Source of the DNA: CBDUXP01 sp965371225 [NCBI: uncultured bacterium]
GTDB taxonomy: Bacteria > Abyssobacteria > SURF-5 > CBDUXP01
Assembly: GCA_965371225.1 (NCBI GenBank)
Contig: CBDUXP010000011.1
Span: forward strand, 25,607 to 89,606
Reading direction: 5' to 3'
Length of the DNA stretch: 64,000 nucleotides
This document shows positions 1-64,000 of the stretch, in pieces (positions within the stretch are counted from its first letter, which is position 1; each line of letters starts with the position of its first letter). A program made the position numbers and the translations under genes. The notes beneath the pieces were generated by a model, which worked only from the letters and a program-made list of their open reading frames with translations, was not told where the DNA came from and ran no database searches.

Positions 1-90
1 GCGCCGGGTGACCTCGCCGTGGTGCAGGCGCGGCGGGATTGGGCGGAGGCGGTTGCGGCCTTGCGCCGCGCGGGACGGGTCAGTGCCTGA
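1..90 (+). CDS. C-terminal end of an upstream protein (partial)
   Basis: An open frame enters from the left edge and stops at TGA 88-90. The 29 visible residues (ending RRAGRVSA) are Ala/Arg-rich and helical, like the last helices of a TPR protein, which suits the TPR genes that follow. The next gene can start at GTG 83, overlapping this stop by 8 bases, so the two are probably translationally coupled. Too little is visible to name the protein. Confidence 0.55.
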   Translation, partial: APGDLAVVQARRDWAEAVAALRRAGRVSA

Positions 91-1687
91 AGGCAACGCG
101 CGGCTGCGGCGGGCGGCGCCGTGGCTGGTGTTCGCGACGGCGGTGCTGTTGTATGCCCCCACCCTCTGGGGCGAGTTCATCTACGACGATTTTCCGTTCA
201 TCGTGAACAATCCGGCCGTGCAGACCCTCGCGCGCCCGTGGAAGTTCCTGGTCGACCGCGCGGCCACCACCGAGGACGGGTTCTACGCGATCTTTCGCCC
301 GCTGGCGTCGTGGTGTTTCAGCGGAGCGTGGGCCGTCGCGCCGAATACCCCCGCCGCGTTCCACGCCATGAACGTCCTGGCGCACGGCTGCGCGAGCGTG
401 TGCGTGTGGCGCCTGGCGGCTGCGGTCGGTTTGCGCCCGGCGGGCGGTGCCCTGTGGGCCGCCCTGCTCTTCGCGGCGCACCCGGTGCAGACCGAAGCGG
501 TCGCGTGGATCGCGGGCCTGAGCAATCCGTTGTTCGTTATCGGCGTAACGTGCGCGTGTGTGGCCTGGCTCCGGTGGCGTCGAGCGGACGCGCCGCCGCT
601 GGCGCTCGCCGCCGCATTCGCCTGGTACGGGTTCGCGCTGCTCGGCAAGGAACATGCGGCGGCGTTCCCCCTGCTGCTGCTCGGCGTCGAGTGGGCCCTG
701 CGGGGCGACGCCCTGCGCCCGGCGCGACAGCGCGCGCTGGCCATCGCAGGCCTCTGCCTCATGACCGGCGCCTACATGGCGTGGCGGGCCCACGTGCTGG
801 GAGGCGCGGGGCAGGCCACCCCCGCGGCCGGATCGCCCTGGCTGATGGTGCTGAGCACGGTCGCCGAGTTCTGCACCTACCTCCGGCTCCTGTGGCTGCC
901 GACGAACCTGCATCCGGAGTACGTCACGCCCATCGTGTCGGGCCTCACCGCGCCCGGCGTCCTGCCGCGTATCCTAGTGCTGATGGCCTTGATGACGAGT
1001 GCGCTCATGGTGCGGCGGCGCGCGCCGGTCGTGGCGTTGGGTATCGCGTGGTGGTTCCTCGCGCTCGCCCCCGTCTCGAATGTGATCCCCATGAAGACGC
1101 TGCTCAACGAACGGCTGCTCTACCTGCCGCTCATCGGTTTCGCGTTCGTGCTCGGTGTCGTCTGGGACGCCGCGCCCCGCCGTGGCGTGCGCGTGGCGCT
1201 CGCCGTTCAACTGGTCCTGTTCGCCGTGCTGACCGTTGCGCGCAACCGGGACTGGCTGACGAACGAACGGTTATGGACGGCGGCCGTCGCCGCGGAACCG
1301 CGCGGATACACCAGCCATTTCAATTTAGGCCAGGTGCACCGCCAAGCGGGCCGAACGGAAGCGGCGCTGCGGGAGTTCCACCTGGCGATCGAATTGCGCG
1401 GCCGCTTCCCCCACGCGCACGGTGCCGTGGGGCTGGTGCACCTGGAGCGGGGCGCGTATCGCGAATCGGTGCACGCCTTCCGGCGTGGCTTGCGTGAGGA
1501 CCCGGCGGATCCGAAGTTGCGCCGGAGCCTCGTGGCCGCACTGGTGCAGTGGGGCGACGCCGAGCGGGCGGCGGGCCGGCTTGTGGTGGCGGAAGGGGCG
1601 TACCTGGAAGCGCTGGAGCTGGCGCCGGACGCGGCACCGGCGCGGGCGGGGCTGGCGGCCGTGCGCGGCGGGGAGGCCGGCGGGTGA
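83..1687 (+). CDS. Polytopic membrane protein with C-terminal TPRs (TMTC-like, putative GT-C glycosyltransferase)
   Basis: About 534 residues. The N-terminal 400 residues contain around ten hydrophobic segments. The first extracytoplasmic loop carries a YDD acidic motif (FIYDDF) typical of GT-C-fold glycosyltransferases and of TMTC-type TPR proteins. Two to three TPR units follow (from HFNLGQVHRQAG to the end). In TMTC relatives the membrane part is thought to transfer sugar from a lipid carrier while the TPRs bind protein, but the substrate here is unknown. I chose GTG 83 because residues encoded further upstream are Arg-rich and overlap the end of the preceding gene. The stop overlaps the start of the next gene, so this is an operon. 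Confidence 0.75.
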   Translation: MPEGNARLRRAAPWLVFATAVLLYAPTLWGEFIYDDFPFIVNNPAVQTLARPWKFLVDRAATTEDGFYAIFRPLASWCFSGAWAVAPNTPAAFHAMNVLAHGCASVCVWRLAAAVGLRPAGGALWAALLFAAHPVQTEAVAWIAGLSNPLFVIGVTCACVAWLRWRRADAPPLALAAAFAWYGFALLGKEHAAAFPLLLLGVEWALRGDALRPARQRALAIAGLCLMTGAYMAWRAHVLGGAGQATPAAGSPWLMVLSTVAEFCTYLRLLWLPTNLHPEYVTPIVSGLTAPGVLPRILVLMALMTSALMVRRRAPVVALGIAWWFLALAPVSNVIPMKTLLNERLLYLPLIGFAFVLGVVWDAAPRRGVRVALAVQLVLFAVLTVARNRDWLTNERLWTAAVAAEPRGYTSHFNLGQVHRQAGRTEAALREFHLAIELRGRFPHAHGAVGLVHLERGAYRESVHAFRRGLREDPADPKLRRSLVAALVQWGDAERAAGRLVVAEGAYLEALELAPDAAPARAGLAAVRGGEAGG

Positions 1688-4074
1688 GCGTCCGCCTGCC
1701 GGGACAGATTCCGCGGGTGCCGCCGGCGGTGGACCGGTGGCTGCGGCGCGGCACGTTCGGGCTGCTCACCCTGCTGGCGCTGGCGCTCCTGACGCACAAG
1801 ATTTTCAACAGCGACATCTGGTGGCATCTGAAGACCGGCGAGCGGATTCTGGCCGGCTCGGGCATCCCGCAGACGGATCCGTACACCTACACCGTGGCCG
1901 GCGCGGAGTGGATCGATTTGCACTGGGGATTCCAGGTGATCGTGGCGCTGCTGTTTCGCGTGGCGGGTCCCGTCGGGTGGAACCTCTACCTCTACGTGAC
2001 CGTCGGGCTGGCGCTGGTGATCACCGCGCGCAACCAGTACGACCCGCGGTACTGGAGCATCACCGCCCTGTTCCTGCTGCTGCTGCTGCTGGCCGCCAAC
2101 CCGCGGTTTCTGGCCCGGCCGGAAGGGATCAGCTTCGTCTGTCTCTCGGCGGTGATGTGGATCCTGTTGCGGTTGCGCGACCCGCGGTGGGAGCGCTGGG
2201 TCTGGGCGGTGCCCGCGATCGTCGGCGTTTGGGCGAACGTGCAGGGGTTGTTCATCCTCGGCATCGTGCTGCTGCTGCTCGTGGCCGCGGGGGACGTGGT
2301 CCGGCGCATGTTGGCCGTGCCGTTCGGCTGGGCCCAGGAGCATCTGTTGCTCCCGCAAGCGCGGCGCCTGTGGAGCGTGGCGGGCCTGTCCATCATTGCG
2401 GGGCTGGCCACACCCTACGGCGTGCGCGGCCTGCTGTTTCCCTTCACCCTGTTCACGCGCGTGGGCGGGCAGGGGAACGTGTTCTCGCAGGTCATCGCGG
2501 AGTTCCAGCCGCCGTTCCTCTCCGGCACGTGGGCGGCGCCGACCGAGACGTTCCTCCTGTTTCTGGTCGTGGCGCTGACCATCCTGATCGCCAACGTCCG
2601 CAGCAGCCCCGTGGGGTCCATCCTCATCGTGACCGCGTTCACCTTCCTGGCGCTCAGCGCGCGCCGCAACGTGCCGGTGGCGCTGTTCGTGCTCACGCCG
2701 CTGGCGGTGGGGGGGGCGACGGACATCCTGAAGCGGGCGGAGCGGGTCGTGCTCTGGGACCTGGTGGGGGTGCGGTCGTGGGCGCAGGCCGGGCTCGCGG
2801 TGGTGGTGTGCCTGGTGGCGGCCTGGCATCTGCCCTACATCCTGAGCGACCGGTACTACGTGGACGACCGGCGGGGCGAGCGCTTCGGCCTGGGCGTGGC
2901 GGACAACATCTACCCCGGCGGGGCGGTCGATTTCGTAGTGCGCCATGAGTTGCCCGGGCCGCTGTTTAATTCCATGTACATCGGGGGCTACGTGATCTAC
3001 CGGCTCGCGCCCGACCGGTACCGGGTGTCCCTGGACTCGCGGCTCGAGGTGCACACGCAGACCACTCTCGGGGCGTATGTGGCTGCGGCGCGCGGCGTCA
3101 CGGAACTGAAAGGCCTCCTGAATCTGTACGACGCCGAGACGGCCGTGCTCACGCACAACTCCCAAGACGCCGGGAACCTCATCACCTCCTTCCTCCAGCT
3201 GCCCGACTGGCGGTTGGTCTACCTGGACCCCTGCAGCGCCGTGTTCGTGAAGAGCGCGGTGGCGCGCGCGCGGCGGCTCGATCCGGTGATCGTGCCACTG
3301 CCCCCCGAAGTCGCGGCCCGTCCGGTGTCCGCATCCGTCGAGGCGCAAACGCCGGAGTGGGCGCGCGCCTTGGCGGCCGGGGTGGATCGGCTGCACTGGG
3401 GGCCGCGCTTCCCCGGGGAGCTATTTCACATGGCGACCCTGTACCTGCAACTGGGCGGGGCGGGGGCCGCGATTCCGCTCTTTGAAGAAGGGGTGGCCCA
3501 GTATCCGGCCACGGCGCTGGGGTGGTACAACCTGGGCAAGGCGTATCAGGACAGTCGCCGGTACACTGAAGCGCAAGAGGCCTACGAGCAGGCGGTGGAG
3601 CGGGAGCCCAAGCTGGCCGCGGCGTGGGTGAATTTGGGCCTGCTCCGGGCGGTGCGGGGCGAGCGGCTCGGGGCTCGGCGGGCGTACGAGCGCGCCGTGC
3701 AGGCCGATGCCAAGAACGTGCCGGCCCGGTACAATCTCGCGCGCACCCTGGTCGAGGACGGGCAGTACGATCGGGCCTATTACCACTTCCGGCGGCTGAC
3801 GCGGGACATGCCCCAATCCAGCCGTTGGTGGTTCGAGTTCGGCCGCACCTGCCGCCAGGTGGGCCGGTTTCGGGAGGGAGTCGTGGCGCTCGATCGTGCC
3901 CTGGAGCTGGACGCCGACCGCATCGAGTACTGGCTGGAGCTATCGGATCTGCTGTATGCGAATGAGCAACGGGACCGTGGCACGGCGGCGCTACGCGCGG
4001 CGTTTGAGCTGGACCGCGATTCCCAGGAGGTCCGCCGCCGCATGCGGGACATGGGAGGCGCGGCCGCGCCCTGA
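1684..4074 (+). CDS. Large polytopic membrane protein with C-terminal TPR array
   Basis: 796 residues from GTG 1684, which overlaps the TGA of the upstream gene by 4 bases (GTGA). After a first hydrophobic helix comes the loop DIWWHLKTGERIL followed by GIPQTDPYTYT, a signature shared by an uncharacterised bacterial family of multi-pass proteins that resemble GT-C glycosyltransferases. About nine to ten membrane segments run to residue 430, then a soluble region, then about six TPR units from around residue 600 to the end (for example WYNLGKAYQDSRRYTEA). It probably works with the preceding TMTC-like protein in envelope glycan or glycoprotein assembly; this is inference from architecture. Confidence 0.75.
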   Translation: MSVRLPGQIPRVPPAVDRWLRRGTFGLLTLLALALLTHKIFNSDIWWHLKTGERILAGSGIPQTDPYTYTVAGAEWIDLHWGFQVIVALLFRVAGPVGWNLYLYVTVGLALVITARNQYDPRYWSITALFLLLLLLAANPRFLARPEGISFVCLSAVMWILLRLRDPRWERWVWAVPAIVGVWANVQGLFILGIVLLLLVAAGDVVRRMLAVPFGWAQEHLLLPQARRLWSVAGLSIIAGLATPYGVRGLLFPFTLFTRVGGQGNVFSQVIAEFQPPFLSGTWAAPTETFLLFLVVALTILIANVRSSPVGSILIVTAFTFLALSARRNVPVALFVLTPLAVGGATDILKRAERVVLWDLVGVRSWAQAGLAVVVCLVAAWHLPYILSDRYYVDDRRGERFGLGVADNIYPGGAVDFVVRHELPGPLFNSMYIGGYVIYRLAPDRYRVSLDSRLEVHTQTTLGAYVAAARGVTELKGLLNLYDAETAVLTHNSQDAGNLITSFLQLPDWRLVYLDPCSAVFVKSAVARARRLDPVIVPLPPEVAARPVSASVEAQTPEWARALAAGVDRLHWGPRFPGELFHMATLYLQLGGAGAAIPLFEEGVAQYPATALGWYNLGKAYQDSRRYTEAQEAYEQAVEREPKLAAAWVNLGLLRAVRGERLGARRAYERAVQADAKNVPARYNLARTLVEDGQYDRAYYHFRRLTRDMPQSSRWWFEFGRTCRQVGRFREGVVALDRALELDADRIEYWLELSDLLYANEQRDRGTAALRAAFELDRDSQEVRRRMRDMGGAAAP

Positions 4075-4094
4075 GCGCGTGGAGGAGACACGGG

Positions 4095-4631
4095 ATGTCC
4101 ATTGCCACAGGAAAGGGTGACGAGGGCACGACTCGCCTGTTCTCAGGGGAGGCGGTGCCGAAGAGCGACCCGCGGCCCACGTGCTACGGGCATATGGATG
4201 AGGCCTCCTCCTGGCTGGGGCTGGCGAAGGCGCTCGTGACGCGGGAGGAGATTCGGCCCATCCTCCATGAGGTGCAGGAGGCCTTCTTCCGCCTCGGCCA
4301 TGAGCTGGCGACGGATGTGGCCAAAGCGGATCGGGTGCCGAATCGTATCGGCGCGGAGGATGTGGCCCGGCTGGACGGCCACGTGGCGGCGCTGGAAGGG
4401 GTGCTGCCCCCGCCGACGGGCTTCGTCGTGCCCGGGGTGAGTCCCGCCCATGGGGCGCTGCACGTAGCGCGCACGGTGGTGCGGCGGACGGAGCGGGCGG
4501 CGGTGGCTCTCAAAGAGGACGGGCAGTTGGCGAATCCCGCCCTGCTGCGCTACCTGAATCGCCTCTCAGACGTGGTGTGGCTGCTGGCGGAGTATGAGGT
4601 GACGCGGGATGTCAGCCTGCCTAACACATGA
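4095..4631 (+). CDS. pduO: ATP:cob(I)alamin adenosyltransferase, PduO type
   Basis: 178 residues, the usual size of PduO-type adenosyltransferases, which transfer the 5'-deoxyadenosyl group of ATP to cob(I)alamin to make coenzyme B12. The N-terminal ATP-binding motif TGKGDEGTTRLFSGE is at residues 5-19, YGHMDEASSWLG follows, and the conserved helix RRTERAAV and the YLNRLSDVVW motif are near the C-terminus. A purine-rich site (GGAGGAGA) is 20 bases upstream in the short gap after the TPR gene, so it may be cotranscribed with it. No cobalamin-dependent mutase is in the window. Assignment to the family is firm; which B12 enzyme it serves is not known. Confidence 0.93.
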   Translation: MSIATGKGDEGTTRLFSGEAVPKSDPRPTCYGHMDEASSWLGLAKALVTREEIRPILHEVQEAFFRLGHELATDVAKADRVPNRIGAEDVARLDGHVAALEGVLPPPTGFVVPGVSPAHGALHVARTVVRRTERAAVALKEDGQLANPALLRYLNRLSDVVWLLAEYEVTRDVSLPNT

Positions 4632-4800
4632 TGGGCGTTAATTTCTTATTCGTGACAAATAGTAACTCGTAGTGGTCACATTGCCGGTCGGGACGGACCT
4701 GCAATTTTTTCCTCCATCATAACTTGTTTGGTGGAGTAGTCTTACGTCGCAAACCCTCAGTTACGAAACGGGTATTCGTCCGCGGCGTGGCTTTTAATTC
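4632..4800. other. Intergenic, lower-GC stretch upstream of the cold-shock promoter
   Basis: No coding signal. It is clearly richer in A+T than its surroundings and has a T6 run at 4705-4710. An imperfect inverted repeat CTCCATCA / TGGTGGAG lies at 4712-4719 and 4729-4736. A T-run after the hairpin, as in a Rho-independent terminator for the upstream gene, is absent on the + strand. Confidence 0.5.
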
Positions 4801-4829
4801 TTGACTGCACGGCACGTACCGGGTATGAT
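4801..4829 (+). promoter_or_regulatory. Consensus housekeeping promoter of the cold-shock gene
   Basis: TTGACT (4801-4806), exactly 17 bases, then TATGAT (4824-4829): five of six matches to each hexamer at optimal spacing. Transcription should begin near 4836, leaving an untranslated leader of about 138 bases before ATG 4974. Confidence 0.8.
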
Positions 4830-4864
4830 TCGTGCAAGTCTGCGCGTCAGTGATGACCGTGGCA

Positions 4865-4929
4865 GGGGGGTGTTGCGAGGCGCTGTGAAACTCCTACGGG
4901 TTTCGCAGCGCCTCACGCGTATACCCCCC
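4865..4929 (+). promoter_or_regulatory. Long structured 5' leader of the cold-shock mRNA
   Basis: Two nested inverted repeats. The inner stem pairs GAGGCGCTGTGAAA (4877-4890) with TTTCGCAGCGCCTC (4901-4914): 14 pairs with one U-G wobble, closing a 10-base loop. The outer stem pairs GGGGGGTGT (4865-4873) with ATACCCCCC (4921-4929). The ribosome site GGGAGGG at 4963-4969 lies outside both. Known cspA-type genes have long leaders whose folding responds to temperature; a similar role here is inference. Confidence 0.65.
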
Positions 4930-4973
4930 CGGCTGTGGTGTTGTTCTGAGTTGCAGTGGCATGGGAGGGCGGA

Positions 4974-5198
4974 ATGCCGCAGGGGAAAGTGAAGTGGTTC
5001 GACAACCGCAAGGGATACGGGTTCATCGTCGAGGACGGGCATGAGGAGGAAGATATCTTCGTCCACTTCTCAGCCATCCAAGCCGATGGATACCGCAGCC
5101 TGGAGGAACAAGAACCCGTTACGTTCGAGATTATTCGCGGGCCCAAGGGACTCCAGGCGCGGAACGTGGCCCGGGGCACCGCAGGAAGCAGTATCTAG
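4974..5198 (+). CDS. csp: Cold-shock protein (CspA family RNA chaperone)
   Basis: 74 residues from ATG 4974, preceded by GGGAGGG at 4963-4969; an in-frame GTG at 4956 is less likely. This is a single OB-fold cold-shock domain. RNP1 reads KGYGFI (residues 13-18) and RNP2 reads DIFVHF (27-32), with the aromatic nucleic-acid-binding residues W8, F9, Y15, F17, F29, H31 and F32. The loop between the RNP motifs has extra acidic residues (HEEED). The protein binds single-stranded RNA and DNA and melts RNA structure. It is a monocistronic unit with its own strong promoter and long leader. Confidence 0.95.
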
Positions 5199-5372
5199 AC
5201 AGCAGGGGTGACACGCGGCACATCCCCCACCCCCGGATGCACCCGCGCGCGACCCTGGAACTGACGCCGCCGCGTCCCCGGCGGCCACCAGCGCCCGTTA
5301 GGCCACAGGGTGTGCTGGGGTGGTGTGCGCGCCCCTCCCCGGACCCGCCGCCGCGTCTCCTACAATGGCCGC

Positions 5373-6005
5373 ATGCGCATGTGGGTGGCCCTGACGGCAG
5401 CCGCGGTCATCGCCCTGTTGGTGGCCGAGCAGCGCGGGTCGCGCCTGGGTGTCTGGATTTGCAAACCGCTCGCGGCGACGGGATTCGTCGGCGGAGCCCT
5501 GGCCACGGGCGCGTGGGACTCGCCGTACGGACGCACGGTCCTCGCCGCGCTCGTGCTCTCCTGGGTCGGCGATCTCCTGCTGATCCCGAAGGGATCGTCG
5601 TGGGCGTTCCAGGCCGGGCTCGCCAGCTTCCTGCTCGGCCACGTGGCCTATGTCGTGGCCTTTCTCATCCGCGGCGCCGCGCCGGTCCCGGCCGGGCTTG
5701 TCCTGGTCCTGACGCTTGTCGCGCTGGGCCTCGTCCTCCGATGGCTGAGGCCGCACCTGCCGGCCGCCATGCGGTCGCCCGTGCACGCGTACATGGGGGT
5801 CATATCGCTCATGGTGGTCTGCGCGGCCGGCACCGTCGCCCAGCACGGCGACGGGCGCATCCTGGTCGGCGCGCTCATGTTCTACCTGTCCGACCTGGCC
5901 GTGGCGCGCGAACGCTTCGTCGCGTCCACCTTCGGCAACGCCCTCTGGGGGCTCCCGCTCTACTTCGGCGCCCAGCTCCTGCTGGCGTCCACCGTCAGCG
6001 GGTAG
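5373..6005 (+). CDS. Lysoplasmalogenase-like membrane protein (YhhN/TMEM86 family)
   Basis: 210 residues with seven or eight closely spaced hydrophobic segments. The family pattern is visible as SWVGDLLL in the second or third helix and a C-terminal FYLSDLAVARERF motif, whose two Asp residues are the conserved polar residues of YhhN/TMEM86. Animal TMEM86 members hydrolyse the vinyl-ether bond of lysoplasmalogens; the bacterial role is less certain. ATG 5373 was chosen because hydrophobic sequence begins immediately after it and a TACAAT hexamer lies at 5361-5366, only six bases upstream, suggesting a very short leader or a promoter elsewhere. Confidence 0.8.
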   Translation: MRMWVALTAAAVIALLVAEQRGSRLGVWICKPLAATGFVGGALATGAWDSPYGRTVLAALVLSWVGDLLLIPKGSSWAFQAGLASFLLGHVAYVVAFLIRGAAPVPAGLVLVLTLVALGLVLRWLRPHLPAAMRSPVHAYMGVISLMVVCAAGTVAQHGDGRILVGALMFYLSDLAVARERFVASTFGNALWGLPLYFGAQLLLASTVSG

Positions 6006-6081
6006 CGCCGCTACGGCCCAGTGGGGGAGGGGCAGATCCCCTCGCGGTCGCCCAACGTAATGGCGCGGGCTTGGCCTGCCT

Positions 6082-6828
6082 TCACCCGGCCTCTCGCTGG
6101 GGCAGCGGCCACTTCAGAAGGGTTCGGGGGTTTCGGCCCCACGGTGTCGGAGGTGGACGGAGATCCCTGCGGTCTATTGTGCAGGTGAACATCTTTCGGA
6201 GTCGCAGCGTTTGATCGAGCTGGCCATCCGCTCCGTGATACAGCGGGATGGGCACGTCGAGCTCCACGTGCAAGTGTTCGCCGTCTTGCGGACGCACGAA
6301 TACAGTGCCACCTGTTGCAAATCCGATCCCGAAGAGCGTTTCCCAGACCCTCGCGTGACCGCCGTGTTCCGAATACAGCATTCGAGCGTCCTCGGGAATG
6401 CGCAGGTGCACGTTGGTATTGACGGGAATGCTCGGTACGTAGATCGTCGCGCGCTTAAACGATTTGGCGTGATACGTACTCGGAAGCATATCTCGGGTGA
6501 TGGTGAGCGCGATGATGAGCCCGGTCCCCGGTACGCAGGTATGGCCGGCGTGCGCCGGAATATCCATCTCTCCCGAATATTCCCGCGTTCTGGATGAAAG
6601 CCACGCCGCGCGCCGCACCAGATAACCCGGGAGGTCTTGCGGCACCTCACGCCACCACCGCGCATGCAGCGGTTGTGCTTGCGGGTAGTAGCTGGCCCGC
6701 GTCTCGGGAACCACATTGAGGCACGGACCGAGTATCACTACCAGAATCGCTAGCACGGCGATGATGGCAAGGCGATACCTGTCGCCAGGAGACGTCTTGT
6801 CGGTAGGAGGAAGCGATGGATCGCTCAT
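6082..6828 (-). CDS. Single-pass membrane protein of unknown function
   Basis: 248 residues from the ATG at 6826-6828. A short polar head is followed by one strong hydrophobic segment (RLAIIAVLAILVVILG, about residues 17-32), then a soluble domain of about 210 residues with many beta-forming stretches, facing the outside if the helix is a signal anchor. I recognise no family. Base composition is visibly lower in G+C and its codon choice more relaxed (many A/T-ending codons) than in all neighbours, which suggests later acquisition. A longer start 28 codons upstream would overlap the end of the methyltransferase gene; the shorter start has GTAGGAGGAAG-like purines nearby only inside the gene, so the start is uncertain. 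Confidence 0.6.
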   Translation of the reverse strand: MSDPSLPPTDKTSPGDRYRLAIIAVLAILVVILGPCLNVVPETRASYYPQAQPLHARWWREVPQDLPGYLVRRAAWLSSRTREYSGEMDIPAHAGHTCVPGTGLIIALTITRDMLPSTYHAKSFKRATIYVPSIPVNTNVHLRIPEDARMLYSEHGGHARVWETLFGIGFATGGTVFVRPQDGEHLHVELDVPIPLYHGADGQLDQTLRLRKMFTCTIDRRDLRPPPTPWGRNPRTLLKWPLPQREAG

Positions 6829-6886
6829 ATGTGGTCCCGCGCCCACGGAACGCCCCGACAACCCTAGCGCGAAAATTCGGTCGGGC

Positions 6887-7738
6887 CTACTTGCTCGCGA
6901 TGAGTTGCACACCTAGTAGCAGCCGCACCGGCCGCCAGTCGGCTACGGTCCGCCGCACGCGCAGGGGCAGGCGTTGCAGCCCGCGCTCCAGCGCGCGGAT
7001 GGGCGCGAGCGGAAACGGCACGGACACGCCGCGGGGCGTCAAGCACGCGCGCACGCGTGTGAACCCGGCGCTGCGACACAGGGCGGCCAGCTCGGCGGTC
7101 GTGTACTCGTGCAGGTGCATGCCCGCCGCCACGTCGTCGAACCAGCGGGAGACGTCGAACGGCCCGCGCAGCGCGCTCGGCGTAATGCAGATGTAACATC
7201 CGCCGGGCCGCAACGCCGCACGCACGCTCGCCAGGTGCGCCGGCACGTCGTCAGGATGCAGATGTTCGATGAGCTGGTCGCTGAAAGCCACGTCCACGCT
7301 CGCCGGCGGCACCGGAATCCGGCACCCATCGGGCGTGACGGTGCATTCCACGTTGGCCGCAGCCGCGCCGGGCGCCATGACCGTGGGCGACACGTCCACC
7401 GCGTACACCGTGCGCACGTGCGGCGCCATCGCCAGGGACAGCCGGCAGTCGCCCGCCCCAATCTCCAGCAAGACGGATTCCGGTCGACAGAACCGGCGCA
7501 GGAGTCGCACGCGGCGCTCGACGGTGCGCTCGCGGGTCGCGGCCCGCGTCGGATCCGCGCACATCTGCGCGTGCTCGGGCAGCCGCCGAAACAGCTCGTC
7601 GTAGATCGTGCCGTAGAGCGCGGCCCGCTCCTCGGGCGGCGCGGCGCGCAGCCGCGCGGCCAGTTCCCGCTCTACGTCATACTGCGCGCGTAACGCGTCG
7701 GCTCGCGCGGCGAAGGCGGGTGGCATGGGGCGCGGCAT
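6887..7738 (-). CDS. Class I SAM-dependent methyltransferase
   Basis: 283 residues. After a 75-residue helical N-terminal part comes the SAM-binding motif LLEIGAGDCRLS (G94, G96), the acidic residue ending strand 2 (VYAVDVSP), and the motif DVAFSDQLIEHLHPDD, the usual pattern of UbiE/Methyltransf_11 proteins. A late motif LRPGGCYICITPS marks strand 5. The C-terminal segment LQRLPLRVRRTVADW is basic. The substrate cannot be deduced. The start follows a short GTG/ATG-rich stretch; ATG 7738 is preferred over one 13 codons upstream. Confidence 0.82.
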   Translation of the reverse strand: MPRPMPPAFAARADALRAQYDVERELAARLRAAPPEERAALYGTIYDELFRRLPEHAQMCADPTRAATRERTVERRVRLLRRFCRPESVLLEIGAGDCRLSLAMAPHVRTVYAVDVSPTVMAPGAAAANVECTVTPDGCRIPVPPASVDVAFSDQLIEHLHPDDVPAHLASVRAALRPGGCYICITPSALRGPFDVSRWFDDVAAGMHLHEYTTAELAALCRSAGFTRVRACLTPRGVSVPFPLAPIRALERGLQRLPLRVRRTVADWRPVRLLLGVQLIASK

Positions 7739-7786
7739 GCGTGTTACCCGGCGCCGCTCGGTACGGGCACCGGGCACCGGCGGTAG

Positions 7787-8188
7787 CTAGTCGTTGAAGA
7801 GCACCTTGTCCGGCATGACGCGCAGCACAGTGCGGTCCTGGGCGTCGAGCAACTGAGACAGCTGCTCGTCGGCCATCTCCTGGTTCTCGATCATCATCTT
7901 TAAGATTGGGATGCGCTTGCTCAGCTCGCGCCGGTCGGGATCGCCGGCGAACCCCTCGGCGGTGCCGTAGACGACCATCTGCGTGCGTCCGTCGTTCACG
8001 ACCAGGCAGACCTTCGGCTGGCGTAGCGCGTTGTGCCACTTCGCCGTGAAGCTCTTGATGGACATGACCATGTCCGTCCCGTCGAACTGGTACATGACCG
8101 TCGAGCACTGCGGCGACCCGTCCTTGCGGCCCGTGGCCAGCACGGCCTGGGAATGGTTCTTGAGAAAGTCGACTTGTTCCGGAGTCAT
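7787..8188 (-). CDS. PPOX-class (pyridoxamine-oxidase fold) flavin- or F420-binding protein
   Basis: 133 residues beginning MTPEQVDFLKNH. The split-barrel signature is seen in AVLATGRKDGSPQCSTVMYQFDG, followed by SIKSFTAKWHNALRQPKVCLVV and a GTAEGFAGD strand. Such small proteins bind FMN or deazaflavin F420 and reduce varied substrates, or act as heme or pyridoxine enzymes; the sequence does not discriminate. The start is set by the conserved N-terminal helix; the in-frame sequence further upstream is only translation through the palindromic repeat at 8210-8237. Confidence 0.8.
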   Translation of the reverse strand: MTPEQVDFLKNHSQAVLATGRKDGSPQCSTVMYQFDGTDMVMSIKSFTAKWHNALRQPKVCLVVNDGRTQMVVYGTAEGFAGDPDRRELSKRIPILKMMIENQEMADEQLSQLLDAQDRTVLRVMPDKVLFND

Positions 8189-8209
8189 CGCTTGCGATGT
8201 TCCTCTTCG

Positions 8210-8237
8210 GTAGGGGCCGGTCTTCAGACCGGCCCGG
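8210..8237 (+). repeat. GTAGGGGC palindromic repeat, copy 1
   Basis: Begins GTAGGGGC. The stem GGGCCGGTCT (8214-8223) is perfectly complementary to AGACCGGCCC (8226-8235). It sits between divergently placed gene ends, just 5' of the PPOX gene. It is the only copy outside the 45-56 kb region. Confidence 0.85.
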
Positions 8238-8297
8238 GCGTGCTGCGCATCTGGCAGCGACCGGGCAGGTGGCGCCCCGCCCTTCACCGAGGACGGT

Positions 8298-8711
8298 TTA
8301 CGATTTCGCTTTCGCCTCGGCCGGCGCGTCGTCCGGCATCCGAACTTTCTCCCCGCCGAACACCAGCTCGATCTGGTAGCCGTCGGGATCCTTGACGAAC
8401 GCGTAGCGGCCGTTGAACGGGCGGTACTCCGGCACGCCCTTCGCGATCAGCGCGTCGTAGAATTCGCCGGGATGTTCCACGGCCACCGCGATGTGGCCAT
8501 ACCCCGTCCCCAGGTCGTACGCGTCCGTATCCCAGTTGTAGGTCAGCTCCAGCATGCTGCCGCCCCCGCCCGGAGGGTGCAGGAATGCCAACGTGAACCG
8601 CCCCGCCTCCACCTCGTGCGTGCGCAACAGCTCGAACCCCAACTGTTCCGTATAGAACGCGACGCTCTTGTCCAAATCCCCCACGCGAATCATCGTGTGC
8701 GCAATGTGCAT
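8298..8711 (-). CDS. gloA: Lactoylglutathione lyase (glyoxalase I)
   Basis: 137 residues, very close to E. coli GloA from the first residue (MHIAHTMIRVGDLDKS). The four metal ligands are all present: H5, E55 (MLELTYNW), H73 (GYGHIAV) and E115 (GYQIELV). It isomerises the hemithioacetal of methylglyoxal and a thiol cofactor. The C-terminal tail (KVRMPDDAPAEAKAKS) is a lineage extension. The ribosome site GGGGGGAGC lies directly before the ATG, and an extended -10 (TGATATACT) is about 35 bases upstream. Confidence 0.95.
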   Translation of the reverse strand: MHIAHTMIRVGDLDKSVAFYTEQLGFELLRTHEVEAGRFTLAFLHPPGGGGSMLELTYNWDTDAYDLGTGYGHIAVAVEHPGEFYDALIAKGVPEYRPFNGRYAFVKDPDGYQIELVFGGEKVRMPDDAPAEAKAKS

Positions 8712-8745
8712 GGTGCTCCCCCCAGTCTTGGGCTCAGTCGCCCAA

Positions 8746-8754
8746 AGTATATCA
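8746..8754 (-). promoter_or_regulatory. Extended -10 element of gloA
   Basis: On the minus strand TGATATACT (hexamer TATACT at 8746-8751 preceded by TGN) lies 35-40 bases before the gloA ATG. No -35 hexamer is recognisable, as expected for an extended -10 promoter. Confidence 0.45.
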
Positions 8755-8808
8755 ACCGCCCCCGCCCGCCGCGCCGGGTGTCGACGGCGCCGGCGCGGCG
8801 CCCGCGGC

Positions 8809-8837
8809 TTGACCGGCGCGCGGCGCGGGCGCACAAT
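8809..8837 (+). promoter_or_regulatory. Promoter of the globin-coupled diguanylate cyclase
   Basis: TTGACC (8809-8814), 17 bases, CACAAT (8832-8837), ending 37 bases before ATG 8875. It faces away from the gloA promoter, so the two genes are divergently transcribed. Confidence 0.55.
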
Positions 8838-8874
8838 ACTGCGGGCAGGATATCCAGGCTGGAAAGGCTTGCCG

Positions 8875-10095
8875 ATGTCCGCACACGAGTACCAGTCGAC
8901 TCCGCCGGCGCCGGCCGCCGCGCCCCCGACGTCCATGACTTCCGAACCCCTCGATTCCATCCTCGCCGCTTCGCGGGATGGGGCCCCGTCCCCGCCTGCC
9001 GCCTCAGGGGATGGCCACACGGCCCTGCGGCGAACCGACCTCACGCTGATGGAGCAGTTGCGCATCAGCGAGAGCGACGTGGCGCGCCGCAAGGAGCTGC
9101 TCGACCTCACCCCGGCGGACGAAGCGCTCCTGGCGTCGTGCCAGGCGTTCATGGCGGAAGAGGTCGGCGGGGTCGTTGACGAGTTCTATGCCATCCAGAC
9201 GTCCAACGAGGAGATCGCGGCGCTGATCGGCGATGCGGACACTCTGCGGCGCCTGCACGTCGCGCAGACGCATTACATCCTCGACCTCTTTCACGGCCAC
9301 TACGACATGGCGTACGTCAACAACCGCTTGCGGCTGGGGATCGTGCACAAGCGCATCGGCCTGGAATCGCGCATGTACCTCTGCGCGGTGCGGACGCTCA
9401 CCAGCCTTCTGCGCGAGCGAATCGCCAGGCACGTGACGGACCCGCCGCGGCGGCAGGCGGTCAGCGCCGCGCTGGAGAAGATGATGTACTTCGACACGTC
9501 GCTGGTCTTCGATACGTACATCGGAGAACTGGTCAGTGAAGTCGAGGCGGGGCGGCGGAAAGTCGAGGCCTACGCCAGCAGCCTGGAGGAGCAGGTGGCC
9601 GAGCGCACGCGGCAGCTCGAGGAACTCTCCCGGCGCGACGACCTGACGGGCCTGTACAGCCACCGCACGCTGGGCGAATTCCTCCAGCGCGACGTGCTGC
9701 AGGCCCGGCGGCGCGCCCAGGCCCTGAGCCTGCTGTACCTGGACGTAGACAACTTCAAGGAGATCAACGACCGGGACGGCCACCAGGCCGGGGACGACGT
9801 CCTGAAGGCCGTCGCGGACGTGCTCCGCGCCGTCTGCCGGGAGGTGGACGTGCCTTGCCGGTATGGGGGCGACGAGTTCTGCCTGATCCTGCCGGACTGC
9901 GACGCGCCGGACGCGCAGAAGGTGGGCGAGCGGCTGATCGCCGCGCTGCGCGAGGCCCGCCCGGACGTGAGCGTCAGCATCGGTGTTGCCCGGATGGACC
10001 CCGAAGAGATGATCGATCCCGACGAACTCGTGCGGCGCGCAGACCGCAAGATGTACGAGGCCAAGCGCGCCGTCGGCTCCCAAGTCCGCCACTAG
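8875..10095 (+). CDS. Globin-coupled diguanylate cyclase
   Basis: 406 residues: a proline-rich head, a protoglobin-type sensor globin (about 60-220), a short coiled-coil linker (about 225-255) and a GGDEF domain (about 255-406). The globin has the proximal heme-ligand motif IVHKRIGL with H158. The catalytic GGDEF is intact at 331-335, and an inhibitory site REVD (322-325) lies five residues upstream, so product inhibition by c-di-GMP is expected. In characterised relatives (DosC/YddV type) O2 or another gas on the heme controls c-di-GMP synthesis. ATG 8875 follows GGAAAGG. No EAL phosphodiesterase partner is in the window. Confidence 0.92.
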   Translation: MSAHEYQSTPPAPAAAPPTSMTSEPLDSILAASRDGAPSPPAASGDGHTALRRTDLTLMEQLRISESDVARRKELLDLTPADEALLASCQAFMAEEVGGVVDEFYAIQTSNEEIAALIGDADTLRRLHVAQTHYILDLFHGHYDMAYVNNRLRLGIVHKRIGLESRMYLCAVRTLTSLLRERIARHVTDPPRRQAVSAALEKMMYFDTSLVFDTYIGELVSEVEAGRRKVEAYASSLEEQVAERTRQLEELSRRDDLTGLYSHRTLGEFLQRDVLQARRRAQALSLLYLDVDNFKEINDRDGHQAGDDVLKAVADVLRAVCREVDVPCRYGGDEFCLILPDCDAPDAQKVGERLIAALREARPDVSVSIGVARMDPEEMIDPDELVRRADRKMYEAKRAVGSQVRH

Positions 10096-10125
10096 GCGCC
10101 TCGGCCGCGCGATCGCCTGGTCCGG

Positions 10126-10154
10126 TTGTCCGGTCTCCGAAGGCCCCGTATAAT
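10126..10154 (+). promoter_or_regulatory. Promoter of the Xaa-Pro aminopeptidase, near-leaderless
   Basis: TTGTCC (10126-10131), 17 bases, TATAAT (10149-10154). The ATG at 10164 is only nine bases after the -10, so transcription probably starts within a few bases of the start codon. No ribosome site precedes the ATG, which fits a leaderless mRNA. Confidence 0.6.
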
Positions 10155-10163
10155 CCCCAGCCC

Positions 10164-11486
10164 ATGCCTGCGCCCCCCTCCCTGGCCGCGGAACATCGCG
10201 CCGCGGTGCTGCACCGGCTGGCGGCGGAGAACGCCGTGGCAGTGGTGCCGACCGCGCCCCTGCGCTGCTTCAGCAACGACGTGGATTACACGCCCTACCG
10301 GCCCGACTCGGATTTCCGGTTCCTGACCGACTTCCCCGAGCCGGATGCGGTGGCGGTGCTCGCGCCGGGGGACGAGGGGCCCGCGTTCATTCTGTTCGTC
10401 CCCCCGCGCAATCCCGAGGAGGAAACCTGGACGGGGAGAATCCAGGGTGTCGAGGGTGCGACAGAGGCGTTCGGTGCGGATGCGGCGTATCCCATCGAGG
10501 CGCTTGCTGACGAATTGCCGGCGTTCCTGGCCGACCGCACGAAGGTGTACTACCCCCTGCGCCGGTACCCGGACGTGGACGAGCCGGTGCTCAAGGCCAT
10601 GGACACCGTGCGCCGCCGGGTACGCCAGGGGGTGAACCCGCCAGAGGCCATCGCGGAGTTGGGCGCGCTGCTGCACGAACTGCGCTTGCGCAAGTCGCCC
10701 GCGGAGTTGGACCGCCTGCGCGAGGCCATGCGCATCAGCGCCGAGGCGCACGAGGCCGCCATGCGCGCCGCGCGCCCGGGCATCATGGAGTACGAGCTGG
10801 AGGCGCTGGTGAACTACACGTTCCGCCGCCGCGGCGGCGCGGGGCCCGGATACGGCACCATTGTCGCCGGCGGTCCGAACGCGTGCACCCTGCACTACGT
10901 CACCAACGACCAGCCCATCGCCGACGGGCAGCTCGTGCTCCTCGATGCGGGCTGCGAGTGGTACGGCTACACGGCGGACGTGACGCGCACCTGGCCCGTG
11001 AACGGCGCGTTCACGGACGCGCAGGCGGCGGCATACGACGTGGTCCTCGCCGCGAACGAGGCGGGCATCGCGGCGGTGCGGCCCGGCGTGTCCATTTACG
11101 ACGTGCACGAAGCGGCCCTGCGCGTGCTCGTGGAGGGGCTCGTGGAATTGCAGGTACTCGAAGGCCCGGCGGAAGACCGGATCGAGGACGAGAGCTATCG
11201 CCTGTACTTCATGCACCGCACCAGCCACTGGCTGGGGATGGACGTGCACGACGTGGGCGGCTACAAGCTGCACGGCGAGCCGCGGCCCCTGGAGCCGGGT
11301 ATGGTGTTGACGGTCGAGCCGGGCCTGTACTTCGGGGCGGGCACGGCCGCCGCCGAGCGGTTCCAGGGCATCGGCATCCGGATTGAAGACGACGTGGTGG
11401 TGACCGAGTCGGGCCATGAGGTGCTGACCGCCGCCATTCCCAAGGCGCGCACGGACCTGTGCGCCCTCATCGGCGCGGACGCGTAG
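10164..11486 (+). CDS. pepP: Xaa-Pro aminopeptidase (M24B)
   Basis: 440 residues, the normal PepP length: N-terminal creatinase-like domain (1-175) and a pita-bread catalytic domain. The dimetal ligands are all visible: D261 (LLDAGCEWYG), D272 (TADVTRTW), H355 (HRTSHWLGMDVHD), E385 (LTVEPGLYF) and E408 (GIRIEDDV). It removes N-terminal residues ahead of proline and usually needs Mn2+. The start is just downstream of a TATAAT hexamer, implying a leaderless or nearly leaderless transcript. It is followed at 28 bases by the dienelactone-hydrolase gene in the same direction. Confidence 0.95.
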   Translation: MPAPPSLAAEHRAAVLHRLAAENAVAVVPTAPLRCFSNDVDYTPYRPDSDFRFLTDFPEPDAVAVLAPGDEGPAFILFVPPRNPEEETWTGRIQGVEGATEAFGADAAYPIEALADELPAFLADRTKVYYPLRRYPDVDEPVLKAMDTVRRRVRQGVNPPEAIAELGALLHELRLRKSPAELDRLREAMRISAEAHEAAMRAARPGIMEYELEALVNYTFRRRGGAGPGYGTIVAGGPNACTLHYVTNDQPIADGQLVLLDAGCEWYGYTADVTRTWPVNGAFTDAQAAAYDVVLAANEAGIAAVRPGVSIYDVHEAALRVLVEGLVELQVLEGPAEDRIEDESYRLYFMHRTSHWLGMDVHDVGGYKLHGEPRPLEPGMVLTVEPGLYFGAGTAAAERFQGIGIRIEDDVVVTESGHEVLTAAIPKARTDLCALIGADA

Positions 11487-11514
11487 CCCGAGTCCGCGCG
11501 CAGGAGAGCCGAGC

Positions 11515-12288
11515 ATGGCCAACCCCGTAGCTGCTGTTGAAACGACCCGCCCCGATGGGCTCATCGAATCGCACTTGGTGTTCAAGGGGTACCAGGACGC
11601 CGACCTGCGCGCGTACCGGGTGCGGCCGGACCGCGGGAAACCGCAGCCGGCGATCATCGTGGTGCCCGAGTTTCGCGGCATACAGGAAGAGATTCGCGAA
11701 ACCGGCCGCCGCCTGGCCGAGAAGGGCTATGTGGCGCTGGTCCTCGAACCCTTCTCCCGCGAGCAGGAGGAGACGGACCCGGAGGATTTCGACGCGCTGC
11801 TGCAGCGGATGTTCCGGCTCAGCGACCCGATGATGGTCGAGGACATGAAGTGCGCGGCGGCGTTTCTGCGTACGGAAGAGTTCGTGAACGAAGAGCGCAT
11901 CGCCGCGATCGGTTTCTGCATGGGCGGGTTGTACGCGCGGTTGGCCGGCTGTTCCGACGACAGCTTGACCTGCGTGGTGGAGTACTACGGATCAGTCAAG
12001 TACGACGGCACCAGCGAGGCGAAGCCGGTGTCCCCCATCGATGTGGCCAAGGACCTGCACTGCCCCTACCTCGGCTTCTTCGGCGCGAAGGACGAGTTCG
12101 TCCCCGTGGCGCACGTGCACGAGCTGGAACAAGTTTTCCGCGAGCACGACAAGAACGCCGTCTTCGAAATCTACGAGAACGCGGGGCACGCGTTCCTCAA
12201 CGAGGCGCGCGAGTTGTACGTGGAGGACGCGGCAAAGGACGCGTGGGCCAAGACCCTCGCGTTCTTCACGCAGCACCTCCGCGCCTAG
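11515..12288 (+). CDS. Dienelactone hydrolase family protein
   Basis: 257 residues, alpha/beta-hydrolase fold. The nucleophile elbow is GFCMGG with C135, the cysteine that defines dienelactone hydrolases. The acid is D193 (FFGAKDEFVP) and the base H225 (NAGHAFLNE), so the Cys-Asp-His triad is complete. Such enzymes open lactones or hydrolyse related esters, but most members have no known physiological substrate. ATG 11515 has GGAGAGCCGAGC before it. The gene probably shares a transcript with the upstream aminopeptidase. Confidence 0.9.
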   Translation: MANPVAAVETTRPDGLIESHLVFKGYQDADLRAYRVRPDRGKPQPAIIVVPEFRGIQEEIRETGRRLAEKGYVALVLEPFSREQEETDPEDFDALLQRMFRLSDPMMVEDMKCAAAFLRTEEFVNEERIAAIGFCMGGLYARLAGCSDDSLTCVVEYYGSVKYDGTSEAKPVSPIDVAKDLHCPYLGFFGAKDEFVPVAHVHELEQVFREHDKNAVFEIYENAGHAFLNEARELYVEDAAKDAWAKTLAFFTQHLRA

Positions 12289-12327
12289 GGCGCGGCGCGC
12301 CGGCTGGCCCCATATAATGGGGCCGGC

Positions 12328-13350
12328 ATGTTGAAGCCCCCCATCGCGCGTCGCGGAGCCCGCTTCGCTGCGTGGAGTCTCGCCCTTGGCTTGGCCTGCG
12401 CGCCCTCGGAATCGGCGACGCCTGCGCACCCCGTGCCGTCGGTGGACGAGTGGCCGTCGCCCAATCCGAACATGAATATGTTGGCGCGGGGCCAGGGCAT
12501 TGGCCGGGCGCTGGAGCAGCAGCCGCCGCTCCTGGATGAACTCGAGTTCACGGATGGCCGCCGTACGTTCGTGACCGTCGTGGAAGAGGGGGACGGCTGG
12601 TTGGACGTCTTGATGGAGGGCGAAACCGGCGTCACGCAGCAGCGCATTGATGCGGCGGAGGTGGCCGCGCTCCACCGGGCGACCCCGGACGAAGCGCTGC
12701 AACGCCGGCTGGCGCATCTGGTGCGCATCGAGGCGATGGTGGACGGCGCGCGCCCGGCGGCGGCCCCGGCCAGCGCCGGCGCGGCACCCGCCGCCGAGAG
12801 CGTCCCCCCCGCCCCGGTCGCCCCGAAGGGGGTGTGGAACCTGGAGGACGTGTCGAGCCTGGCCGCCCTGTCCGGCGCGCAAGACGTGCGCTGGTGGCCG
12901 GGCGCGCCGGACGAGTATGCGAGCAGCGCGGTCGAGGCGCAGGATCCCGTGTTCGGCCGCCGGGGCGTCTGGGCGCTGCTCGCGACCGACATCGGCCACG
13001 ACGACAGCGTCGGACTCCAAGTCACAATCGCCGCCGAACGGGTCGTCTTCGAACATAGTCCCGGGTTCGCCGGCGCATCGATGGACCAACTGCACGGACA
13101 CTGGCGCCTCCTGGTGGACGGGGAGTTGCGGTGGGAGTATTTCGCCAAGACCGACGCGGACCTGGCGAACGGCCGCTATCCGTACGAGAGCACGCCCATC
13201 ACCCTCGGACCCGGCCAGCACACGGTCACGTGGGAGTTGGAGGGGTGCGACAGCGCCGCCACGTACTTCTGGATCATCGACACGATCGAGTGGCGCGGCG
13301 TGACGCCGCCGCAGTCGGAACCCACCTGGGGCGCGCTGGGCGAAGAATAG
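12328..13350 (+). CDS. Secreted or lipid-anchored protein of unknown function
   Basis: 340 residues. An N-terminal signal-like stretch (AAWSLALGLAC) ends in a cysteine near residue 25 that could be a weak lipobox. A Pro/Ala-rich linker around residues 140-160 separates a small N-terminal domain from a beta-rich C-terminal domain (170-320) with many aromatic residues (WWPGAP, WEYFAK, YFWIIDTIEW). I recognise no family. A TATAAT hexamer at 12313-12318 sits nine bases before the ATG, the same spacing as in the aminopeptidase gene, again without a ribosome site. Confidence 0.65.
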   Translation: MLKPPIARRGARFAAWSLALGLACAPSESATPAHPVPSVDEWPSPNPNMNMLARGQGIGRALEQQPPLLDELEFTDGRRTFVTVVEEGDGWLDVLMEGETGVTQQRIDAAEVAALHRATPDEALQRRLAHLVRIEAMVDGARPAAAPASAGAAPAAESVPPAPVAPKGVWNLEDVSSLAALSGAQDVRWWPGAPDEYASSAVEAQDPVFGRRGVWALLATDIGHDDSVGLQVTIAAERVVFEHSPGFAGASMDQLHGHWRLLVDGELRWEYFAKTDADLANGRYPYESTPITLGPGQHTVTWELEGCDSAATYFWIIDTIEWRGVTPPQSEPTWGALGEE

Positions 13351-13361
13351 GACGAGGCGTG

Positions 13362-14666
13362 CTAGGACGCCTGCCCGTGACGTTGCTGGCGTAACGCGGC
13401 GACCACCTCGTGCCCGAGCAGGACATACACGGGTAGGTACTCCAGCGCCACCAGCCGCAGGTCTTCCTGCCACACCCCTTCGGCCGCCCACGCGGGCATG
13501 ACGTGGTACGCCATCGCCGCGGTGAAGGACCAGCACAGCAGCCCCCAACTGGGCACCACGGCGAGCAGCGGCACGCACCACACCACGTACCACGGGTGCA
13601 CCGTGGGGCCGAGCAGCAGCGCGCACGCGATCAACAGGACCGTGCCGCGCACCGGGTCGGCGCGCTTGGCCAGCAACCACGCGAGCAGGCCCACGCCCAC
13701 CAACCCGAAGGCGAGCTTCAGCACCAGCCGCGGGTCCGTCATCCCCAGCGCACGCAACCCGAGATCGCCCAGGCGAAATAGCCCGTGGTTGAACTCCCAG
13801 TGCGTGGCAAAGGCGCCCAGGCCGGCGAACAGGCGGGGTCCGGCGCCGGCGTAGGGCGCGTACAGCAAGAGCAGCGCGGCGGGAAACACGAGCCAAGCTG
13901 CGCGCCGGGTACGCAGGGCCACCAGGGGCGCCGCCACGCCGCCGAGGAATTTGGAGAGCGTGCTCGCCGCGAGCGCCAGCAGGCTCCAGGCCCCGCGCCC
14001 GCGTTCGTACAGCACGAGGCCGAGCACGAGGAAGCACAGCGGGATGCTGTCGTTGTGCGCGTTCCCCGCAATCTCCAGGAGCACGAGCGGGTGCCACGCG
14101 TACAGCACCACCCGCGCCCGGGGAACGCCGCGCGCATCGCACAAGTGGCCCAGCAGGAAAATGAGCGCCAGGTCGAAGAGCACCACCAGGACGTTGTACG
14201 CGCGGACCGAGTGGTAGACCGCATCCGTCGCCAGAAACAGCCCCTGCATCAGCGGCGGGTAGATGGTCGGCACGTCCTTGTTGTTCACTCGCCACCACAG
14301 GGCGTCCCGCAGGTGTTCCACCTCCGGCGCGTCCGGCGCATGGCGATACGGATTCACCCCGTGCCGCTGCTGCCGGCCGTCCCACGCGTACCGGTACACG
14401 TCGTCGCTCAGCGTCGGCGCGGTGAGCACCAGCGGCAGCCGGAGCAGGACCGCGCCCGCCACCGCGTACGGCCAGAGTGCGCGCGACCGGCCCTGCCACT
14501 GCCACAGCCCGTGGGCGAGCGCGGCGAACGGGACGCCCGTACATAGCACCAGCGCCCACACCACGTTGCCGGCGGGCCGGAGATCGCCGCCCCACTGGAA
14601 CAGCCCGGCGCACGTGGCCAACGACACCAGGGTGAAGGGAAACAGCACGCGCACGCGAAGCGGCAT
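13362..14666 (-). CDS. Polytopic GT-C-type glycosyltransferase-like protein (GT87/DUF2029-like)
   Basis: 434 residues with about 11-12 membrane segments. The first large loop has SDDVYRYAWDGRQQRHGVNPY, the acidic plus WDG and NPY pattern of polyprenol-phosphate-mannose-dependent mannosyltransferases and related GT-C enzymes, and then YPPLMQ. Later motifs SKFLGG and HPWYVVW are also family hallmarks. It likely transfers a hexose from a lipid carrier to an envelope glycan; donor and acceptor are not deducible. Convergent with the upstream secreted protein gene, with 11 bases between stops. Confidence 0.82.
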   Translation of the reverse strand: MPLRVRVLFPFTLVSLATCAGLFQWGGDLRPAGNVVWALVLCTGVPFAALAHGLWQWQGRSRALWPYAVAGAVLLRLPLVLTAPTLSDDVYRYAWDGRQQRHGVNPYRHAPDAPEVEHLRDALWWRVNNKDVPTIYPPLMQGLFLATDAVYHSVRAYNVLVVLFDLALIFLLGHLCDARGVPRARVVLYAWHPLVLLEIAGNAHNDSIPLCFLVLGLVLYERGRGAWSLLALAASTLSKFLGGVAAPLVALRTRRAAWLVFPAALLLLYAPYAGAGPRLFAGLGAFATHWEFNHGLFRLGDLGLRALGMTDPRLVLKLAFGLVGVGLLAWLLAKRADPVRGTVLLIACALLLGPTVHPWYVVWCVPLLAVVPSWGLLCWSFTAAMAYHVMPAWAAEGVWQEDLRLVALEYLPVYVLLGHEVVAALRQQRHGQAS

Positions 14667-14702
14667 GATGAGGAGAGCCTACCCGCCAAGACGCCCTGCC
14701 CA

Positions 14703-14743
14703 AAAGCGGAGCGCCCCGCCAGCGGGGAAACCGGCGGGGCGCT
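14703..14743 (-). terminator. Probable Rho-independent terminator of the small membrane protein gene
   Basis: An 11-pair stem, AGCGCCCCGCC (14710-14720) with GGCGGGGCGCT (14733-14743) and a 12-base loop. On the minus strand it lies about 80 bases after the stop at 14824 and is followed by a short T-run (CCGCTTTTGGG). Confidence 0.5.
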
Positions 14744-14823
14744 GGGAGAGCGACACGGTCCGGGGAGCGGGGGAGGGAGTGGACCGCGCCGCGGGGGTTA
14801 GAAAACGGTTTGCCGCGTCGCGC

Positions 14824-15150
14824 TCAGGTCCCGTTCGTCGCGTCGGGCAGGCGCGGGGCGGCGTCACGGTGCTGCTGCGTATGGATGATCCAGGCCAGGA
14901 CCGCAATGACGCCGAGCAAGACGATGGGATTGAAGACGATGGCCAGCAGGGCCGTCACCAGCGCCCCGGCCAGCGCAAACGGCAGCAGCACGAGACAGAT
15001 CAGTCCGCCGATCAGGGAGCCGATGCCGCCGGCCACCCAGGCGACGATCTTGACCGGCAGCCACAGCACCGCGAACACCAGCTTGAGCAGCCAGATAGCC
15101 ACCGCGGCCACGATAAGGGCGACCCCAAGGGCGAATAATGTTTCCAGCAT
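14824..15150 (-). CDS. Small four-helix membrane protein of unknown function
   Basis: 108 residues, almost entirely hydrophobic in residues 1-92, with three to four membrane segments (LFALGVALIVAAVAIWLL; LWLPVKIVAWVAGGIGSLIGG; the LICLVLLPFALAG region; NPIVLLGVIAVLAWII) and a short polar tail beginning HTQQHRD. No family is recognised with confidence. The likely terminator at 14703-14743 would make it monocistronic. Confidence 0.65.
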   Translation of the reverse strand: MLETLFALGVALIVAAVAIWLLKLVFAVLWLPVKIVAWVAGGIGSLIGGLICLVLLPFALAGALVTALLAIVFNPIVLLGVIAVLAWIIHTQQHRDAAPRLPDATNGT

Positions 15151-15286
15151 TGCCGGCCCTCCCGTCGGGCGTCTCGCCCGCCCACCACAGTATGTACTAC
15201 GGCCGTGGGCGCGGAAAGATTCACCCCCCTCCCCGCGAACGGGGGATATGTGTTAACTCCAATATTTATAACGACTTGCGATCATC

Positions 15287-15321
15287 CCACCCGCGCGATT
15301 TTCCGTTCGGCGCGCGGGTGG
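15287..15321. repeat. Inverted repeat upstream of the zinc-ribbon cyclase gene
   Basis: CCACCCGCGCG (15287-15297) and CGCGCGGGTGG (15311-15321) form a perfect 11-pair stem around an AT-rich 13-base loop. It ends ten bases before a TATGAT hexamer (15331-15336) and about 70 bases before the ATG at 15390. It could be an operator or a terminator-like element; no T-run follows on either strand. Confidence 0.5.
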
Positions 15322-15389
15322 ATTTGTGGATATGATGGGGGGACGCGGCGAGGGGGTCTTCGACAGTGTGCCGCTGACGGGAGCGAGGG

Positions 15390-18300
15390 ATGCGGTGCGC
15401 GAACTGCCGGCACGATAATCAGGCGGAATCGCGGTTCTGCGCAGAGTGCGGGCAACCGCTCGCCCCCACGTGTCCTGCGTGCGGCGCCGAGTGTGAAGCG
15501 GGCGCGAAGTTCTGCACCGCCTGCGGGGCGCCGATGGCCGCCGCGGGCGCGGCCCCGCCCACGCGCGCCTTGCCCGCCGTGCCTCCGCACTTGGCCGCGA
15601 AGATTCGCGACGCGCGCAGTAGCCTCGACAGCGAACCGCGCACGGTCACGATTCTGTTCGTCGACACGGTGAGTTCCATGGCCGCCACGGACGGGCTGGA
15701 GTTGGAGGAGGTGCACCGCGCAGTGCGGGACCAGAGCCAGCTCATGGCCGACGCGGTGCACGAGTACGAAGGGACCGTGCTGCAATTTCTCGGGGACGGC
15801 CTCATGGCCGCGTTCGGGGCCCCCATCGCGCACGAGGACAGCGCCCGCCGCGCCGTCGCCGCCGCCCTCAGCATGCGCGACCGGCTCGCCGCCCACGCGG
15901 AGACGCTGCGCACCACGGGGGGGCCGACGCTGCAGTACCGCATCGGCCTGAACACGGGACCAGTCATTGTCGGGGGCGTGGGCGACGACCTGTCCATGGA
16001 ATACACGGCGGTGGGGGACACGGTGAACCTGGCGGCGCGCATGGAGCAAACGGCCGAGCCCGGCACCATTTACGTCACCGAACACACGCGGCACCAGGCG
16101 GAGGGCTACTTTGAGTTTCACGATCTGGGCGCGCTCGACGTGAAGGGAAAGGCCGAGCCGGTGCCCGCCCATCAAGTGGTGCGCGAGCTGCGCGCGCGCA
16201 CGCGCTTTGACCTGGCGCAGCAGCGCGGCCTGACCCCGCTGGTCGGCCGGGACACGGAGCTGGCGACGCTGGGCAGCTACTTCGGCAATGTGCGGGACGG
16301 GGCGGGGCAGGTGGTGTCGATCGTCGGGGAGGCGGGCATCGGCAAGTCCCGGCTGCTGATGGAATTCCGCGAGAGTCTTGGAGATGCATCGCACACGTGG
16401 CTCCAGGGCCAGTGCATCACGTACGGGAAAACGATTCCCTACACGCCCATCGTCGGCGTGCTGAAGGCCGGCTTTGCCATCGCGGATGGGGACTCCGAGG
16501 AGCAGATCGTCGCGAAGGTCACGGAGGCCACCGCCGGGTGGGACGCGGCCGCCCGCGATCTGGCGCCGTACCTGCGCTTCCTGCTGGCGGTGGATCCGGG
16601 CGATGCGCACGTGGCGCAGATGGACCCGATGGAACGGCGTGTCGGCATCCTGGAGGCCATTCGTGCCAGCGTCGAGCAGGCCAGCCGCGGCGGGCCGCTG
16701 GTGGTGGCCATCGAGGACTTGCACTGGATCGACGAGCGCTCCGAGGAGGCGTTGTTCTCGCTGGTTGACGTGGTGGCCGGCCTCCCGGTGCTGCTCTTGC
16801 TCACCTACCGGCCAGGGTACACGACCACGATTCCCGACCGCGCGTACGTGAGCCGCATCGGCGTGCGCGCCCTCAGCCAGGAGGGCGCCATCGCGCTCGC
16901 GCGCAACGCGCTGGTGTGTCCCGATCTCTCAGGGCAATTGTGCACCCGGCTCGTCGCCAAGGCTGAGGGCAATCCGTTTTTCATCGAGGAGGTGCTGTTG
17001 CATCTCACCGAGCTGGGCGCGCTGGAGCGGACGAACGGCTCGTTCGCGCTGAAGCGGCCCCTGTCAACGGACGACGTGCCCGACACGGTCGAGGAGGTGA
17101 TCCGCGCGCGGATGGATCGCTTGGAGACCCCCGCTCGCGAGACGCTGCAAGTGGCGGCGGTCATCGGCCGGGAGTTCGCCAGTCGCCTCCTGGCGCGCAT
17201 CAGCGAGTTGGGCCAAGACGTGCGGGGCGAACTGGACGCGCTGCAGGCCGTGGAACTCATCCTGCGCAAGGGCTACTTCCCCGAGCTGGAATACATGTTC
17301 AAGCACGCGCTCACGTGCGACGTGGCCTACCAGAGCCTCCTGTCCCAGCGGCGGCGCGCACTGCACCGCCTGATCGCCGCCGCCGTCGAGGAGTTGTACG
17401 CGGACCGGCTGTCCGAGCAGTACGGCACGCTGGCGCACCATTGGCACGAGGGCCAGGACTGGGAGAAGGCGCTGCACTACCTGCCACTCGCGGCCGCGCA
17501 GGCGGCGGCGCGCTACGCGAACCAGGACGCGTTGGACTACTACGATCGCGCGTTGGAAGTCTGCGACCGCTTGGGGACCGTGCCCGGCGAGGTACGCCGA
17601 TCGCTGCATAGCCAAAAGGCGCTCCTGCAGTGGGTCATCGCGGATATGGCGGGCGCAAGCGCCAGTTACCGGACGGTACTCGAGCTCGCACGGGAGGACG
17701 GGGACCGGGCGGCCGAGGGCGAAGCCATGGCCCAAATGGGACATAGCTTGCTGTGGGGCCATGTGTTCGACGAGGCGGAGGAGGCGGCCATCGGTGCACT
17801 AGCCATCGCCGACGAGCTACAGGACGACGCCGTGCGGGCCGGCGCGTTCGCAACCCTCGGGGACCTTAAGCTCCTCTGCGGGGACGCGGTCGGCGGCCAG
17901 GAGGTGACCGCCGAGGCGGTGCACTGGAGCCAGGTCAGCGGACGGGACGACTGGTTGGCCTTCAGCGCGGGATTCATGAACCTCGGGCACAACTGGCAGG
18001 GCGAGTTCGAGACGGCGCTCCAGGGATACGACGCGATCATCACGGGGAGTGTCGCGGCGGTGTCCGTGCTCAGCAACCTCAGCAACCACTGGCAGCGGAC
18101 GTTGCCGCTTGCGGGAATGGGGCGCTACACGGAGGCCGCGGCCGCATGCCACGCGATCATTGCACGCTGCCTGCGCTTGGGCGACATATTCTTCCTGACC
18201 CGCGGGTGGAACACGCTCGGCTGGATCCACAACGATTTGTATGACTGGGAGCGGGGCTCGGACTACAACAGGCGCTGCCTCCGGCTGGCCGAGGAGAAAC

Positions 18301-18878
18301 TGCCGGACGCCGAAATCATGTCCAACGCGCAACTCAACCTAGGCGATGCGGCCCTCGGCGTGTGGGACTACGCCGCGGCGGAAGCGCTCATCCAGCCGAT
18401 CTATGACGCACTCCCCGAATATCACGAATGGATGAAGTGGCGGTACAGCCAACACTGTTTCCATTCCCTCGGGGAGGTGCGGCTCGCCCAAGGACAGTAC
18501 GAGCGCGCGTTGGAGCTGGCCGACGCCTGCCTGGCCCTGGCCGAATCGACGCGATCTCGCAAGAACATTGTGAAAGCTCGGCGGCTGCGGGGACAGTTGT
18601 TCGCGGTGGAAGGGGCGCCGGAGGAGGCCGAGGCCGAGTTTCACGCCGCGCTGGAGATCGCCCGGCCGCTGGGCAATCCGCCACAACTCTGGAAGACGTT
18701 CCACGCGCTCGGCGACCTGCACGCGCAGCGCGGCAAGCAGAGCAATGCGCGTGCGGCGTTTGCCGAGGCGTTGGCCGTCATCGAGCAGACGGCCGCCGGG
18801 CTGGACGACGCGGACCTGAAGGCGACGTTCCTCGCTGCGCCCGAAGTGGCGGCCATCGGCCGCGCGGCCACCGGCTGA
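15390..18878 (+). CDS. Double zinc-ribbon, class III nucleotide cyclase, AAA-type NTPase and TPR regulator
   Basis: 1162 residues. Two zinc ribbons (C3/C6/C17/C20 and C28/C31/C42/C45) lead into one class III cyclase domain (about 85-265) with metal-binding aspartates D92 (LFVDTVS) and D136 (LGDGLMAAFG) and transition-state residues N213 and R217 (GDTVNLAARM). Next comes a STAND/MalT-like NTPase with Walker A GEAGIGKS (313-320) and Walker B-type VVAIEDLHWID near 435. The C-terminal 450 residues are TPR-like helical repeats. A single cyclase domain with all catalytic residues should homodimerise to make cAMP or cGMP; the NTPase-TPR part probably senses a ligand or protein partner. Confidence 0.9.
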   Translation: MRCANCRHDNQAESRFCAECGQPLAPTCPACGAECEAGAKFCTACGAPMAAAGAAPPTRALPAVPPHLAAKIRDARSSLDSEPRTVTILFVDTVSSMAATDGLELEEVHRAVRDQSQLMADAVHEYEGTVLQFLGDGLMAAFGAPIAHEDSARRAVAAALSMRDRLAAHAETLRTTGGPTLQYRIGLNTGPVIVGGVGDDLSMEYTAVGDTVNLAARMEQTAEPGTIYVTEHTRHQAEGYFEFHDLGALDVKGKAEPVPAHQVVRELRARTRFDLAQQRGLTPLVGRDTELATLGSYFGNVRDGAGQVVSIVGEAGIGKSRLLMEFRESLGDASHTWLQGQCITYGKTIPYTPIVGVLKAGFAIADGDSEEQIVAKVTEATAGWDAAARDLAPYLRFLLAVDPGDAHVAQMDPMERRVGILEAIRASVEQASRGGPLVVAIEDLHWIDERSEEALFSLVDVVAGLPVLLLLTYRPGYTTTIPDRAYVSRIGVRALSQEGAIALARNALVCPDLSGQLCTRLVAKAEGNPFFIEEVLLHLTELGALERTNGSFALKRPLSTDDVPDTVEEVIRARMDRLETPARETLQVAAVIGREFASRLLARISELGQDVRGELDALQAVELILRKGYFPELEYMFKHALTCDVAYQSLLSQRRRALHRLIAAAVEELYADRLSEQYGTLAHHWHEGQDWEKALHYLPLAAAQAAARYANQDALDYYDRALEVCDRLGTVPGEVRRSLHSQKALLQWVIADMAGASASYRTVLELAREDGDRAAEGEAMAQMGHSLLWGHVFDEAEEAAIGALAIADELQDDAVRAGAFATLGDLKLLCGDAVGGQEVTAEAVHWSQVSGRDDWLAFSAGFMNLGHNWQGEFETALQGYDAIITGSVAAVSVLSNLSNHWQRTLPLAGMGRYTEAAAACHAIIARCLRLGDIFFLTRGWNTLGWIHNDLYDWERGSDYNRRCLRLAEEKLPDAEIMSNAQLNLGDAALGVWDYAAAEALIQPIYDALPEYHEWMKWRYSQHCFHSLGEVRLAQGQYERALELADACLALAESTRSRKNIVKARRLRGQLFAVEGAPEEAEAEFHAALEIARPLGNPPQLWKTFHALGDLHAQRGKQSNARAAFAEALAVIEQTAAGLDDADLKATFLAAPEVAAIGRAATG

Positions 18879-18927
18879 CCGGGCCGGGCACGTGGAACCA
18901 ACGGCACCGACAAGAAGGACGGATAAC

Positions 18928-19728
18928 ATGACGACAGCGACGCAATTCGTCGAGGTGAACGGGACACACCTCCACGTCCAGGAAACCGGTGCCGGCCGCG
19001 CGGTCGTGTTCATCCACGGGGCCACCGGGAACCTCAACGGGTGGGAGCCGCAGGTGGCGGCCTTCGCCGAACACTTCCGCGTGGTGCGATACGACCTCCG
19101 CGGCTACGGGCAGTCCGATGTGCCGACCGAGGCGCCCTACTCACACGCCGACGACCTGAAGGCGCTGCTCGATCACCAGAGTATCGACCGGGTGGCCGTG
19201 GTCGGCCTGTCGCTTGGCGGCCGGATCGCCATCGACTTCGCCACCGCCTACCCGGATTCGGTCTGGGCGCTCGTGCCCGTCGGTGCTCGCATGAGCGGAG
19301 TGCCCATGGACCCGGACATGACGGCGCTGCTGATGCAGATTACCGCGGCATTCCACCAGGACGGGCTGGAGGCCGCGCGCGAGATCTGGTTCGCCTCGCC
19401 CGTATTCGCCGGCGTCCGCCGCCGCCCCGCCGTGGCGGAGACCATGCGGGGCATCGTGAGCGCGTACTCCGGCTGGCACTTGCGGAACGTGGATCCGGAG
19501 CAGGAGTTGGACCCGCCCGCCGCGCAACGGTTAGCGGAGATCGGCGCGCCTACGCTCGCGGTGGTCGGCGCGGAGGAGCTGCCGGGGAACATGGCGGTGG
19601 CGGACCTGCTCGTGCAGCAGGTGCCCGGCGCGCGCAAGCACGTCATCGCGAATGCCGGCCACATCTCCAACATGGAAGAGCCGGAGGCCTTCAACGCCGC
19701 CGTCCTCGCCTTTCTCCAAGGGCTCTGA
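18928..19728 (+). CDS. Alpha/beta-fold hydrolase
   Basis: 266 residues. Oxyanion motif FIHGATGN (28-35), nucleophile elbow GLSLGG with S95 and catalytic H245 (NAGHISNMEEP) are present. At the position of the acid residue, where relatives usually have GxxD, this protein reads VVGAEELPGN, so a glutamate (E216 or E217) would have to serve. The overall pattern matches haloperoxidase/3-oxoadipate-lactonase-type hydrolases; the substrate is unknown. ATG 18928 follows GAAGGACGG and lies 49 bases after the cyclase gene, so cotranscription is possible. Confidence 0.87.
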   Translation: MTTATQFVEVNGTHLHVQETGAGRAVVFIHGATGNLNGWEPQVAAFAEHFRVVRYDLRGYGQSDVPTEAPYSHADDLKALLDHQSIDRVAVVGLSLGGRIAIDFATAYPDSVWALVPVGARMSGVPMDPDMTALLMQITAAFHQDGLEAAREIWFASPVFAGVRRRPAVAETMRGIVSAYSGWHLRNVDPEQELDPPAAQRLAEIGAPTLAVVGAEELPGNMAVADLLVQQVPGARKHVIANAGHISNMEEPEAFNAAVLAFLQGL

Positions 19729-19907
19729 CCGCCGCGCGCGCCCCGGCTCCCTTTTGACCTGCCCGGGTGTGCGAGACCCTACGTTAGGAACACGTCCCGC
19801 GCCAGGAGGACGGGAGCGACGCCGCGCGCGCTCAGCCGTCGGGCGCGGCTCGCGGGGTGCGTCCCGGGCGGAAAGTGGGCGGGATTGTGGTGGGAGTGCC
19901 GGCGGCG

Positions 19908-20528
19908 TTACTTGTAGGACACGTAGGAGCCCGCCACCTTGTCGTGCCAGGCTTGGCCTTCGTTGTCGAACGCCTGCCAGATGAATCCCAACGCGCAGAC
20001 CCACCCGGAGATGGTGCCCTTGAAAATTTCGCGCAGGATGATGCGGCCGAAGCCCAACACCTCACCCGTTTCCTGCAGCACCATGATGCCGCACATGCGC
20101 TTGCCCAGGGTCTGGCCCGTCGTCCCCTGCAGATAGATGGCGTTGAAACACCAGATCCCAAAGGCGATCAGGTAGCCGAGCATGCCGATCAAGGTGTAGG
20201 CCGGCGGCAATTCCTGACCCTGTGAGATGTACGAGGCGCCCATGATACCCGCGGCGATGCCCAGCACCATGACCGGCAGCATCAGGAGCAGGTAGTCCAG
20301 CATGTACGCCCCGAGCCGGATCCAGAAACTGGCTACGGCCCCGACCGGCGCCGTCATATCGGTCGCGGGAGCCGACGCCATGGCGGCGGTGGGCGCGGCA
20401 AACCCGGCGCCCGCCGCGGCGAGGACCGGTGCCCCGGGCGGCATGGACACGTTAAAAGCGGTCGAGCAGTGCGGACAGCTGCTGAGGTGTTCGTTGACCA
20501 GCTTGCCGCAGTCGGTGCATTTCTTCAT
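19908..20528 (-). CDS. RDD-family membrane protein with N-terminal zinc ribbon
   Basis: 206 residues. A zinc ribbon (C4, C7, C18, C21) is followed by an Ala/Pro-rich linker and an RDD domain with three membrane segments. The RDD motif appears as FWIRLGAYMLDYLLL, with Asp in helix 1, and the second signature is QGTTGQTLGKRMCGIMV. RDD proteins are poorly characterised; some act as sodium/proton exchangers or compatible-solute transport factors. The pairing of a ribbon with RDD is common in bacteria. Function is not assigned. Confidence 0.85.
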   Translation of the reverse strand: MKKCTDCGKLVNEHLSSCPHCSTAFNVSMPPGAPVLAAAGAGFAAPTAAMASAPATDMTAPVGAVASFWIRLGAYMLDYLLLMLPVMVLGIAAGIMGASYISQGQELPPAYTLIGMLGYLIAFGIWCFNAIYLQGTTGQTLGKRMCGIMVLQETGEVLGFGRIILREIFKGTISGWVCALGFIWQAFDNEGQAWHDKVAGSYVSYK

Positions 20529-20868
20529 GACGTTCCGTCTCCTCCGCGTACGAACGCGGGCGCGCCGCTCTCCCGTCCGGTTCCCACCAGGCGTCGACGC
20601 GCTCTCAAAACCGGCACCATTCTATCATATTTCCCAGTTTTAGCGAAATCCGCGTTTATGCTATATGTGATAATTAAGCTCAGACATGAACCGGCCTGCC
20701 TAACCCGGTAGCCACATTACGCAAGATGCACGCCTGGATTTTCACTACGTAGTGGTTCCAAATAGTCACCGACTGATAGTCAGCTACGTGCACCCGCGTG
20801 TCGCGGAACCCCGCCCAACCCGCGTGCGGGGGGAGTACGATACGGGCGTCACCGGAGGAGGTGCGCGG
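20529..20868. other. Divergent intergenic region with an AT-rich promoter island
   Basis: No gene seen. Bases 20618-20690 are clearly AT-rich. A TATGAT hexamer for the leftward RDD gene lies at 20624-20629 (minus strand), and TATGCT/TATATG-like sequence for rightward transcription is around 20657-20668. Closer to the PPOX gene a TACGAT at 20836-20841 and the ribosome site GGAGGAGG are present. No terminator-like hairpin was found. Confidence 0.5.
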
Positions 20869-21318
20869 ATGGCAAACGTAGAGACGGCAAGCACGATCTT
20901 TGACGAGGCGCGGGACATCGCTCGCGGAAGCATGTGGGCGTACCTGGCGACCAGTCGCGGCGGGCAGGCCACGGTGCGCCCCGTACATCCCATCTGGGAG
21001 GGCGACACGCTGTGGGTCGCGACCGGCGCGGACAGTCCCAAGGTGCGGCACGTCCGCGCCAACCCCCGGGTCGAACTGTTCTGGCATCTGACCGATGCGG
21101 TGCGCCACCTGACGGTGACGGGCACGGCCGCATGCATCGACGCGCCCGCGGAGAAGCACCGCCTGTGGGACCTGTTCGACTATGACCTCAGCGCGTACTG
21201 GCCGGACGGGGCGGACAGCGAGCAGTACCTTCTGCTGCATATCCAACCCACGCGCGTCGAATGCTCGAGCCTGGTGGAAATGGGCAGCGGCATCCCCGCC
21301 CGCGTTTGGCGCGCGTAA
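20869..21318 (+). CDS. PPOX-class (pyridoxamine-oxidase fold) protein
   Basis: 149 residues from ATG 20869, preceded by GGAGGAGGTG. The split-barrel pattern is clear: WAYLATSRGGQATVRPVHPIWEGDTLWVAT, then SPKVRHVRANPRVELFW and a TVTGTAACID strand. Cofactor may be FMN or F420. It differs from the other PPOX protein in the window (7787-8188), so they are not recent duplicates. The stop at 21318 is two bases before the GTG start of the lipoprotein gene, so the two are an operon. Confidence 0.83.
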   Translation: MANVETASTIFDEARDIARGSMWAYLATSRGGQATVRPVHPIWEGDTLWVATGADSPKVRHVRANPRVELFWHLTDAVRHLTVTGTAACIDAPAEKHRLWDLFDYDLSAYWPDGADSEQYLLLHIQPTRVECSSLVEMGSGIPARVWRA

Positions 21319-21320
21319 CC

Positions 21321-23438
21321 GTGTCCGCCGGCGCGCGGCGGTTGCGCGCGGCGGGGCGAGGACTTCCCGGAGGGTTGGCGGTTCTGGCTCTGCTGGGCGC
21401 CGTTGGCTGCGGCCTGTCTCCTCCACCCCCGCGCGCCCCTGCGTCGGAGTCGACGGTACCCTGGACGCTGCCCGCAGGCGAGCCGCGAGCCAGCTTCGCG
21501 CTGCCGGAGGTGCCCGGCACGGTTCCGCTGGACGTGTCCGACACGAATCTCCCTGCCCATCGGTGGGTTCGCCTCCAGGGGCCCATTGTCGATGCGTGGG
21601 TGGTGTCCGACCGCACGCTCGACGCGTCCAGTCCCGCCCGATTCCGGGCCGATCTGTTGCAGGAGCTCGGTGTCCCCGCGGAGGGGACCGCAACCCCCGC
21701 ACAGGCAGAAGCCGCGGCGGTGGCCATCTATCAATTCGTCATCTGGAACATGCAGGCCGGTGGTGCGGAGCCGCCGCGGACGTTCCCGGAACTCGCGGTC
21801 TCGCCCCTGGAAGTGGCCACCTTGCCGGCCGGAGTGGAGCCGCGGGAGTTGTGGAACACCCACTTGCCGGGGCAACTGCTGGGCAGTGGCTACGGTTCAT
21901 GCTCCCGGCAGAGCAGCGTCATCGGACAGTTGGCCGTAGCGGTCGGCCTGTCCGCGCGGTCGCGGCAGTTCCGGCGCCCCGGGCGGCCGAGCGAAGGGCA
22001 CACTGGCGTGGAAGTGGCCTACGCGGGCCGGTGGCGATTTTTCGATCCGTACTACCAGATGACGTTTCGCGGCGTCGACGGCTTCGTGGCCGACTTTGCC
22101 ACGGTACGCACCAACATTCCGGACGTGGCGCACCGCGCCGCGACCGATGGGACCGGGCCCATGGCGCAATCCGGGCGCGATGCGGCCGAGGCGTACAGTT
22201 GGCAGACGGTCACCGACCGCGCCACGTCCGGTCCCGATGACACCCCGTGGCTGCAGGCCCCGCCCCTCGGAGTGACGCTCGGGTCGGGCGATGACCTGGT
22301 GTTCTGGGAAGACGCGATCGGCCCGCCCGCGAACCCGGCGTTTGCGGAGCCGTACTCGTCCGTTCTTTTGCGACGCACCCTTGTGCCGGAAGGCGGGCTC
22401 CACGTCGCGGCGGACGCGCCCTGGACGCATTGCGTAAGCGCCCCGCTTCCCCCCGGGGCGCACCGGCTGCAGGTAGCCGGACGAAGCGATGCGCGGCGAT
22501 TGAGCGTGCAGGTGCATCTGCGTGGGATGGCCCCGGCGGCGGCGCGCCGACGGGACGTGTACGCGCCCTTGTTACGCGCGGAGTTGGAACTGTGGAAACG
22601 CACGCGGCCGGACGGCCCGTTGCAGCGGCTGCTGGATGTGGCAGGTGCGCGCGCAACGCCCGAGGCCCTGGCGGCGTGGTACGAGGCGCACGTGTACGGG
22701 CCGGCCATGGCCGAGCGCGGCCAGGTGCACGACACGTGGTGGGAGGTGTGGAACCACGACGGACGGGGCCCCTTCGCCGCCGACTTCGCCCTTCCCGAAA
22801 TGCTTCGGGGCGATATGGCATGGACGCTGCGCATCGTGACGCAGGGCGGAGCGGCCCACGTGGAGACGGTGCGGCTCGAGCAATGGTTGCAGGCCACGTC
22901 CAGTCTGGGCCCCTGGCCGCGGCCGGGGACGCAGGTCCTCCGCGTGCACGGTCGCGCCGTGGGGGCGGAGGTCCCGCGCCTGGACGTCGGGTGGCAGTCC
23001 GTGGCCGGCGAACCGGACGTCGACGAGTCCACCGTGACCGTCGGGCCTGCCGCGCCGGCCGACGGTTTGGGGTTTGTCATGTTGACCCTGCACGTGCGCG
23101 ACCGCGCGGGCACTCCGGTACGCGGGCACCCGGTCCACTTGGCGGTGGACCCGGCGGTGGGGAGCGCGGAACAGATTCCCGGCCCGCCCGGCGCGCCGTC
23201 CGATCCGTCGCCGCTCCTGTTTGCCGGGCGGAGCGATGCGGAGGGGCGGTTGTACGCACGCGTCACCAGCAGGGGCGCCCTGCGTGTTCCAGTCACGATC
23301 GCGCTGGGGCCATCCGCGCAGCCTTGGCGGACGGTGAAAGTCCCCTTCGCTTCAGCACCAACCGTGGAAGCGCCGCCCCGCGTCCTGCGCCCCCTGCCGA
23401 CCCATTTTGACGGGCCGCGCACCCCGCTGACAGGATAG
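21321..23438 (+). CDS. Lipoprotein with a transglutaminase-like (papain-fold) domain
   Basis: 705 residues from GTG 21321, two bases after the preceding stop. A short basic head and hydrophobic segment end in a lipobox-like LLGAVGC with C30 as the lipidation site. Residues 185-250 show the transglutaminase-core order Cys-His-Asp: C194 (GYGSCSRQS), H227 (SEGHTGVEV) and D242 (WRFFDPYY). The remaining 450 residues are beta-rich and include an immunoglobulin-like segment near 580-640 (LTLHVRDRAGTPVRGHPVHL). Such proteins may be cell-surface proteases or amidases or peptide-binding transglutaminase homologues. A surface location is inferred from the lipobox; the reaction is unknown. Confidence 0.75.
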   Translation: MSAGARRLRAAGRGLPGGLAVLALLGAVGCGLSPPPPRAPASESTVPWTLPAGEPRASFALPEVPGTVPLDVSDTNLPAHRWVRLQGPIVDAWVVSDRTLDASSPARFRADLLQELGVPAEGTATPAQAEAAAVAIYQFVIWNMQAGGAEPPRTFPELAVSPLEVATLPAGVEPRELWNTHLPGQLLGSGYGSCSRQSSVIGQLAVAVGLSARSRQFRRPGRPSEGHTGVEVAYAGRWRFFDPYYQMTFRGVDGFVADFATVRTNIPDVAHRAATDGTGPMAQSGRDAAEAYSWQTVTDRATSGPDDTPWLQAPPLGVTLGSGDDLVFWEDAIGPPANPAFAEPYSSVLLRRTLVPEGGLHVAADAPWTHCVSAPLPPGAHRLQVAGRSDARRLSVQVHLRGMAPAAARRRDVYAPLLRAELELWKRTRPDGPLQRLLDVAGARATPEALAAWYEAHVYGPAMAERGQVHDTWWEVWNHDGRGPFAADFALPEMLRGDMAWTLRIVTQGGAAHVETVRLEQWLQATSSLGPWPRPGTQVLRVHGRAVGAEVPRLDVGWQSVAGEPDVDESTVTVGPAAPADGLGFVMLTLHVRDRAGTPVRGHPVHLAVDPAVGSAEQIPGPPGAPSDPSPLLFAGRSDAEGRLYARVTSRGALRVPVTIALGPSAQPWRTVKVPFASAPTVEAPPRVLRPLPTHFDGPRTPLTG

Positions 23439-23474
23439 GCCGGTAGCAACGTCCGGGCTGCCGGGGAGGTTCAT

Positions 23475-23897
23475 ATGGAAACAGGCACGTGGGGATTCGA
23501 TCATCTAGTCATTCAGTGCGCCGACGTGGAGCGGTCGCTCACGTTTTACTGCGACGTGCTCGGCCTCGCGCCCGAGCGGGTGACCGAGTGGCGCGCAGGC
23601 GACGTGTTCTTTCCGTCCGTCCGGATCACCCCCACGGCCATCATCGACCTCTTCCCGGCCGGCGCCATGGCCGCGCCCGCCGATGCGTCCGATGCCGGGC
23701 AACGGCTGAACCACTATTGCCTGACGACGGACGCTCAACATGTCGAACCGTTGCTCGCCCGGCTCCGCGACGCCGGCGTGGACATCGAAGAAGGCCCCGT
23801 CACCCGCTGGGGCGCGCAGGGCGATGCTACTTCCGTCTACTTCAAAGACCCCGACGGCGTGCGGGTGGAAGTGCGCGCGTACGGCGGCAGCGCGTAA
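23475..23897 (+). CDS. VOC-superfamily (glyoxalase/dioxygenase fold) protein
   Basis: 140 residues with two beta-alpha-beta-beta-beta modules. Module 1 has GFDHLVIQCADVERSLTFY and module 2 has NHYCLTTD and YFKDPDGVRVEV. Potential metal ligands are H10 in the first strand, H76 in NHYCL and E136 in the last strand. Members include glyoxalases, ring-cleaving dioxygenases and antibiotic-resistance proteins; no substrate can be chosen. ATG 23475 follows GGGGAGG. Confidence 0.85.
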   Translation: METGTWGFDHLVIQCADVERSLTFYCDVLGLAPERVTEWRAGDVFFPSVRITPTAIIDLFPAGAMAAPADASDAGQRLNHYCLTTDAQHVEPLLARLRDAGVDIEEGPVTRWGAQGDATSVYFKDPDGVRVEVRAYGGSA

Positions 23898-23935
23898 GCA
23901 CCCGGCACCACGACTCACGTGGCGGCGAGCTTCCC

Positions 23936-25372
23936 CTATGCGCGCGCCGGGGCGAGCAGGGCCTCCCAGGACTGCGGCAGGCGGAATGGCATGACCAGCT
24001 CGTCCGCGCCGTCCGGGCGCACGCTGAGGTGGTCCGGCGTCGGAATGGGGAGTGCGGCCAGGCGGCGCAGGTGCGTGATGTGGTTGATGCGCGTGGGATC
24101 GATGCCCATCAGGCGCGTGGCGACGATATCCGTGGCCACCGGGTGCAGCCCGGCGACGAATACACCGTTGCGGATCGGCTCGGCGCCGAGCGGGCCTTCC
24201 CCTTCGCCGCCGATGATCCCGTCGATGAGCGACAGGTACCGGCGCCGCGGCGTGTCGTGCAGCCTGCCCGCCGCATCCGCATAAAACAGGATGCGATTGA
24301 GGTCCGCGATGGTGCGCCATAGCGTCTGATTCCCGTGCCAGCAGCCCTCGATCCACACAGGCGGCGGCGCCACCCGTTTCGGCGCGCGCAGGATGCCGCT
24401 GTGGCCGCCGGGCAGAGGGAAGCGCGTGAGCTGCTGCATCGCGCGCCTGACGGCCGACGGCGTCTGGGGATACTCGTCGCCCACCGGCGGCGCGCCGTGC
24501 GTATAGTGCGGCAGCCAGTACTTGCGGTTCGTCAGCCCGATGACGCTCTTCAGGCTCAGCGTGACGCCGGTCTTCTTGTGCGTCTTGAGCTTCGGGACAT
24601 TGATGACCAGGTCCGCGTCCAGCGCGGTGCGCGACACGCTGTAGGCGTGCCGCCCGTCGCGGTGGTGGGGGACCGGCGTGCGCTTGTGCGATCGGTGGAA
24701 GCGGAGCCGCTCCGGATCGAGCACGCCGTCGGCGAAAGCGCTGCGGGCGCCCAGGTCCACTTCCACGTACCCGCGGGGGTCGCCGTCCAGCGGGACGCAG
24801 CGCAGCCAGCCGGCGTTCAGGGAGCGGCCGAACAGACGAACATCGTCCACCGGCATGTGCGGCACCACGCAGAAGTCGCGCAGGTCCAGCAGTTCCACGG
24901 GCGCGTGGCCGTCGGCCAGCCCGTTATTCAGCGCGTCGCGTAGCGCCACCATGCCCAGCTGCTCCACCGTGGCGGGGAAATTACTCCCCTCGATGGGACT
25001 GTCCACGACGCTGATGCGGCCTGCGGGGCCAACGGCGGTGCGTGCCAGGTCGACGAGTGGGCGGATGACCGACGCGTGGGTGGACGAGGCGAGGAGTTTC
25101 TCCCCCTCGAGGTGCGTTTCAAAATACTTCGACGTGACGAAGTTCGGTTTGATGACCACCGTCCCGCCGGGCGCCACCAGGTCGCCCAGGGGGTTCCACT
25201 CCGGGGTGCCGGCGCGCGCCGCGTCGAGCCCCAGATGGCTCAACGTCTCGTGCACCGCCGCGTAGACATGGTTCGGCGGGTCGAACGGCGCGTCCGTCGC
25301 GTACCAGGGGTCCGTCTGCACGACGGCGACGGGCGCGGGGTCGGGAAAACATTGTGCGGCGGTCGGGGCCAT
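23936..25372 (-). CDS. DUF362 domain protein
   Basis: 478 residues. The DUF362 hallmarks are VVIKPNFVTSKYFE (about residues 73-86), SVVDSPIEGSNF, and the long motif DLVINVPKLKTHKKTGVTLSLKN-like (here ending LKSVIGL), followed later by IDGIIGGEGEGPLGAEPIRNGVFVAG. DUF362 proteins often accompany iron-sulfur clusters, but no Cys-rich ferredoxin motif is present here. Function of the family is unknown. A second, shorter DUF362 protein is encoded at 55449-56390. The gene is convergent with the VOC gene. Confidence 0.88.
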   Translation of the reverse strand: MAPTAAQCFPDPAPVAVVQTDPWYATDAPFDPPNHVYAAVHETLSHLGLDAARAGTPEWNPLGDLVAPGGTVVIKPNFVTSKYFETHLEGEKLLASSTHASVIRPLVDLARTAVGPAGRISVVDSPIEGSNFPATVEQLGMVALRDALNNGLADGHAPVELLDLRDFCVVPHMPVDDVRLFGRSLNAGWLRCVPLDGDPRGYVEVDLGARSAFADGVLDPERLRFHRSHKRTPVPHHRDGRHAYSVSRTALDADLVINVPKLKTHKKTGVTLSLKSVIGLTNRKYWLPHYTHGAPPVGDEYPQTPSAVRRAMQQLTRFPLPGGHSGILRAPKRVAPPPVWIEGCWHGNQTLWRTIADLNRILFYADAAGRLHDTPRRRYLSLIDGIIGGEGEGPLGAEPIRNGVFVAGLHPVATDIVATRLMGIDPTRINHITHLRRLAALPIPTPDHLSVRPDGADELVMPFRLPQSWEALLAPARA

Positions 25373-25466
25373 GCGTACAGGTTACCTGTCGGCTGTGGGC
25401 ATCCTACGGGTGCGTGCGAGGGCCGTCAACGTGGCGCCGCGCGGGTGCCGGTCTTCCCGCCGCGGG

Positions 25467-27170
25467 CTACGCGCCGCCCCCGGCGGGTCCCCGGTCGGGG
25501 ACGCGGGATAAATCCACGAGCACATGATCGTTCCACTGAAAGACGACGCTCTCCGCCGGCGCGTGGGCGAAGACGAACCCGCGCGGCGCGTGCAGGCGAT
25601 GCAGGCGGTGTATCTCGCTGACGAACGGTTCGTAGGTAATCTCGTCCCGCGGTGGCCAGCGGGGATCGTAATCGCCCAGCCACACGAGCATGTGCGTGAC
25701 GCCATCCTCGCGCAGTGGGCGCACGTCTTCCCAGTCCGCGGCGTAGTACGCATGCACGTGTCGCCAGAGCCGCGGTTGCATCCACTCCCACGCTCCGCGC
25801 TGGATGGGCGCGGTGCCCTCGTCGGAGATGTACTGATGGCGGTGCGCGGTGGCGAACAGAGTGTCGAGCAGCGCGTACGGCCCCGAGAGCACACTGTCGG
25901 GCGGCAACGCGTGCACGGCCGCCACGAGCGGTTGCAGCGCGCGCGCGTCCACGTGAAAGGCCTGCCGCCCGGCGACGCCGGGCCCGCCGAGCGCTACGGC
26001 GCTGGCGACGGCGAGCAGCGCGCCGAGCGCCCCGGCTCGGGGCGTATCCCGCACCCGGCGCGCCAGGGCGACCCAGCACGCGATCCACAGGACCGTCACC
26101 ACGAGCGGCATCGAGTAAAAGAACATCCGGTCGGGAACGTACAGGCGCAGCGCGACCGCGCGCGCGACGCCGTAACCGAGCGCCGAGCCGCCTAGCAAGC
26201 ACGCGCACGCCCCCGCCACGCGGGGAGGCAACCGGCGCGCCGTCGCCACCAGCCCCGCAGCGAACGCCACGAGCGCGATGGTGACCGGCACCGGTACCGG
26301 CGCCCAGACGCTGCGCTTTACTCCCAGCGCGGCGGTCCATTGCAGGGTTTGCCACAGGGGTTTGAAGGGCACGAAGCCGCGTCCACCGGGTCCCAGGGGC
26401 GGGATGGTCAGGGCCTCGGCGTAGGTCAGTGGCGGCTGGGCGGCGTAGGTGCCCATGAGGCCGACGCTCGCGCCGAGGCAGACCGCCAGCGCCAGACCCG
26501 CGTGCAGTGCGCCGCGCCGCCAGAGGGCACGCAGCTCACGGGTGCGCCACGCCCACAGCATCCACCCGAGCGCCGCGCCGCCGCCGACGATCGTGGCCGG
26601 CGGATAGAACAGCACACCCGCCGGCTGCAACCACAGGAACAGGCGCACCCGCCGCGTCGCGATGGCGTAGAGCATCCACGCCAGCAGAGGCAGGGCGAAC
26701 CCGCGCGCCATGCTGCCCGCCGCGCGATCGAGGTACACGTCCGCGTGCAGAGTGAGCGCCGCGGCCGCGAGCGCCCCCGCCGAGCCCGCCACCTGGCGAC
26801 CGACCAACGCGAGCGGCGCGAGCGCGAGCGCGAACAGCAGGAGGGTGCCCCATTTGCCGACCGCCACCGGATCGGCCACGACCCGGATCACGCGTGCCAG
26901 GAACAGATACCCGGGCGGCGCGCTCCAGAACCGCCGGAAGTACGGTTCGGCCACCGGCGGCGGTGCGGGAAGATCGGTCGAGTACACCGCCACCATGACC
27001 CGCATGTCGTCGTTCAGCCGCCACGGATCCGCGATCGTCCGCACCACGTCCGGCAAGACCCAGAGCGCGATGGCGGCCAGCGCCGCGCCCAGCAGCAGCG
27101 TGAGCGGGTCGCGCCAGCCGGGCTGCGTCAGCTGAGGTGGGGGCGGAGCGGGGGTTACGGGTGTGGCCAT
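25467..27170 (-). CDS. Polytopic membrane protein, GT-C glycosyltransferase-like
   Basis: 567 residues with about 11 hydrophobic segments, from ATG 27168-27170 after a basic, Pro-rich head. The first loop has RLNDDMRVMV, the acidic NDD motif in the position typical of GT-C enzymes. A soluble C-terminal domain of about 130 residues follows the last helix and contains DEGTAPIQRGAWEW. It sits head to head with a similar protein (27418-29157), so the pair may form one envelope-glycan system. No closer family name is justified. Confidence 0.72.
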   Translation of the reverse strand: MATPVTPAPPPPQLTQPGWRDPLTLLLGAALAAIALWVLPDVVRTIADPWRLNDDMRVMVAVYSTDLPAPPPVAEPYFRRFWSAPPGYLFLARVIRVVADPVAVGKWGTLLLFALALAPLALVGRQVAGSAGALAAAALTLHADVYLDRAAGSMARGFALPLLAWMLYAIATRRVRLFLWLQPAGVLFYPPATIVGGGAALGWMLWAWRTRELRALWRRGALHAGLALAVCLGASVGLMGTYAAQPPLTYAEALTIPPLGPGGRGFVPFKPLWQTLQWTAALGVKRSVWAPVPVPVTIALVAFAAGLVATARRLPPRVAGACACLLGGSALGYGVARAVALRLYVPDRMFFYSMPLVVTVLWIACWVALARRVRDTPRAGALGALLAVASAVALGGPGVAGRQAFHVDARALQPLVAAVHALPPDSVLSGPYALLDTLFATAHRHQYISDEGTAPIQRGAWEWMQPRLWRHVHAYYAADWEDVRPLREDGVTHMLVWLGDYDPRWPPRDEITYEPFVSEIHRLHRLHAPRGFVFAHAPAESVVFQWNDHVLVDLSRVPDRGPAGGGA

Positions 27171-27417
27171 GGCCGGGCCGCACCGCTGGGGCGGGGGGAC
27201 ACGGTCGAGTCTACCAGTTCGCCACGCGCGTCCGGCCGCGCCGGCTGCGGTGCCTTGGGCATGTGCGTCCGCCCGCCGGCTCAGTAAGATGAGGTGCGGA
27301 ACGGTGGCCCGTGCCCCCGTCCGCAAGGAACGCACCGTTGATCGAATCGCGCAGCACGGCGTTTGCCGGAGATCTCCCCACGCCGGGCCCCCGCCGCCGG
27401 GAGGGACCGGCCGTACC

Positions 27418-29157
27418 GTGAGCCAGCAGGCGAGCGCGTGGTGGGCAGTGGCGCTGACGGTCGGGCTGGTGGCCGGCTGGCTGGCACTCGGCCGCATCCC
27501 CGGCCGCGTGCAGCGGGTGCGCGTGCAGCGGGTGCGCGTGCGGCAGTCCCTCGTCGTCGCCGCCCTGGTCGCGGCAGCCGTGTATCCCCTGCAAGTGCCG
27601 AAGGATTACAACTTCTTCTTCGGGGACGAAGGGATCGTCATCGCGGTCGCGCAGCGCATGGCGGAGGGGGCGGTGCTGTACCGCGACGTGTGGGAGTTTC
27701 TGCAACCCGGCAGCTTTACGTTGCTGGCCCTGGTCTTTCGCGTGTTCGGCAGCGGCGTGACCGTGCTCGATGGCTGTGCGCTGGTCCTGTTCGCGGCAAA
27801 CGCGTTTCTGCTCCATCGCCTCGTGGCTCACCTGGTCTCCCCGCGCGGCGCGTGGCTCACCGTGGCCGCGTTCGTGCTCGTGCTCGCTCCCATCGGCGTG
27901 TGGCTGTCGCCCCACTGGATGAGCACGGGCGCCGCCATGGCGGCGTTGCTCTGCCTGCTGCGCGATGCGCCCCCCGCCCCGCGCGTCCGGCTTCTCGGCG
28001 CAGGGTTGTGCATCGGTCTGACCTTTCTCTTCCAGCAGCACAAGGGGGTGTTCCTCGCCGGGACGTTGGGCTCCATGTATCTGGTGGTGTGTCTGCTGCG
28101 CGGCGCCGGCCCGCGGCGCACGGCGCAGGCGTGCGGCTGGATCGTGGCCGGGGCGGGATGCGCCGCCCTACCGCTGGTGGTGTGGCTGAGCGCCCGCGGC
28201 CTGTGGGGCGACTGGTGGTACGCCACGTTCACGTGGGTGCTCGAGGGGTACGGCCCGGCCAATGCGACACGCCCGGAGCTGCTGCCGTTGCAGCCCGGAC
28301 TGTCCCCGATGCAACTGGTGCGCGGGTTCTGGTACGCGGCGGACTTGACGCTCTTGTACGTCGCGCCGGTGGCGTTCCTGATCGTGCCGGTCACGTGGGT
28401 GTGGCGCGGCGGGGGGGGGACGCGCTGGCAAACGGCCCTGGTGTGGGCGGCGGCCGTCGGCGCGTTTGGGACGGTGCTCACGCGATACGAATTCTTGCGC
28501 CTGTTGTATACCGCGCCGCTGACCCTGGCGCTCGCGGCCGTGGGCCTGGAACGGCTTCGCGCGGGATTGCCCATGGCACGCCGGGGTGTGGCGCATTTCG
28601 CGCGCCTCGTCGCTTTCGGCGCCGCCGTCTGCGTGCTCTGTGTGGCGACCGCCCGGCAATACGCCCGCCACGTGCGCCAGGTGGGCGCGGGCCAGCATCG
28701 CACGCTCGATACGCCCCAGGGGCGGGTCCGCCTCTGGTCCTCCGGCTTTGGCACGCTGGCCCACGCGCACGCCATCATCGCGGCGTTGCAAGCCGTGCCC
28801 CGCGACAGCGGCCTGTTCGTGTACCCGAGCGGCGCCGGTTACGGCTACCTCAGCGGGCTGCGCAACCCGACGCCGTACCATTTCGTTCTGCCGGGCTACA
28901 CGCGCGACGCGCAATGGGAGCGGCTGCGTCGCCTCATGGCGGATGGGCGGGTGCAGTACGTAGTGTGGGAACTCAACTTGAATCCGCAGTGGATGCGCGA
29001 CGTGTATCCCACCTTGCCGCCGGACTCGGTCTGGGACCACGCTTTTCCCCGCAGCCTGGACGGGCCCGGCTGGCGGCGCATTCTGGAGACCCCGACGGTG
29101 CGCCTGTATCAACGCACGGCCGCGTCTCCCGAGGCGCCGGCGCCGCGCGGGCCGTAA
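27418..29157 (+). CDS. Polytopic membrane protein, GT-C glycosyltransferase-like
   Basis: 579 residues from GTG 27418, which is preceded by GGGAGGGACCGG. About 12 hydrophobic segments. The first loop carries YNFFFGDEGIV, with the acidic DE pair typical for the catalytic loop of GT-C enzymes, and then EGAVLYRDVWEFLQPG, a motif of an ArnT/PMT-like family in many bacteria. A direct repeat encoding RVQRVRVQRVRVRQ lies between the first two helices. The C-terminal 110 residues are soluble. An upstream start in the same frame would run into the divergent gene, so the GTG is preferred; the exact start is not certain. Confidence 0.72.
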   Translation: MSQQASAWWAVALTVGLVAGWLALGRIPGRVQRVRVQRVRVRQSLVVAALVAAAVYPLQVPKDYNFFFGDEGIVIAVAQRMAEGAVLYRDVWEFLQPGSFTLLALVFRVFGSGVTVLDGCALVLFAANAFLLHRLVAHLVSPRGAWLTVAAFVLVLAPIGVWLSPHWMSTGAAMAALLCLLRDAPPAPRVRLLGAGLCIGLTFLFQQHKGVFLAGTLGSMYLVVCLLRGAGPRRTAQACGWIVAGAGCAALPLVVWLSARGLWGDWWYATFTWVLEGYGPANATRPELLPLQPGLSPMQLVRGFWYAADLTLLYVAPVAFLIVPVTWVWRGGGGTRWQTALVWAAAVGAFGTVLTRYEFLRLLYTAPLTLALAAVGLERLRAGLPMARRGVAHFARLVAFGAAVCVLCVATARQYARHVRQVGAGQHRTLDTPQGRVRLWSSGFGTLAHAHAIIAALQAVPRDSGLFVYPSGAGYGYLSGLRNPTPYHFVLPGYTRDAQWERLRRLMADGRVQYVVWELNLNPQWMRDVYPTLPPDSVWDHAFPRSLDGPGWRRILETPTVRLYQRTAASPEAPAPRGP

Positions 29158-29250
29158 CGCCGCGCCACACTTGACGCGGCGCGGCAACGCGGGCAGACTG
29201 AGGCACAATGGGGTGGGGGCGCCGGTCTGCGCGCCCGGCTGGGGTAGTTC

Positions 29251-29769
29251 ATGTCGGCCAACAACGCGGGTATTGTGGTTGGATGCGCCGAGGCCACGGT
29301 GGTGATTCACGTGCGCGGCCCCGGCGACCTGTTCAATTCGTATCCCCTGCAAGTGTTCCTCGCCACCATGCTGGAGGCCGAGGCGGAGCATTTCGTCCTG
29401 AACTTGGCGGAGTGTACGCAGTTGGACAGCACCTTCATGGGGGTGATGGCGGGCCTCTCGCAACGGCTGCGCGCGACGGGCAAGGACACCCTGTGCGTGG
29501 CGAACGCCACGCCCGCCACGCTGGAGACCATGCAGCGGCTCGGGCTCACGCACCTGGTGGACTTGCGGGACATGCCGGTCCCCGCGCTCGAGGCCACGGT
29601 GACGCTGCAACCCGTGGATTTATCGCGGCTCGAGCGGGGGCGGCACATGTTGCACGCGCACCTGGAACTCAGCGCCATCTCCGAAGCGAATCGCGGCGAG
29701 TTCGCATTGCTCATCGACACGCTGAAAGCCAACGTGGCTAAACGTCAGCGTGACACGCCGCAGGCCTAG
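29251..29769 (+). CDS. STAS-domain protein (anti-sigma-factor antagonist-like)
   Basis: 172 residues. The first 105 residues form a STAS domain: VVIHVRGPGDLFNS, then FVLNLAECTQLDSTFMGVMAGLSQRL with the serine in LDST at the position phosphorylated in SpoIIAA-type antagonists. The last 60 residues form a helical extension with LSRLERGRHMLHAHLELS, a form seen in bacterial STAS proteins fused to or partnered with phosphatases. The gene lies 127 bases before the membrane-bound kinase gene in the same direction, so partner-switch signalling between them is plausible but unproved. Confidence 0.8.
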   Translation: MSANNAGIVVGCAEATVVIHVRGPGDLFNSYPLQVFLATMLEAEAEHFVLNLAECTQLDSTFMGVMAGLSQRLRATGKDTLCVANATPATLETMQRLGLTHLVDLRDMPVPALEATVTLQPVDLSRLERGRHMLHAHLELSAISEANRGEFALLIDTLKANVAKRQRDTPQA

Positions 29770-29896
29770 CGGGTGCCGCGCCGGCGCCTCCCCGCGCCGT
29801 GGAGTACAGTAGCCCGGGCGTCGGAGCGGTGACGCGCTGGCGGGAACACCCTCCGGTAGCGTCGTGGTGGGCCATCGGCCGCCCGGAGTTCGGGGC

Positions 29897-31936
29897 ATGG
29901 ACGTAGTGGCATACGTGTTCGAGTTGGCGCAGGTGCACGCCGTGGCCGTCGTGCTGTTGGTCGTCGCTGTCGCGCTGGTCGAAGGCGCCATCCGCACCGC
30001 GTTAGCGAGCGGCGACTCCTGGGTGCTCACGGATATTTCCAACGTGGGCATCGCGTATCTCCTCGCCGCCCTGAGTACCCAGATTACCGAGGCGCACGTG
30101 GCGCTGGGGCAGACGGCTACGGTACCGGTCCTGGTGAGCGCGGTGGGCAGCGTGCTCACCATCCTGACGATCTGTCTGGCGTGCGCTGTGCGCCCGCAAG
30201 GCAGCTTCACCACGTTCGTCCGCACTACGCGCCGCGCCGAACTCCACTTGCTCCTGCCCGTCATCCTCGGGACCGTCGTCTTCGTCGCGGGGTTGGGCTA
30301 TCCGCGCCTTGTCGACAATCCCGCCGTGTCCGTCTTCTTCGCGACCGTGAAGGGGGTACTGGGATTCCCGGTCGTGCGGTCCGCGCGGCAAGTGATCGCA
30401 TTGGCCTACCTCGCGGTGCTGGCCGCCGGCCTGGTGCTCCTCCTGCTGCGGGTTCCGGATCTCCTCGCCGGCCGGCGCGCGGAGGAGTGGAGCGGGGAGG
30501 AGCCGCCGGAAGCCGACGCGTCCAGCCCTGCCGCGCCGCGCCCCGCTTCTGCCGATGCGGCCCCCCCGGCGGATGTCCCGGTGCGGGAGCCGGCGGCGAG
30601 CGATTCCGCGCGTGAGGCGCGGCCCTACCCGTTCCACGATATGGACTCGGGGGCGCTGACGGAGACCTTCGGTGGCGGCGATGTGGCGCACGTGGAACGG
30701 CTCGCCCGGGAGGGGAACGCGCGGGCGCAGTTTCGGCTTGGCCACGCGTATGCCGTGGGCGCCGGGCGGCCGCAGAGCTTTGCCGACGCGGCGAAGTGGC
30801 ACCTGCGCGCCGCGGAGCAGGGCCTGGCCGCGGCCCAGTTCAGCGCCGCGTGGTTCTACGGTGAGGGCCGCGGGGTGCCGCAAGATTTCGTGGCCGCGCA
30901 CGTGTGGCTGAATCTGGCGGCCGCGCGGGGAAGTCGCCGCGCCGGGGCGGAACGCGCGCGCCTCGAATCCGTCATGACGGACTCCCAGGTCGCCGAAGCG
31001 CAGGGACTCGCCCGCGAACGGAGCAGTGCGCCGGCCCGCGCTCCCGTTCCCGCGCCGTCCCCCGCGCCGCCCGATCCGATGCTCGGCGAGACCGTGCAGG
31101 TGTCGTCCGCACCGGGCGGCGGCCGCGTCGAGGCGCTGCAGCGGTACCAGGTGGAGGAGCTGGTGGGGGAGGGGACCTTCAAGCGCGTGTACCGCGCGCG
31201 GGACACGGTGCTGGACCGGTTGGTGGCGCTGTCCGTGATCAAGACCAACATGATGGACGAGCCGGGCCAGAAGCGGCTGCAACGGGAAGTGCGGGCGCTG
31301 GCGCGGCTGGCGGATCATCCGCACATCGTGACGCTGTACGACATCGTGCAGGAGGGGGACCAGACGTACCTGGTGAGCCAGTACATGGCCGGGGGGGACT
31401 TGCGCGAATTGGTCAAGCGGGGGCCCGACGGCCTGCCCGTGGCGGAGGCGGTGCGCATCGGCGCCGAGGTGTGCCGCGCGCTGGCGCACGTGCATGAGGC
31501 CGGCCTCCTGCACCGGGACGTGAAGCCGAGCAATGTGTGGCTGACCACCGACCGGCAGGCGAAACTGGGTGATTTCGGGCTGGCCACGAGCGCGGACGGG
31601 ACGCGCATGACGCAGGCGGGGAGTCTCATCGGCTCCCTGGCGTTCATGTGCCCGGAGATTATTCAGGGGAAGGAGGCGGATGCCCGCAGCGACCTGTACT
31701 CGTTCGGCGCCATGTTCTACGAGATGCTGACGGGCCGCCTCCCCTTCACGGCCACGGACATTCCCGCCATGCTCACGCACCACCTGCAGACGGCGCCGGA
31801 GCCCCCCTCGCACCACAACGCCGCGCTGCCCGCCGCGCTGGACGCGCTCACCCTGCGGCTCCTGGCGAAAGCCCCGGACGACCGTCCGCCGGACGCGATG
31901 GCCGTGGTAGAAGCGTTGCGCGAGGCCGCGCCGTAG
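29897..31936 (+). CDS. Membrane receptor with Sel1 repeats and a Ser/Thr protein kinase domain
   Basis: 679 residues. The N-terminal 190 residues hold four to five membrane segments. A Pro/Ala linker leads to two or three Sel1-like repeats (about 265-360: AQFRLGHAYAVGAGRPQ, AAQFSAAWFYGEGRGVPQD). A C-terminal kinase domain occupies about 410-679: glycine loop VGEGTFKRVYRA, catalytic HRDVKPSN (H539, R540, D541), D559 of DFG, and SLAFMCPE. The usual VAxK lysine position is serine (VALSVIKTN: S446), with lysine K449 three residues later. The kinase is C-terminal, opposite to most bacterial receptor kinases. A GTG at 29864 is an alternative start; ATG 29897 has GGAG upstream. Confidence 0.87.
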   Translation: MDVVAYVFELAQVHAVAVVLLVVAVALVEGAIRTALASGDSWVLTDISNVGIAYLLAALSTQITEAHVALGQTATVPVLVSAVGSVLTILTICLACAVRPQGSFTTFVRTTRRAELHLLLPVILGTVVFVAGLGYPRLVDNPAVSVFFATVKGVLGFPVVRSARQVIALAYLAVLAAGLVLLLLRVPDLLAGRRAEEWSGEEPPEADASSPAAPRPASADAAPPADVPVREPAASDSAREARPYPFHDMDSGALTETFGGGDVAHVERLAREGNARAQFRLGHAYAVGAGRPQSFADAAKWHLRAAEQGLAAAQFSAAWFYGEGRGVPQDFVAAHVWLNLAAARGSRRAGAERARLESVMTDSQVAEAQGLARERSSAPARAPVPAPSPAPPDPMLGETVQVSSAPGGGRVEALQRYQVEELVGEGTFKRVYRARDTVLDRLVALSVIKTNMMDEPGQKRLQREVRALARLADHPHIVTLYDIVQEGDQTYLVSQYMAGGDLRELVKRGPDGLPVAEAVRIGAEVCRALAHVHEAGLLHRDVKPSNVWLTTDRQAKLGDFGLATSADGTRMTQAGSLIGSLAFMCPEIIQGKEADARSDLYSFGAMFYEMLTGRLPFTATDIPAMLTHHLQTAPEPPSHHNAALPAALDALTLRLLAKAPDDRPPDAMAVVEALREAAP

Positions 31937-31954
31937 CGGACCGCGCCGGGACGG

Positions 31955-32374
31955 TTAGGCGGCGCCGTTGGGGCCGTAATACTCGACGATGTTCTTGGGC
32001 GTCTCGTAGAGCTTGATGCGGTGCAGCACGGCCGGGCTCATGTGCGGCGCGAGCGCGTCCCAAATGAACAGCGCGATGTTCTCCGCGCTCGGCACGGCGG
32101 CGGCGAAGTGCGGCACATCCACGTTCAGGAACGTGTGGTCCAGTTGCGCGAGCACGTGCTCCTCGACGACGGCCTTGAGCACCGCGATGTCCAGCACGTA
32201 CTGCGATTCCGGGTCCGGCTCGCCCTTGACGGTCACCTCGAGCTGATAGTTATGGCCGTGCCCGGCGGGGTTGTTGCACTTGCCGTACAGCTCGCGGTTG
32301 CGCTCGTCGGACAGGGCCGGATTGTGGATCCGGTGGGCGGCGGAGAAATCGAACGTGCGCGTCAGGTAGAGCAT
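31955..32374 (-). CDS. 6-pyruvoyl-tetrahydropterin synthase family protein
   Basis: 139 residues. Zinc ligands H14 (FSAAH), H39 and H41 (GHGHNY) are present, with catalytic C33 in GKCNNPAGHGH, D79/H80 (LDHTF) and E124 (KLYETP). The five-residue spacing between C33 and the HGH motif follows tetrahydrobiopterin-type PTPS enzymes rather than the shorter spacing of QueD, so conversion of dihydroneopterin triphosphate to 6-pyruvoyl-tetrahydropterin is more likely than queuosine synthesis. It is the last gene of a three-gene operon with GTP cyclohydrolase I, which makes its substrate. Confidence 0.88.
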   Translation of the reverse strand: MLYLTRTFDFSAAHRIHNPALSDERNRELYGKCNNPAGHGHNYQLEVTVKGEPDPESQYVLDIAVLKAVVEEHVLAQLDHTFLNVDVPHFAAAVPSAENIALFIWDALAPHMSPAVLHRIKLYETPKNIVEYYGPNGAA

Positions 32375-32444
32375 GCGTGGTATCCCGGGGCCCGGTGCCG
32401 GGCCCCCCTATCATGCCAGCCCCGGGACATGGCCGCCAGGGGCC

Positions 32445-32942
32445 TCAGCCGTCGCCCGGTGGCGGCACGAGCAGCGCGCGCCCGGCGAAATAGAGCCCCG
32501 CGCCCATGGGCCCGGCCCAGAGCAGTTGTTTGCCGAGCGTGATGGCCGCGCCGCCCAGCCCATCCTGCAGGGTGCTGAGCACCGCGAGCGCCAGGAAGCC
32601 GAGCAAGACTAGGGTGCCGACCTGCAGCACGTGCTCGTGGAAGAGCCGTAGCACGTAGGTGTGCGCCTCGGCGGGCGTCAGGTACTGTTCGGTGCGCTTC
32701 TGCCGGCGCACTACCTGCGGCGCATACAAGGGCACGCGCAGGCGGATGTGCCCGATCTTGGACGAGTCCCACGCGCCCTCGGGCATGGAGGCGGGCTCCC
32801 CGGCGGTGGCGGGCGGGACCGTCACCGCCTGCCCGCAGCCGGGGCAGCGGCCGGTGTGGCCCGCGCGGTCGCCGGCGACGCGGATCGACCGGCCACAGGC
32901 CGCGCACGCAAACGTGATGGACTCGAAGGCGGCGTGCGGCAT
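32445..32942 (-). CDS. Zinc-ribbon membrane protein of unknown function
   Basis: 165 residues. An N-terminal zinc ribbon (C13, C16, C33, C36) resembles the MJ0042/finger-type ribbon (FACAACGRSIRV and GRCPGCGQAVTV). A middle region of about 50 residues is followed by two membrane helices (VLQVGTLVLLGFLALAVLST and the AGPMGAGLYFAGRALLV region). Its start is 20 bases after the folE stop and its stop is 70 bases before the pterin synthase start, so it lies inside the pterin operon. A role in pterin metabolism is only suggested by position. Confidence 0.68.
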   Translation of the reverse strand: MPHAAFESITFACAACGRSIRVAGDRAGHTGRCPGCGQAVTVPPATAGEPASMPEGAWDSSKIGHIRLRVPLYAPQVVRRQKRTEQYLTPAEAHTYVLRLFHEHVLQVGTLVLLGFLALAVLSTLQDGLGGAAITLGKQLLWAGPMGAGLYFAGRALLVPPPGDG

Positions 32943-32962
32943 CCCGGTGCGCGCGACGGGGG

Positions 32963-33574
32963 CTAGCGCAGCAGGCCGAGGAATTCGGAGCGGGACTTGT
33001 CGTCGTCACGGAATTCGCCGAGCATGCAACTGGTGGCGCTGACGGAATCCTGCTTCTCCACGCCGCGCATCATCATGCAGAAGTGGTGCGCTTCGAGAAT
33101 GACGCCGACGCCGCGCGGCTGCACCGCCTGTTCCACCGCCGCGGCGATCTGGATGGTCATGCGTTCCTGCACCTGGAGGCGGCGCGCGAAGAGGTCCACG
33201 AGCCGGGGAATCTTCGACAGGCCGATGATGCGCCCGTCGCTGATGTAGCCCACGTGCGCCCGGCCGAAGAACGGCAGCATGTGGTGTTCGCACATGGAGT
33301 AGAACTCGATGTCCTTGACCACGATCATCTCCGCGCCCGGCTCGTCGAAGATGGCGCCGTTCACCATCTCCTCGACCGTTTGCGCGTACCCCTGGGTGAG
33401 GAACCGCAGCGCCTTCTCCACGCGCTGCGGCGTTTTGCGCAGGCCGTCGCGCGCCGGGTCCTCGCCCAGGTGCTGCAGCAAGTCATGGATCAGCGGCACG
33501 ATGGGACTGGGCTCAGCTCCCTCGGCGGGGTCCTCGGCCTTGAGGACATCGACTCCTCGATACACCGTCGTCAT
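32963..33574 (-). CDS. folE: GTP cyclohydrolase I
   Basis: 203 residues, standard length. Zinc ligands C95 and H98 ([11 protein letters not shown]) and C166 ([11 protein letters not shown]) are visible, with the signature [23 protein letters not shown]. It converts GTP to 7,8-dihydroneopterin triphosphate, the first step of folate and biopterin synthesis. It heads the operon folE, zinc-ribbon protein, pterin synthase. No other folate gene is present, so its output may go to a pterin cofactor through the downstream synthase. Confidence 0.97.
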
Positions 33575-33716
33575 GGAATTCCGTATCTCCTGCCGGGGCG
33601 GGTGGGGCGCCCGCCCAGGTCCGAGCGTATTCTATCGCGTGCCCGGACCCCCTGCTACCGGCGTACGCGGGGGGCTGGATGGGATCGCCCGCGGGGAGGG
33701 ATTAAGGTAACGGACC

Positions 33717-35186
33717 ATGCTAGTCACGCTGGACGGCTCGGGGCCGCTCTATCAGCAACTGTACGCCGCGCTGCGCAGCGCCATCCTGGAGGGGCGGCTG
33801 AAACCCGGCGCCCGCCTGCCGTCCACCCGCACCCTCGCCCGGGACGCCGGGGTCTCCCGCAACACCGCCCTGCTGGCCTACGATCAATTGCTCGCGGAGG
33901 GGTACGCCGTGGGGAAGCGCGGCTCGGGCACCTACGTGGCCGCGGAGCTGCCGGAGTCTCAACTGGCGGCGCGCCGCACGGCGTCGGCGGACCCACGAGC
34001 GGGCGCCGCCTCGCCCCGCCTCTCCGAGTACGGTCGCCGGCTGGTGGACGGCCCCGACTTCCGGCTGGAACGGCCGGCCGTGGATCGCAAACGGGTGTAC
34101 TTCGACTTTCGGTATGGCGAACCGGCCGTCGGCGAATTTCCGCAGGACACCTGGCGGCGGCTGCTGTTGCGGCGAACGCGGTCCGCCTCCCAGCGGTCGC
34201 TCGCCTACGGGCCCCCGGCCGGATGCCCGGCGCTGCGGGAGGCGATCGCCGATTACCTGAGGCGGGCCCGCGCCGTGAAGTGCACGGCGGACCAGGTGAT
34301 CGTCGTCAGCGGCTCGCAGCAGGCGCTGGACCTGTGCGCCCGCGTGCTCCTCGATGCGGGGGACCGGGTGCTGCTGGAGGATCCGACGTACCAGGGCGCG
34401 CGCAATGTGTTCCTGGCCGCCGGCGCGTCGCTGGTGACGCTCCCCGTGGACGGCGATGGATTGGACGTGTCGCAACTCGCGCGCGCGGCGCGCCAGGTGC
34501 GCCTCGCCTACGTGACACCGTCGCACCAGTTTCCCGCCGGCGCGATCCTGGCCTTGCCGCGGCGCCTGGCCCTCCTCGCGTGGGCGCAGCAGACGGGGGC
34601 GTATCTGTTGGAGGACGATTACGACAGCGAGTTCCGGTACGACGGCCGACCGGTCGAGTCGATGCAGGGCCTCGATACCGCCGGCCGCGTTATTTATATC
34701 GGCACGGTTTCGAAAGTGTTGTTCCCCGCACTGCGGATCGGGTATCTGGTGTTGCCCGATGCGCTGGTAGAACCGTTTACGACGGCAAAATGGTTGACGG
34801 ACCGGGGCAGCGCGACGCTCGAACAGGAGGCGCTGGCGGACTTCATTTCGGGTGGGCATTTCGAGCGCCACTTGCGCCGGTCGCGGACGCGCAATGCGGA
34901 GCGCCGCGCGGTGCTGCTGGACGCGCTGCAGACCCACCTCGGGGACCGCGCGGCCGTGATGGGCGCGAACGCGGGCATCCACCTCGTCCTCTGGTTCCCG
35001 GCCATTCCCGCCGCCGGGGAGGCGGCGCTGATCCAGCGCGCGGCGGCCGCCGGGGTGGGCGTGTACCCCATCGCCCCGTACTTTGCGGCACCGCCGCAGC
35101 CCGCGGGGTTGCTTCTGGGCTACGCCGCGCTGGACACGGCCGGCATTCGCGAAGGGATCGCCCGGCTCGCCACAGTGGTGGACTGA
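33717..35186 (+). CDS. MocR/PdxR-type GntR regulator with aminotransferase domain
   Basis: 489 residues. An N-terminal GntR winged helix-turn-helix (GPLYQQLYAALRSAILEGRLKPG, then LPSTRTLARDAGVSRNTA) is fused to a fold-type I aminotransferase domain. The PLP-binding lysine is K333 (TVSKVLFPALRIGY) and the PLP-contact motifs are DDYDSEFRY and VTPSHQFPAG. MocR proteins bind PLP and act as transcription regulators of vitamin B6, GABA or amino-acid genes. No obvious target gene is adjacent: the divergent neighbour is the folE operon, which it may regulate. Confidence 0.93.
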   Translation: MLVTLDGSGPLYQQLYAALRSAILEGRLKPGARLPSTRTLARDAGVSRNTALLAYDQLLAEGYAVGKRGSGTYVAAELPESQLAARRTASADPRAGAASPRLSEYGRRLVDGPDFRLERPAVDRKRVYFDFRYGEPAVGEFPQDTWRRLLLRRTRSASQRSLAYGPPAGCPALREAIADYLRRARAVKCTADQVIVVSGSQQALDLCARVLLDAGDRVLLEDPTYQGARNVFLAAGASLVTLPVDGDGLDVSQLARAARQVRLAYVTPSHQFPAGAILALPRRLALLAWAQQTGAYLLEDDYDSEFRYDGRPVESMQGLDTAGRVIYIGTVSKVLFPALRIGYLVLPDALVEPFTTAKWLTDRGSATLEQEALADFISGGHFERHLRRSRTRNAERRAVLLDALQTHLGDRAAVMGANAGIHLVLWFPAIPAAGEAALIQRAAAAGVGVYPIAPYFAAPPQPAGLLLGYAALDTAGIREGIARLATVVD

Positions 35187-35201
35187 GCCCGCGGCCGGGG
35201 C

Positions 35202-38200
35202 CTAAACCGAATCGGATTGGGGTTGCAGGCCGGCGCGCACGCACCCCAGCAGCGCGGCCGAGCGATACGGTTTTTGGAGAAACCCGTTCAACCCCTGGTC
35301 GGCGAAGCGGTCCATCGCCTCCTGTTCGGAGTAGCCCGTGGTCAGAATGACGGGCAGGTCCCGGCGGCGTTGGCGGAGGTGCTGGAGCGTTTCGTGGCCG
35401 CTCATGCGCGGCATCGTCATGTCGAGCACCACCGCCGCGATCTCGTCGGCATGTTCGGCAAACACCTCCAACGCCTCGACTCCGTCGCGGGCCGTGACCA
35501 CGGCAAACCCGCCCCGCTCCAGAATCCGCTGGGCCACGGTCACCACGTTGGGGTCATCGTCCACCACCAGGATGGTGCCCGAACAGGGTTCGCCGCCGGA
35601 GTCCTGCGCCGGCTTGGCCCGGGTGGGGACGGGGACAGTCGAGGCCGGTAGGTAGACCGTGAACGTGGTGCCTTCTCCCGGCAGGCTCTCGACGGTTATC
35701 CCCCCGTGGTGGCTGCGCACGATGCCGAGCACCCCCGCCAAGCCCAGCCCGCGCCCGGCGAACTTTGTGGTGAAGAAGGGATCGAACATGCGGGCCTGCG
35801 TCTCCGCGTCCATCCCGCAGCCTGTGTCTTGCACCTGGAGGTACGCGTAGGAGCCGTCCCCCAGCGGCTCCCCGTGGAGCGGGATGGGGCCTGCCGCCAC
35901 CTCCGCCGCCGAACGCACGCCCGTGCGCACCCCCACCACCCCGTCCACGTCGCCGATGGCATCAGAGGCGTTGATCACCAGGTTCATCACAATCTGGCGC
36001 ACCTGCGAGGCATCCGCTTCCACCGCGGGCAGGTCCCGCGCCAGGTCGAACTGGACGAGCACGTTCTTGGAGATGGACACGTCCAGCAGGTGGGTCATTT
36101 CCTCGACCATCTCGCTCAGGTCGATGGGCTCGACCACGAACCGGCCCTTGCCCGCATAGGCCAGCAGTTGCCGGGTCAAATCGCTCGCCCGTTCCGCGGC
36201 CGTTTCAATCCCCTCCAAGTAGCGGCGCACAGGGGCCTTGGCGCCCACCTCGCCCAGGGCGAGCCCCGCATTGCCCATGACCGAAACCAGCAGGTTGTTG
36301 AAGTCGTGCGCGATGCCGCCGGCCAGCACCCCCAGGCTCTCCAGCTTCTGCGCGTGCAGCAGCGCGGCCTCGGCGTGCCGGTATTCCGTGACGTCTTCCA
36401 CGATCGCTTGGCAGCCGGTGACCGCCCCCGCCCGATCGAAGGTGGGGGCCAGGTGGAACCGGAGTTCCAGCGCCTTGCCCCAGGCCGACACATAACTCAC
36501 CTCCGCATGCTGCCGCTCCCCAGAGCGCATGCACCGGCCGACCACGTCCGCGACCCCGGCCTCGATGAGGGGGGGAAACTCCAGCAGGTTGATGGCCAGC
36601 GTCGCCTCGACCGATGGGGAACCCATCATCTCGACCACGTTCTCGTTTGCCGTCAGGATCTTGCCCGTGAGGTCGCACGCGATCACGCCGAGCGGCGCAT
36701 CCTGCACCAGCCGCCGGTAGCGGACCTCACTCTCCAGCAGGGCGAGGCGGGCGTCCTCCCGATCCATGGCGCCCGCGAGACTCGCCGCGATCGCACCCAG
36801 AATCGAAATCTCCTCTTCCGTCCACTCCCGCGCGGTGCGGCAATCGTCAAACCCGATCGAGCCCCACGGGCGGTGGTGGAGGAAGATGGGGACCAAGAGG
36901 CGCGACTGCATGTTGAACGGGCCCAGGCGTTGCAGCTCTGGCGGGAGGTCGGCGAACCGGACGTGCGTGACCTCCCCGCGTTGCAACTGCTCGTACCAGC
37001 TCAGCAGGAGGGGATGGTCGATGGGGATCGCTTGGACCTGCCCATCGGTCGAGAGGGCCGGCACGCGCTCGTGCTGCCACGAGTACCGCTCGGAGAACAG
37101 GGGAGCCCCGGTCTCCGGATGCCGGTGCGTCTCCACCAGGTACACGCGATCCACGTCGCACGCGCGGCCCAAAGCTTCCATGGCTTGGCGGATGGCCGCG
37201 GCGTGGTCGGGGGTGGTCAGGAGGAGATTCGTGGCATCGGCTACGCCGCGCAGGAGGTCGCGCTGGTGCTGCAGTTGGGCCGCGGCCGCTCGGCGCTGCG
37301 AAATGTCGCGGGCGAACGCGAGGCACCGGAGTTCCCCGTCCACCGTGATGAGGCTCAGCGTGAGGTCAATGGCAATCTCGCTGCCGTCGCGATCGAGCAG
37401 CTCCGTCTCGATCGTCCGCCCAATCGGGTCGGAGGAACCGAGCCGGTGCACTTCCTCCAACACCTCGGCCGCCCGCTCCCGGAGTTCGGGGGGGAGGAGG
37501 CGTTCTATCAGCGAGTGTCCCACCACCTCCTCAGCCGGCCAGCCGAAGATGCGTGCGGCGGCCGCATTCCAGGATCGCCCAATCCCCCGCGTGTCAAACG
37601 TGAACACCGCATCCTGCGCGCCCTCGAAGATGGCCCGGTAGGTCCGCTCGCTGTGCTCCCGGGCGCGCTCGGCCGCCATCTGTTGCGTCACGTCCCGCAG
37701 CCGCAGGCTGAACACCCGCGCGCCCCGGTTGTGGGCTGGGAGCGGCGTGGCGGCGAGGCGCAGGCAGCGGTCGTCGTCGTCCCGGAGCTGGTAGAAGTGC
37801 TCCTGATGGCGGCGGCTGTGAGCGGTCATGAGCTGCTGGAGCGCCTGGGGTTCCAGCGGTTCGTGGGTGCCGGACTCCGGGGTCAGCCGCGTGGCCAGCA
37901 AGGCGAAGAGATTGGCCCCGGGATACAGGTTCCGCGGACCCAGCAGGTCCTGCGCGGCCGGGTTCACGTACAGCACGTGGCCCGTGGCATCCATCAGCAC
38001 CACCCCGTCCGGATCGTGCCGGGTAATCTCCTCCAGCGCCACGGGCAGCGCGCCGAAGATACCGGAGCGGTACATGGCCACCACGAACATGCCCGTCGTC
38101 ACCGCGAGCGCGATGCTCGTGGGATCGAAGCGCGGGTCGGGCCACAGTAAATAGCCCACGTTGGCCGCCAGGGTCAGACCCATGGCTAGCATCATGAGGG

Positions 38201-38729
38201 TGACGTGGGTCGTGGGCCCCTCGCCCTTCAGGCGGCGCCGCAGCCACCAATACACCCCCAGGATGCCCAGGTTGAGCGCGTAGGCCCAGACCACCATGAG
38301 CCAGAACATCCAGTGAAATTCGCTGCGCGCGCTGCCCGCCTGGGCCGTCAGGAACTGGCCGTGCCAGGGCGTGGTGACCATCGCGACCCAGAAGGCCACG
38401 CCCATGGCGAGGGGGGAGCGCGCCCACACGCTGCGCGCACCGGGGACCGGAAAGCCCTGGGTTTCGGAGAAGCGCAGCGCCAGGAACCACCAACTCACCG
38501 TGAGGCCGATCACCCCCACGTATTCCAGCGCGAGCCAGCCGAAGTGCCAGCCGGGGTCGGAGACCAGGTAGGTGGAAACCAGATCGCCCCCGCACCACAA
38601 CAGCCCGGCCACCTGCATGTACCCGACCACGGGCCACAGGGGCCAGGGGGGCCGGCGCAGATGGACGTACACCAGCAGACAGACAAACAAGGCCGAGGCG
38701 GCGACGCTCGGCAGCATCCAGACTGTCAC
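35202..38729 (-). CDS. 7TM hybrid sensor histidine kinase with PAS, GAF and receiver domains
   Basis: 1175 residues. Residues 1-225 form a seven-helix membrane domain of the histidine-kinase 7TM type. PAS 1 (about 235-350) and PAS 2 (about 360-490) are followed by a GAF domain (about 500-670) and PAS 3 (about 680-795). The phosphoacceptor is H808 (GGIAHDFNNLL). The HATPase has N-box NLVINASDAI, DTGCGM and GLGLAGV. A C-terminal receiver has D1103 (VVLDMTMPRMSG) and K in FLQKPY. Such hybrid kinases need a phosphotransfer partner, and none is encoded here, so the output is unknown. Convergent with the MocR gene. Confidence 0.92.
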   Translation of the reverse strand: MTVWMLPSVAASALFVCLLVYVHLRRPPWPLWPVVGYMQVAGLLWCGGDLVSTYLVSDPGWHFGWLALEYVGVIGLTVSWWFLALRFSETQGFPVPGARSVWARSPLAMGVAFWVAMVTTPWHGQFLTAQAGSARSEFHWMFWLMVVWAYALNLGILGVYWWLRRRLKGEGPTTHVTLMMLAMGLTLAANVGYLLWPDPRFDPTSIALAVTTGMFVVAMYRSGIFGALPVALEEITRHDPDGVVLMDATGHVLYVNPAAQDLLGPRNLYPGANLFALLATRLTPESGTHEPLEPQALQQLMTAHSRRHQEHFYQLRDDDDRCLRLAATPLPAHNRGARVFSLRLRDVTQQMAAERAREHSERTYRAIFEGAQDAVFTFDTRGIGRSWNAAAARIFGWPAEEVVGHSLIERLLPPELRERAAEVLEEVHRLGSSDPIGRTIETELLDRDGSEIAIDLTLSLITVDGELRCLAFARDISQRRAAAAQLQHQRDLLRGVADATNLLLTTPDHAAAIRQAMEALGRACDVDRVYLVETHRHPETGAPLFSERYSWQHERVPALSTDGQVQAIPIDHPLLLSWYEQLQRGEVTHVRFADLPPELQRLGPFNMQSRLLVPIFLHHRPWGSIGFDDCRTAREWTEEEISILGAIAASLAGAMDREDARLALLESEVRYRRLVQDAPLGVIACDLTGKILTANENVVEMMGSPSVEATLAINLLEFPPLIEAGVADVVGRCMRSGERQHAEVSYVSAWGKALELRFHLAPTFDRAGAVTGCQAIVEDVTEYRHAEAALLHAQKLESLGVLAGGIAHDFNNLLVSVMGNAGLALGEVGAKAPVRRYLEGIETAAERASDLTRQLLAYAGKGRFVVEPIDLSEMVEEMTHLLDVSISKNVLVQFDLARDLPAVEADASQVRQIVMNLVINASDAIGDVDGVVGVRTGVRSAAEVAAGPIPLHGEPLGDGSYAYLQVQDTGCGMDAETQARMFDPFFTTKFAGRGLGLAGVLGIVRSHHGGITVESLPGEGTTFTVYLPASTVPVPTRAKPAQDSGGEPCSGTILVVDDDPNVVTVAQRILERGGFAVVTARDGVEALEVFAEHADEIAAVVLDMTMPRMSGHETLQHLRQRRRDLPVILTTGYSEQEAMDRFADQGLNGFLQKPYRSAALLGCVRAGLQPQSDSV

Positions 38730-38812
38730 GACTTCCCAGTATCCTCGCGCGCGTGCTTGGGCACGGCAGTGCAGCCACCCACCGTCCCCACGTGGCAGCC
38801 ACCAAAGAGACC

Positions 38813-38855
38813 GTAATTATGATCTTATAGTATTTTATCATATTACTACTGATTC
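38813..38855. promoter_or_regulatory. AT-rich divergent promoter island
   Basis: A 40-base segment almost free of G+C, in a high-GC background, between the hybrid kinase and the luciferase-like gene. It contains TATGAT and ATCATA half-sites separated by 13 bases, arranged as an inverted repeat, so it could be an operator. A second TATGAT at 38920-38925, followed by GGGG, lies 23 bases before ATG 38949. Confidence 0.4.
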
Positions 38856-38948
38856 TGCTGACAAGGCTAGACTGCCACTCAGCCCGCAAGACGCCGCGGT
38901 GTGCCCCGGCCGCGGGACGTATGATGGGGCCCCACACGGAGGACTCCC

Positions 38949-39956
38949 ATGCCGGATCGCACAAGCCTGGTGGCGTTTTGGAAAAACTACGACCGCCACC
39001 TCTACCTGCGCGCGGCGGAACTGGCCGACGATCTCGGCTACGACACGTTCTGGGTGCCGGAGGCTTGGGGCTACGAGGTCTTCTCCCTGTTGACCGAGAT
39101 TGCCGGCCGCACCAAACACATCAAGATCGGCACCGGCATCGTCAATGTCTTTAGCCGCAGTCCCGGCCTCCTGGCCATGCACGCCGCCACCTTGGACGAG
39201 ATCAGCGAAGGCCGGTTCGTGCTGGGGCTCGGCACCAGCGGCGCCCGCGTGATCGAAGGGTTCCACGGGCGCGCCTACAAGCGCCCCCTGACCCAGATCA
39301 AGGATGTGATCCGCATCGTGCGCGCATTGCTCGCCGGCGAGACGCTGTCCACCGCCGGCGCGGAGCTGCACGAGTACCGCCCGTTCCGGTTGGAAATGAC
39401 CCCGGCGCGGCCGCACATTCCCATCTACGTGGCCAGCCTCAAGCAGAAAGCCATCGAAACCATCGGCGAGCTGGCCGACGGCTGGATGCCGACGTTCTGG
39501 CCCGCGCAGGAACTCCACGTGGGGCGGGCATGGATCGCCGCCGGCGCCGCCCGGGCCGGGCGCGATCCCGCCGCAGTGGAGACCGCGCCGTTCACCACCG
39601 TGCTGCCCATGCCGGGGGAGGCCGGGACGCAGATGGCCAAACAGTTGATCGGCTTCTACATCGGCGGCATGGGCGATTACTACACGGAACTCATCTCCAC
39701 CTTCGGTCACGGCGACACGTGCGCCGAGGTGGAGCGCCTCTACCGGGACAAGGCCACACGGGCGCAAGCGTACGACGCCGTGTCCGACGAGTTGGTCGAG
39801 CAGCTGACCATCGCCGGCGAGCCGGCCTACTGTATCGAAGAGCTGCAGCGACGCCGGGAAGCCAACGGCATCGGCCAACCTATCCTCAACCTCCCGACCG
39901 GCATGCCCGGGGAAATCGTCGAGCAGTTCATCACCGGCATGGCCCCGCAGCACTAG
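38949..39956 (+). CDS. LLM-class (luciferase-like) oxidoreductase, probably F420-dependent
   Basis: 335 residues. The TIM-barrel bacterial-luciferase family pattern runs through [55 protein letters not shown] and [17 protein letters not shown]. The central GTGIVN and RFVLGLG motifs fit the F420-dependent Mer-like group more than FMN-dependent luciferases. Substrate unknown. ATG 38949 has GGAGG six bases upstream. No F420-biosynthesis gene is in the window, so the cofactor assignment rests on family resemblance. Confidence 0.88.
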
Positions 39957-39996
39957 ACGCCGGGCGGGTCGCCGCGGAACGTTCGGGCCGCGGGCC

Positions 39997-42930
39997 CTAC
40001 CGTGGGCTGGCCGCGCTCTGGCCCGCGCCGTCGGGCTCGGGCAGGGTCGGCGCATCGGGCAGGCCGGCGAGCACGGCTTTCGACGCGGCGGGGCCGCGCG
40101 CTCCGCGGTGGCGCAGCCGCTGCAGGCGTTGCAGCCCTTCCTGCGCCGCGGTGTGATCCGGCGCCAAGGCCAACACCCGCTGCCAACTGCGCCGCGCCGC
40201 GTTGTACCGGCCCAAGACCACCTCCGTCACCGCCAACATATGCCACGCGGGCACGAATTCCGGCGCGAGCGAGATCGCCCGGTCGAAGCTGCGCGCGGCC
40301 GGTTGCGACGCGCCTTTCGCCAGTTGCGCCCGGCCCAGCAGACACCAGTGCTCCGCCTGCTCCGGCCCGTAGCTGGTGGCGCGTTCGCCCGCGACCACCG
40401 CCGCACGGGCGCGGCCGCCCGCCAGCAGGCCGTTGCCCAATCCACACCAGCTCACCGGATCGCCGGGGTCCAGCTTCAGTGCGCGGGCGAACGCCCGGCG
40501 GGCGAGCCACGTTTGGCCAGCCCGCAGGTGCACCTCGCCGGCACTGCGCCACACGTGGCTCACGTCGGGAGCCAGGCGCGTCGCCCGCTGCGCCACCGCT
40601 GCGGCGCTGCGCGCGTCGCCGGCGGCCATGAGCGTTTCCGCGTAGGCGCACCACAAGTCCGCGCGGCCGGGGTCGCGTTCCACGGCCCGTTCCCAACTGT
40701 GCCGGGCCCCGGCCACGTCCCCCCGGGCGTGTTGCACCTCGGCCAGAATCGCCCACGTATCAGCGCTGTCCTCTTCCGCGGCCAACGCGTCCTCGCACAC
40801 GGTCCGCGCCTCGTCCAGCAGGCCGACGCGCACCAATTGGCGCGCCACGATCAAGAGGCCGCTGGTGTGGTGGCCCGGCAACCGGCTGAGCGCGCGCCCC
40901 GCCCGGAGCGCCATGCGCGGGTGCTCCAGCCGGTCGGCCCACTCCGCCATGCGGCGCCACGCGGGCGCCCACGCGGGCGCCATGGCGAGCGTGAACTGCA
41001 ACAGGCGCAATGCGGGGCCGCGCCGCCCCTGGCGCCAGTGCAGTTCAGCGCCGAGCAATCCTGCCGCGGGCATGGGCCGCCGGGCGGACATGGCGCGCAT
41101 GATGCAGTCCATACCGGCCGGCTCATCGCCCGCCCGGAGGCGCGCGCGGGCCAGCCCCAGCCATGCCGCGCCGGAGTCCGGATCCAGGTCCGTCGCCTGC
41201 CCGTACGCGGCGGCCGTGCGCTCCGGATCGTCGAGCGCCGCCAGCAATTCGCCTTGCAGGCACCACAGCGCCACGGCATCCGGCCGCAAGTGCAGCGCAT
41301 GGTCCATGGCGCCCAACGCGGTGAGCAGGTCCTGGCGGGTCTCCGGCGTCAGCCCAGAGCTGACCGGCGGCACGTGGTCGAGCGCCAGTTGCGCCGCCTT
41401 GGCGCTGCGGGTGGTGGCCACGTCCGGCCGGTCGGCGAACAACTGCAACCGGCGACCCCAAGCCCGAAACTCTTCGGAGTGGGGTTGCAGGGCCGTCAGT
41501 TGCTGCACGCTGCGGGCGGCACCCGCATAGGCGCCCTGGTATTCCAGCGCGAGCGCGCGCCCCTGCCACGCTTCGCTGTCGAGGGGATTGGCCCGGAGCG
41601 CCCGGGTGAACGTCGCGGAGGCGGTCGCGTGATCCCCCCGGTCCAGCGCCAGGAACGCCGCCGCCAGCGCCGGCTCCGCCCAGTGGGGAGCCAGCTCCAT
41701 CGCTTGCCGGCGCAGGGTTTCCGACCGGGCCTCATCGCCCTGGAGTTCCACCACCTGCGCGAGCGTCAGCAGGGCGCCGGGATCGTGGGGCGCAAGGTGG
41801 ACCGCCCGTTCGGCGGCGGGCACCGCATCCGCCACGTCCTCCCGCGTCGCCACCAGCGCGCGCACGTACACCTGCCACACGCGCGAGTCCTCTTGGCAAT
41901 CGCTCAGGGCACCGGCGGCGAGCGCCATCGCCTCGTCCAGGTTATTCGTTTGCAGCGTGGCCTCGGCCAGTCCCAGCCGCGCGTCCAGCGACCAGGGCGC
42001 GAGCGCGAGCGCGCGCCGGAAGGCCCCCTCGCCCAATTCGTAACAGCCGAACTGCAGCAGTTGGTAGCCGTGATGCACGCTGGTCTGGTATTCGGGCGCA
42101 AAGCGCGGTGTGTGCGTAGGGAACGTGCGCTCCTCGCCGGAGGGCAGCACCTTCGCCTCGCGGAGCAGGGCTTCCAGCGCTTCGGCCGCGTCACCCAACA
42201 GGGAGAAGCGGGCCCGGGCGGCCGGGGCGCACCGCTCCACCACGCGCTGCAGCCGGCTGCGCACGTCGCTGGACGTCTGCGCCCAGCGCACGCGGGCGGC
42301 CGTGGGGGCGGCGGCGTCCATGCCGAACAAGTGCGCGAGCAGCACGCCGCACGCGGCCAACACATCCGGGTGGCGGCTCGGACGCCCGAACGCGGAGGTG
42401 GTCGGATCAGTCAGCCACAGGTTCGCCAGGCCGTCCGCGTGGACGTTGGCCGGATGCAGGATGGCGGGCGCGGCGAATCCGGCCGCCACGAAGTCGTGAG
42501 TGGTGCGACAGAGTTCGGTCGCGCCGATGATCACGCGCCCGAGTTCTTCCTGATCGTCGCGCAGGGTTTCGGCGAGCGTGGGACTGGGCAGCAGCTCCTG
42601 CGTCAGGTACGTGCGGTCGTTCCACACGCGCAGGCCGTGCACCTCAGGCGAGCCGACGGGGGATTCCCTGCCCACCCACCGCTCGGCGTACCGCCGGAAC
42701 TCCGCCAGTTGGCGGGCGTCCTCGGTGCGCAGCGTCTTCCAAGCCGACAGCAGCCCGGCCGCGGCGTCGTACACGATGCTGACCGTGGCCACGCGTCCCG
42801 CGCGCAGGGCGAGCACTTGGCACGATCCCGCGAAGGTGTCGCCGACGGGGGCCGCGGCCCCGGGCAGCATGGCGCCGACAGCCCGAGTTTCCCCCCGGCA
42901 CGGGTTCCAAGTGCGCGTTGGTGCGCTCAT
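39997..42930 (-). CDS. Pseudokinase-TPR protein
   Basis: 977 residues from ATG 42928-42930. Residues 30-190 can be aligned by eye to a protein kinase: GDTFAGSCQVLALRAG resembles a glycine-rich loop region, K65 (SAWKTL) resembles the beta-3 lysine, and ILHPANVHADGLANLWLTDP (157-176) occupies the place of the catalytic loop through DFG. The HRD aspartate is absent (LHPANV) and DFG reads DPT, so activity as a kinase is unlikely. From residue 320 there are about 17 TPR units. Some relatives use the pseudokinase as a scaffold. The role is inferred. A longer start 35 codons upstream exists. Confidence 0.65.
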   Translation of the reverse strand: MSAPTRTWNPCRGETRAVGAMLPGAAAPVGDTFAGSCQVLALRAGRVATVSIVYDAAAGLLSAWKTLRTEDARQLAEFRRYAERWVGRESPVGSPEVHGLRVWNDRTYLTQELLPSPTLAETLRDDQEELGRVIIGATELCRTTHDFVAAGFAAPAILHPANVHADGLANLWLTDPTTSAFGRPSRHPDVLAACGVLLAHLFGMDAAAPTAARVRWAQTSSDVRSRLQRVVERCAPAARARFSLLGDAAEALEALLREAKVLPSGEERTFPTHTPRFAPEYQTSVHHGYQLLQFGCYELGEGAFRRALALAPWSLDARLGLAEATLQTNNLDEAMALAAGALSDCQEDSRVWQVYVRALVATREDVADAVPAAERAVHLAPHDPGALLTLAQVVELQGDEARSETLRRQAMELAPHWAEPALAAAFLALDRGDHATASATFTRALRANPLDSEAWQGRALALEYQGAYAGAARSVQQLTALQPHSEEFRAWGRRLQLFADRPDVATTRSAKAAQLALDHVPPVSSGLTPETRQDLLTALGAMDHALHLRPDAVALWCLQGELLAALDDPERTAAAYGQATDLDPDSGAAWLGLARARLRAGDEPAGMDCIMRAMSARRPMPAAGLLGAELHWRQGRRGPALRLLQFTLAMAPAWAPAWRRMAEWADRLEHPRMALRAGRALSRLPGHHTSGLLIVARQLVRVGLLDEARTVCEDALAAEEDSADTWAILAEVQHARGDVAGARHSWERAVERDPGRADLWCAYAETLMAAGDARSAAAVAQRATRLAPDVSHVWRSAGEVHLRAGQTWLARRAFARALKLDPGDPVSWCGLGNGLLAGGRARAAVVAGERATSYGPEQAEHWCLLGRAQLAKGASQPAARSFDRAISLAPEFVPAWHMLAVTEVVLGRYNAARRSWQRVLALAPDHTAAQEGLQRLQRLRHRGARGPAASKAVLAGLPDAPTLPEPDGAGQSAASPR

Positions 42931-43206
42931 GTGTTCATCTCGCGCCGTTCCGCGACGCGTCCCCACCTGCGCCAGGCCGCCACTCCGCGCCATGCGCAAA
43001 AGTCTTCCGTCGTGTTGCGAACCACGTTTGCGCACACGCTATCGTGCTGCGCGCGCGGCGGCAAGTGAAAAATAATCACCCCGGCAAAGTCAGCGACCCG
43101 AGTTGCGCCGCGCTAGCAGTGCGGGCAGTTTCTATTCGGCGCCGGGTCCACCACTGACCAGAATCAGGACAATTTCCGGCCGGCAGCAGAACCGCACCTG
43201 CGGCGC

Positions 43207-44025
43207 CTATAACTGCAACTGCTTCTGCGGGCGGACTTCCATTTCGAGCACGTTCAGCGTGATGGGTTGCGTGACGGCGAACAGGACGGCGCGCGCGATG
43301 TCGTCCGGCGCCGCGAACATGGGCTTGGCCGCCTGCCGCATCTTCTCCAGCTCGAACTCCGGCAGGATCTCGCCCTGCTTGAACTCGGCCTCGACCCCGG
43401 CCATCTTGGTGAAGCCTTCGATGATCTTGGGATCGTAGTTGCGCGCGAAGTTGGTCACCACTGCGCCGGGCATGATGTTCACCACGCGGATGGAGTCGTC
43501 CTCCAGCTCATTGCGGAGCGTGCGCGCGATGGAATTCACCGCCGCCTTCGTGGAGCCGTACACGCCGGACCCATCGCTGCGCGCGGCGACGGAGGAGATG
43601 TTCACGATGTGCCCCTGGGCGCCCGTCGCACGCATGGCCTGGATCGCCGCCTGCGAACCCACCAGCAGCGCAAGCACGTTCGTCTCGTACATCTCGCGCC
43701 ACTGCTCCGGATCGCCCTCCGCGATGGAGCCGGGGTAGGACAGCCCCGCGTTGTTCACCATCACGTCCAGCCGGCCGTCCGCTTGGCTCACTTCTTCGAT
43801 TGTGGCCCGGAGCGCGTTCGTATCGCGCACGTCCACCTCGACGATGGTGGGGCTGGTCGCCGTCCCCGCGATCGTTTCGGCGGCTTCTTCCAGGTGCGCC
43901 TTCGTGCGGCCCACCATGTACACATGCGCGCCCGCCTCGGCGAGCTGCCGGCTGATGGCCCGCCCAATGCCGCTCGATGCGCCGGTCACGATCGCGGTCT
44001 TGCTTGCCAGGTGTTGTTCGCTCAT
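43207..44025 (-). CDS. Short-chain dehydrogenase/reductase
   Basis: 272 residues. Classical SDR: cofactor motif TGASSGIG (14-21), the NNAG motif (MVNNAGLS), catalytic serine in NISSVAA and YxxxK as VYGSTKAAV. The residues after strand 2 (GRTKAHLEEA) suggest NADP preference. Substrate unknown. The -10-like TATGCT on the minus strand lies about 60 bases upstream. One of three SDRs in the window; the other two are not close copies. Confidence 0.9.
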   Translation of the reverse strand: MSEQHLASKTAIVTGASSGIGRAISRQLAEAGAHVYMVGRTKAHLEEAAETIAGTATSPTIVEVDVRDTNALRATIEEVSQADGRLDVMVNNAGLSYPGSIAEGDPEQWREMYETNVLALLVGSQAAIQAMRATGAQGHIVNISSVAARSDGSGVYGSTKAAVNSIARTLRNELEDDSIRVVNIMPGAVVTNFARNYDPKIIEGFTKMAGVEAEFKQGEILPEFELEKMRQAAKPMFAAPDDIARAVLFAVTQPITLNVLEMEVRPQKQLQL

Positions 44026-44110
44026 GGTGCCCCCGTTTCGGACGCGCGCCGGGCTGCCGCGCGGTCAGTTTGGCTCTGCCACCTAGCATAATTGCCGGCC
44101 GCCGCCCGCG

Positions 44111-44428
44111 CTAGGCCGATTCCCCTGCTCCGTGAAAGATTGCCGACGCGCCGTCGCCCCCGGACTCCGGGATGGGGGCCGGCCGGTCGAGCTGCTGCAC
44201 TTCGACGAACACGCGGCGCTCCCCGAGCAACGCATCCATGATGTGGCTGCCCGCGTGATGGATGGCGGTGCGCATGTCCTCCGTGATGTGCCCGTCCAGG
44301 TAGCAGACCAGGCGGACGCGCCGCGGGTTCCAGGTGGCCTCGACGGCGCGCAGACTCGGCGGGGCCGCCGGCAGCAGCGTGTCCTGGACTAATCGGGCGA
44401 TGCGGTCCTGCAGGTCAGTGTCGGTCAT
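44111..44428 (-). CDS. Small protein of unknown function
   Basis: 105 residues from ATG 44426-44428. The sequence MTDTDLQDRIARLVQDTLL leads to VRLVCYLDGHITEDMRTAIHHAGSHIMDALLGERRVFVEVQQLDRP, a compact alpha/beta pattern with a conserved-looking DGHITEDM motif. I do not recognise the family. It resembles small domains associated with scaffold or colicin-immunity-like folds, but no evidence supports a function. It is divergent from the selenoprotein gene, with starts 122 bases apart. Confidence 0.6.
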   Translation of the reverse strand: MTDTDLQDRIARLVQDTLLPAAPPSLRAVEATWNPRRVRLVCYLDGHITEDMRTAIHHAGSHIMDALLGERRVFVEVQQLDRPAPIPESGGDGASAIFHGAGESA

Positions 44429-44550
44429 GGCGGGTGCCGCGCCCAGGCTGCCACGTTCCGCCCCCCGGCGCAAGCGGCCCGCCCGCTGTCGCACCCCCGG
44501 CGCGCCGCGCAGTATGCTGGGGGCGGGTAGGCCCAACCTGCGGAGGCGTC

Positions 44551-45183
44551 ATGCCGGAGCCGATCACGCTGGAAATTTTCTCGGACTACATCTGACCCTG
44601 GTGCTACCTCAGCACCGGGCGTGTTGACCGACTGCGCGAGACGTACGACGTTGCCGTGACGTGGACGCATTTCCCCCTGCACCCGGATACGCCGCCGGAG
44701 GGGCGGAGCATTGCCGACCTGTTCAAGGGCCGCAACTTCGACCTGGAAGCGGCGAAGATACGCATGGCGCAGCTCATGGCGGAGGAGGGTCTGCCCTACG
44801 GCGACCGCCACATGACCTACAACAGCCGCCTCGCGCAGGAGCTGGGCGCGTGGGCCGATACGCAACCGGGCGGCGACGCGATCCACGACGCGCTGTTCAA
44901 GGCCTACTTCGTGGCCGGCGTGAACCTGATGAGCGTCGACGACCTGGTGCGCATCGCCGAGCACGTGGACCTGGACGGCGCGGCGGCGCGCGAGGTCCTG
45001 GAGACGCGCAGGTTCAAAGAGCGCGTGGACGCGGACTGGATGCGGTCGGCGCGGTACCGCATCACGGGCGTGCCCACGTTCGTGGCCGAAGGGTATGCGG
45101 TGGTCGGGTGCGTGCCTTACGAAACGCTCGAGCAGCTCGTGCAGCAGGTGGGCGGGCAACCGCGCAGCATCACCACCTCGTAG
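44551..45183 (+). CDS. FrnE/DsbA-family oxidoreductase, probable selenoprotein (in-frame TGA at codon 15)
   Basis: 210 residues if TGA 44593-44595 is read as selenocysteine. The frame starts at ATG 44551, with GGAGG six bases upstream. It reads MPEPITLEIFSDYI, then TGA, then PWCYLSTGRVD and continues as a full FrnE-type DsbA protein to TAG 45181-45183. FrnE/DsbA relatives have CPWC at that position, so TGA replaces only the first redox cysteine, giving Sec15-Pro-Trp-Cys18. The cis-proline loop GVPTF is present near residue 177 and a further Cys is in VVGCVPYE. A dithiol/selenol exchange role in the cytosol (no signal peptide) is expected. Reading without recoding would give a 14-residue peptide. 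The stop TAG belongs to a GTAGGGGC repeat. Confidence 0.88.
44596..44619 (+). promoter_or_regulatory. Candidate SECIS hairpin directly after the selenocysteine codon
   Basis: Starting at the first base after TGA: CCC (44596-44598), bulged T, GGTGCT (44600-44605), loop ACCTC, AGCACC (44611-44616), GGG (44617-44619). Nine pairs. The loop is closer to TGA than the commonly described 16-37 bases. A second possible stem further out, CGG 44616-44618 with CCG 44628-44630, closes loop GCGTGTTGA that starts with G at a canonical distance. Confidence 0.5.
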
Positions 45184-45203
45184 GGGCGAAGCTCGTATTC
45201 GCC
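45180..45203 (+). repeat. GTAGGGGC palindromic repeat, copy 2a
   Basis: Starts GTAGGGGCGAA, whose TAG is the stop codon of the selenoprotein gene. Stem GGCGAA (45185-45190) with TTCGCC (45198-45203). Confidence 0.7.
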
Positions 45204-45212
45204 TACGCGATC

Positions 45213-45238
45213 GGGCGGACACGCAGGTCCGCCCCTAC
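45213..45238 (-). repeat. GTAGGGGC palindromic repeat, copy 2b (reverse orientation)
   Basis: GGGCGGAC (45213-45220) and GTCCGCCC around a six-base core, ending in CCCCTAC. Together with copy 2a it makes an outer inverted repeat, GTAGGGGCG (45180-45188) with CGCCCCTAC (45230-45238). Confidence 0.75.
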
Positions 45239-45248
45239 CTATTTTCTT

Positions 45249-45968
45249 TCATTCCCCCGTAGGGACCGACCTCTGTGTCGACCCGCATCGATATTCCGTA
45301 GGGGCGACGCATGCGTCGCCCGCATGGCGCCCCTTGTCTGTTGAGGGGGCCGTGGCGGGCGCCTGGTGCGGCGCGGCCAGCTTCGCTTCCAGCTCGCGTT
45401 TCACCCCGGGCCACTCGCTGTCGAGGATGCTGAAGTACACCGTGTCCCGCACGTGCCCATCCCACACCCGCCGCTGTCGCCGCAGCGTACCTTCGTACCG
45501 CGCACCGATACGCCGGATGGCGCGCTGCGACTGTTCGTTGCGCCCGTCGGTCTTCAATTGCACGCGGACCGCGCCCAGCGTGTCGAACGCGTGGCGGAGC
45601 AGCAGGTATTTGCACTCCGTGTTGACCGCGGTCCGCTGCACCGCCGCCCCGAGCCAGGTCCAGCCGATCTCCAGGTTGCGGTCCGCGCGCTGAATGTCCA
45701 GGTACCGCGTGGCCCCCACCGCGCGCCCGCTCTCCGGCTGCACGATGGCGAAGGGCACCTGATCCCCCGCAGCCAGATCGTCGTGCGCCGCCGCGATCGT
45801 CCGCTCCACGTCCGCCACCGTCCGCGGGCGCGGCACGGGCATGTAGAGCCAGATGCGGTCGTCCTGCGCGGCGGCGAACAGGTCTTCCGCGTGCCGCATC
45901 GCGAGGGGTTCCAGCCGCACGTGGGCGCCGTCCAGGGTGATGGGGCGGGGGTCGAACGGGCGCGTCAT
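45249..45968 (-). CDS. GNAT-family N-acetyltransferase (RimJ/RimL type) with repeat-derived tail
   Basis: 239 residues from ATG 45966-45968. The RimJ/RimL pattern is clear: ITLDGAHVRLEPLAMRHAEDL, GATRYLDI, NLEIGWTWLG, then the acetyl-CoA region and the QLKTDGRNEQSQRAIRRIGARYEG and YFSILDSEWP motifs. It should acetylate a protein N-terminus or small amine with acetyl-CoA. The last 25 residues or so, from about RHAGDACVAPTEYR to the end, are encoded by two GTAGGGGC palindromic repeats that follow the enzyme domain, and the gene stops in between repeat copies. The enzyme would be complete without this tail. Confidence 0.88.
   Translation of the reverse strand: MTRPFDPRPITLDGAHVRLEPLAMRHAEDLFAAAQDDRIWLYMPVPRPRTVADVERTIAAAHDDLAAGDQVPFAIVQPESGRAVGATRYLDIQRADRNLEIGWTWLGAAVQRTAVNTECKYLLLRHAFDTLGAVRVQLKTDGRNEQSQRAIRRIGARYEGTLRRQRRVWDGHVRDTVYFSILDSEWPGVKRELEAKLAAPHQAPATAPSTDKGRHAGDACVAPTEYRCGSTQRSVPTGE
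45259..45287 (+). repeat. GTAGGGGC palindromic repeat, copy 3a
   Basis: GTAGGGACCGACCTCTGTGT followed by CGACCCGCA. Degenerate member (one G short of the usual GTAGGGGC) with the ACCTNTGTGT core shared by copies 4a and 5. It lies inside the coding tail of the acetyltransferase. Confidence 0.65.
45298..45324 (+). repeat. GTAGGGGC palindromic repeat, copy 3b
   Basis: Contains the perfect 20-base palindrome GGGCGACGCATGCGTCGCCC flanked by GTAG and GCA. It lies inside the reading frame of the acetyltransferase tail. Confidence 0.8.
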
Positions 45969-46109
45969 GCCCCCAAAGCATCCCATACTATTGGCCCTGA
46001 GCAAATGGCCACTTCGCGTAGAGCTGTGGGGCCACTGGCGGCCGCTCGTGCATCCGCCGCGGTGGGCCAGTATGCTAGCGCGCGCCCGGACCGAGGGAGT
46101 GCGGCATCG

Positions 46110-46568
46110 ATGAGCGACCAGACAGCCGAGCGAATTATTCGGCAATGGCATACGGACGATCCCAAGCGGCTCGTGAAACGCGGGCACCCGGCGGGGGATC
46201 TCTTGGACGCGTACAAGTGGGAAGTGCTCGAACGCGGCAAGGGGCGGCTGCGCGTCCGCGCGGCCCTGCCGGAACGGCTGCGGAATCCGCGCGGGACCCT
46301 GTTCGGCGGGTTCACGCCCACGTACGTGGACTTCATCTCGCTGCACACGTTCCACACGGACCGGGATCCCGACGAGCCGCGGCGGTGGCTGAATACCACG
46401 CACATGAGCGTCGAGTATTTCGCGCCCATCACCGGCCCCACGTTCGAGATGGTCTGCGAAGTCGTCAGCAAAGGCGGCCGCACGGGGCACGTGCAGACCA
46501 AGTTCATCGGCGAGGACGGCACCCTCTGCGCCCTCGCCTTCGCCACCTTCGTCCAGCGACGAGAGTAG
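46110..46568 (+). CDS. PaaI-type hotdog thioesterase
   Basis: 152 residues from ATG 46110. Hotdog-fold pattern RNPRGTLFGGFTPTYVDFISL, with the glycine-rich turn and acidic D in the active-site helix, then TTHMSVEYFAPITGP and an FIGEDGTLCALAFATFV strand. Such enzymes hydrolyse acyl-CoA thioesters. The N-terminus is about 30 residues longer than in minimal PaaI domains. A TATGCT element lies at 46071-46076. The gene is divergent from the acetyltransferase. Confidence 0.85.
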   Translation: MSDQTAERIIRQWHTDDPKRLVKRGHPAGDLLDAYKWEVLERGKGRLRVRAALPERLRNPRGTLFGGFTPTYVDFISLHTFHTDRDPDEPRRWLNTTHMSVEYFAPITGPTFEMVCEVVSKGGRTGHVQTKFIGEDGTLCALAFATFVQRRE

Positions 46569-46655
46569 CGCGGGCCGGGCGGGAGTGACCGCCCGCATCT
46601 GCGCGCTTGAGGCGATACAATGCGGGCCGCGGTAGGACGCGTGGAGGAGACGATA

Positions 46656-47489
46656 ATGGGACGAATGGATGGCAAGGTGGCGATCGTGACGGGGGGGGCG
46701 TCGGGCATCGGCGAGGCGTCGGCGAAGGTGCTGGCGCGCGAGGGCGCGGCGGTGGTGCTCACGGACGTGAACGCGGAGGAGGGCGAGCGCGTGGCGCAAG
46801 AGATTCGCGACGCGGGCGGCACGGCCGACTTCCTGCAGCATGACGTGGCCGAGGAGCGCGAGTGGCAAGCGGTCGTGAAGCACGCGCTCGACGCGCACGG
46901 GAAGCTGGACGCGCTGGTGAACAACGCGGGCATCGCTGCGGCGTGCGCGCTGACGGATATGTCGCTGGAGAAGTGGCGCGACATCATGCGCGTGAACCTG
47001 GATGGGGTCTTCCTCGGCGTGAAGCACGGCATCCTCGCCATGCGCCAGTCCGGCGGCGGGTCCATCATTAATATCTCCTCCATCGACGGCATCATGGGGG
47101 CGCCCCTGCGCGCGCACTACTGCGCCAGCAAGGGGGGTGTGCGATTGCTGACCAAGTCGGCGGCCGTCGAGTGCACGGAACTGGGCTATGCCATCCGCGT
47201 CAACTCGGTGCATCCCGGCCCCATCGCCACGAACATCTTCGCCGCGGCGTTCGAACGGTCGGACCCGGCGCTCATCGCGGAGTTCGGTGGCGGCGACGCC
47301 GTCGGGGAGTACTACACGACTAACACGCCCATGCACCGGTTCGGCGCGCCGGACGAGATTGCGAACGGTGTCCTGTTCCTGGCCTCGGACGAATCCAGCT
47401 ACATGACCGGCGCGGAGCTGGTGATCGACGGCGGCTGGTGCGCGGCCAAGAGCATGGGGAACGCGCCGGCCGAGTCCGCGTCGGCCTGA
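46656..47489 (+). CDS. Short-chain dehydrogenase/reductase
   Basis: 277 residues from ATG 46656, with GGAGGAGA upstream. NAD-type cofactor motif TGGASGIG (12-19) with D at the end of strand 2 (VLTDVN), NNAGIAAAC, catalytic S in NISSIDG and YCASKGG as the YxxxK motif. The PGPIATN motif and a C-terminal FLASDESSYMTGAELVIDGGW give a textbook classical SDR (FabG-like dehydrogenase subgroup). NAD is expected from the Asp. Substrate unknown. Confidence 0.92.
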   Translation: MGRMDGKVAIVTGGASGIGEASAKVLAREGAAVVLTDVNAEEGERVAQEIRDAGGTADFLQHDVAEEREWQAVVKHALDAHGKLDALVNNAGIAAACALTDMSLEKWRDIMRVNLDGVFLGVKHGILAMRQSGGGSIINISSIDGIMGAPLRAHYCASKGGVRLLTKSAAVECTELGYAIRVNSVHPGPIATNIFAAAFERSDPALIAEFGGGDAVGEYYTTNTPMHRFGAPDEIANGVLFLASDESSYMTGAELVIDGGWCAAKSMGNAPAESASA

Positions 47490-47501
47490 CCCGTGGGCCG
47501 G

Positions 47502-47684
47502 CTAGGAACTTGGGAGGAAGCGCCCGAGGAAGCTGGGGGTGTCACGGCCCGCGCGCGAGATGCGGACGCGGCGATACGTGTCGGAATTGAACTGCGCGAG
47601 CGCGGCGTTCTTGGAATCCGCAATCAACACGCCGCGCTCTTCGAGCCCGTCGCGGGTGGTGGCCACATAGCGAAACTTGGGCAT
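47502..47684 (-). CDS. Short protein resembling the start of GspF/PilC
   Basis: 60 residues from ATG 47682-47684. The pattern MPKFRYVATTRDGLEERGVLIADSKNAALAQ resembles the first 30 residues of type II secretion GspF or PilC proteins (KFxYxAxDxxG, then GxIxAxSxxxA), but the protein ends at residue 60 without the membrane domain. It may be a stand-alone small protein or a fragment. The stop is only 12 bases beyond the SDR stop on the other strand. Confidence 0.5.
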   Translation of the reverse strand: MPKFRYVATTRDGLEERGVLIADSKNAALAQFNSDTYRRVRISRAGRDTPSFLGRFLPSS

Positions 47685-47784
47685 GGTCGGGTGCCTCAAT
47701 ACAGAGTATGGTGCCTGGCGCGGTAGCTGACTGTAAGATGCCTCGCCATTCGCTGCCGAATTCAACTGTGACACCCACACGGCC

Positions 47785-48408
47785 ATGAATTCGACCCTGT
47801 ATCTCGCTTTCGTGATCGCCGCGACGCTGCTGATCCTCGCCCCCGGGCCGAGCGTGGCGGTGGTGGTCGCCCACGGGGTTTCCTTCGGGTGGCGGCGTGC
47901 GCTGAGCACCATCGCCGGCGAAGCGCTGGCGCACTTCGCGTTCATCTTCATCACCGCGCTTGGCATCAGCAGCACGCTGCTCGCGTTCGCCGGCGCGTTT
48001 ACGGTATTGAAGTGGGCGGGAGCCGTGTACCTCGTGGCGCTCGGCGTGCGGCAGTGGTTTGCCGCGCCCGTCGCGCTCGACATGGACGCGCCCGCGTCTC
48101 ACGGGGCACCCGCGGCGCTATTCTGGCAGGGGTTCGTGGTCACGATGACGAACCCGAAAGCGATTGTGTTTTACGCGGCGTTCTTCACCCCGTTCCTCGA
48201 TCCGGCCCGCGCGCTCGCCCCCCAGTTCGTCCTCCTCGGCGCCACATTCCTCACGATCTTCGTGTGCGCGTCCGCGGGCTACGCCGGTTTGGCCGCGCGC
48301 GTGCGCCGCTGGTTCACCGACCCGCGCCACGGCCGCTGGGCCAATCGCGCGAGCGGCTCGCTGCTGATCGGCGCCGGCGTGGGATTGGCTGCCGTCCGCC
48401 GCGTCTAA
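47785..48408 (+). CDS. LysE/RhtB-family exporter
   Basis: 207 residues with six membrane segments. Family motifs: LILAPGPSVAVVVAHGVSFG at the first helix, with conserved GPS/GPG, and a central MTNPKAIVFYAAFFTPF motif. Members export amino acids (homoserine, threonine, lysine). The specific substrate is unknown. The N-terminal start ATG 47785 matches the usual family length. The convergent neighbour is the methyltransferase gene. Confidence 0.9.
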   Translation: MNSTLYLAFVIAATLLILAPGPSVAVVVAHGVSFGWRRALSTIAGEALAHFAFIFITALGISSTLLAFAGAFTVLKWAGAVYLVALGVRQWFAAPVALDMDAPASHGAPAALFWQGFVVTMTNPKAIVFYAAFFTPFLDPARALAPQFVLLGATFLTIFVCASAGYAGLAARVRRWFTDPRHGRWANRASGSLLIGAGVGLAAVRRV

Positions 48409-48411
48409 CCG

Positions 48412-49038
48412 TTAGTTCGGCGCGACCGCCAGGCCGAGAATCGTGGGGTAGAGCGCCGCGAGCCGTCGCGGTACGGGCATGTGCCCGTGGTCGAGTCGGA
48501 CGAACGTGAACCCGGCTTCGAGTAACGCGCCGGCCGTGTCCCGGTTCAGGTTGCAGCCGCAGCCGATCACCCGGCTTACCCCGTTCAGCCGGTCCTGCCA
48601 CGCGCGCACCTTCGGGTCGCTCGACGCCACGTGTTCGAGGAAGTGCACCGTGCCGCCCGGGCGCAAGACACGCTGCGTTTCGCCCAGCACGGCCTCCGGA
48701 TCATCCACGCTGCACAGGGTCAACGTGATGACGACGGAATCGAAGTGCGCGTCCGCGAAGGGCAGCCGCTCGCCCGCCAAGTGCTGCAACGCCAGCGCGC
48801 CGGGCCAGGCCGCGATCCGGCCGGCCGCGCGCCGGGTCATGCCGCCCGCGGGTTCGATGGCGGTCAGCCGCCGGACTTCCGCCGGGTAGTAGGGCAGGTT
48901 CGCGCCGCTGCCGAAGCCGATCTCCAGCACCTCCCCGGCCACGTCCCGCAGCACCGCGGCCCGATGCTCGCCCAGCCGCGGGCTATTCAGCTCCTTGTCG
49001 GCGAAGAATGGAAAGATCCGGTCCGCGTATAACCCCAT
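48412..49038 (-). CDS. Class I SAM-dependent methyltransferase
   Basis: 208 residues. Begins MGLYADRIFPFFADKEL; SAM-binding motif VLEIGFGSGANLPYYP, then AIEPAGGMTRRA, a VVITLTLCSVDDPEAVLGE motif IV region and LRPGGTVHFLEHVAS. The pattern resembles the PhcB/METTL7-like methyltransferases. A possibly ordered Cys-containing stretch (VIGCGCNLNRDT) follows. Substrate not deducible. Convergent with the exporter, with only three bases between the stops. Confidence 0.85.
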   Translation of the reverse strand: MGLYADRIFPFFADKELNSPRLGEHRAAVLRDVAGEVLEIGFGSGANLPYYPAEVRRLTAIEPAGGMTRRAAGRIAAWPGALALQHLAGERLPFADAHFDSVVITLTLCSVDDPEAVLGETQRVLRPGGTVHFLEHVASSDPKVRAWQDRLNGVSRVIGCGCNLNRDTAGALLEAGFTFVRLDHGHMPVPRRLAALYPTILGLAVAPN

Positions 49039-49072
49039 GGTCAGTCTCCGCCTACCATAATAGATGCATCGC

Positions 49073-49579
49073 TTACGTCCCGGCCGGCGACTCGGCCTCG
49101 GCGGTGGCGCGGGCCGCATCCGGGGGCGCGGTCTCCTCCCCGAGCGCAGCTCGGAGCGCTACGCGGAGGCGCTCCGGAGTGGTGTTGTCTGCGCCTACCA
49201 GGCGCGCGACTTCCTGCCCGTCTCTATAAAGGATGAGCATGGGCAGGACGTGGATCTTGAACTGCTCCACGACGTTTCTGTCGCGGACCCACAAGCGGTC
49301 GATGTCGAGCTTCGCAATGGTGGCCCGTCCGGAAAATTCTTTCGCGAGGGCGGTGATGGCCGGCAACTGCTGGCGGCAGATGCCTCACCAATCCGCAAAA
49401 CAATCCAGCAGCAGCACGCCGCGCGTGGCGAGCACCTGCTCGAGCGCGGTGGCGCGCTTCAGCTCGACCAGTGTGCCCGGGGCGGGCGCTGCTTCTTCCG
49501 CCGCGGCGGGACGGCCGCCCGTGCCGCACACGATCGCGACGCTCAAGACAGACAATATCCATGCGCGAGCTGGGTGCAT
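49073..49579 (-). CDS. Secreted thioredoxin, probable selenoprotein (in-frame TGA at codon 65)
   Basis: 168 residues if TGA at 49385-49387 is read as selenocysteine. From ATG 49577-49579 there is a signal peptide (AWILSVLSVAIVCGT, then AAA before EEAAPA). The thioredoxin domain runs from residue 40: LLLDCFADW, TGA, GICRQQLPAITAL, giving W64-Sec65-G66-I67-C68 in place of WCGxC. The cis-proline loop HVLPMLILY and the last strand VARLVGAD follow, then an acidic tail. The frame is open on both sides of the single TGA, and the upstream part alone would be a useless 64-residue export signal. It is expected to reduce or exchange disulfides outside the cytoplasm, next to MsrB and peroxiredoxin genes. 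Confidence 0.87.
49362..49384 (-). promoter_or_regulatory. Candidate SECIS hairpin directly after the selenocysteine codon
   Basis: On the minus strand, starting at the first base after TGA: GGCA, T, CTGC, loop CGCCA, GCAG, T, TGCC. Two four-pair stems are separated by a T-T mismatch; the loop has G in its second position. It has the same layout as the hairpin after the TGA at 44593: it begins immediately, has arms of 9-10 bases and a 5-base loop. Confidence 0.5.
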
Positions 49580-49754
49580 GCGCTCAACTCCTGACATACG
49601 CGTTGATGACGTTGTCCACCACCAGCCCTTCCCAGGCCCGCTTCGTGCATGGGCATGGGGGACGGAGAAACGCGCAAGCGGGACGCCCACCTGCGCGCCT
49701 GTCTGCTGGTATCTGCTGAGTCTTACGGCCGGGCGACCAGGTAGGTTTCAGCCC

Positions 49755-50351
49755 TTAGCCGCCGGGTCGGGACGCCGGGCGGGCGGGGATATGCAGGGCC
49801 GACACGGCGGGCGCCGCCGGGGCGGGCGGTGCGGCTGACGCGACGGGGTCCGGCGCGGCGCCGGCGGTGGTGGCCAGTTCTTGCTCGCTGACGCGGGTCC
49901 ACCACTCCGTCCGCCCGAGCAGCGGAATGCCCACGTACCCGCGGACCCACACCCGGTCCGCATCCACTCGCTTGACCGTGCAGCGATAGCGGCGGCCGCG
50001 GTTCGCGTCGTACGCCGTGCCGCCGAACCAGACGTTCTCCCGCTTGTGGTGCGGCCGCAACCCGGTCAACACCTCCAGCCCCAGGACGGTCTCGTCGCGC
50101 AACGCCGGATCCGGATTGCGGAGGTCGCGTTTCGGCCGGCCCGCCTCGTCCAACGGTTCGCGCAACCACACGATACGGCCGCTCAGTCGGTCAGCCTCCT
50201 GGCGGATTTCCACCTGCACGGTCTTGGCCGCGTTCCACCAGATGCCGGTGGCCCCGTCTGCGCCGGCGGCCGTGGACCAAACCGCGGCGAGCATACCGGC
50301 GAGCCCGAGGGAAGACAGGAAGCGGCGGGCTCCAGCTATGCGATAAGACAT
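49755..50351 (-). CDS. DUF2147 exported protein
   Basis: 198 residues from ATG 50349-50351 (an in-frame GTG four codons upstream is an alternative start). A signal peptide (SLGLAGMLAAVWSTAAGA) precedes a single domain beginning ATGIWWNAAKTVQVEIRQEADRLSGRIVWLREPLDEAG, the DUF2147 signature, with the closing motif RYRCTVKRVDADRVWVRGYVG. The last 50 residues are a Pro/Ala-rich tail. The family forms a lipocalin-like beta-barrel of unknown function in the periplasm. It shares direction with the Sec-thioredoxin gene, 175 bases upstream of it. Confidence 0.83.
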   Translation of the reverse strand: MSYRIAGARRFLSSLGLAGMLAAVWSTAAGADGATGIWWNAAKTVQVEIRQEADRLSGRIVWLREPLDEAGRPKRDLRNPDPALRDETVLGLEVLTGLRPHHKRENVWFGGTAYDANRGRRYRCTVKRVDADRVWVRGYVGIPLLGRTEWWTRVSEQELATTAGAAPDPVASAAPPAPAAPAVSALHIPARPASRPGG

Positions 50352-50378
50352 CAGGGCGTGCACTCCTCGGCGGGCGAT

Positions 50379-50777
50379 TCAGTCCTCGGGCTCCAGGCGG
50401 AGCGCGGCGGAATTCAGGCAGTAGCGCAGGCCGGAGGGCGCGGGCCCATCGGGAAACAGGTGGCCCAGGTGCGCACTACAGCGGCTGCACAACACCTCCG
50501 TGCGGACCATGCCCAGGCTCCCGTCCTGGTGTTCCTCCACGCGGGCGGCCGCGACCGGTGCGGTAAAGCTCGGCCAGCCGGTGCCCGAATCGAATTTCGT
50601 TCCGGAATGGAAAAGGGGCTGGCCGCAGCAGACGCAGGCGTAGGTGCCGGGGGTCGTGCAGTTCCAATATTTGCCGGAGAAGGGGCGTTCCGTGCCGTGT
50701 TCCCGCGTGACGTGATACTGCTCCGGCGTCAGCGTCTCCCGCCAATGCGCCTCACTCTCGACGATTTTCTCAGGCAC
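50379..50777 (-). CDS. msrB: Peptide methionine-(R)-sulfoxide reductase
   Basis: 132 residues, the usual MsrB length, without signal peptide. Zinc-binding CxxC pairs CVCCGQ and CSRCSA, the GTGWPSF motif and the catalytic cysteine in [11 protein letters not shown] are all present, so this is a cysteine-type MsrB. It reduces methionine-R-sulfoxide in proteins and is recycled by thioredoxin. A secreted Sec-thioredoxin gene is 800 bases away, but a cytosolic MsrB would need another thioredoxin. Confidence 0.96.
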
Positions 50778-50910
50778 CCCCGGCTCTCCCTGGGCGACAT
50801 TCTGCCATGGCGGGAGAACAATGCAAACTGCGTACCATTGCGCCAGCCCCGGACGCGGCGGCTCGGTTGGCGAACAGAAGGGGAAGGTGCGGGTACGCGA
50901 GAGTGGCCGG

Positions 50911-51648
50911 CTACCACTTCTCCTTGTACGGGCGCAGGTCCAGTTCGTGCGTCCACGCGGTCTTGTGCTGCGTGTGCAGGTGCCAGTACGCGTCCGCGAT
51001 GGCGTCGATGTTGAGCATGCCGTCCTCGCCCAGCGCGTCGACGGCCTGCGGGAAGCGCGACTTGACCCGCTCGCCGAAGATGGCGCCGTCGATGACCACG
51101 AACGCCACGTGGAGCCCCAGCGGCGAATACTCCCGCGCCATGGCTTGCGCCAACAGGCGCAAGCCGCCCTTGGCCGATGCGAACGCGCCGGACGGGGGGC
51201 GGCCCTTCACGGCGGAGGTGGCGCCCGTGAAGATGAGAGTGCCGTCGCGCTGGCCGATGATGCGCCGCGCTGCCTCGCGCCCCACCAGGAACCCACCGAA
51301 ACACGTAACCCGCCAAATGTCCTCGAACGTTTGCGGGTCCATCTCGCGCAGATCCTCGAAGTGGTTGTTGCCCGCGTTATAGATGACGGCCGTGAGCGGG
51401 CCCGGGCCGTCCCGCTCCACCGTGTCGAACAGCCGGACCACGTGCTCGGGATCCGTGGTGTCGCAAGCGACCGCGCTGGCGGAGCCGCCCGCGTTGTTGA
51501 TGGCCTTCGCGATCTTCTCCACCTTCTCCCGCGTGCGGCCCGCGGCGAACACGTGGAAGCCTTCCTTGGCAAACCGCTTGCACAGCGCCGCGCCGAGGCC
51601 TTCTTTCGCGCCTACGCCCACGACGATGACCGTGTCCTGTGTACTCAT
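50911..51648 (-). CDS. SDR-family protein lacking the catalytic tyrosine
   Basis: 245 residues. Rossmann motif [12 protein letters not shown] (atypical GxGxxxGLG), a YNAGNN motif and a [11 protein letters not shown] strand fit the SDR fold, but the YxxxK position reads FASAK: the catalytic Tyr is Phe while Lys is kept. Related bacterial SDR-like proteins share GAFASAK, so it is probably a family trait rather than damage. Redox activity may be lost or use another residue. The gene is on its own, ending 133 bases before the MsrB start. Confidence 0.82.
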
Positions 51649-51721
51649 GCTCGCTCCTCTGGGCGGCATCAGTGTAGCCGGTTCCGGACGGAGGGTCGCC
51701 TATCGCGGTGAAGTGGGGTCC

Positions 51722-51750
51722 GTAGGGGCGGACCTATGTGTCCGCCCGCG
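51722..51750 (+). repeat. GTAGGGGC palindromic repeat, copy 4a
   Basis: GTAGGGGCGGAC, core CTATGT, then GTCCGCCCGCG. Stem GGGCGGAC with GTCCGCCC. Confidence 0.85.
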
Positions 51751-51752
51751 CT

Positions 51753-51773
51753 GGGGCGCGATTCATCGCGCCC
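51753..51773 (+). repeat. Palindromic hairpin, copy 4b
   Basis: GGGCGCGAT (51754-51762), TC, ATCGCGCCC (51765-51773). Nine perfect pairs, immediately next to copy 4a. Lacks the GTAG end, so a relative rather than a full copy. Confidence 0.7.
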
Positions 51774-51781
51774 ATGCAGCC

Positions 51782-51801
51782 GGGCGCAAGGAATTGCGCC
51801 C
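51782..51801 (+). repeat. Palindromic hairpin, copy 4c
   Basis: GGGCGCAA (51782-51789), loop GGAA, TTGCGCCC (51794-51801). Third hairpin in a row, each with a different but complementary stem. It precedes the stop of the NrtS-like gene on the other strand by 18 bases. Confidence 0.7.
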
Positions 51802-51818
51802 CGACGGGTTCATGATGG

Positions 51819-52085
51819 TTATTGCTGCTGTGTGGCGTCCGCCTCGCCGCGCAACTTGCGGATGGCGCCGACGCTGGAGAGGGTGGAGACGCAGTAGGGC
51901 ACGCACACGGTGAGCGCCATACTAATGAGGCGCCCGCGGGTGATCTCTCCGTTCAGCAGCGCGGGCCCGTGGTTGATGGCGATAAGAATCGCCCCAACGA
52001 CGACCGCGTACCCGCACGCCCGCCGCACCACCCCCGGCTCGTACGCGATGCGCAGCCAGGCGGTGATGTTTTCGCTCAGGGGCAT
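51819..52085 (-). CDS. NrtS-like nitrate/nitrite transport protein
   Basis: 88 residues with two membrane helices: YAVVVGAILIAINHGPALL and ISMALTVCVPYCVSTLSSVGAI. The INHGPALLNGEIT and VPYCVSTLS motifs match the small NrtS family described for nitrate/nitrite uptake in cyanobacteria; a transport role is assumed from that family. The gene is bordered downstream by the palindrome cluster. No nitrate reductase is nearby. Confidence 0.72.
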   Translation of the reverse strand: MPLSENITAWLRIAYEPGVVRRACGYAVVVGAILIAINHGPALLNGEITRGRLISMALTVCVPYCVSTLSSVGAIRKLRGEADATQQQ

Positions 52086-52152
52086 CGGGGCGTCGGAGGG
52101 CTGCCCCGTATGGTACCGGAAACGCGGCGCGGGCCGGGCCGGCGACCAGCCC

Positions 52153-52539
52153 CTAGACGATGTGGCCGTCTTCTACGTGCGAGGAGTTGACCGTGATCGC
52201 GTAGCCGCTGGGCTCGGTGATGGTGAACCGCTCGTGAAAGTCCGCGCGTTCGATCGCGGTGGGGTTCAGCCCGATGTCCGCGAAGTGGGCGTGCATGCCG
52301 GGGATGTCATCGGTCATCAAGTCGAAGGGCGCCGCCGTCCCGGCCGCGACCGGCGCGTTGCTTGGCAGCAGAATCAAGTGCGTGCCCCCGCGGAGTTCGA
52401 AGATGGCCACCGCCTCCTCTTGCGCCACGGGCCGTAGCCCCACCCGCTCGAAGTATGTGGCCGACGCCCGCAGGTCCGAGACCTGCAACAGCGCGTGCCC
52501 CACCGCGAATGGCGGCCGCCCGTCCGTCTGTGTCCCCAT
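52153..52539 (-). CDS. VOC-superfamily protein
   Basis: 128 residues from ATG 52537-52539. Starts with a polar head, then VGHALLQVSDLRASATYFERVGLRPV, the first VOC module, and FELRGGTHLILLPS with TDDIPGMHAHFAD of the second. The C-terminal strand is FTITEPSGYAITVNSSH. Metal-ligand positions are not all obvious. Substrate unknown. A ribosome site (GAAGAGGAAGG) lies upstream. Confidence 0.8.
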   Translation of the reverse strand: MGTQTDGRPPFAVGHALLQVSDLRASATYFERVGLRPVAQEEAVAIFELRGGTHLILLPSNAPVAAGTAAPFDLMTDDIPGMHAHFADIGLNPTAIERADFHERFTITEPSGYAITVNSSHVEDGHIV

Positions 52540-52608
52540 GCTGCCCCCTTCCTCTTCTGGTGTACCCGCCGGCCGGTCCATTCCGCACACGCGCCGCGGC
52601 GGACCGCG

Positions 52609-53289
52609 CTAGGTCTCCTCCAACTCGGACGGCTGCTTGGCCAACGCCAGGCGATCCAGGGCGGCGATGACGTCCATCGGCTCCGCCCGCTCCGTGAAGT
52701 TGCCGTCGATGAAGGACCAAGCGATAGTGCCGTCACGGTCGATCACGTACGTGCCGGGCACGGGCAGTTCCCAGTCGTCGTTCCCGTTGATGGTGCGCAA
52801 GTCCACGTTCTGGCGCTCGTGAAACGCCCGCGTCTCCTCGTCCAGCGCGAAGGCGAGACCGTAGTGTTTCGCCACCGCGTTCCCCGGATCGCTCAACACG
52901 TCGAAGCCCAGGTGCTGCGTCTCGGCCGTCGCCCGTGCGTGCTCGGGCGATTCCGGCGCGATCGCCACGAGCGCCGCGCCCCGCTGGGTGATCTCGGGCA
53001 GCACCTGCTGCAGCGCATCCAGCTCCATGTTGCAGAACGCACACCAGCCGCCCCGGTAGAAGCTCAACACCACCGGCCCCTTGCCCAGCAGCGCGTCCAG
53101 CGTCACCCGCTCCCCGCGCGTGTTGGGCAGGGCGAAGTTCGACGCGCGGTCGCCCGGGCGTAGCGCTTGCGCCGCCACCGCAGCCTCCGCCATCCGGAGC
53201 ACCGTCGCCTGCATCTCCTGGAAGTCGGAAGCCGACATCTCGCCGCGCGCCTGTTGCAGATAGTCCTGAATGACATCACGCAAGCTCAT
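52609..53289 (-). CDS. Peroxiredoxin-like (AhpC/TSA) protein
   Basis: 226 residues. Thioredoxin fold with an FYRGGWCAFCNMELDALQQVL active site: two cysteines (CxxC) in the peroxiredoxin-like position, preceded by GKGPVVLSFYR. Later motifs DVLSDPGNAVAKHYGLAF and PGTYVIDRDGTIAWSF are typical of AhpC/TSA family members. It likely reduces peroxides with help from a thioredoxin. A helical 40-residue N-terminal extension precedes the domain. Three genes from the Sec-thioredoxin in the same direction. Confidence 0.9.
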   Translation of the reverse strand: MSLRDVIQDYLQQARGEMSASDFQEMQATVLRMAEAAVAAQALRPGDRASNFALPNTRGERVTLDALLGKGPVVLSFYRGGWCAFCNMELDALQQVLPEITQRGAALVAIAPESPEHARATAETQHLGFDVLSDPGNAVAKHYGLAFALDEETRAFHERQNVDLRTINGNDDWELPVPGTYVIDRDGTIAWSFIDGNFTERAEPMDVIAALDRLALAKQPSELEET

Positions 53290-53444
53290 GGCGTCCTCCT
53301 CGGCTGGGGACCCGGCCCCCCGTCCCGCAGGCCCGGACTAGAGCCCGACCTCCCCTCGGCCCGCCCTATCATGCCGCGGGCCGGCGCGGTGCGCCAGTGC
53401 CGGCCCCGGTGCAGCATGTCGCGCCGCCCCGGGTGCGGCTAGCC

Positions 53445-54140
53445 CTAGTTGCCGCGGAACTCGTCGGCGGTGCGGCCGCCCACCGTGCCGTCGGCGTAGC
53501 GCGCATAGGCCTTGATGTAGAACTCGGGCGGATTGCTGGTGGCCTTGACGGACTCCCGCTCGCCCATGGTGGCGAACCACGCCTTGAACCGCGTGCATTC
53601 CGCGGGAATCTCGATGTCCCGGTAGTGCTCGGCCACGGCGAACCGCTCCACGAACGGGTACCACGTGAGGTCCACCAGCGTCAGGTCCGCGCCCATCCAG
53701 TACGGCCCGTCCCCCTGCAGCTTCTCCAGCCCCTCGCGCTCCACGAAGCGGAACTGCTCCTCCACCTTCGCCTTGAGCTTCGCCTGCTTCTCCGGGTCCT
53801 GCGTCAGCAGCAGCCGGTAGTACGCCGGGATGAACTGCGTGTTGCAGTAGTCGATCCAGATGCGCGCCAGCGCCTTCGCCCCCGCATCCTCGGGCAGCAG
53901 TTGCACCTGCGGGTACACCTCATCCAGATACTCGTTGATGATCGCGCTCTCGTACAGGGTGCGGCCGTTGTGCCTCACCAGCGGCACCTTGCCGTACGGC
54001 GACATGTCCAGGAACCACTGCGGCTTCTCCCGCAGGTCCACTTCGGTCAGGGAATACTCCACGCCCTTCTCCAGCAGCACCATCCGCGTGCGCTGCGCGA
54101 AGGGACACACGTTTGCGCTATAGATTTCCACGTCCGGCAT
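53445..54140 (-). CDS. Glutathione S-transferase
   Basis: 231 residues. N-terminal thioredoxin-like domain (1-80) with VCPFAQRTRMVLLEKGVEY: a Cys in the place of the catalytic residue, as in omega-type GSTs. The GSH-binding SPYGKVPLVRHNGRTLYESAIINEYL follows. The C-terminal helical domain runs from 90 to 231. Such GSTs act as thiol transferases or dehydroascorbate reductases. Start ATG 54138-54140 is set by the family start. Confidence 0.92.
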   Translation of the reverse strand: MPDVEIYSANVCPFAQRTRMVLLEKGVEYSLTEVDLREKPQWFLDMSPYGKVPLVRHNGRTLYESAIINEYLDEVYPQVQLLPEDAGAKALARIWIDYCNTQFIPAYYRLLLTQDPEKQAKLKAKVEEQFRFVEREGLEKLQGDGPYWMGADLTLVDLTWYPFVERFAVAEHYRDIEIPAECTRFKAWFATMGERESVKATSNPPEFYIKAYARYADGTVGGRTADEFRGN

Positions 54141-54264
54141 GGGATCGTCCTCTATGGTTGGGCCCTGGCAGCATACTCCTGCCCGTCGCGCCTCGTCCAT
54201 GCGGCGCCCGCATCGGCGCGGGTGCGCGGCGCGGATTCGCATCCGTGCCCTGCACGAAATCTTC

Positions 54265-54294
54265 GTAGGGGCGGACCTGTGTGTCCGCCCGGGC
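54265..54294 (+). repeat. GTAGGGGC palindromic repeat, copy 5
   Basis: GTAGGGGCGGACC, core TGTG, TGTCCGCCCGGGC. Differs from copy 4a in single bases. It overlaps by one base the TAG stop of the nitrilase-like gene on the minus strand. Confidence 0.85.
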
Positions 54295-55187
54295 TATCCG
54301 CGGCGGGAATCGGGGCGGAGGAACGGCGGGGCCACGTCGGGGGACACGAGCGGGCCGTAGGCGCCGGGCTTGCGGTAGGCGTTGCCCCAGGTCTCGCGCC
54401 GGCGGTAGGCGCGGATGCGCTCCAGGTCGAAAGTGGCCAGCACGATCTCCTCCGCCGTCCCCGCGCGCACGATGCACGTGTCCAGCTCCGGGCCGCCCTC
54501 CGCTGCGAATGCCACCGCGTCGAACGCGCACGACTGCCCGTTGCATTTGGGCGCCGGGTAGTTGGTCATGGCGAGCCCCACCATGTTCTCGTACGCGCGC
54601 GCTTGGTACTGCCCCAGCCGCAGCGCCCCCAGGGTGCACGAGTTCGGCGTCAGGATCAGCTCCGCGCCCTTGAGCATGAGCACCCGCGCGCTCTCCGGAA
54701 ACTCCCGGTCGTAGCAGATCATGATGCCCACCTGCACTGTCCCCTGGGCCGTGTCTAGCGCCGCCACGTGAAAGTCGTCGCCCGGCGTGCACGCCGCCTC
54801 GAACGCGAAGTCGCAGGTGTGTACCTTCGCGTAGGTCAGCACGATCTCCCCGTGCCGGTCGATGAGGGCCGCTGTGTTCCGCGGCGCGCCCGGCCACCGC
54901 TCCAGGTACGTGAGCGCGATGGCCATGTTGAGTTCCTTCGCCAGGTCGCGGAAGTGGGTGACGAACGGGTCGTCGGCGCCGATCGCCCGCGCCTGCCACG
55001 CCTCCCGCGCCGCCGCATCGTCCCCCTCCGGCCCCGTATAGCCCACGTTCCACATCTCCGGGAACAGAGAGATGTCCGCCCCCATCCCCGCCGCCTCGCG
55101 ACACCCCGCCTCCCCCTTCACCCGGTTCGCGTCCTGGTCCACCCCGTGCGACGCCAATTGGAGCAGCGCGACTTTGACTACAGGCAT
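54294..55187 (-). CDS. Nitrilase-superfamily carbon-nitrogen hydrolase
   Basis: 297 residues. Catalytic triad E44 (LFPEMWNVGY), K121 (TYAKVHTCDF) and C158 (GIMICYDREFPESARVL). It hydrolyses an amide or carbamoyl compound, for example an N-carbamoyl or amidase-type substrate. The C-terminal tail (from about PLVSPDVAPPF) ends next to a repeat, so the last residues could be repeat-derived. Four palindromes follow its start on the other side. No pathway neighbours identify the substrate. Confidence 0.92.
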   Translation of the reverse strand: MPVVKVALLQLASHGVDQDANRVKGEAGCREAAGMGADISLFPEMWNVGYTGPEGDDAAAREAWQARAIGADDPFVTHFRDLAKELNMAIALTYLERWPGAPRNTAALIDRHGEIVLTYAKVHTCDFAFEAACTPGDDFHVAALDTAQGTVQVGIMICYDREFPESARVLMLKGAELILTPNSCTLGALRLGQYQARAYENMVGLAMTNYPAPKCNGQSCAFDAVAFAAEGGPELDTCIVRAGTAEEIVLATFDLERIRAYRRRETWGNAYRKPGAYGPLVSPDVAPPFLRPDSRRG

Positions 55188-55200
55188 GGTGTTCTTTCAT

Positions 55201-55228
55201 GCGGGCCGGTCTGAAGACCGGCCCCTAC
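55201..55228 (-). repeat. GTAGGGGC palindromic repeat, copy 6 (reverse)
   Basis: GCGGGCCGGTCT, GA, AGACCGGCCCCTAC. Perfect ten-pair stem in reverse orientation, just 14 bases upstream of the nitrilase-like start. Confidence 0.85.
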
Positions 55229-55259
55229 AAAAAAAGTCTGGCAAGGGAGCTCCCACTAG

Positions 55260-55289
55260 GTAGGGGCGGGTCTTCAGACTCGCCCGCAC
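55260..55289 (+). repeat. GTAGGGGC palindromic repeat, copy 7
   Basis: GTAGGGGCGGGTCTTCAGAC followed by TCGCCCGCAC. Forward orientation with a conserved GCCCGCAC end. Confidence 0.8.
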
Positions 55290-55345
55290 GGCAGGCCCCG
55301 GCCCAGCGTATCGTGCTGGTGGCTGCGCCGACTAGATCAGCGGCC

Positions 55346-55375
55346 GTGCGGGCCGGTCTCGCGACCGGCCCCTAC
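55346..55375 (-). repeat. GTAGGGGC palindromic repeat, copy 8 (reverse)
   Basis: GTGCGGGCCGGTCTCGCGAC followed by CGGCCCCTAC. Reverse orientation; stem GGGCCGGTC with GACCGGCCC. Confidence 0.85.
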
Positions 55376-55415
55376 GAGGAATAGGCCCATTGGTGCCGGG
55401 TTCCTGCATGTTTTT

Positions 55416-55441
55416 GTAGGGGCGGGTCGCAAGACCCGCCG
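55416..55441 (+). repeat. GTAGGGGC palindromic repeat, copy 9
   Basis: GTAGGGGCGGGTCGCAAGAC followed by CCGCCG. Forward; stem GGCGGGTC with GACCCGCC. Eight bases before the stop of the DUF362 gene. Confidence 0.8.
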
Positions 55442-55448
55442 GCTCCAA

Positions 55449-56390
55449 CTATGCACCCTTAACGCTGGTCAGCCACGCTTGCTTGATGGTGCTCTTTGCG
55501 ACGCGGGGGAGGGAGAAGCCGATGGGGCCGACGTCGGGCTCGCGGAAGCCGGCGACGCGGCATTCGGCGAGGGGCGCGCCGTGGAGGGCGATGTCCTCCA
55601 GGCGCGTGTACAAGCCTAGCTCTTTCGCGGCTTCGAGATAGCAGACGCGCGCGGCGTCGAAGCCGATGACCTCGCACAGCACGCGGTCGAGCGCGATGCA
55701 GTCGGTCCCTGCGGCGATGAGGCCCACCTGCCGCGGGTCGCCCTTGCCCGGGCCCTGGCCCTCCATGGCCACCACCGCGTCCACCACCGTCAGCGCGGGC
55801 GCCAGCAGCCGCAGCGTTTCCACGAGCATGAGCCCGAAGTAGTTCTCGAAGTTGCCGGCCTTCGCGTGCCACCACGCCTTGCGCTTGCCGGTGACGCAAC
55901 CGAACATATTCTTCGTGGCGCAGGTGAAGTAGAGCTGCGCGTGCGTCTTCAGCTTCGGCAGGTTCACGATCGCGTCCGCGTCCAGCGCGCGCCCGTCTAC
56001 CGTCAGCCGGTCGAACACGCGCGCGAAGGGGGTGGCCACCCGCCGCGCGTCCTTCAGTTCGTACAGCGGGATGCCCAGCGTGCGGCACACGTCCGCGATG
56101 CCGTTCGCTTTCGCCACGCCGCGCGCGCTGCCCCACGCGGGCGAGTCGGCCACGAACGGGCGGCCGCCGCAGTCCAGCACCAGCTCCGCCACGGCGCGCA
56201 CCACCGCCGGGTGCGTGCACACGGCCTGCTCCGGCCGCGCGGCCATGAGGAAGTTCGGCTTCAGCAGCACGCTGTCGCCGCGCTTCACGTGCGCCGCGAC
56301 GCCCCCCGCGGGCGCCGTCGCCGCCTCCACCGCCGCACGCACCGCGCCCGGCTCGTAATCGTTACACGGAATCAGACAGACATCGGCCAT
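55449..56390 (-). CDS. DUF362 domain protein
   Basis: 313 residues, complete and shorter than the other DUF362 protein (23936-25372). Shows VLLKPNFLMAARPE, FVADSPAWGSARG, the DADAIVNLPKLKTHAQLYFTCATKNMFG motif and a GQGPGKGDPRQVGLIAAG region. Cys residues are scattered and do not form a ferredoxin cluster. Function of the family is unknown. The upstream region to its 3' side contains four palindromes. Confidence 0.88.
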   Translation of the reverse strand: MADVCLIPCNDYEPGAVRAAVEAATAPAGGVAAHVKRGDSVLLKPNFLMAARPEQAVCTHPAVVRAVAELVLDCGGRPFVADSPAWGSARGVAKANGIADVCRTLGIPLYELKDARRVATPFARVFDRLTVDGRALDADAIVNLPKLKTHAQLYFTCATKNMFGCVTGKRKAWWHAKAGNFENYFGLMLVETLRLLAPALTVVDAVVAMEGQGPGKGDPRQVGLIAAGTDCIALDRVLCEVIGFDAARVCYLEAAKELGLYTRLEDIALHGAPLAECRVAGFREPDVGPIGFSLPRVAKSTIKQAWLTSVKGA

Positions 56391-56465
56391 GGACTCTCCC
56401 CCGCGGCCGCGCGCTCCCGGCCACGCCGCATTGTACCGCGATACGCACCGCCGCGCGGGCGGGGA

Positions 56466-57623
56466 TCAGTACGCCGTGTAGGCGCTGCCGGCTTGGGGGA
56501 TGAAGCCGGCGGGGGTGTGGTTGCCGAAGCGGATGGGGAGGGTTTCGCTGCGGCCGTCGAGCCGGGCTTTGCCGACGCCGAAGTGGAGGTGCGGCCCGGT
56601 GGAGTAGCCGGTGTTGCCGCTCTCGGCGATGATCTGCCCGGTTTGCACGCGCTGCCCGTCGTACACTTTGGTCCCGCTGGTGTTCAGGTGTGCGTACACG
56701 GCGTACGTCCCGTCGTCGTGCAGGATGAGCACGAGATTCGCCGGCGGGCCAAACAGGATGCGACCGGTATCGGCTTCGGTGTAGCCGTCGACGATCTGGA
56801 TCACGGTGCCCCCCCGCGCGGCGCACACGGGCGTGCCGATCTCCATGGGGAAGTCGAAGCTGTACTTGGACCGGCCCTTGTGGCTGAAGGCGCCGCTTGC
56901 GCCCTGCGACACGAAGTGCGCTTCGCCCGCGCGCCACGGCAGCCGGTAGCGCACGTCGTCGTCGTGTTCGGCCGCGGGGTCGCCGAACGCTGTCCGCATG
57001 GCGGGCTTGAAGTGCCAACTGTGCGCCGGGTTCTTCTTGCGCACGAAGAAGAGCTGGCGCCGGGTGCGCGGCGGGATCACCGCCACGAGCGGCAGGTCCG
57101 CCGTGGGCACGGCGTTGCGCACGTCCCGCAGCCCCACCCGCACCGTGAGGGGCGCGCGAAAGCAGTTCTCCGCGTCGAAGCGCGCGATGTGGTTGGCCTC
57201 TTCCACTTGCAGGCAGGCCCCGAGCGGACAGCGCCGCACCGACGCCGGCCCGTCCTCGAGGATGCCTTCCCGCGCCGCGCGTTCCAGTTCCGACTCCTGG
57301 TGCGCCCGGGTGCGTCGCGCGGCCTCCTTGCGGCCGGCCGTTTGCTCCTGGAACTCGGCGAGCAACGCGGCGTTCGTCGCCTCGTCATCCCGCGTCACGT
57401 GGATGACCCGCGTCTTTGGGTAGGTCGCGGTGCCCAGTTTCGTCCGCACGCGATACTGCGTGTCGGTTTCGTCCAGGATCACGCAGCGCACCTCCCGCCG
57501 GGGCGTCTCCGCGTCGGCCGGCCCGCTCCCGGTCCCGAGGCGCACCACCAGCACGTCGGCCCGCGCCGGCGTGGCGGCGGCGAGTGTGAGGGCGAGCAAG
57601 GCGGTAGGGAATCGCGTGTGCAC
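56466..57623 (-). CDS. Secreted M23-family metallopeptidase
   Basis: 385 residues. A signal peptide (FPTALLALTLAAATPARA) is followed by an alpha/beta N-terminal region and a C-terminal LytM domain. Zinc ligands are H in SHKGRSKYSFDF, the Asp of that motif, and the GPHLHFGV histidine; IAESGNTGYSTG precedes it. This is an M23 variant with spacing HKGxxxYxxDF rather than HxGxD, a subgroup form. It should cleave peptidoglycan cross-bridges or act as a cell-division activator. Position next to a pilin-like gene fits cell-wall remodelling. Confidence 0.87.
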   Translation of the reverse strand: MHTRFPTALLALTLAAATPARADVLVVRLGTGSGPADAETPRREVRCVILDETDTQYRVRTKLGTATYPKTRVIHVTRDDEATNAALLAEFQEQTAGRKEAARRTRAHQESELERAAREGILEDGPASVRRCPLGACLQVEEANHIARFDAENCFRAPLTVRVGLRDVRNAVPTADLPLVAVIPPRTRRQLFFVRKKNPAHSWHFKPAMRTAFGDPAAEHDDDVRYRLPWRAGEAHFVSQGASGAFSHKGRSKYSFDFPMEIGTPVCAARGGTVIQIVDGYTEADTGRILFGPPANLVLILHDDGTYAVYAHLNTSGTKVYDGQRVQTGQIIAESGNTGYSTGPHLHFGVGKARLDGRSETLPIRFGNHTPAGFIPQAGSAYTAY

Positions 57624-57731
57624 GTGGCGTTGGTCTTTAGCGCGGCGGCCACAGACGGCCGAGGAGGTTGGCCGGTGGCGCGGGCTGTTCCCTCAGGATG
57701 CCATACCCCCGCCGGGGGCGGCGAATCGGGT

Positions 57732-58319
57732 CTACCGCGCGCGGCCGGTGAGCATGGGCGAATCCAGCAGGCCGCCCAGGAGCGGGAAGCCTTCCGCCGC
57801 GGCGCGGGTCGGCACCACCCCGCCCGTGTCCGCGACGCGGACGGCGAGCGTCTCGTCGACATAGAACGTGCGCTTCGCCGTCCAGGGGTACCGGGTGGGC
57901 ACGGCCAGCGCATACCACGCCTGCTCCCCCGTCGCGGTGCGGCGGCCGATGCCCAGGGTGATGGCGTAGCCGAACCCGCCCACGGCGCCGCGGGCCACGT
58001 CGGGATCGATCGTGGCGTGGACCGGGGCGCCCAGCTCGTCCAGCGTCAGGTAGGCGCCGGCCCCCTCGCCAACGGAGGCCGCGCGCGCGCGCTTCCGGGC
58101 CTCGGCTTGGGCCGCGCGCACGCTCGCGAGCGCGACAATGGCGCGCGCCTCATTCCGGGCGATCCGGGCCAGCCGCAGGTTGTAACCGCCCAGCCCGAAG
58201 CCCCCCAAGCCGGTGACTCCCACCACGCCGATGAAAAACAGCGGGATGCGTGTGCGCCGCCGCCGGGGGGTGGTGGGGCGGTACTGCTCGCGCATGGGCA
58301 CGCTGGCGCTTTGGGTCAT
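57732..58319 (-). CDS. Single-pass membrane protein, pilin-like (weak)
   Basis: 195 residues from ATG 58317-58319. A basic head leads into a single long hydrophobic segment (IPLFFIGVVGVTGLGGFGLGG), then an alanine-rich helix (AIVALASVRAAQAEA) and a C-terminal region with PTRYPWTAKRTFYVDETLAVRV, similar in order to pseudopilin-like proteins with PxxYPxTGxRTFYxDE. The prepilin peptidase Gly-Phe-Glu site is not clear. The start overlaps the stop of the sAC-like gene by 4 bases (ATGA), so it is translationally coupled to it. Confidence 0.55.
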   Translation of the reverse strand: MTQSASVPMREQYRPTTPRRRRTRIPLFFIGVVGVTGLGGFGLGGYNLRLARIARNEARAIVALASVRAAQAEARKRARAASVGEGAGAYLTLDELGAPVHATIDPDVARGAVGGFGYAITLGIGRRTATGEQAWYALAVPTRYPWTAKRTFYVDETLAVRVADTGGVVPTRAAAEGFPLLGGLLDSPMLTGRAR

Positions 58320-61300
58320 GAGCCGGCGTCCAGTTCCGCGCGCGCGCGGGCCAGGTCGTCTTGCGCGCCGATGCGCTCGAAGATCGCGCAGGCTTCTTCC
58401 AGGTGCCCGCGGCGTGCCGCGTCTTCGTGGGGCAGATGCCGGCCGAGCATCCGGTGGGCCGCCGCCCGTTCGCGTGGCATCTGTGCGGTGTCGGCGGCGA
58501 CCCGCGCCCGCTCCCAGTGCCGGCGCGCGGCGGCGTGTTTCCCCGCTAGCCAGCGCGCCCACCCACTGCACAGGTAAGTTTCCGCCTGGGCCGCGCGGAA
58601 TTTGCCGACGGTTTTGTGCATGGTGGAGCAGACGGCGCGCGCTTTCGGGCCCGCCGCCGTATCGCCCGCTTCCCACAGGCCCAGGTACACCTGCGCGATG
58701 GCCCCCAGGCCGAAGGCGATGGTGGGGCTCGGCGTCGAGCGGGGGACGAGGGCCAGCGCCGCGTCGGCCGCCGCCATGGCTTGATAGGGCTGGCCCTGCC
58801 GCAGGTGGATGAGCGCGAGCAGCCCGCGCGCGCGCACCAGATGCACGCGGTCCCCTTCGCTGCCCAGGCGGTCGGCGCCGTCCGTCAGGAACCGGGCGCT
58901 CTCGTCCCAGTCTGCGCCGATGCAGTAGAGCCGGTGGCCGTGGTGGATCAGCGCGCGCGCGTAGTTCTCGTCACCCGCCAGTTGGCGCGCGACCGCGATG
59001 AGGGCTTCGGTGGAGTCATGCGCCAGGGGGTACGCCCCTTGCATGAGGTGCGCCAAGGTCCGCACGCTGAGCGAATTGCCCCAATAGCGCGCGTGGCCCA
59101 ACTGCGTAAAGGCTTCCAAGCACCGGTCCAGGCACGCGTGCGTCCGGTCCCAGTCGGCGTGTCCCAAGTAATAGACGCTGCGCGCCATGTTCGCGTATCC
59201 CCGCGCAATGGGGTCGGCCACCTGGTCGGCGACCGCGTCCGCCAGGCGGCTGTAGTGTTCGACGGCCCGGTGCAGGCGCAGGGCGCCCAGGACCATGCAC
59301 GACCCCGCGTAGGTCCGCAACCGTTCCCTCGGGTCGCCCGACCGGTCCGCGCCGTTCACGCCGACCACGGTACTGACCAGGAAGGGCAGGATATCTCCGC
59401 GGAAGTAGTGCATCTCGGTGTTCAGCGCACAGTTGCGCGCCACTTCCTGCGCCCGCTCCCGTGCCTCCGGAGTCCGCGCCGGGTGCGGGCGGCGGCGCAG
59501 GCGATGCCCGGCCTGGCGCAGCACCTGGCTGGCGAGCATGGCCAGCCGGCCGACCGGCCGTTCCGGCAGGGGCGTCCCCAGGAGGCGCATGGCCCGGGTA
59601 GTGTGGGCCAGCGCTTCCCCCAGTTGTCCGAGGGTGAGATACGCTTCGGCCAGGTAGCGTTCCCATTTGGCGCGTTGCACTTTTGTCCCGCCCGTCGCTT
59701 CCCCCTCGGCGGAATCCATGTCGAGGGCTTGCGTGAAGAAGTGCACCGCTTCCTGAAACGCGCCTTTCTGGAGCGCCTGTTCGCCGGCGCGGGCGCAGTA
59801 GGTGAGCGCCTGCGCGTGCGCATCCGCGTTGCGCCAATGGTGCGCGAGCAGGGCGTAGTACGGCGACAGTTCCTGCGCGTACGTCCGCTCGTACCATTCG
59901 GCAGCCGCGCGGTGGAGTTGCTGGCGCTGGGCCTGCAGCATGAGGTTGTACGCCACTTCCTGCGTAATGATGTGCTTGAAGATGTAGGTCAGGTCCGGCT
60001 CCGGCGTCTCGATGGGCGTCAGGTCCAGGGTGTGCAGCGCCTCCAGATACTCGTGCAGCAGGGACCGGTCGGACTCGACGGGGTAGATGTCGCGCAACAC
60101 GCGAAAGGCGAACACGCGGCCGATGACGCTCGCGGCCTTGAGCGCCAACTGCTGCGTCGGCGTCAGCCGGTCGATGCGGCTGGTAACGACGCCCTGCACC
60201 GTGTCCGGCAGGGCCAGCTCCCGCAGGTTTTCCGCCTCGGGCGCGAGGGTGCACGCGCCGTTGGCGATGCGGAGGTAGCCGGCGTCGCGGAGCGCGTACG
60301 CCAGCTCTTCGCTGAAGAACGGATTCCCCTGCGCGCGTTCGTCGATGAGGCGCTCCACTTCGGCCGGCAACCCGCGAACGCTCAACCGGGCGCACACGAG
60401 CTGCAGCGTGTCCCGCACGGGCAGCGGCTCCAGCGGCAGGCGGTGCGCGTCGCGCCCACCGACCAGTTGGGTGAACTCACCGGGCGTGTGGTCCGTGTAG
60501 GGCCGGGTGACGAGGACCACCAACACCTCGGGCAGCGTACGGTGGACGTGCACCGCCAGGGCCCAGGAGGCGGAGTCCATCCAGTGCGCGTCCTCCAGGA
60601 CGATAACGAGACGCACCACCTGCGCGTGCGCGCGGAGCAGCCCGGCGAGCACAAGGTGCGTGTTCTCGGCGCGCAGTTGCCCAGTCATGTGCTCCGTCAG
60701 GTCGTTGTCGGCCAGGCCGAGGGGCAGCACGCTGTTCAGCAACGGCGCCAGCCCCTGCAGCTCCGCCCCCGCGTCCGCGAGCCGCTGGTCCAGGCGCGCC
60801 GCCGGGACCGTCCCGTCCGCCGCGCCGTCGCCGTTCAACAGGTTCGTGAAAATCGGACGCCACGCGTGGTACGGCGTCGTTTGCTCCACCGCGTCGGCCG
60901 CGCCCTCCAGGCACGTGGCCCCGGCGTCCCGCGCCTGGCGGACCAACTCGTCCACGAGCCGCGACTTCCCGATGCCCGCCTCGCCTTCGATGGTGAGCAC
61001 GCCGCCGCGGCGCGCCTGCACCGCATCCAAGCGCGCGCGAATGGCCTCCAGTTCTGTCCGGCGTCCCACCAGCGGGCCCGTGCCTGCGGCGGACACCCGC
61101 CGGGCCCGCGTCCCGCCCGCAGCGCGAGCCGGCCGGTAGACCGGGACGGCGTCGACTTTGCCCTTCACGGCGAAGTGCGGCAGGGCGTCGTAGGCGAATT
61201 GGTTCCGGGTGGCCTGGTGGGTCGCCGCGTCGCACCACACGTCGTCTCCCGCGGCCTGCATGAAGCGGGCCGCCAGGTTCACCACGTCGCCGATCATGGT

Positions 61301-62431
61301 GTATTCGCGCCGACGCTCCCCGCCTACGGGGCCACAGAAGGCCTGGCCGGATGCGATCCCCATAGCGCAGGTGAACCCCAAGTCGTGCAGCGCGGTGCGC
61401 AGATCCAACGCCGCGTGCACGGCGCGACTCGGGTCATCCTCGTGCGCGAGCGGCGGCAGGCCGAACGCTGCCACACACGCGGTGCCCGTCGCATCTACCA
61501 TGAGCTTGTTGATCGTGCCCTCATATCGGCCCAGCACGCGTTGGATGGTTTCCATCGAGCGCTGCAGCGGGGCAAGCGGGTCCGGCCCGGTCCCGTCCAG
61601 CCCCGCCACGTTCAAGAACAGCACGGTGAGTCGGCGCAATTCGGCCAACCAGCCGGAGTGCCCGGCCGCAACCCGGGCGAGGATCGCGGCCGGGAGGTAC
61701 CCGCGCAGCGCGGCCTCCGCCTGCGGGGACCGAGGCGGCGGGTCGGCCGCGCGCAGGGGGAGGGGCTCGCGCAACTCGTACAGCCGCACCGCGCCGTTGG
61801 GCAGGGGCTGTCCGCCGCAGTCGGCCTCCACCAACGCCCACGCCGGCGGCGCCAGCACCACGGTGCCCGGCGACGCGTGTTCTTCCGCCACGCCCACCTG
61901 CACCATGGGGTCACCGGTAGTCAGGAACTCCCACCGGCCCTCCACCCCCCCCACATGGGCGGCCACCATTTCCCCCGCTCCGATGGCGATGGTTAATTCC
62001 AGCGGTTCGCCGCTGCCCGTTTCGTAACCGCGGAACCGCGTCTGGACAGCGAGGCCGCATTGCGCGGCCCGGTGCGTCACCGTGCGCAAGTCCTCGACGT
62101 CCGCGCGCCAAACGGCGAGCAACCCATCACCCGCGAATTTGACCACCTCGCCGCCGTGGGCGTTGACCTCGTCCACCAGCCGGCCGAAATATTCGTTCAG
62201 CAGGTGCGACAGTTGTTCCACGCCCTGCGGTCCCTGGCCAGCGAGGCGCTCGGTGAGTGCGGTGAAGCCGGTGATGTCCGCGAAGAGGGCGGCCGCCGGC
62301 CCCCGGTCGGCGCGCGGCGCGGTCAGCGGGTCGCTCCTCTGCTCGTACAATCGCGCGACCGCTGGCGGCACGTAGCTCACGAGGGAGTCGACACCGGGGG
62401 CCACGGGCCGGTCGGCAGTGGTGTCAGGCAT
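58316..62431 (-). CDS. Tandem class III adenylyl cyclase, NTPase, TPR protein, soluble adenylyl cyclase (ADCY10)-like
   Basis: 1371 residues. Two different cyclase domains precede a STAND-type NTPase and a TPR tail. C1 (about 45-225) has both metal aspartates, D52 (LFADITG) and D102 (KFAGDGLLAVWR), with K98, but lacks the Asn/Arg pair. C2 (about 265-435) lacks the first metal Asp (LFLNVAG, N274) but has K309 (INKLM), N385 and R389 (GDVVNLAAR). So one active site is completed between C1 and C2 in the same chain, as in mammalian soluble adenylyl cyclase. Even local wording, such as GIASGQAFCGPVG and EYTMIGDVVNLAARF, resembles it. Walker A is GEAGIGKS (483-490). It overlaps its upstream paralogue by 8 bases. 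Confidence 0.9.
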   Translation of the reverse strand: MPDTTADRPVAPGVDSLVSYVPPAVARLYEQRSDPLTAPRADRGPAAALFADITGFTALTERLAGQGPQGVEQLSHLLNEYFGRLVDEVNAHGGEVVKFAGDGLLAVWRADVEDLRTVTHRAAQCGLAVQTRFRGYETGSGEPLELTIAIGAGEMVAAHVGGVEGRWEFLTTGDPMVQVGVAEEHASPGTVVLAPPAWALVEADCGGQPLPNGAVRLYELREPLPLRAADPPPRSPQAEAALRGYLPAAILARVAAGHSGWLAELRRLTVLFLNVAGLDGTGPDPLAPLQRSMETIQRVLGRYEGTINKLMVDATGTACVAAFGLPPLAHEDDPSRAVHAALDLRTALHDLGFTCAMGIASGQAFCGPVGGERRREYTMIGDVVNLAARFMQAAGDDVWCDAATHQATRNQFAYDALPHFAVKGKVDAVPVYRPARAAGGTRARRVSAAGTGPLVGRRTELEAIRARLDAVQARRGGVLTIEGEAGIGKSRLVDELVRQARDAGATCLEGAADAVEQTTPYHAWRPIFTNLLNGDGAADGTVPAARLDQRLADAGAELQGLAPLLNSVLPLGLADNDLTEHMTGQLRAENTHLVLAGLLRAHAQVVRLVIVLEDAHWMDSASWALAVHVHRTLPEVLVVLVTRPYTDHTPGEFTQLVGGRDAHRLPLEPLPVRDTLQLVCARLSVRGLPAEVERLIDERAQGNPFFSEELAYALRDAGYLRIANGACTLAPEAENLRELALPDTVQGVVTSRIDRLTPTQQLALKAASVIGRVFAFRVLRDIYPVESDRSLLHEYLEALHTLDLTPIETPEPDLTYIFKHIITQEVAYNLMLQAQRQQLHRAAAEWYERTYAQELSPYYALLAHHWRNADAHAQALTYCARAGEQALQKGAFQEAVHFFTQALDMDSAEGEATGGTKVQRAKWERYLAEAYLTLGQLGEALAHTTRAMRLLGTPLPERPVGRLAMLASQVLRQAGHRLRRRPHPARTPEARERAQEVARNCALNTEMHYFRGDILPFLVSTVVGVNGADRSGDPRERLRTYAGSCMVLGALRLHRAVEHYSRLADAVADQVADPIARGYANMARSVYYLGHADWDRTHACLDRCLEAFTQLGHARYWGNSLSVRTLAHLMQGAYPLAHDSTEALIAVARQLAGDENYARALIHHGHRLYCIGADWDESARFLTDGADRLGSEGDRVHLVRARGLLALIHLRQGQPYQAMAAADAALALVPRSTPSPTIAFGLGAIAQVYLGLWEAGDTAAGPKARAVCSTMHKTVGKFRAAQAETYLCSGWARWLAGKHAAARRHWERARVAADTAQMPRERAAAHRMLGRHLPHEDAARRGHLEEACAIFERIGAQDDLARARAELDAGS

Positions 62432-64000
62432 TCAGTTCCGCACGGGCGCGGGCCAGGTCGTCCTGCGCGCCGATGCGCTCGAAGATCGCGGCGGCCTCTT
62501 CCAGGTGCCCGCGGCGGTGGGCGTCCCCGCGGTCCATGTGACGCCCGAGCGTGTAGTGCGTGAGCGCCCGGTCGTACGGAGTGGCGTGCCGCTCCCCGGC
62601 CTCGAGGGCGCGCGCCCAACACTTGCGCGCCGCGGCGGGCTTCCCGTCCAGCCACCGGCACCAGCCGAGCCAGGCCAGCGCTCGGCATTCGGCCAGGCGA
62701 AACTTCTTGCCGACCTTCGCCAGCGCGTCGCAGGCAGCGCGCGCGGCGTCCGCTACCGAGGCGTCCCCATCCTGCCACAACGTCAAGTACACTTCGGCGG
62801 TGCCGGCCAGCCCCTCGAAGACGGTGGAGGTACTGGCGGACTCGGTGGCCATCGCCAGGACTTGGTCGGCGCCCGCCTTGGCCTGATACGGGTGGCCCTG
62901 CCGCAGGTGCACGACGGCGAGGAGACCGCGGCCCCGCAGCAGGTGGACGTGATCCCCCTGGCCCTCCAGCAGGTTCACCCCCTCCCGCAGCCGGTCCGCC
63001 GCCTCGGCCAGCTTCCCGCCGCGGCGCAGGAGGACCACGGCCTGATTGAGCTGCACCCAGGCGTGGTGCTCGGCGCTGCCGCTGCGCCGCACGACGGTGC
63101 GCATCTCCTCGATCGCCTCCTCCGCGCGGTCGTATTCCCCCTGCGCGGTGAGGGAGAGGAACCGCACACTGAGGCACAAGGTCCAGATCCGATTGAACCC
63201 GACGCGGGAGAGTTCGGGAATCCCCACCGCCAGCCGCTCGTGGACCCGGTCCCATTGCGCACTGTTCATGTAGTACACGCTGCAACTCATGTTCGAGAAG
63301 CCGCGGGCGGCCAGGTCATCCATGCGCAGCGCCAGCTCCTGGGCCCGGCGGCTGTAGGTCTCGGCCAGCCCGTGGAGCGGGATCGCGCCGACGACCAGAC
63401 ACCCGCCGGCGTACACGCGCATGAGTTCCGGGGATTCGCCCGCCCACTCGGCGAAGTTCAGGCCGCACAAGCTGTTCACGAGAAACGGGACCAGGTCGCC
63501 GTTCAGGTAGTGAATCTCCCCAATCAGGAGATGGCACCGCACGACTTCCACGGCGCGCTCCGCCTGGTCCCCCGCGCGGCCGAAGAAGCGGGCCGGGAAC
63601 CACCGGTGCAGGGCCTGCACCGCCGCATGGTGCGCGATTGTGCGGATGCGCGCGCCGCGGGTTTCGGGCATGGGCCACCCCAGCAGCGTCATGGCGTTCA
63701 GCAGGTGCGGGCGCGCCTCGACAATTTGGCCCTGGTTGTAGCGCGCCTCGGCCAACTGCCGTTCCCAGCGGGCGCGCCGCACCGGCACGTGCGCGGGAGC
63801 GTGGTCGGCGCCGAGCGCGGCGTCCAAATCGAGCGCCTGGGTAAAAAAGTGCACCGCCTCCTGGTCCGCGCCCTTGGCCAGGGCCTGTTCGCCGGCCGCC
63901 GCACTGTACTCCAACGCTTTGGCCGGCACGTTCGCCTTGAGCCAGTGGTGCGCCAGCAGCGGGTAATGGGCAGGCAGATCCTCGGCGTAGGTTTCTTCAT
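62424..64000 (-). CDS. C-terminal part of a tandem paralogue of the sAC-like regulator (partial)
   Basis: 525 residues visible; the gene continues past the right edge. The part seen is the TPR tail and matches the neighbouring gene along its length: EETYAEDLPAHYPLLAHHW against ERTYAQELSPYYALLAHHW, and GAFQEAVHFFTQALD-type wording, ending GHLEEAAAIFERIGAQDDLARARAELNA. The stop TGA at 62424-62426 overlaps the ATG of the next gene by 8 bases, giving a translationally coupled tandem pair. Whether this copy also has two cyclase domains cannot be seen. Confidence 0.8.
   Translation of the reverse strand, partial: EETYAEDLPAHYPLLAHHWLKANVPAKALEYSAAAGEQALAKGADQEAVHFFTQALDLDAALGADHAPAHVPVRRARWERQLAEARYNQGQIVEARPHLLNAMTLLGWPMPETRGARIRTIAHHAAVQALHRWFPARFFGRAGDQAERAVEVVRCHLLIGEIHYLNGDLVPFLVNSLCGLNFAEWAGESPELMRVYAGGCLVVGAIPLHGLAETYSRRAQELALRMDDLAARGFSNMSCSVYYMNSAQWDRVHERLAVGIPELSRVGFNRIWTLCLSVRFLSLTAQGEYDRAEEAIEEMRTVVRRSGSAEHHAWVQLNQAVVLLRRGGKLAEAADRLREGVNLLEGQGDHVHLLRGRGLLAVVHLRQGHPYQAKAGADQVLAMATESASTSTVFEGLAGTAEVYLTLWQDGDASVADAARAACDALAKVGKKFRLAECRALAWLGWCRWLDGKPAAARKCWARALEAGERHATPYDRALTHYTLGRHMDRGDAHRRGHLEEAAAIFERIGAQDDLARARAELNA

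What the first reader, a model, noticed from the sequence alone, without database searches (positions are those of the whole stretch)
49073..49579. Secreted thioredoxin with TGA as the first active-site residue (W-Sec-G-I-C)
A signal peptide and thioredoxin N-half run in frame into TGA at 49385-49387, then continue as GICRQQLPAITAL with the cis-Pro loop and final strand. The TGA stands for the first cysteine of WCGxC. Together with the FrnE-like gene 4 kb away, this makes two independent TGA-for-redox-Cys replacements in one window. A Sec-thioredoxin exported from the cytoplasm would have to be folded with Sec before export and used in an oxidising compartment.
Basis: partly seen in the sequence, partly recalled or inferred. 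Interest (0 to 1): 0.92.

Follow-up and report, generated by a model that had tools for sequence, protein, structure and literature searches.

The report
Exported thioredoxin probably containing selenocysteine
A bacterial gene for an exported thioredoxin has the codon TGA exactly where its key cysteine should be, so it very probably carries selenium there; this is a further example of a known kind of protein rather than a new kind.

Summary
In detail: on the minus strand (49579 to 49073) an ATG opens a signal-peptide-like start and a thioredoxin whose first active-site cysteine codon (residue 65) is TGA (49387-49385). The frame continues through Cys68, cis-Pro113 and the rest of the fold to TAA. 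All 23 homologues put in one alignment have Cys at residue 65. The second TGA, in the FrnE/DsbA-like gene at 44593, is well supported: all 11 relatives that passed strict cut-offs in two phyla have TGA at the same codon, with a shared, covarying hairpin. So the organism very probably decodes TGA as selenocysteine, and this thioredoxin is best read as an exported UxxC selenoprotein. Weak points: no TGA-bearing orthologue was found; its hairpin misses the published SECIS energy limit and is no better than chance; the genome is not held, so sel genes could not be tested; export is read from sequence only. Sec-thioredoxin and DsbA-like UxxC proteins are listed families, and thioredoxin-fold W-U-G-x-C proteins, mostly visibly exported, turned up in 16 other bacterial genomes and one viral contig. 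New member of a known kind. That it must fold before export does not follow.

The parts
49073..49579 (-). Thioredoxin gene read through its TGA: 168 residues, ATG at 49579, TAA at 49075-49073
   Evidence: Translation with TGA=U; Pfam Thioredoxin 1e-16; AlphaFold2 model with a 24-row alignment, mean pLDDT 82.5, ten-residue block means 87-96 over residues 51-150; solved thioredoxins Z up to 18.2, rmsd 1.2 A over 105 residues
49385..49387 (-). In-frame TGA at residue 65, first active-site position of W-x-G-I-C; proposed selenocysteine
   Evidence: Cys in 23 of 23 aligned homologues and in 34 of 34 and 11 of 11 further loci, with overlaps
49499..49579 (-). Signal-peptide-like N-terminus (residues 1-27): MHPAR, hydrophobic core, then RPAAA before EE
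   Evidence: Sequence; best 12-residue Kyte-Doolittle mean 2.63 (residues 8-19), against -0.5 to 1.8 in six other window proteins. No SignalP run
49376..49378 (-). Cys68, the resolving cysteine
   Evidence: Invariant column in A3
49241..49243 (-). Pro113, the cis-proline of the thioredoxin fold
   Evidence: Invariant column in A3; cis geometry inferred from the family
49359..49374 (-). Only hairpin found for this TGA with spacing inside 16-37 nt: GCC.GC [AGUU] GC.GGC, spacing 16, 5 bp with one mismatch, -5.5 kcal/mol; weak SECIS candidate
   Evidence: misses the -7.5 kcal/mol limit in PMC13188914 Fig. 2
49362..49384 (-). Stronger hairpin directly after the TGA (spacing 9, loop CGCCA, -10.9 kcal/mol); outside the published spacing range
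49588..49593 (-). CAGGAG, Shine-Dalgarno-like
44551..45183 (+). FrnE/DsbA-like gene with TGA at codon 15 (SDYI-U-PWC), 210 residues
   Evidence: Pfam DSBA 3.5e-31
44593..44595 (+). TGA of the FrnE-like gene; TGA at the same codon in all 11 relatives that passed the cut-offs
44609..44627 (+). SECIS-like hairpin of the FrnE-like gene: UCAGCAC [CGGGC] GUGUUGA, spacing 20
   Evidence: same stem position in the 11 relatives, 92.9% of cells paired, 3 of 7 pairs with changes on both sides
50379..50777 (-). MsrB (peptide-methionine R-sulfoxide reductase), cysteine form, two genes upstream in the same direction
   Evidence: TIGR00357 4.2e-55
49755..50363 (-). DUF2147 protein, 15 nt after MsrB and 175 nt upstream of the thioredoxin
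   Evidence: PF09917 3e-27

Best explanation
The gene encodes an exported thioredoxin whose attacking active-site residue is selenocysteine (W-U-G-I-C). SelB-bound tRNA-Sec reads the UGA during translation; the signal peptide then takes the chain out of the cytoplasm, most likely unfolded by the Sec route. Outside, Sec65 attacks disulfides or sulfenic acids of exported proteins and Cys68 resolves the mixed selenenyl-sulfide; a membrane electron carrier of the DsbD/CcdA kind would have to re-reduce it. Shown here: the open frame, the TGA at an otherwise invariant cysteine, thioredoxin homology after the TGA, the fold prediction, and a neighbouring gene whose TGA is present in 11 of 11 relatives. 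Inferred: Sec insertion itself, export, the electron donor and the substrates.
For: TGA at a column that is Cys in 23 of 23 aligned homologues, with Cys68 and Pro113 kept. Thioredoxin homology and coding bias continue after the TGA. The FrnE-like gene 4.8 kb away: 8 of 8 Chloroflexota matches (251 genomes, E <= 1e-35) and 3 of 3 Actinomycetota matches (198 genomes, E <= 1e-30) have TGA at the same codon, with a shared covarying hairpin. All 11 of those genomes have selB over its cut-off, against 31 of 45 others, Fisher p = 0.029. TGA ends 13 of 49 called genes, so it is not reassigned throughout. Same arrangement elsewhere: W-U-G-x-C proteins of thioredoxin fold in 15 Chloroflexota and 1 Actinomycetota genomes, 13 of the 16 with a visible export or anchor signal, and one viral contig. 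Sec-Trx is an established family.
Against: No relative of this thioredoxin with TGA was found in genomes. Of the hits among 201 Chloroflexota genomes I aligned the 10 best and all 17 rows listed with a TGA: all have Cys at residue 65, the TGAs lying elsewhere. The single hit at 1e-17 among 299 Pseudomonadota is a cysteine form, and 198 Actinomycetota gave none at 1e-17. The spacing-compliant hairpin misses the -7.5 kcal/mol limit, and 151 of 300 synonymous resamples are as good. The published criteria do not discriminate here: 66% of 1071 TGAs in this 70% GC window reach -7.5. sel genes were not testable; Rfam found no tRNA-Sec in the window. Export rests on hydropathy and inspection.
Confidence: 0.75

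Rival explanations
1. The TGA is a real nonsense mutation in an organism that does decode Sec elsewhere (the FrnE-like gene): the thioredoxin is a recent pseudogene or a truncated 64-residue remnant.
For: No TGA-bearing orthologue found; SECIS candidate weak; codon bias of the gene is low, below 97% of in-frame windows.
Against: A random nonsense change would have to hit one catalytic cysteine among about 740 codons one step from TGA (rough chance 0.003). The frame after the TGA keeps homology, Cys68, Pro113 and a full predicted fold, with no second stop.
Confidence: 0.1
2. Sequencing or assembly error at 49385-49387; the true codon is TGC or TGT and this is an ordinary exported cysteine thioredoxin.
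For: Single contig, no reads available, and all 23 aligned homologues have Cys.
Against: Needs one error exactly at a catalytic cysteine in a window that holds another TGA-for-Cys gene whose TGA is conserved in relatives.
Confidence: 0.07
3. A Sec-thioredoxin, but not exported in soluble form: the N-terminus is an uncleaved membrane anchor, or translation starts downstream.
For: Cleavage not tested. In the Chloroflexota and Actinomycetota analogues with a visible N-terminus the protein is a lipoprotein (12) or anchored (1).
Against: Short hydrophobic core followed by small residues RPAAA; Shine-Dalgarno-like motif before this ATG. An anchor would still place the domain outside or at the membrane.
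Confidence: 0.08

Closest known systems
Selenocysteine-containing thioredoxin (Trx, PF00085, UxxC)
   Same: Thioredoxin fold, W-U-G-x-C motif, Sec in the attacking position. Listed in the validated part of the tables in PMC13188914 and PMC9312934 (passages read); PMC1794560 lists thioredoxin selenoproteins for Geobacter, Treponema denticola, Carboxydothermus, and two plus a DsbA-like one in Anaeromyxobacter dehalogenans (passages)
   Different: This one has a signal-peptide-like N-terminus, a four-residue insertion after Asp94 and no consensus SECIS; whether listed members are exported was not checked
DsbA-like selenoprotein form 1 (PF01323, UxxC)
   Same: The FrnE-like neighbour belongs here: UxxC at the same place, TGA in 11 of 11 relatives
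   Different: Nothing notable; the window's copy is at most 43% identical to the relatives found
TlpA/ResA-like and Prx-like selenoproteins of loci L073, L090-L103, L130 (compare NCBIfam names 'thioredoxin-like (seleno)lipoprotein' NF041057 and 'ResA-like WAxxUGC' NF041054, seen as below-cut-off matches)
   Same: Thioredoxin-fold oxidoreductases, mostly visibly exported, with Sec in the first active-site position
   Different: AhpC/TSA or TlpA-like domains, mostly lipoproteins with long linkers, not classical thioredoxins
Thioredoxin lipoprotein of viral contig IMGVR_UViG_3300030104_005320 (L149/L155)
   Same: Exported thioredoxin with TGA in W-x-GPC
   Different: Lipoprotein signal, only 21% identical over the domain, AT-rich; unverified

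Membership tests
Sec-thioredoxin (PF00085, UxxC) | Thioredoxin-family homology over the domain | tested here: met
   PF00085 61.2 bits against a cut-off of 23.5; TIGR01068 62.3 bits, below its 96.8 cut-off; thioredoxins and thioredoxin fusions lead the Foldseek and VIA lists
Sec-thioredoxin (PF00085, UxxC) | In-frame TGA aligned with the first active-site Cys of cysteine homologues | tested here: met
   23 of 23 Cys at column 65
Sec-thioredoxin (PF00085, UxxC) | Bacterial SECIS: loop 3-9 nt, stem 4-16 bp, G in the first two loop positions, spacing 16-37, MFE <= -7.5 kcal/mol | tested here: inconclusive
   Loop, stem, G and spacing met by one hairpin; energy -5.5 (-6.6 with dangles) not met. 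The test does not discriminate in this GC-rich DNA; PMC12013277 reports 13% of known genes in its test genomes missed by bSECISearch
Sec-thioredoxin (PF00085, UxxC) | TGA conserved in at least one more homologue of the same protein | tested here: inconclusive
   None among the genome hits aligned in three phyla; a distant viral thioredoxin has it. Other phyla could not be reached
Sec-thioredoxin (PF00085, UxxC) | selA, selB, selC, selD in the same genome | not testable with these tools
   No genome held for the window
DsbA-like selenoprotein (PF01323, UxxC), the FrnE-like neighbour | DSBA domain, TGA at the first active-site Cys, TGA in other genomes, SECIS-like hairpin | tested here: met
   Its own hairpin is -6.8 (-7.5 with dangles), at the edge of the energy limit
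Exported (signal peptide) protein | Cleavable signal peptide | tested here: inconclusive
   Hydropathy and inspection only; no SignalP available
Genome-wide TGA reassignment (codes 4, 25) | TGA not used as stop | tested here: not met
   TGA ends 13 of 49 called genes; TAG 27, TAA 9

The most novel reading that the evidence does not exclude
The thioredoxin is decoded through an atypical SECIS. The only strong hairpin starts at the base after the UGA (spacing 9), where a ribosome waiting at the UGA would melt it, so that a weak distal hairpin (spacing 14-16) can form; the FrnE-like neighbour also has a strong proximal hairpin that overlaps its SECIS stem. If real, Sec insertion here would be gated by ribosome arrival, and this would belong to the bacterial selenoprotein genes whose SECIS lies outside the published model.
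Probability: 0.1. Interest if true: 0.6.

Novelty: new member of a known kind. Interest (0 to 1): 0.36.

Why it matters
If true, it adds an exported classical thioredoxin to the exported selenoproteins: selenium chemistry used outside the cytoplasm, where a selenenyl-sulfide should recover from over-oxidation better than a disulfide (general chemistry, not tested). Read by the standard code the gene is a 64-residue fragment. The survey made for it also suggests that W-U-G-x-C thioredoxin-fold proteins are not rare in Chloroflexota (at least 15 of 251 sampled genomes, 12 of them with a visible export or anchor signal).

Tried and rejected
Organism: not identified. The one genome-contig scan gave six distant thioredoxins, 24-40% identical, from unrelated phyla, and no genome is held. 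Searches in Chloroflexota, Pseudomonadota and Actinomycetota samples gave no close relative, so the phylum is open. A direct search of viral contigs found no relative of either protein.

SECIS as proof: rejected as non-discriminating. 66% of 1071 TGAs in the window have a hairpin at or below -7.5 kcal/mol within the spacing range; synonymous resamples do as well in 151 of 300 cases for the thioredoxin and 263 of 300 for the FrnE-like gene. For the FrnE-like gene the evidence is conservation and covariation, not energy. There too one measure, further pair types, is not above shuffles (232 of 500 as high), and the structure was taken from folds of the same sequences.

Other stops in hits: the 17 Chloroflexota thioredoxin rows listed with a TGA proved to be cysteine proteins at residue 65, the TGAs lying outside the domain. 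Weaker FrnE matches above the E-value limits were not looked at and may include cysteine forms.

Pattern survey limits: in Chloroflexota 74 places in 61 of 251 genomes matched, against 17 for the reversed control pattern as I counted them. A script screened 46 of the 74 (30 loci given plus 20 fetched, four of them the same places); the 20 were picked by eye for a plausible motif, and only contexts with 16 or more codons before and 21 or more after were printed, so 15 real cases is a minimum. Three of the 15 (L096, L097, L102) are cut by contig ends, so their export is by analogy. In Actinomycetota 33 places in 30 of 196 genomes (control 20); 30 screened, one real. In viral contigs 16 of 16 read, one real.

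First structure model without alignment was poor (pLDDT 46) and was not used. A first fold of the FrnE-like site showed a strong hairpin not seen in the relatives; only the comparison revealed the shared one. No SignalP or DALI was run. The paper on Sec in thioredoxin (PMC5094351) is not held. Searches for exported or periplasmic selenoproteins in print (20 of 36 papers listed, 11 of 11, judged by title and start of abstract) showed no paper on a bacterial exported Sec-thioredoxin; phrase searches are narrow and this is no proof of absence. selB comparison: the 45 comparison genomes are the first handles of two earlier samples without a FrnE hit, not a random draw. The '2 of 2' coincidence figure counts only codons one substitution from TGA and is rough.

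Full report
What is there. The gene lies on the minus strand, 49579 to 49073. Reading TGA as U gives one 168-residue protein with a single TGA at residue 65 and a TAA at the end. It starts MHPARAWILSVLSVAIVCGTGGRPAAAEE, has a Shine-Dalgarno-like CAGGAG 8 bases before the ATG, and a thioredoxin domain from about residue 36. Pfam Thioredoxin matches at 1e-16. The 103 residues after the TGA match alone at 6.3e-9, beginning at profile position 31; the 64 residues before it do not match alone. NCBIfam's thioredoxin model matches at 62.3 bits, under its 96.8 cut-off, so it is a divergent thioredoxin.

More than chance. In an alignment with 23 homologues from bacterial, archaeal and viral contigs, columns 65, 68 and 113 are Cys, Cys, Pro in all 23 other rows; the window's TGA is at column 65. 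The 23 are a choice from 34 loci; the one left-out locus with a TGA there, L155, is discussed below. Of 34 loci aligned, recounted, and 11 more, all have Cys at residue 65; some of these loci overlap. The A3 alignment shows a four-residue insertion (columns 95-98) that none of the 23 share. Codon bias after the TGA (0.136 per codon) exceeds 99.97% of off-frame windows but is lower than 97% of in-frame windows; the part before the TGA is at 0.079, so the whole gene is weakly biased. AlphaFold2 with that alignment gives mean pLDDT 82.5, with block means of 87-96 over residues 51-150. Solved thioredoxins lead both structure lists (Thermus thioredoxin 2cvk Z 18.2, 1.2 A over 105 residues).

The neighbour. 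The FrnE/DsbA-like gene (44551-45183, +) has TGA at codon 15 of SDYI-U-PWC. Searched with this protein, 251 Chloroflexota genomes gave 8 matches at E <= 1e-35 and 198 Actinomycetota genomes gave 3 at E <= 1e-30; 249 Pseudomonadota gave none at 1e-30. All 11 have TGA at the same codon. Matches weaker than these limits were not examined. The 39 bases from the TGA align without gaps in the 12 sequences and share a 7-bp stem with a G early in the loop: 92.9% of cells pair (0 of 500 shuffles as high), 3 of 7 pairs have changes on both sides (27 of 500 shuffles reach that), further pair types are not above shuffles (232 of 500), and slid versions fall to 19-55% paired. All 11 genomes carry selB over its cut-off, against 31 of 45 comparison genomes (p = 0.029). 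So the FrnE-like gene is very probably a selenoprotein gene, and the organism very probably decodes Sec. The 15 plasmid-borne relatives listed, of 724, are 30-32% identical.

What supports Sec in the thioredoxin, and what does not. Given a Sec-decoding organism, a TGA exactly at the attacking cysteine of a thioredoxin is best read as Sec. TGA is not reassigned generally, since it ends 13 of 49 called genes. Against this, the published bacterial SECIS model (loop 3-9 nt, stem 4-16 bp, G in the first two loop positions, spacing 16-37, MFE <= -7.5; PMC13188914, passages read) is met on all points but energy by one hairpin (GCC.GC[AGUU]GC.GGC, spacing 16, -5.5 kcal/mol, -6.6 with dangles). The model cannot decide here: 66% of 1071 window TGAs reach the limit, and 151 of 300 synonymous resamples equal the observed hairpin. 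PMC12013277 reports that bSECISearch missed 13% of known genes in its test genomes (passage). No orthologue with TGA was found: of the hits in 139 of 201 Chloroflexota genomes, the 10 best and all 17 rows listed with a TGA were aligned and are cysteine forms; the single Pseudomonadota hit is one too, and Actinomycetota gave none at 1e-17. In the 11 genomes with the FrnE-type TGA gene, 9 had thioredoxin matches, 11 in all, every one with Cys at residue 65.

Export. Residues 8-19 have a mean hydropathy of 2.63, against -0.5 to 1.8 for the best stretch of six other window proteins. A short RPAAA follows. Cys18 lies in the core but the residues before it (AIV) do not make a good lipobox (recalled rule). 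There is no twin arginine. So a general secretory signal peptide is likely; this was not tested with a trained predictor. Since that route moves unfolded chains, folding with Sec before export is not needed.

Is an exported W-U-G-x-C protein unusual? A DNA pattern for A-x-W-U-G-x-C matched 74 places in 61 of 251 Chloroflexota genomes (17 places for the reversed control); of 46 places screened, 15 lie in real thioredoxin-fold proteins. Thirteen (L090-L102) read FYRAFW-U-G-x-C; one of them, L098, was tested and is AhpC/TSA (2.7e-27). The ten with a complete N-terminus have a lipobox-like LAAC, LTAC, FAAC or LSAC and a long proline/threonine-rich linker; three are cut by contig ends. L073 and L103 look TlpA/ResA-like, by their sequence, with a hydrophobic anchor and a lipobox. 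In 196 Actinomycetota genomes one of 30 places screened is real, L130, with a lipobox and FWAPW-U-GTC. In viral contigs one of 16 is real: a lipoprotein thioredoxin reading ATW-U-GPCKK in a 115.9-kb contig, whose 27 other viral relatives all have Cys. NCBIfam already holds models named 'thioredoxin-like (seleno)lipoprotein' and 'ResA-like WAxxUGC'. So export of a Sec oxidoreductase is not new in kind.

Place in what is known. The prokaryotic selenoprotein tables of 2022 and 2026 name Trx (PF00085, UxxC) in their validated part and DsbA-like UxxC among predictions (PMC9312934 and PMC13188914, passages). PMC1794560 lists Anaeromyxobacter dehalogenans with two thioredoxin selenoproteins and a DsbA-like one, the same pair of families as in this window (passage). 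PMC1088965 and PMC2398784 list both families in marine data (passages). I therefore file the gene as a new member of the Sec-thioredoxin kind, with an export signal, and not as a new kind.

How it probably works. MsrB and DUF2147 lie just upstream in the same direction, 15 bases apart; 175 bases separate DUF2147 from the thioredoxin. A Cys-form peroxiredoxin weakly similar to the SelL-related model (53.6 bits, cut-off 120) and a GST-like gene lie within 5 kb. This suggests a block of oxidative-damage genes (inference). MsrB has no obvious signal peptide, so it is probably not a direct client of an exported thioredoxin. The likely role is reduction of disulfides or sulfenic acids outside the cytoplasm, with electrons from a membrane carrier that I did not see in the genes I read; I made no search for one.

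Confidence. Sec at residue 65 about 0.8; export about 0.85 given the protein is made; both together about 0.75, allowing for shared doubts.

Noticed in passing
L149:4663-4983 (+), also L155; viral contig IMGVR_UViG_3300030104_005320: A viral contig encodes a lipoprotein thioredoxin with TGA in W-U-G-P-C. The contig looks standard-code (Trp by TGG in five genes checked, one of which ends in TGA). The bases after the TGA can form a GAAAC[AGUU]GUUUC hairpin, but folding is weak and no better than shuffles (62 of 200 as good). It may be a phage-borne selenoprotein gene; 27 of 27 other viral relatives have Cys. A phrase search listed 9 papers, none on phages by title.
   Followed up: partly
L090-L102 (13 Chloroflexota genomes): A recurrent protein with FYRAFW-U-G-x-C (L098 tested: AhpC/TSA), ten of 13 visibly lipoproteins with a long Pro/Thr-rich linker; in 9 of 13 the best spacing-compliant hairpin has loop GUG at spacing 21.
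   Followed up: partly
window, 49 called genes: TAG is the commonest stop (27 of 49; TGA 13, TAA 9) in 70% GC DNA, where I would expect TGA to lead (expectation recalled). It could reflect avoidance of TGA in a Sec-decoding genome; untested.
   Followed up: no
window 44597-44619 and 49362-49384: Both TGAs are followed at once by a strong hairpin (-15 and -11 kcal/mol) that overlaps the candidate SECIS stem; in the FrnE-like gene the proximal one does not appear in the folds of the relatives.
   Followed up: partly
window 53557-53643 (-): ARAGORN calls a tRNA-Ser (CGA) inside the GST-like gene; Rfam does not find it at its gathering score, so probably spurious.
   Followed up: no
genome G066, seven contigs, three matches near contig starts: The 23-base match GCCACGTGGTGAGGCCGCTGCCA occurs in seven places in one Chloroflexota genome, so it probably lies in a repeated, perhaps mobile, element.
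   Followed up: no
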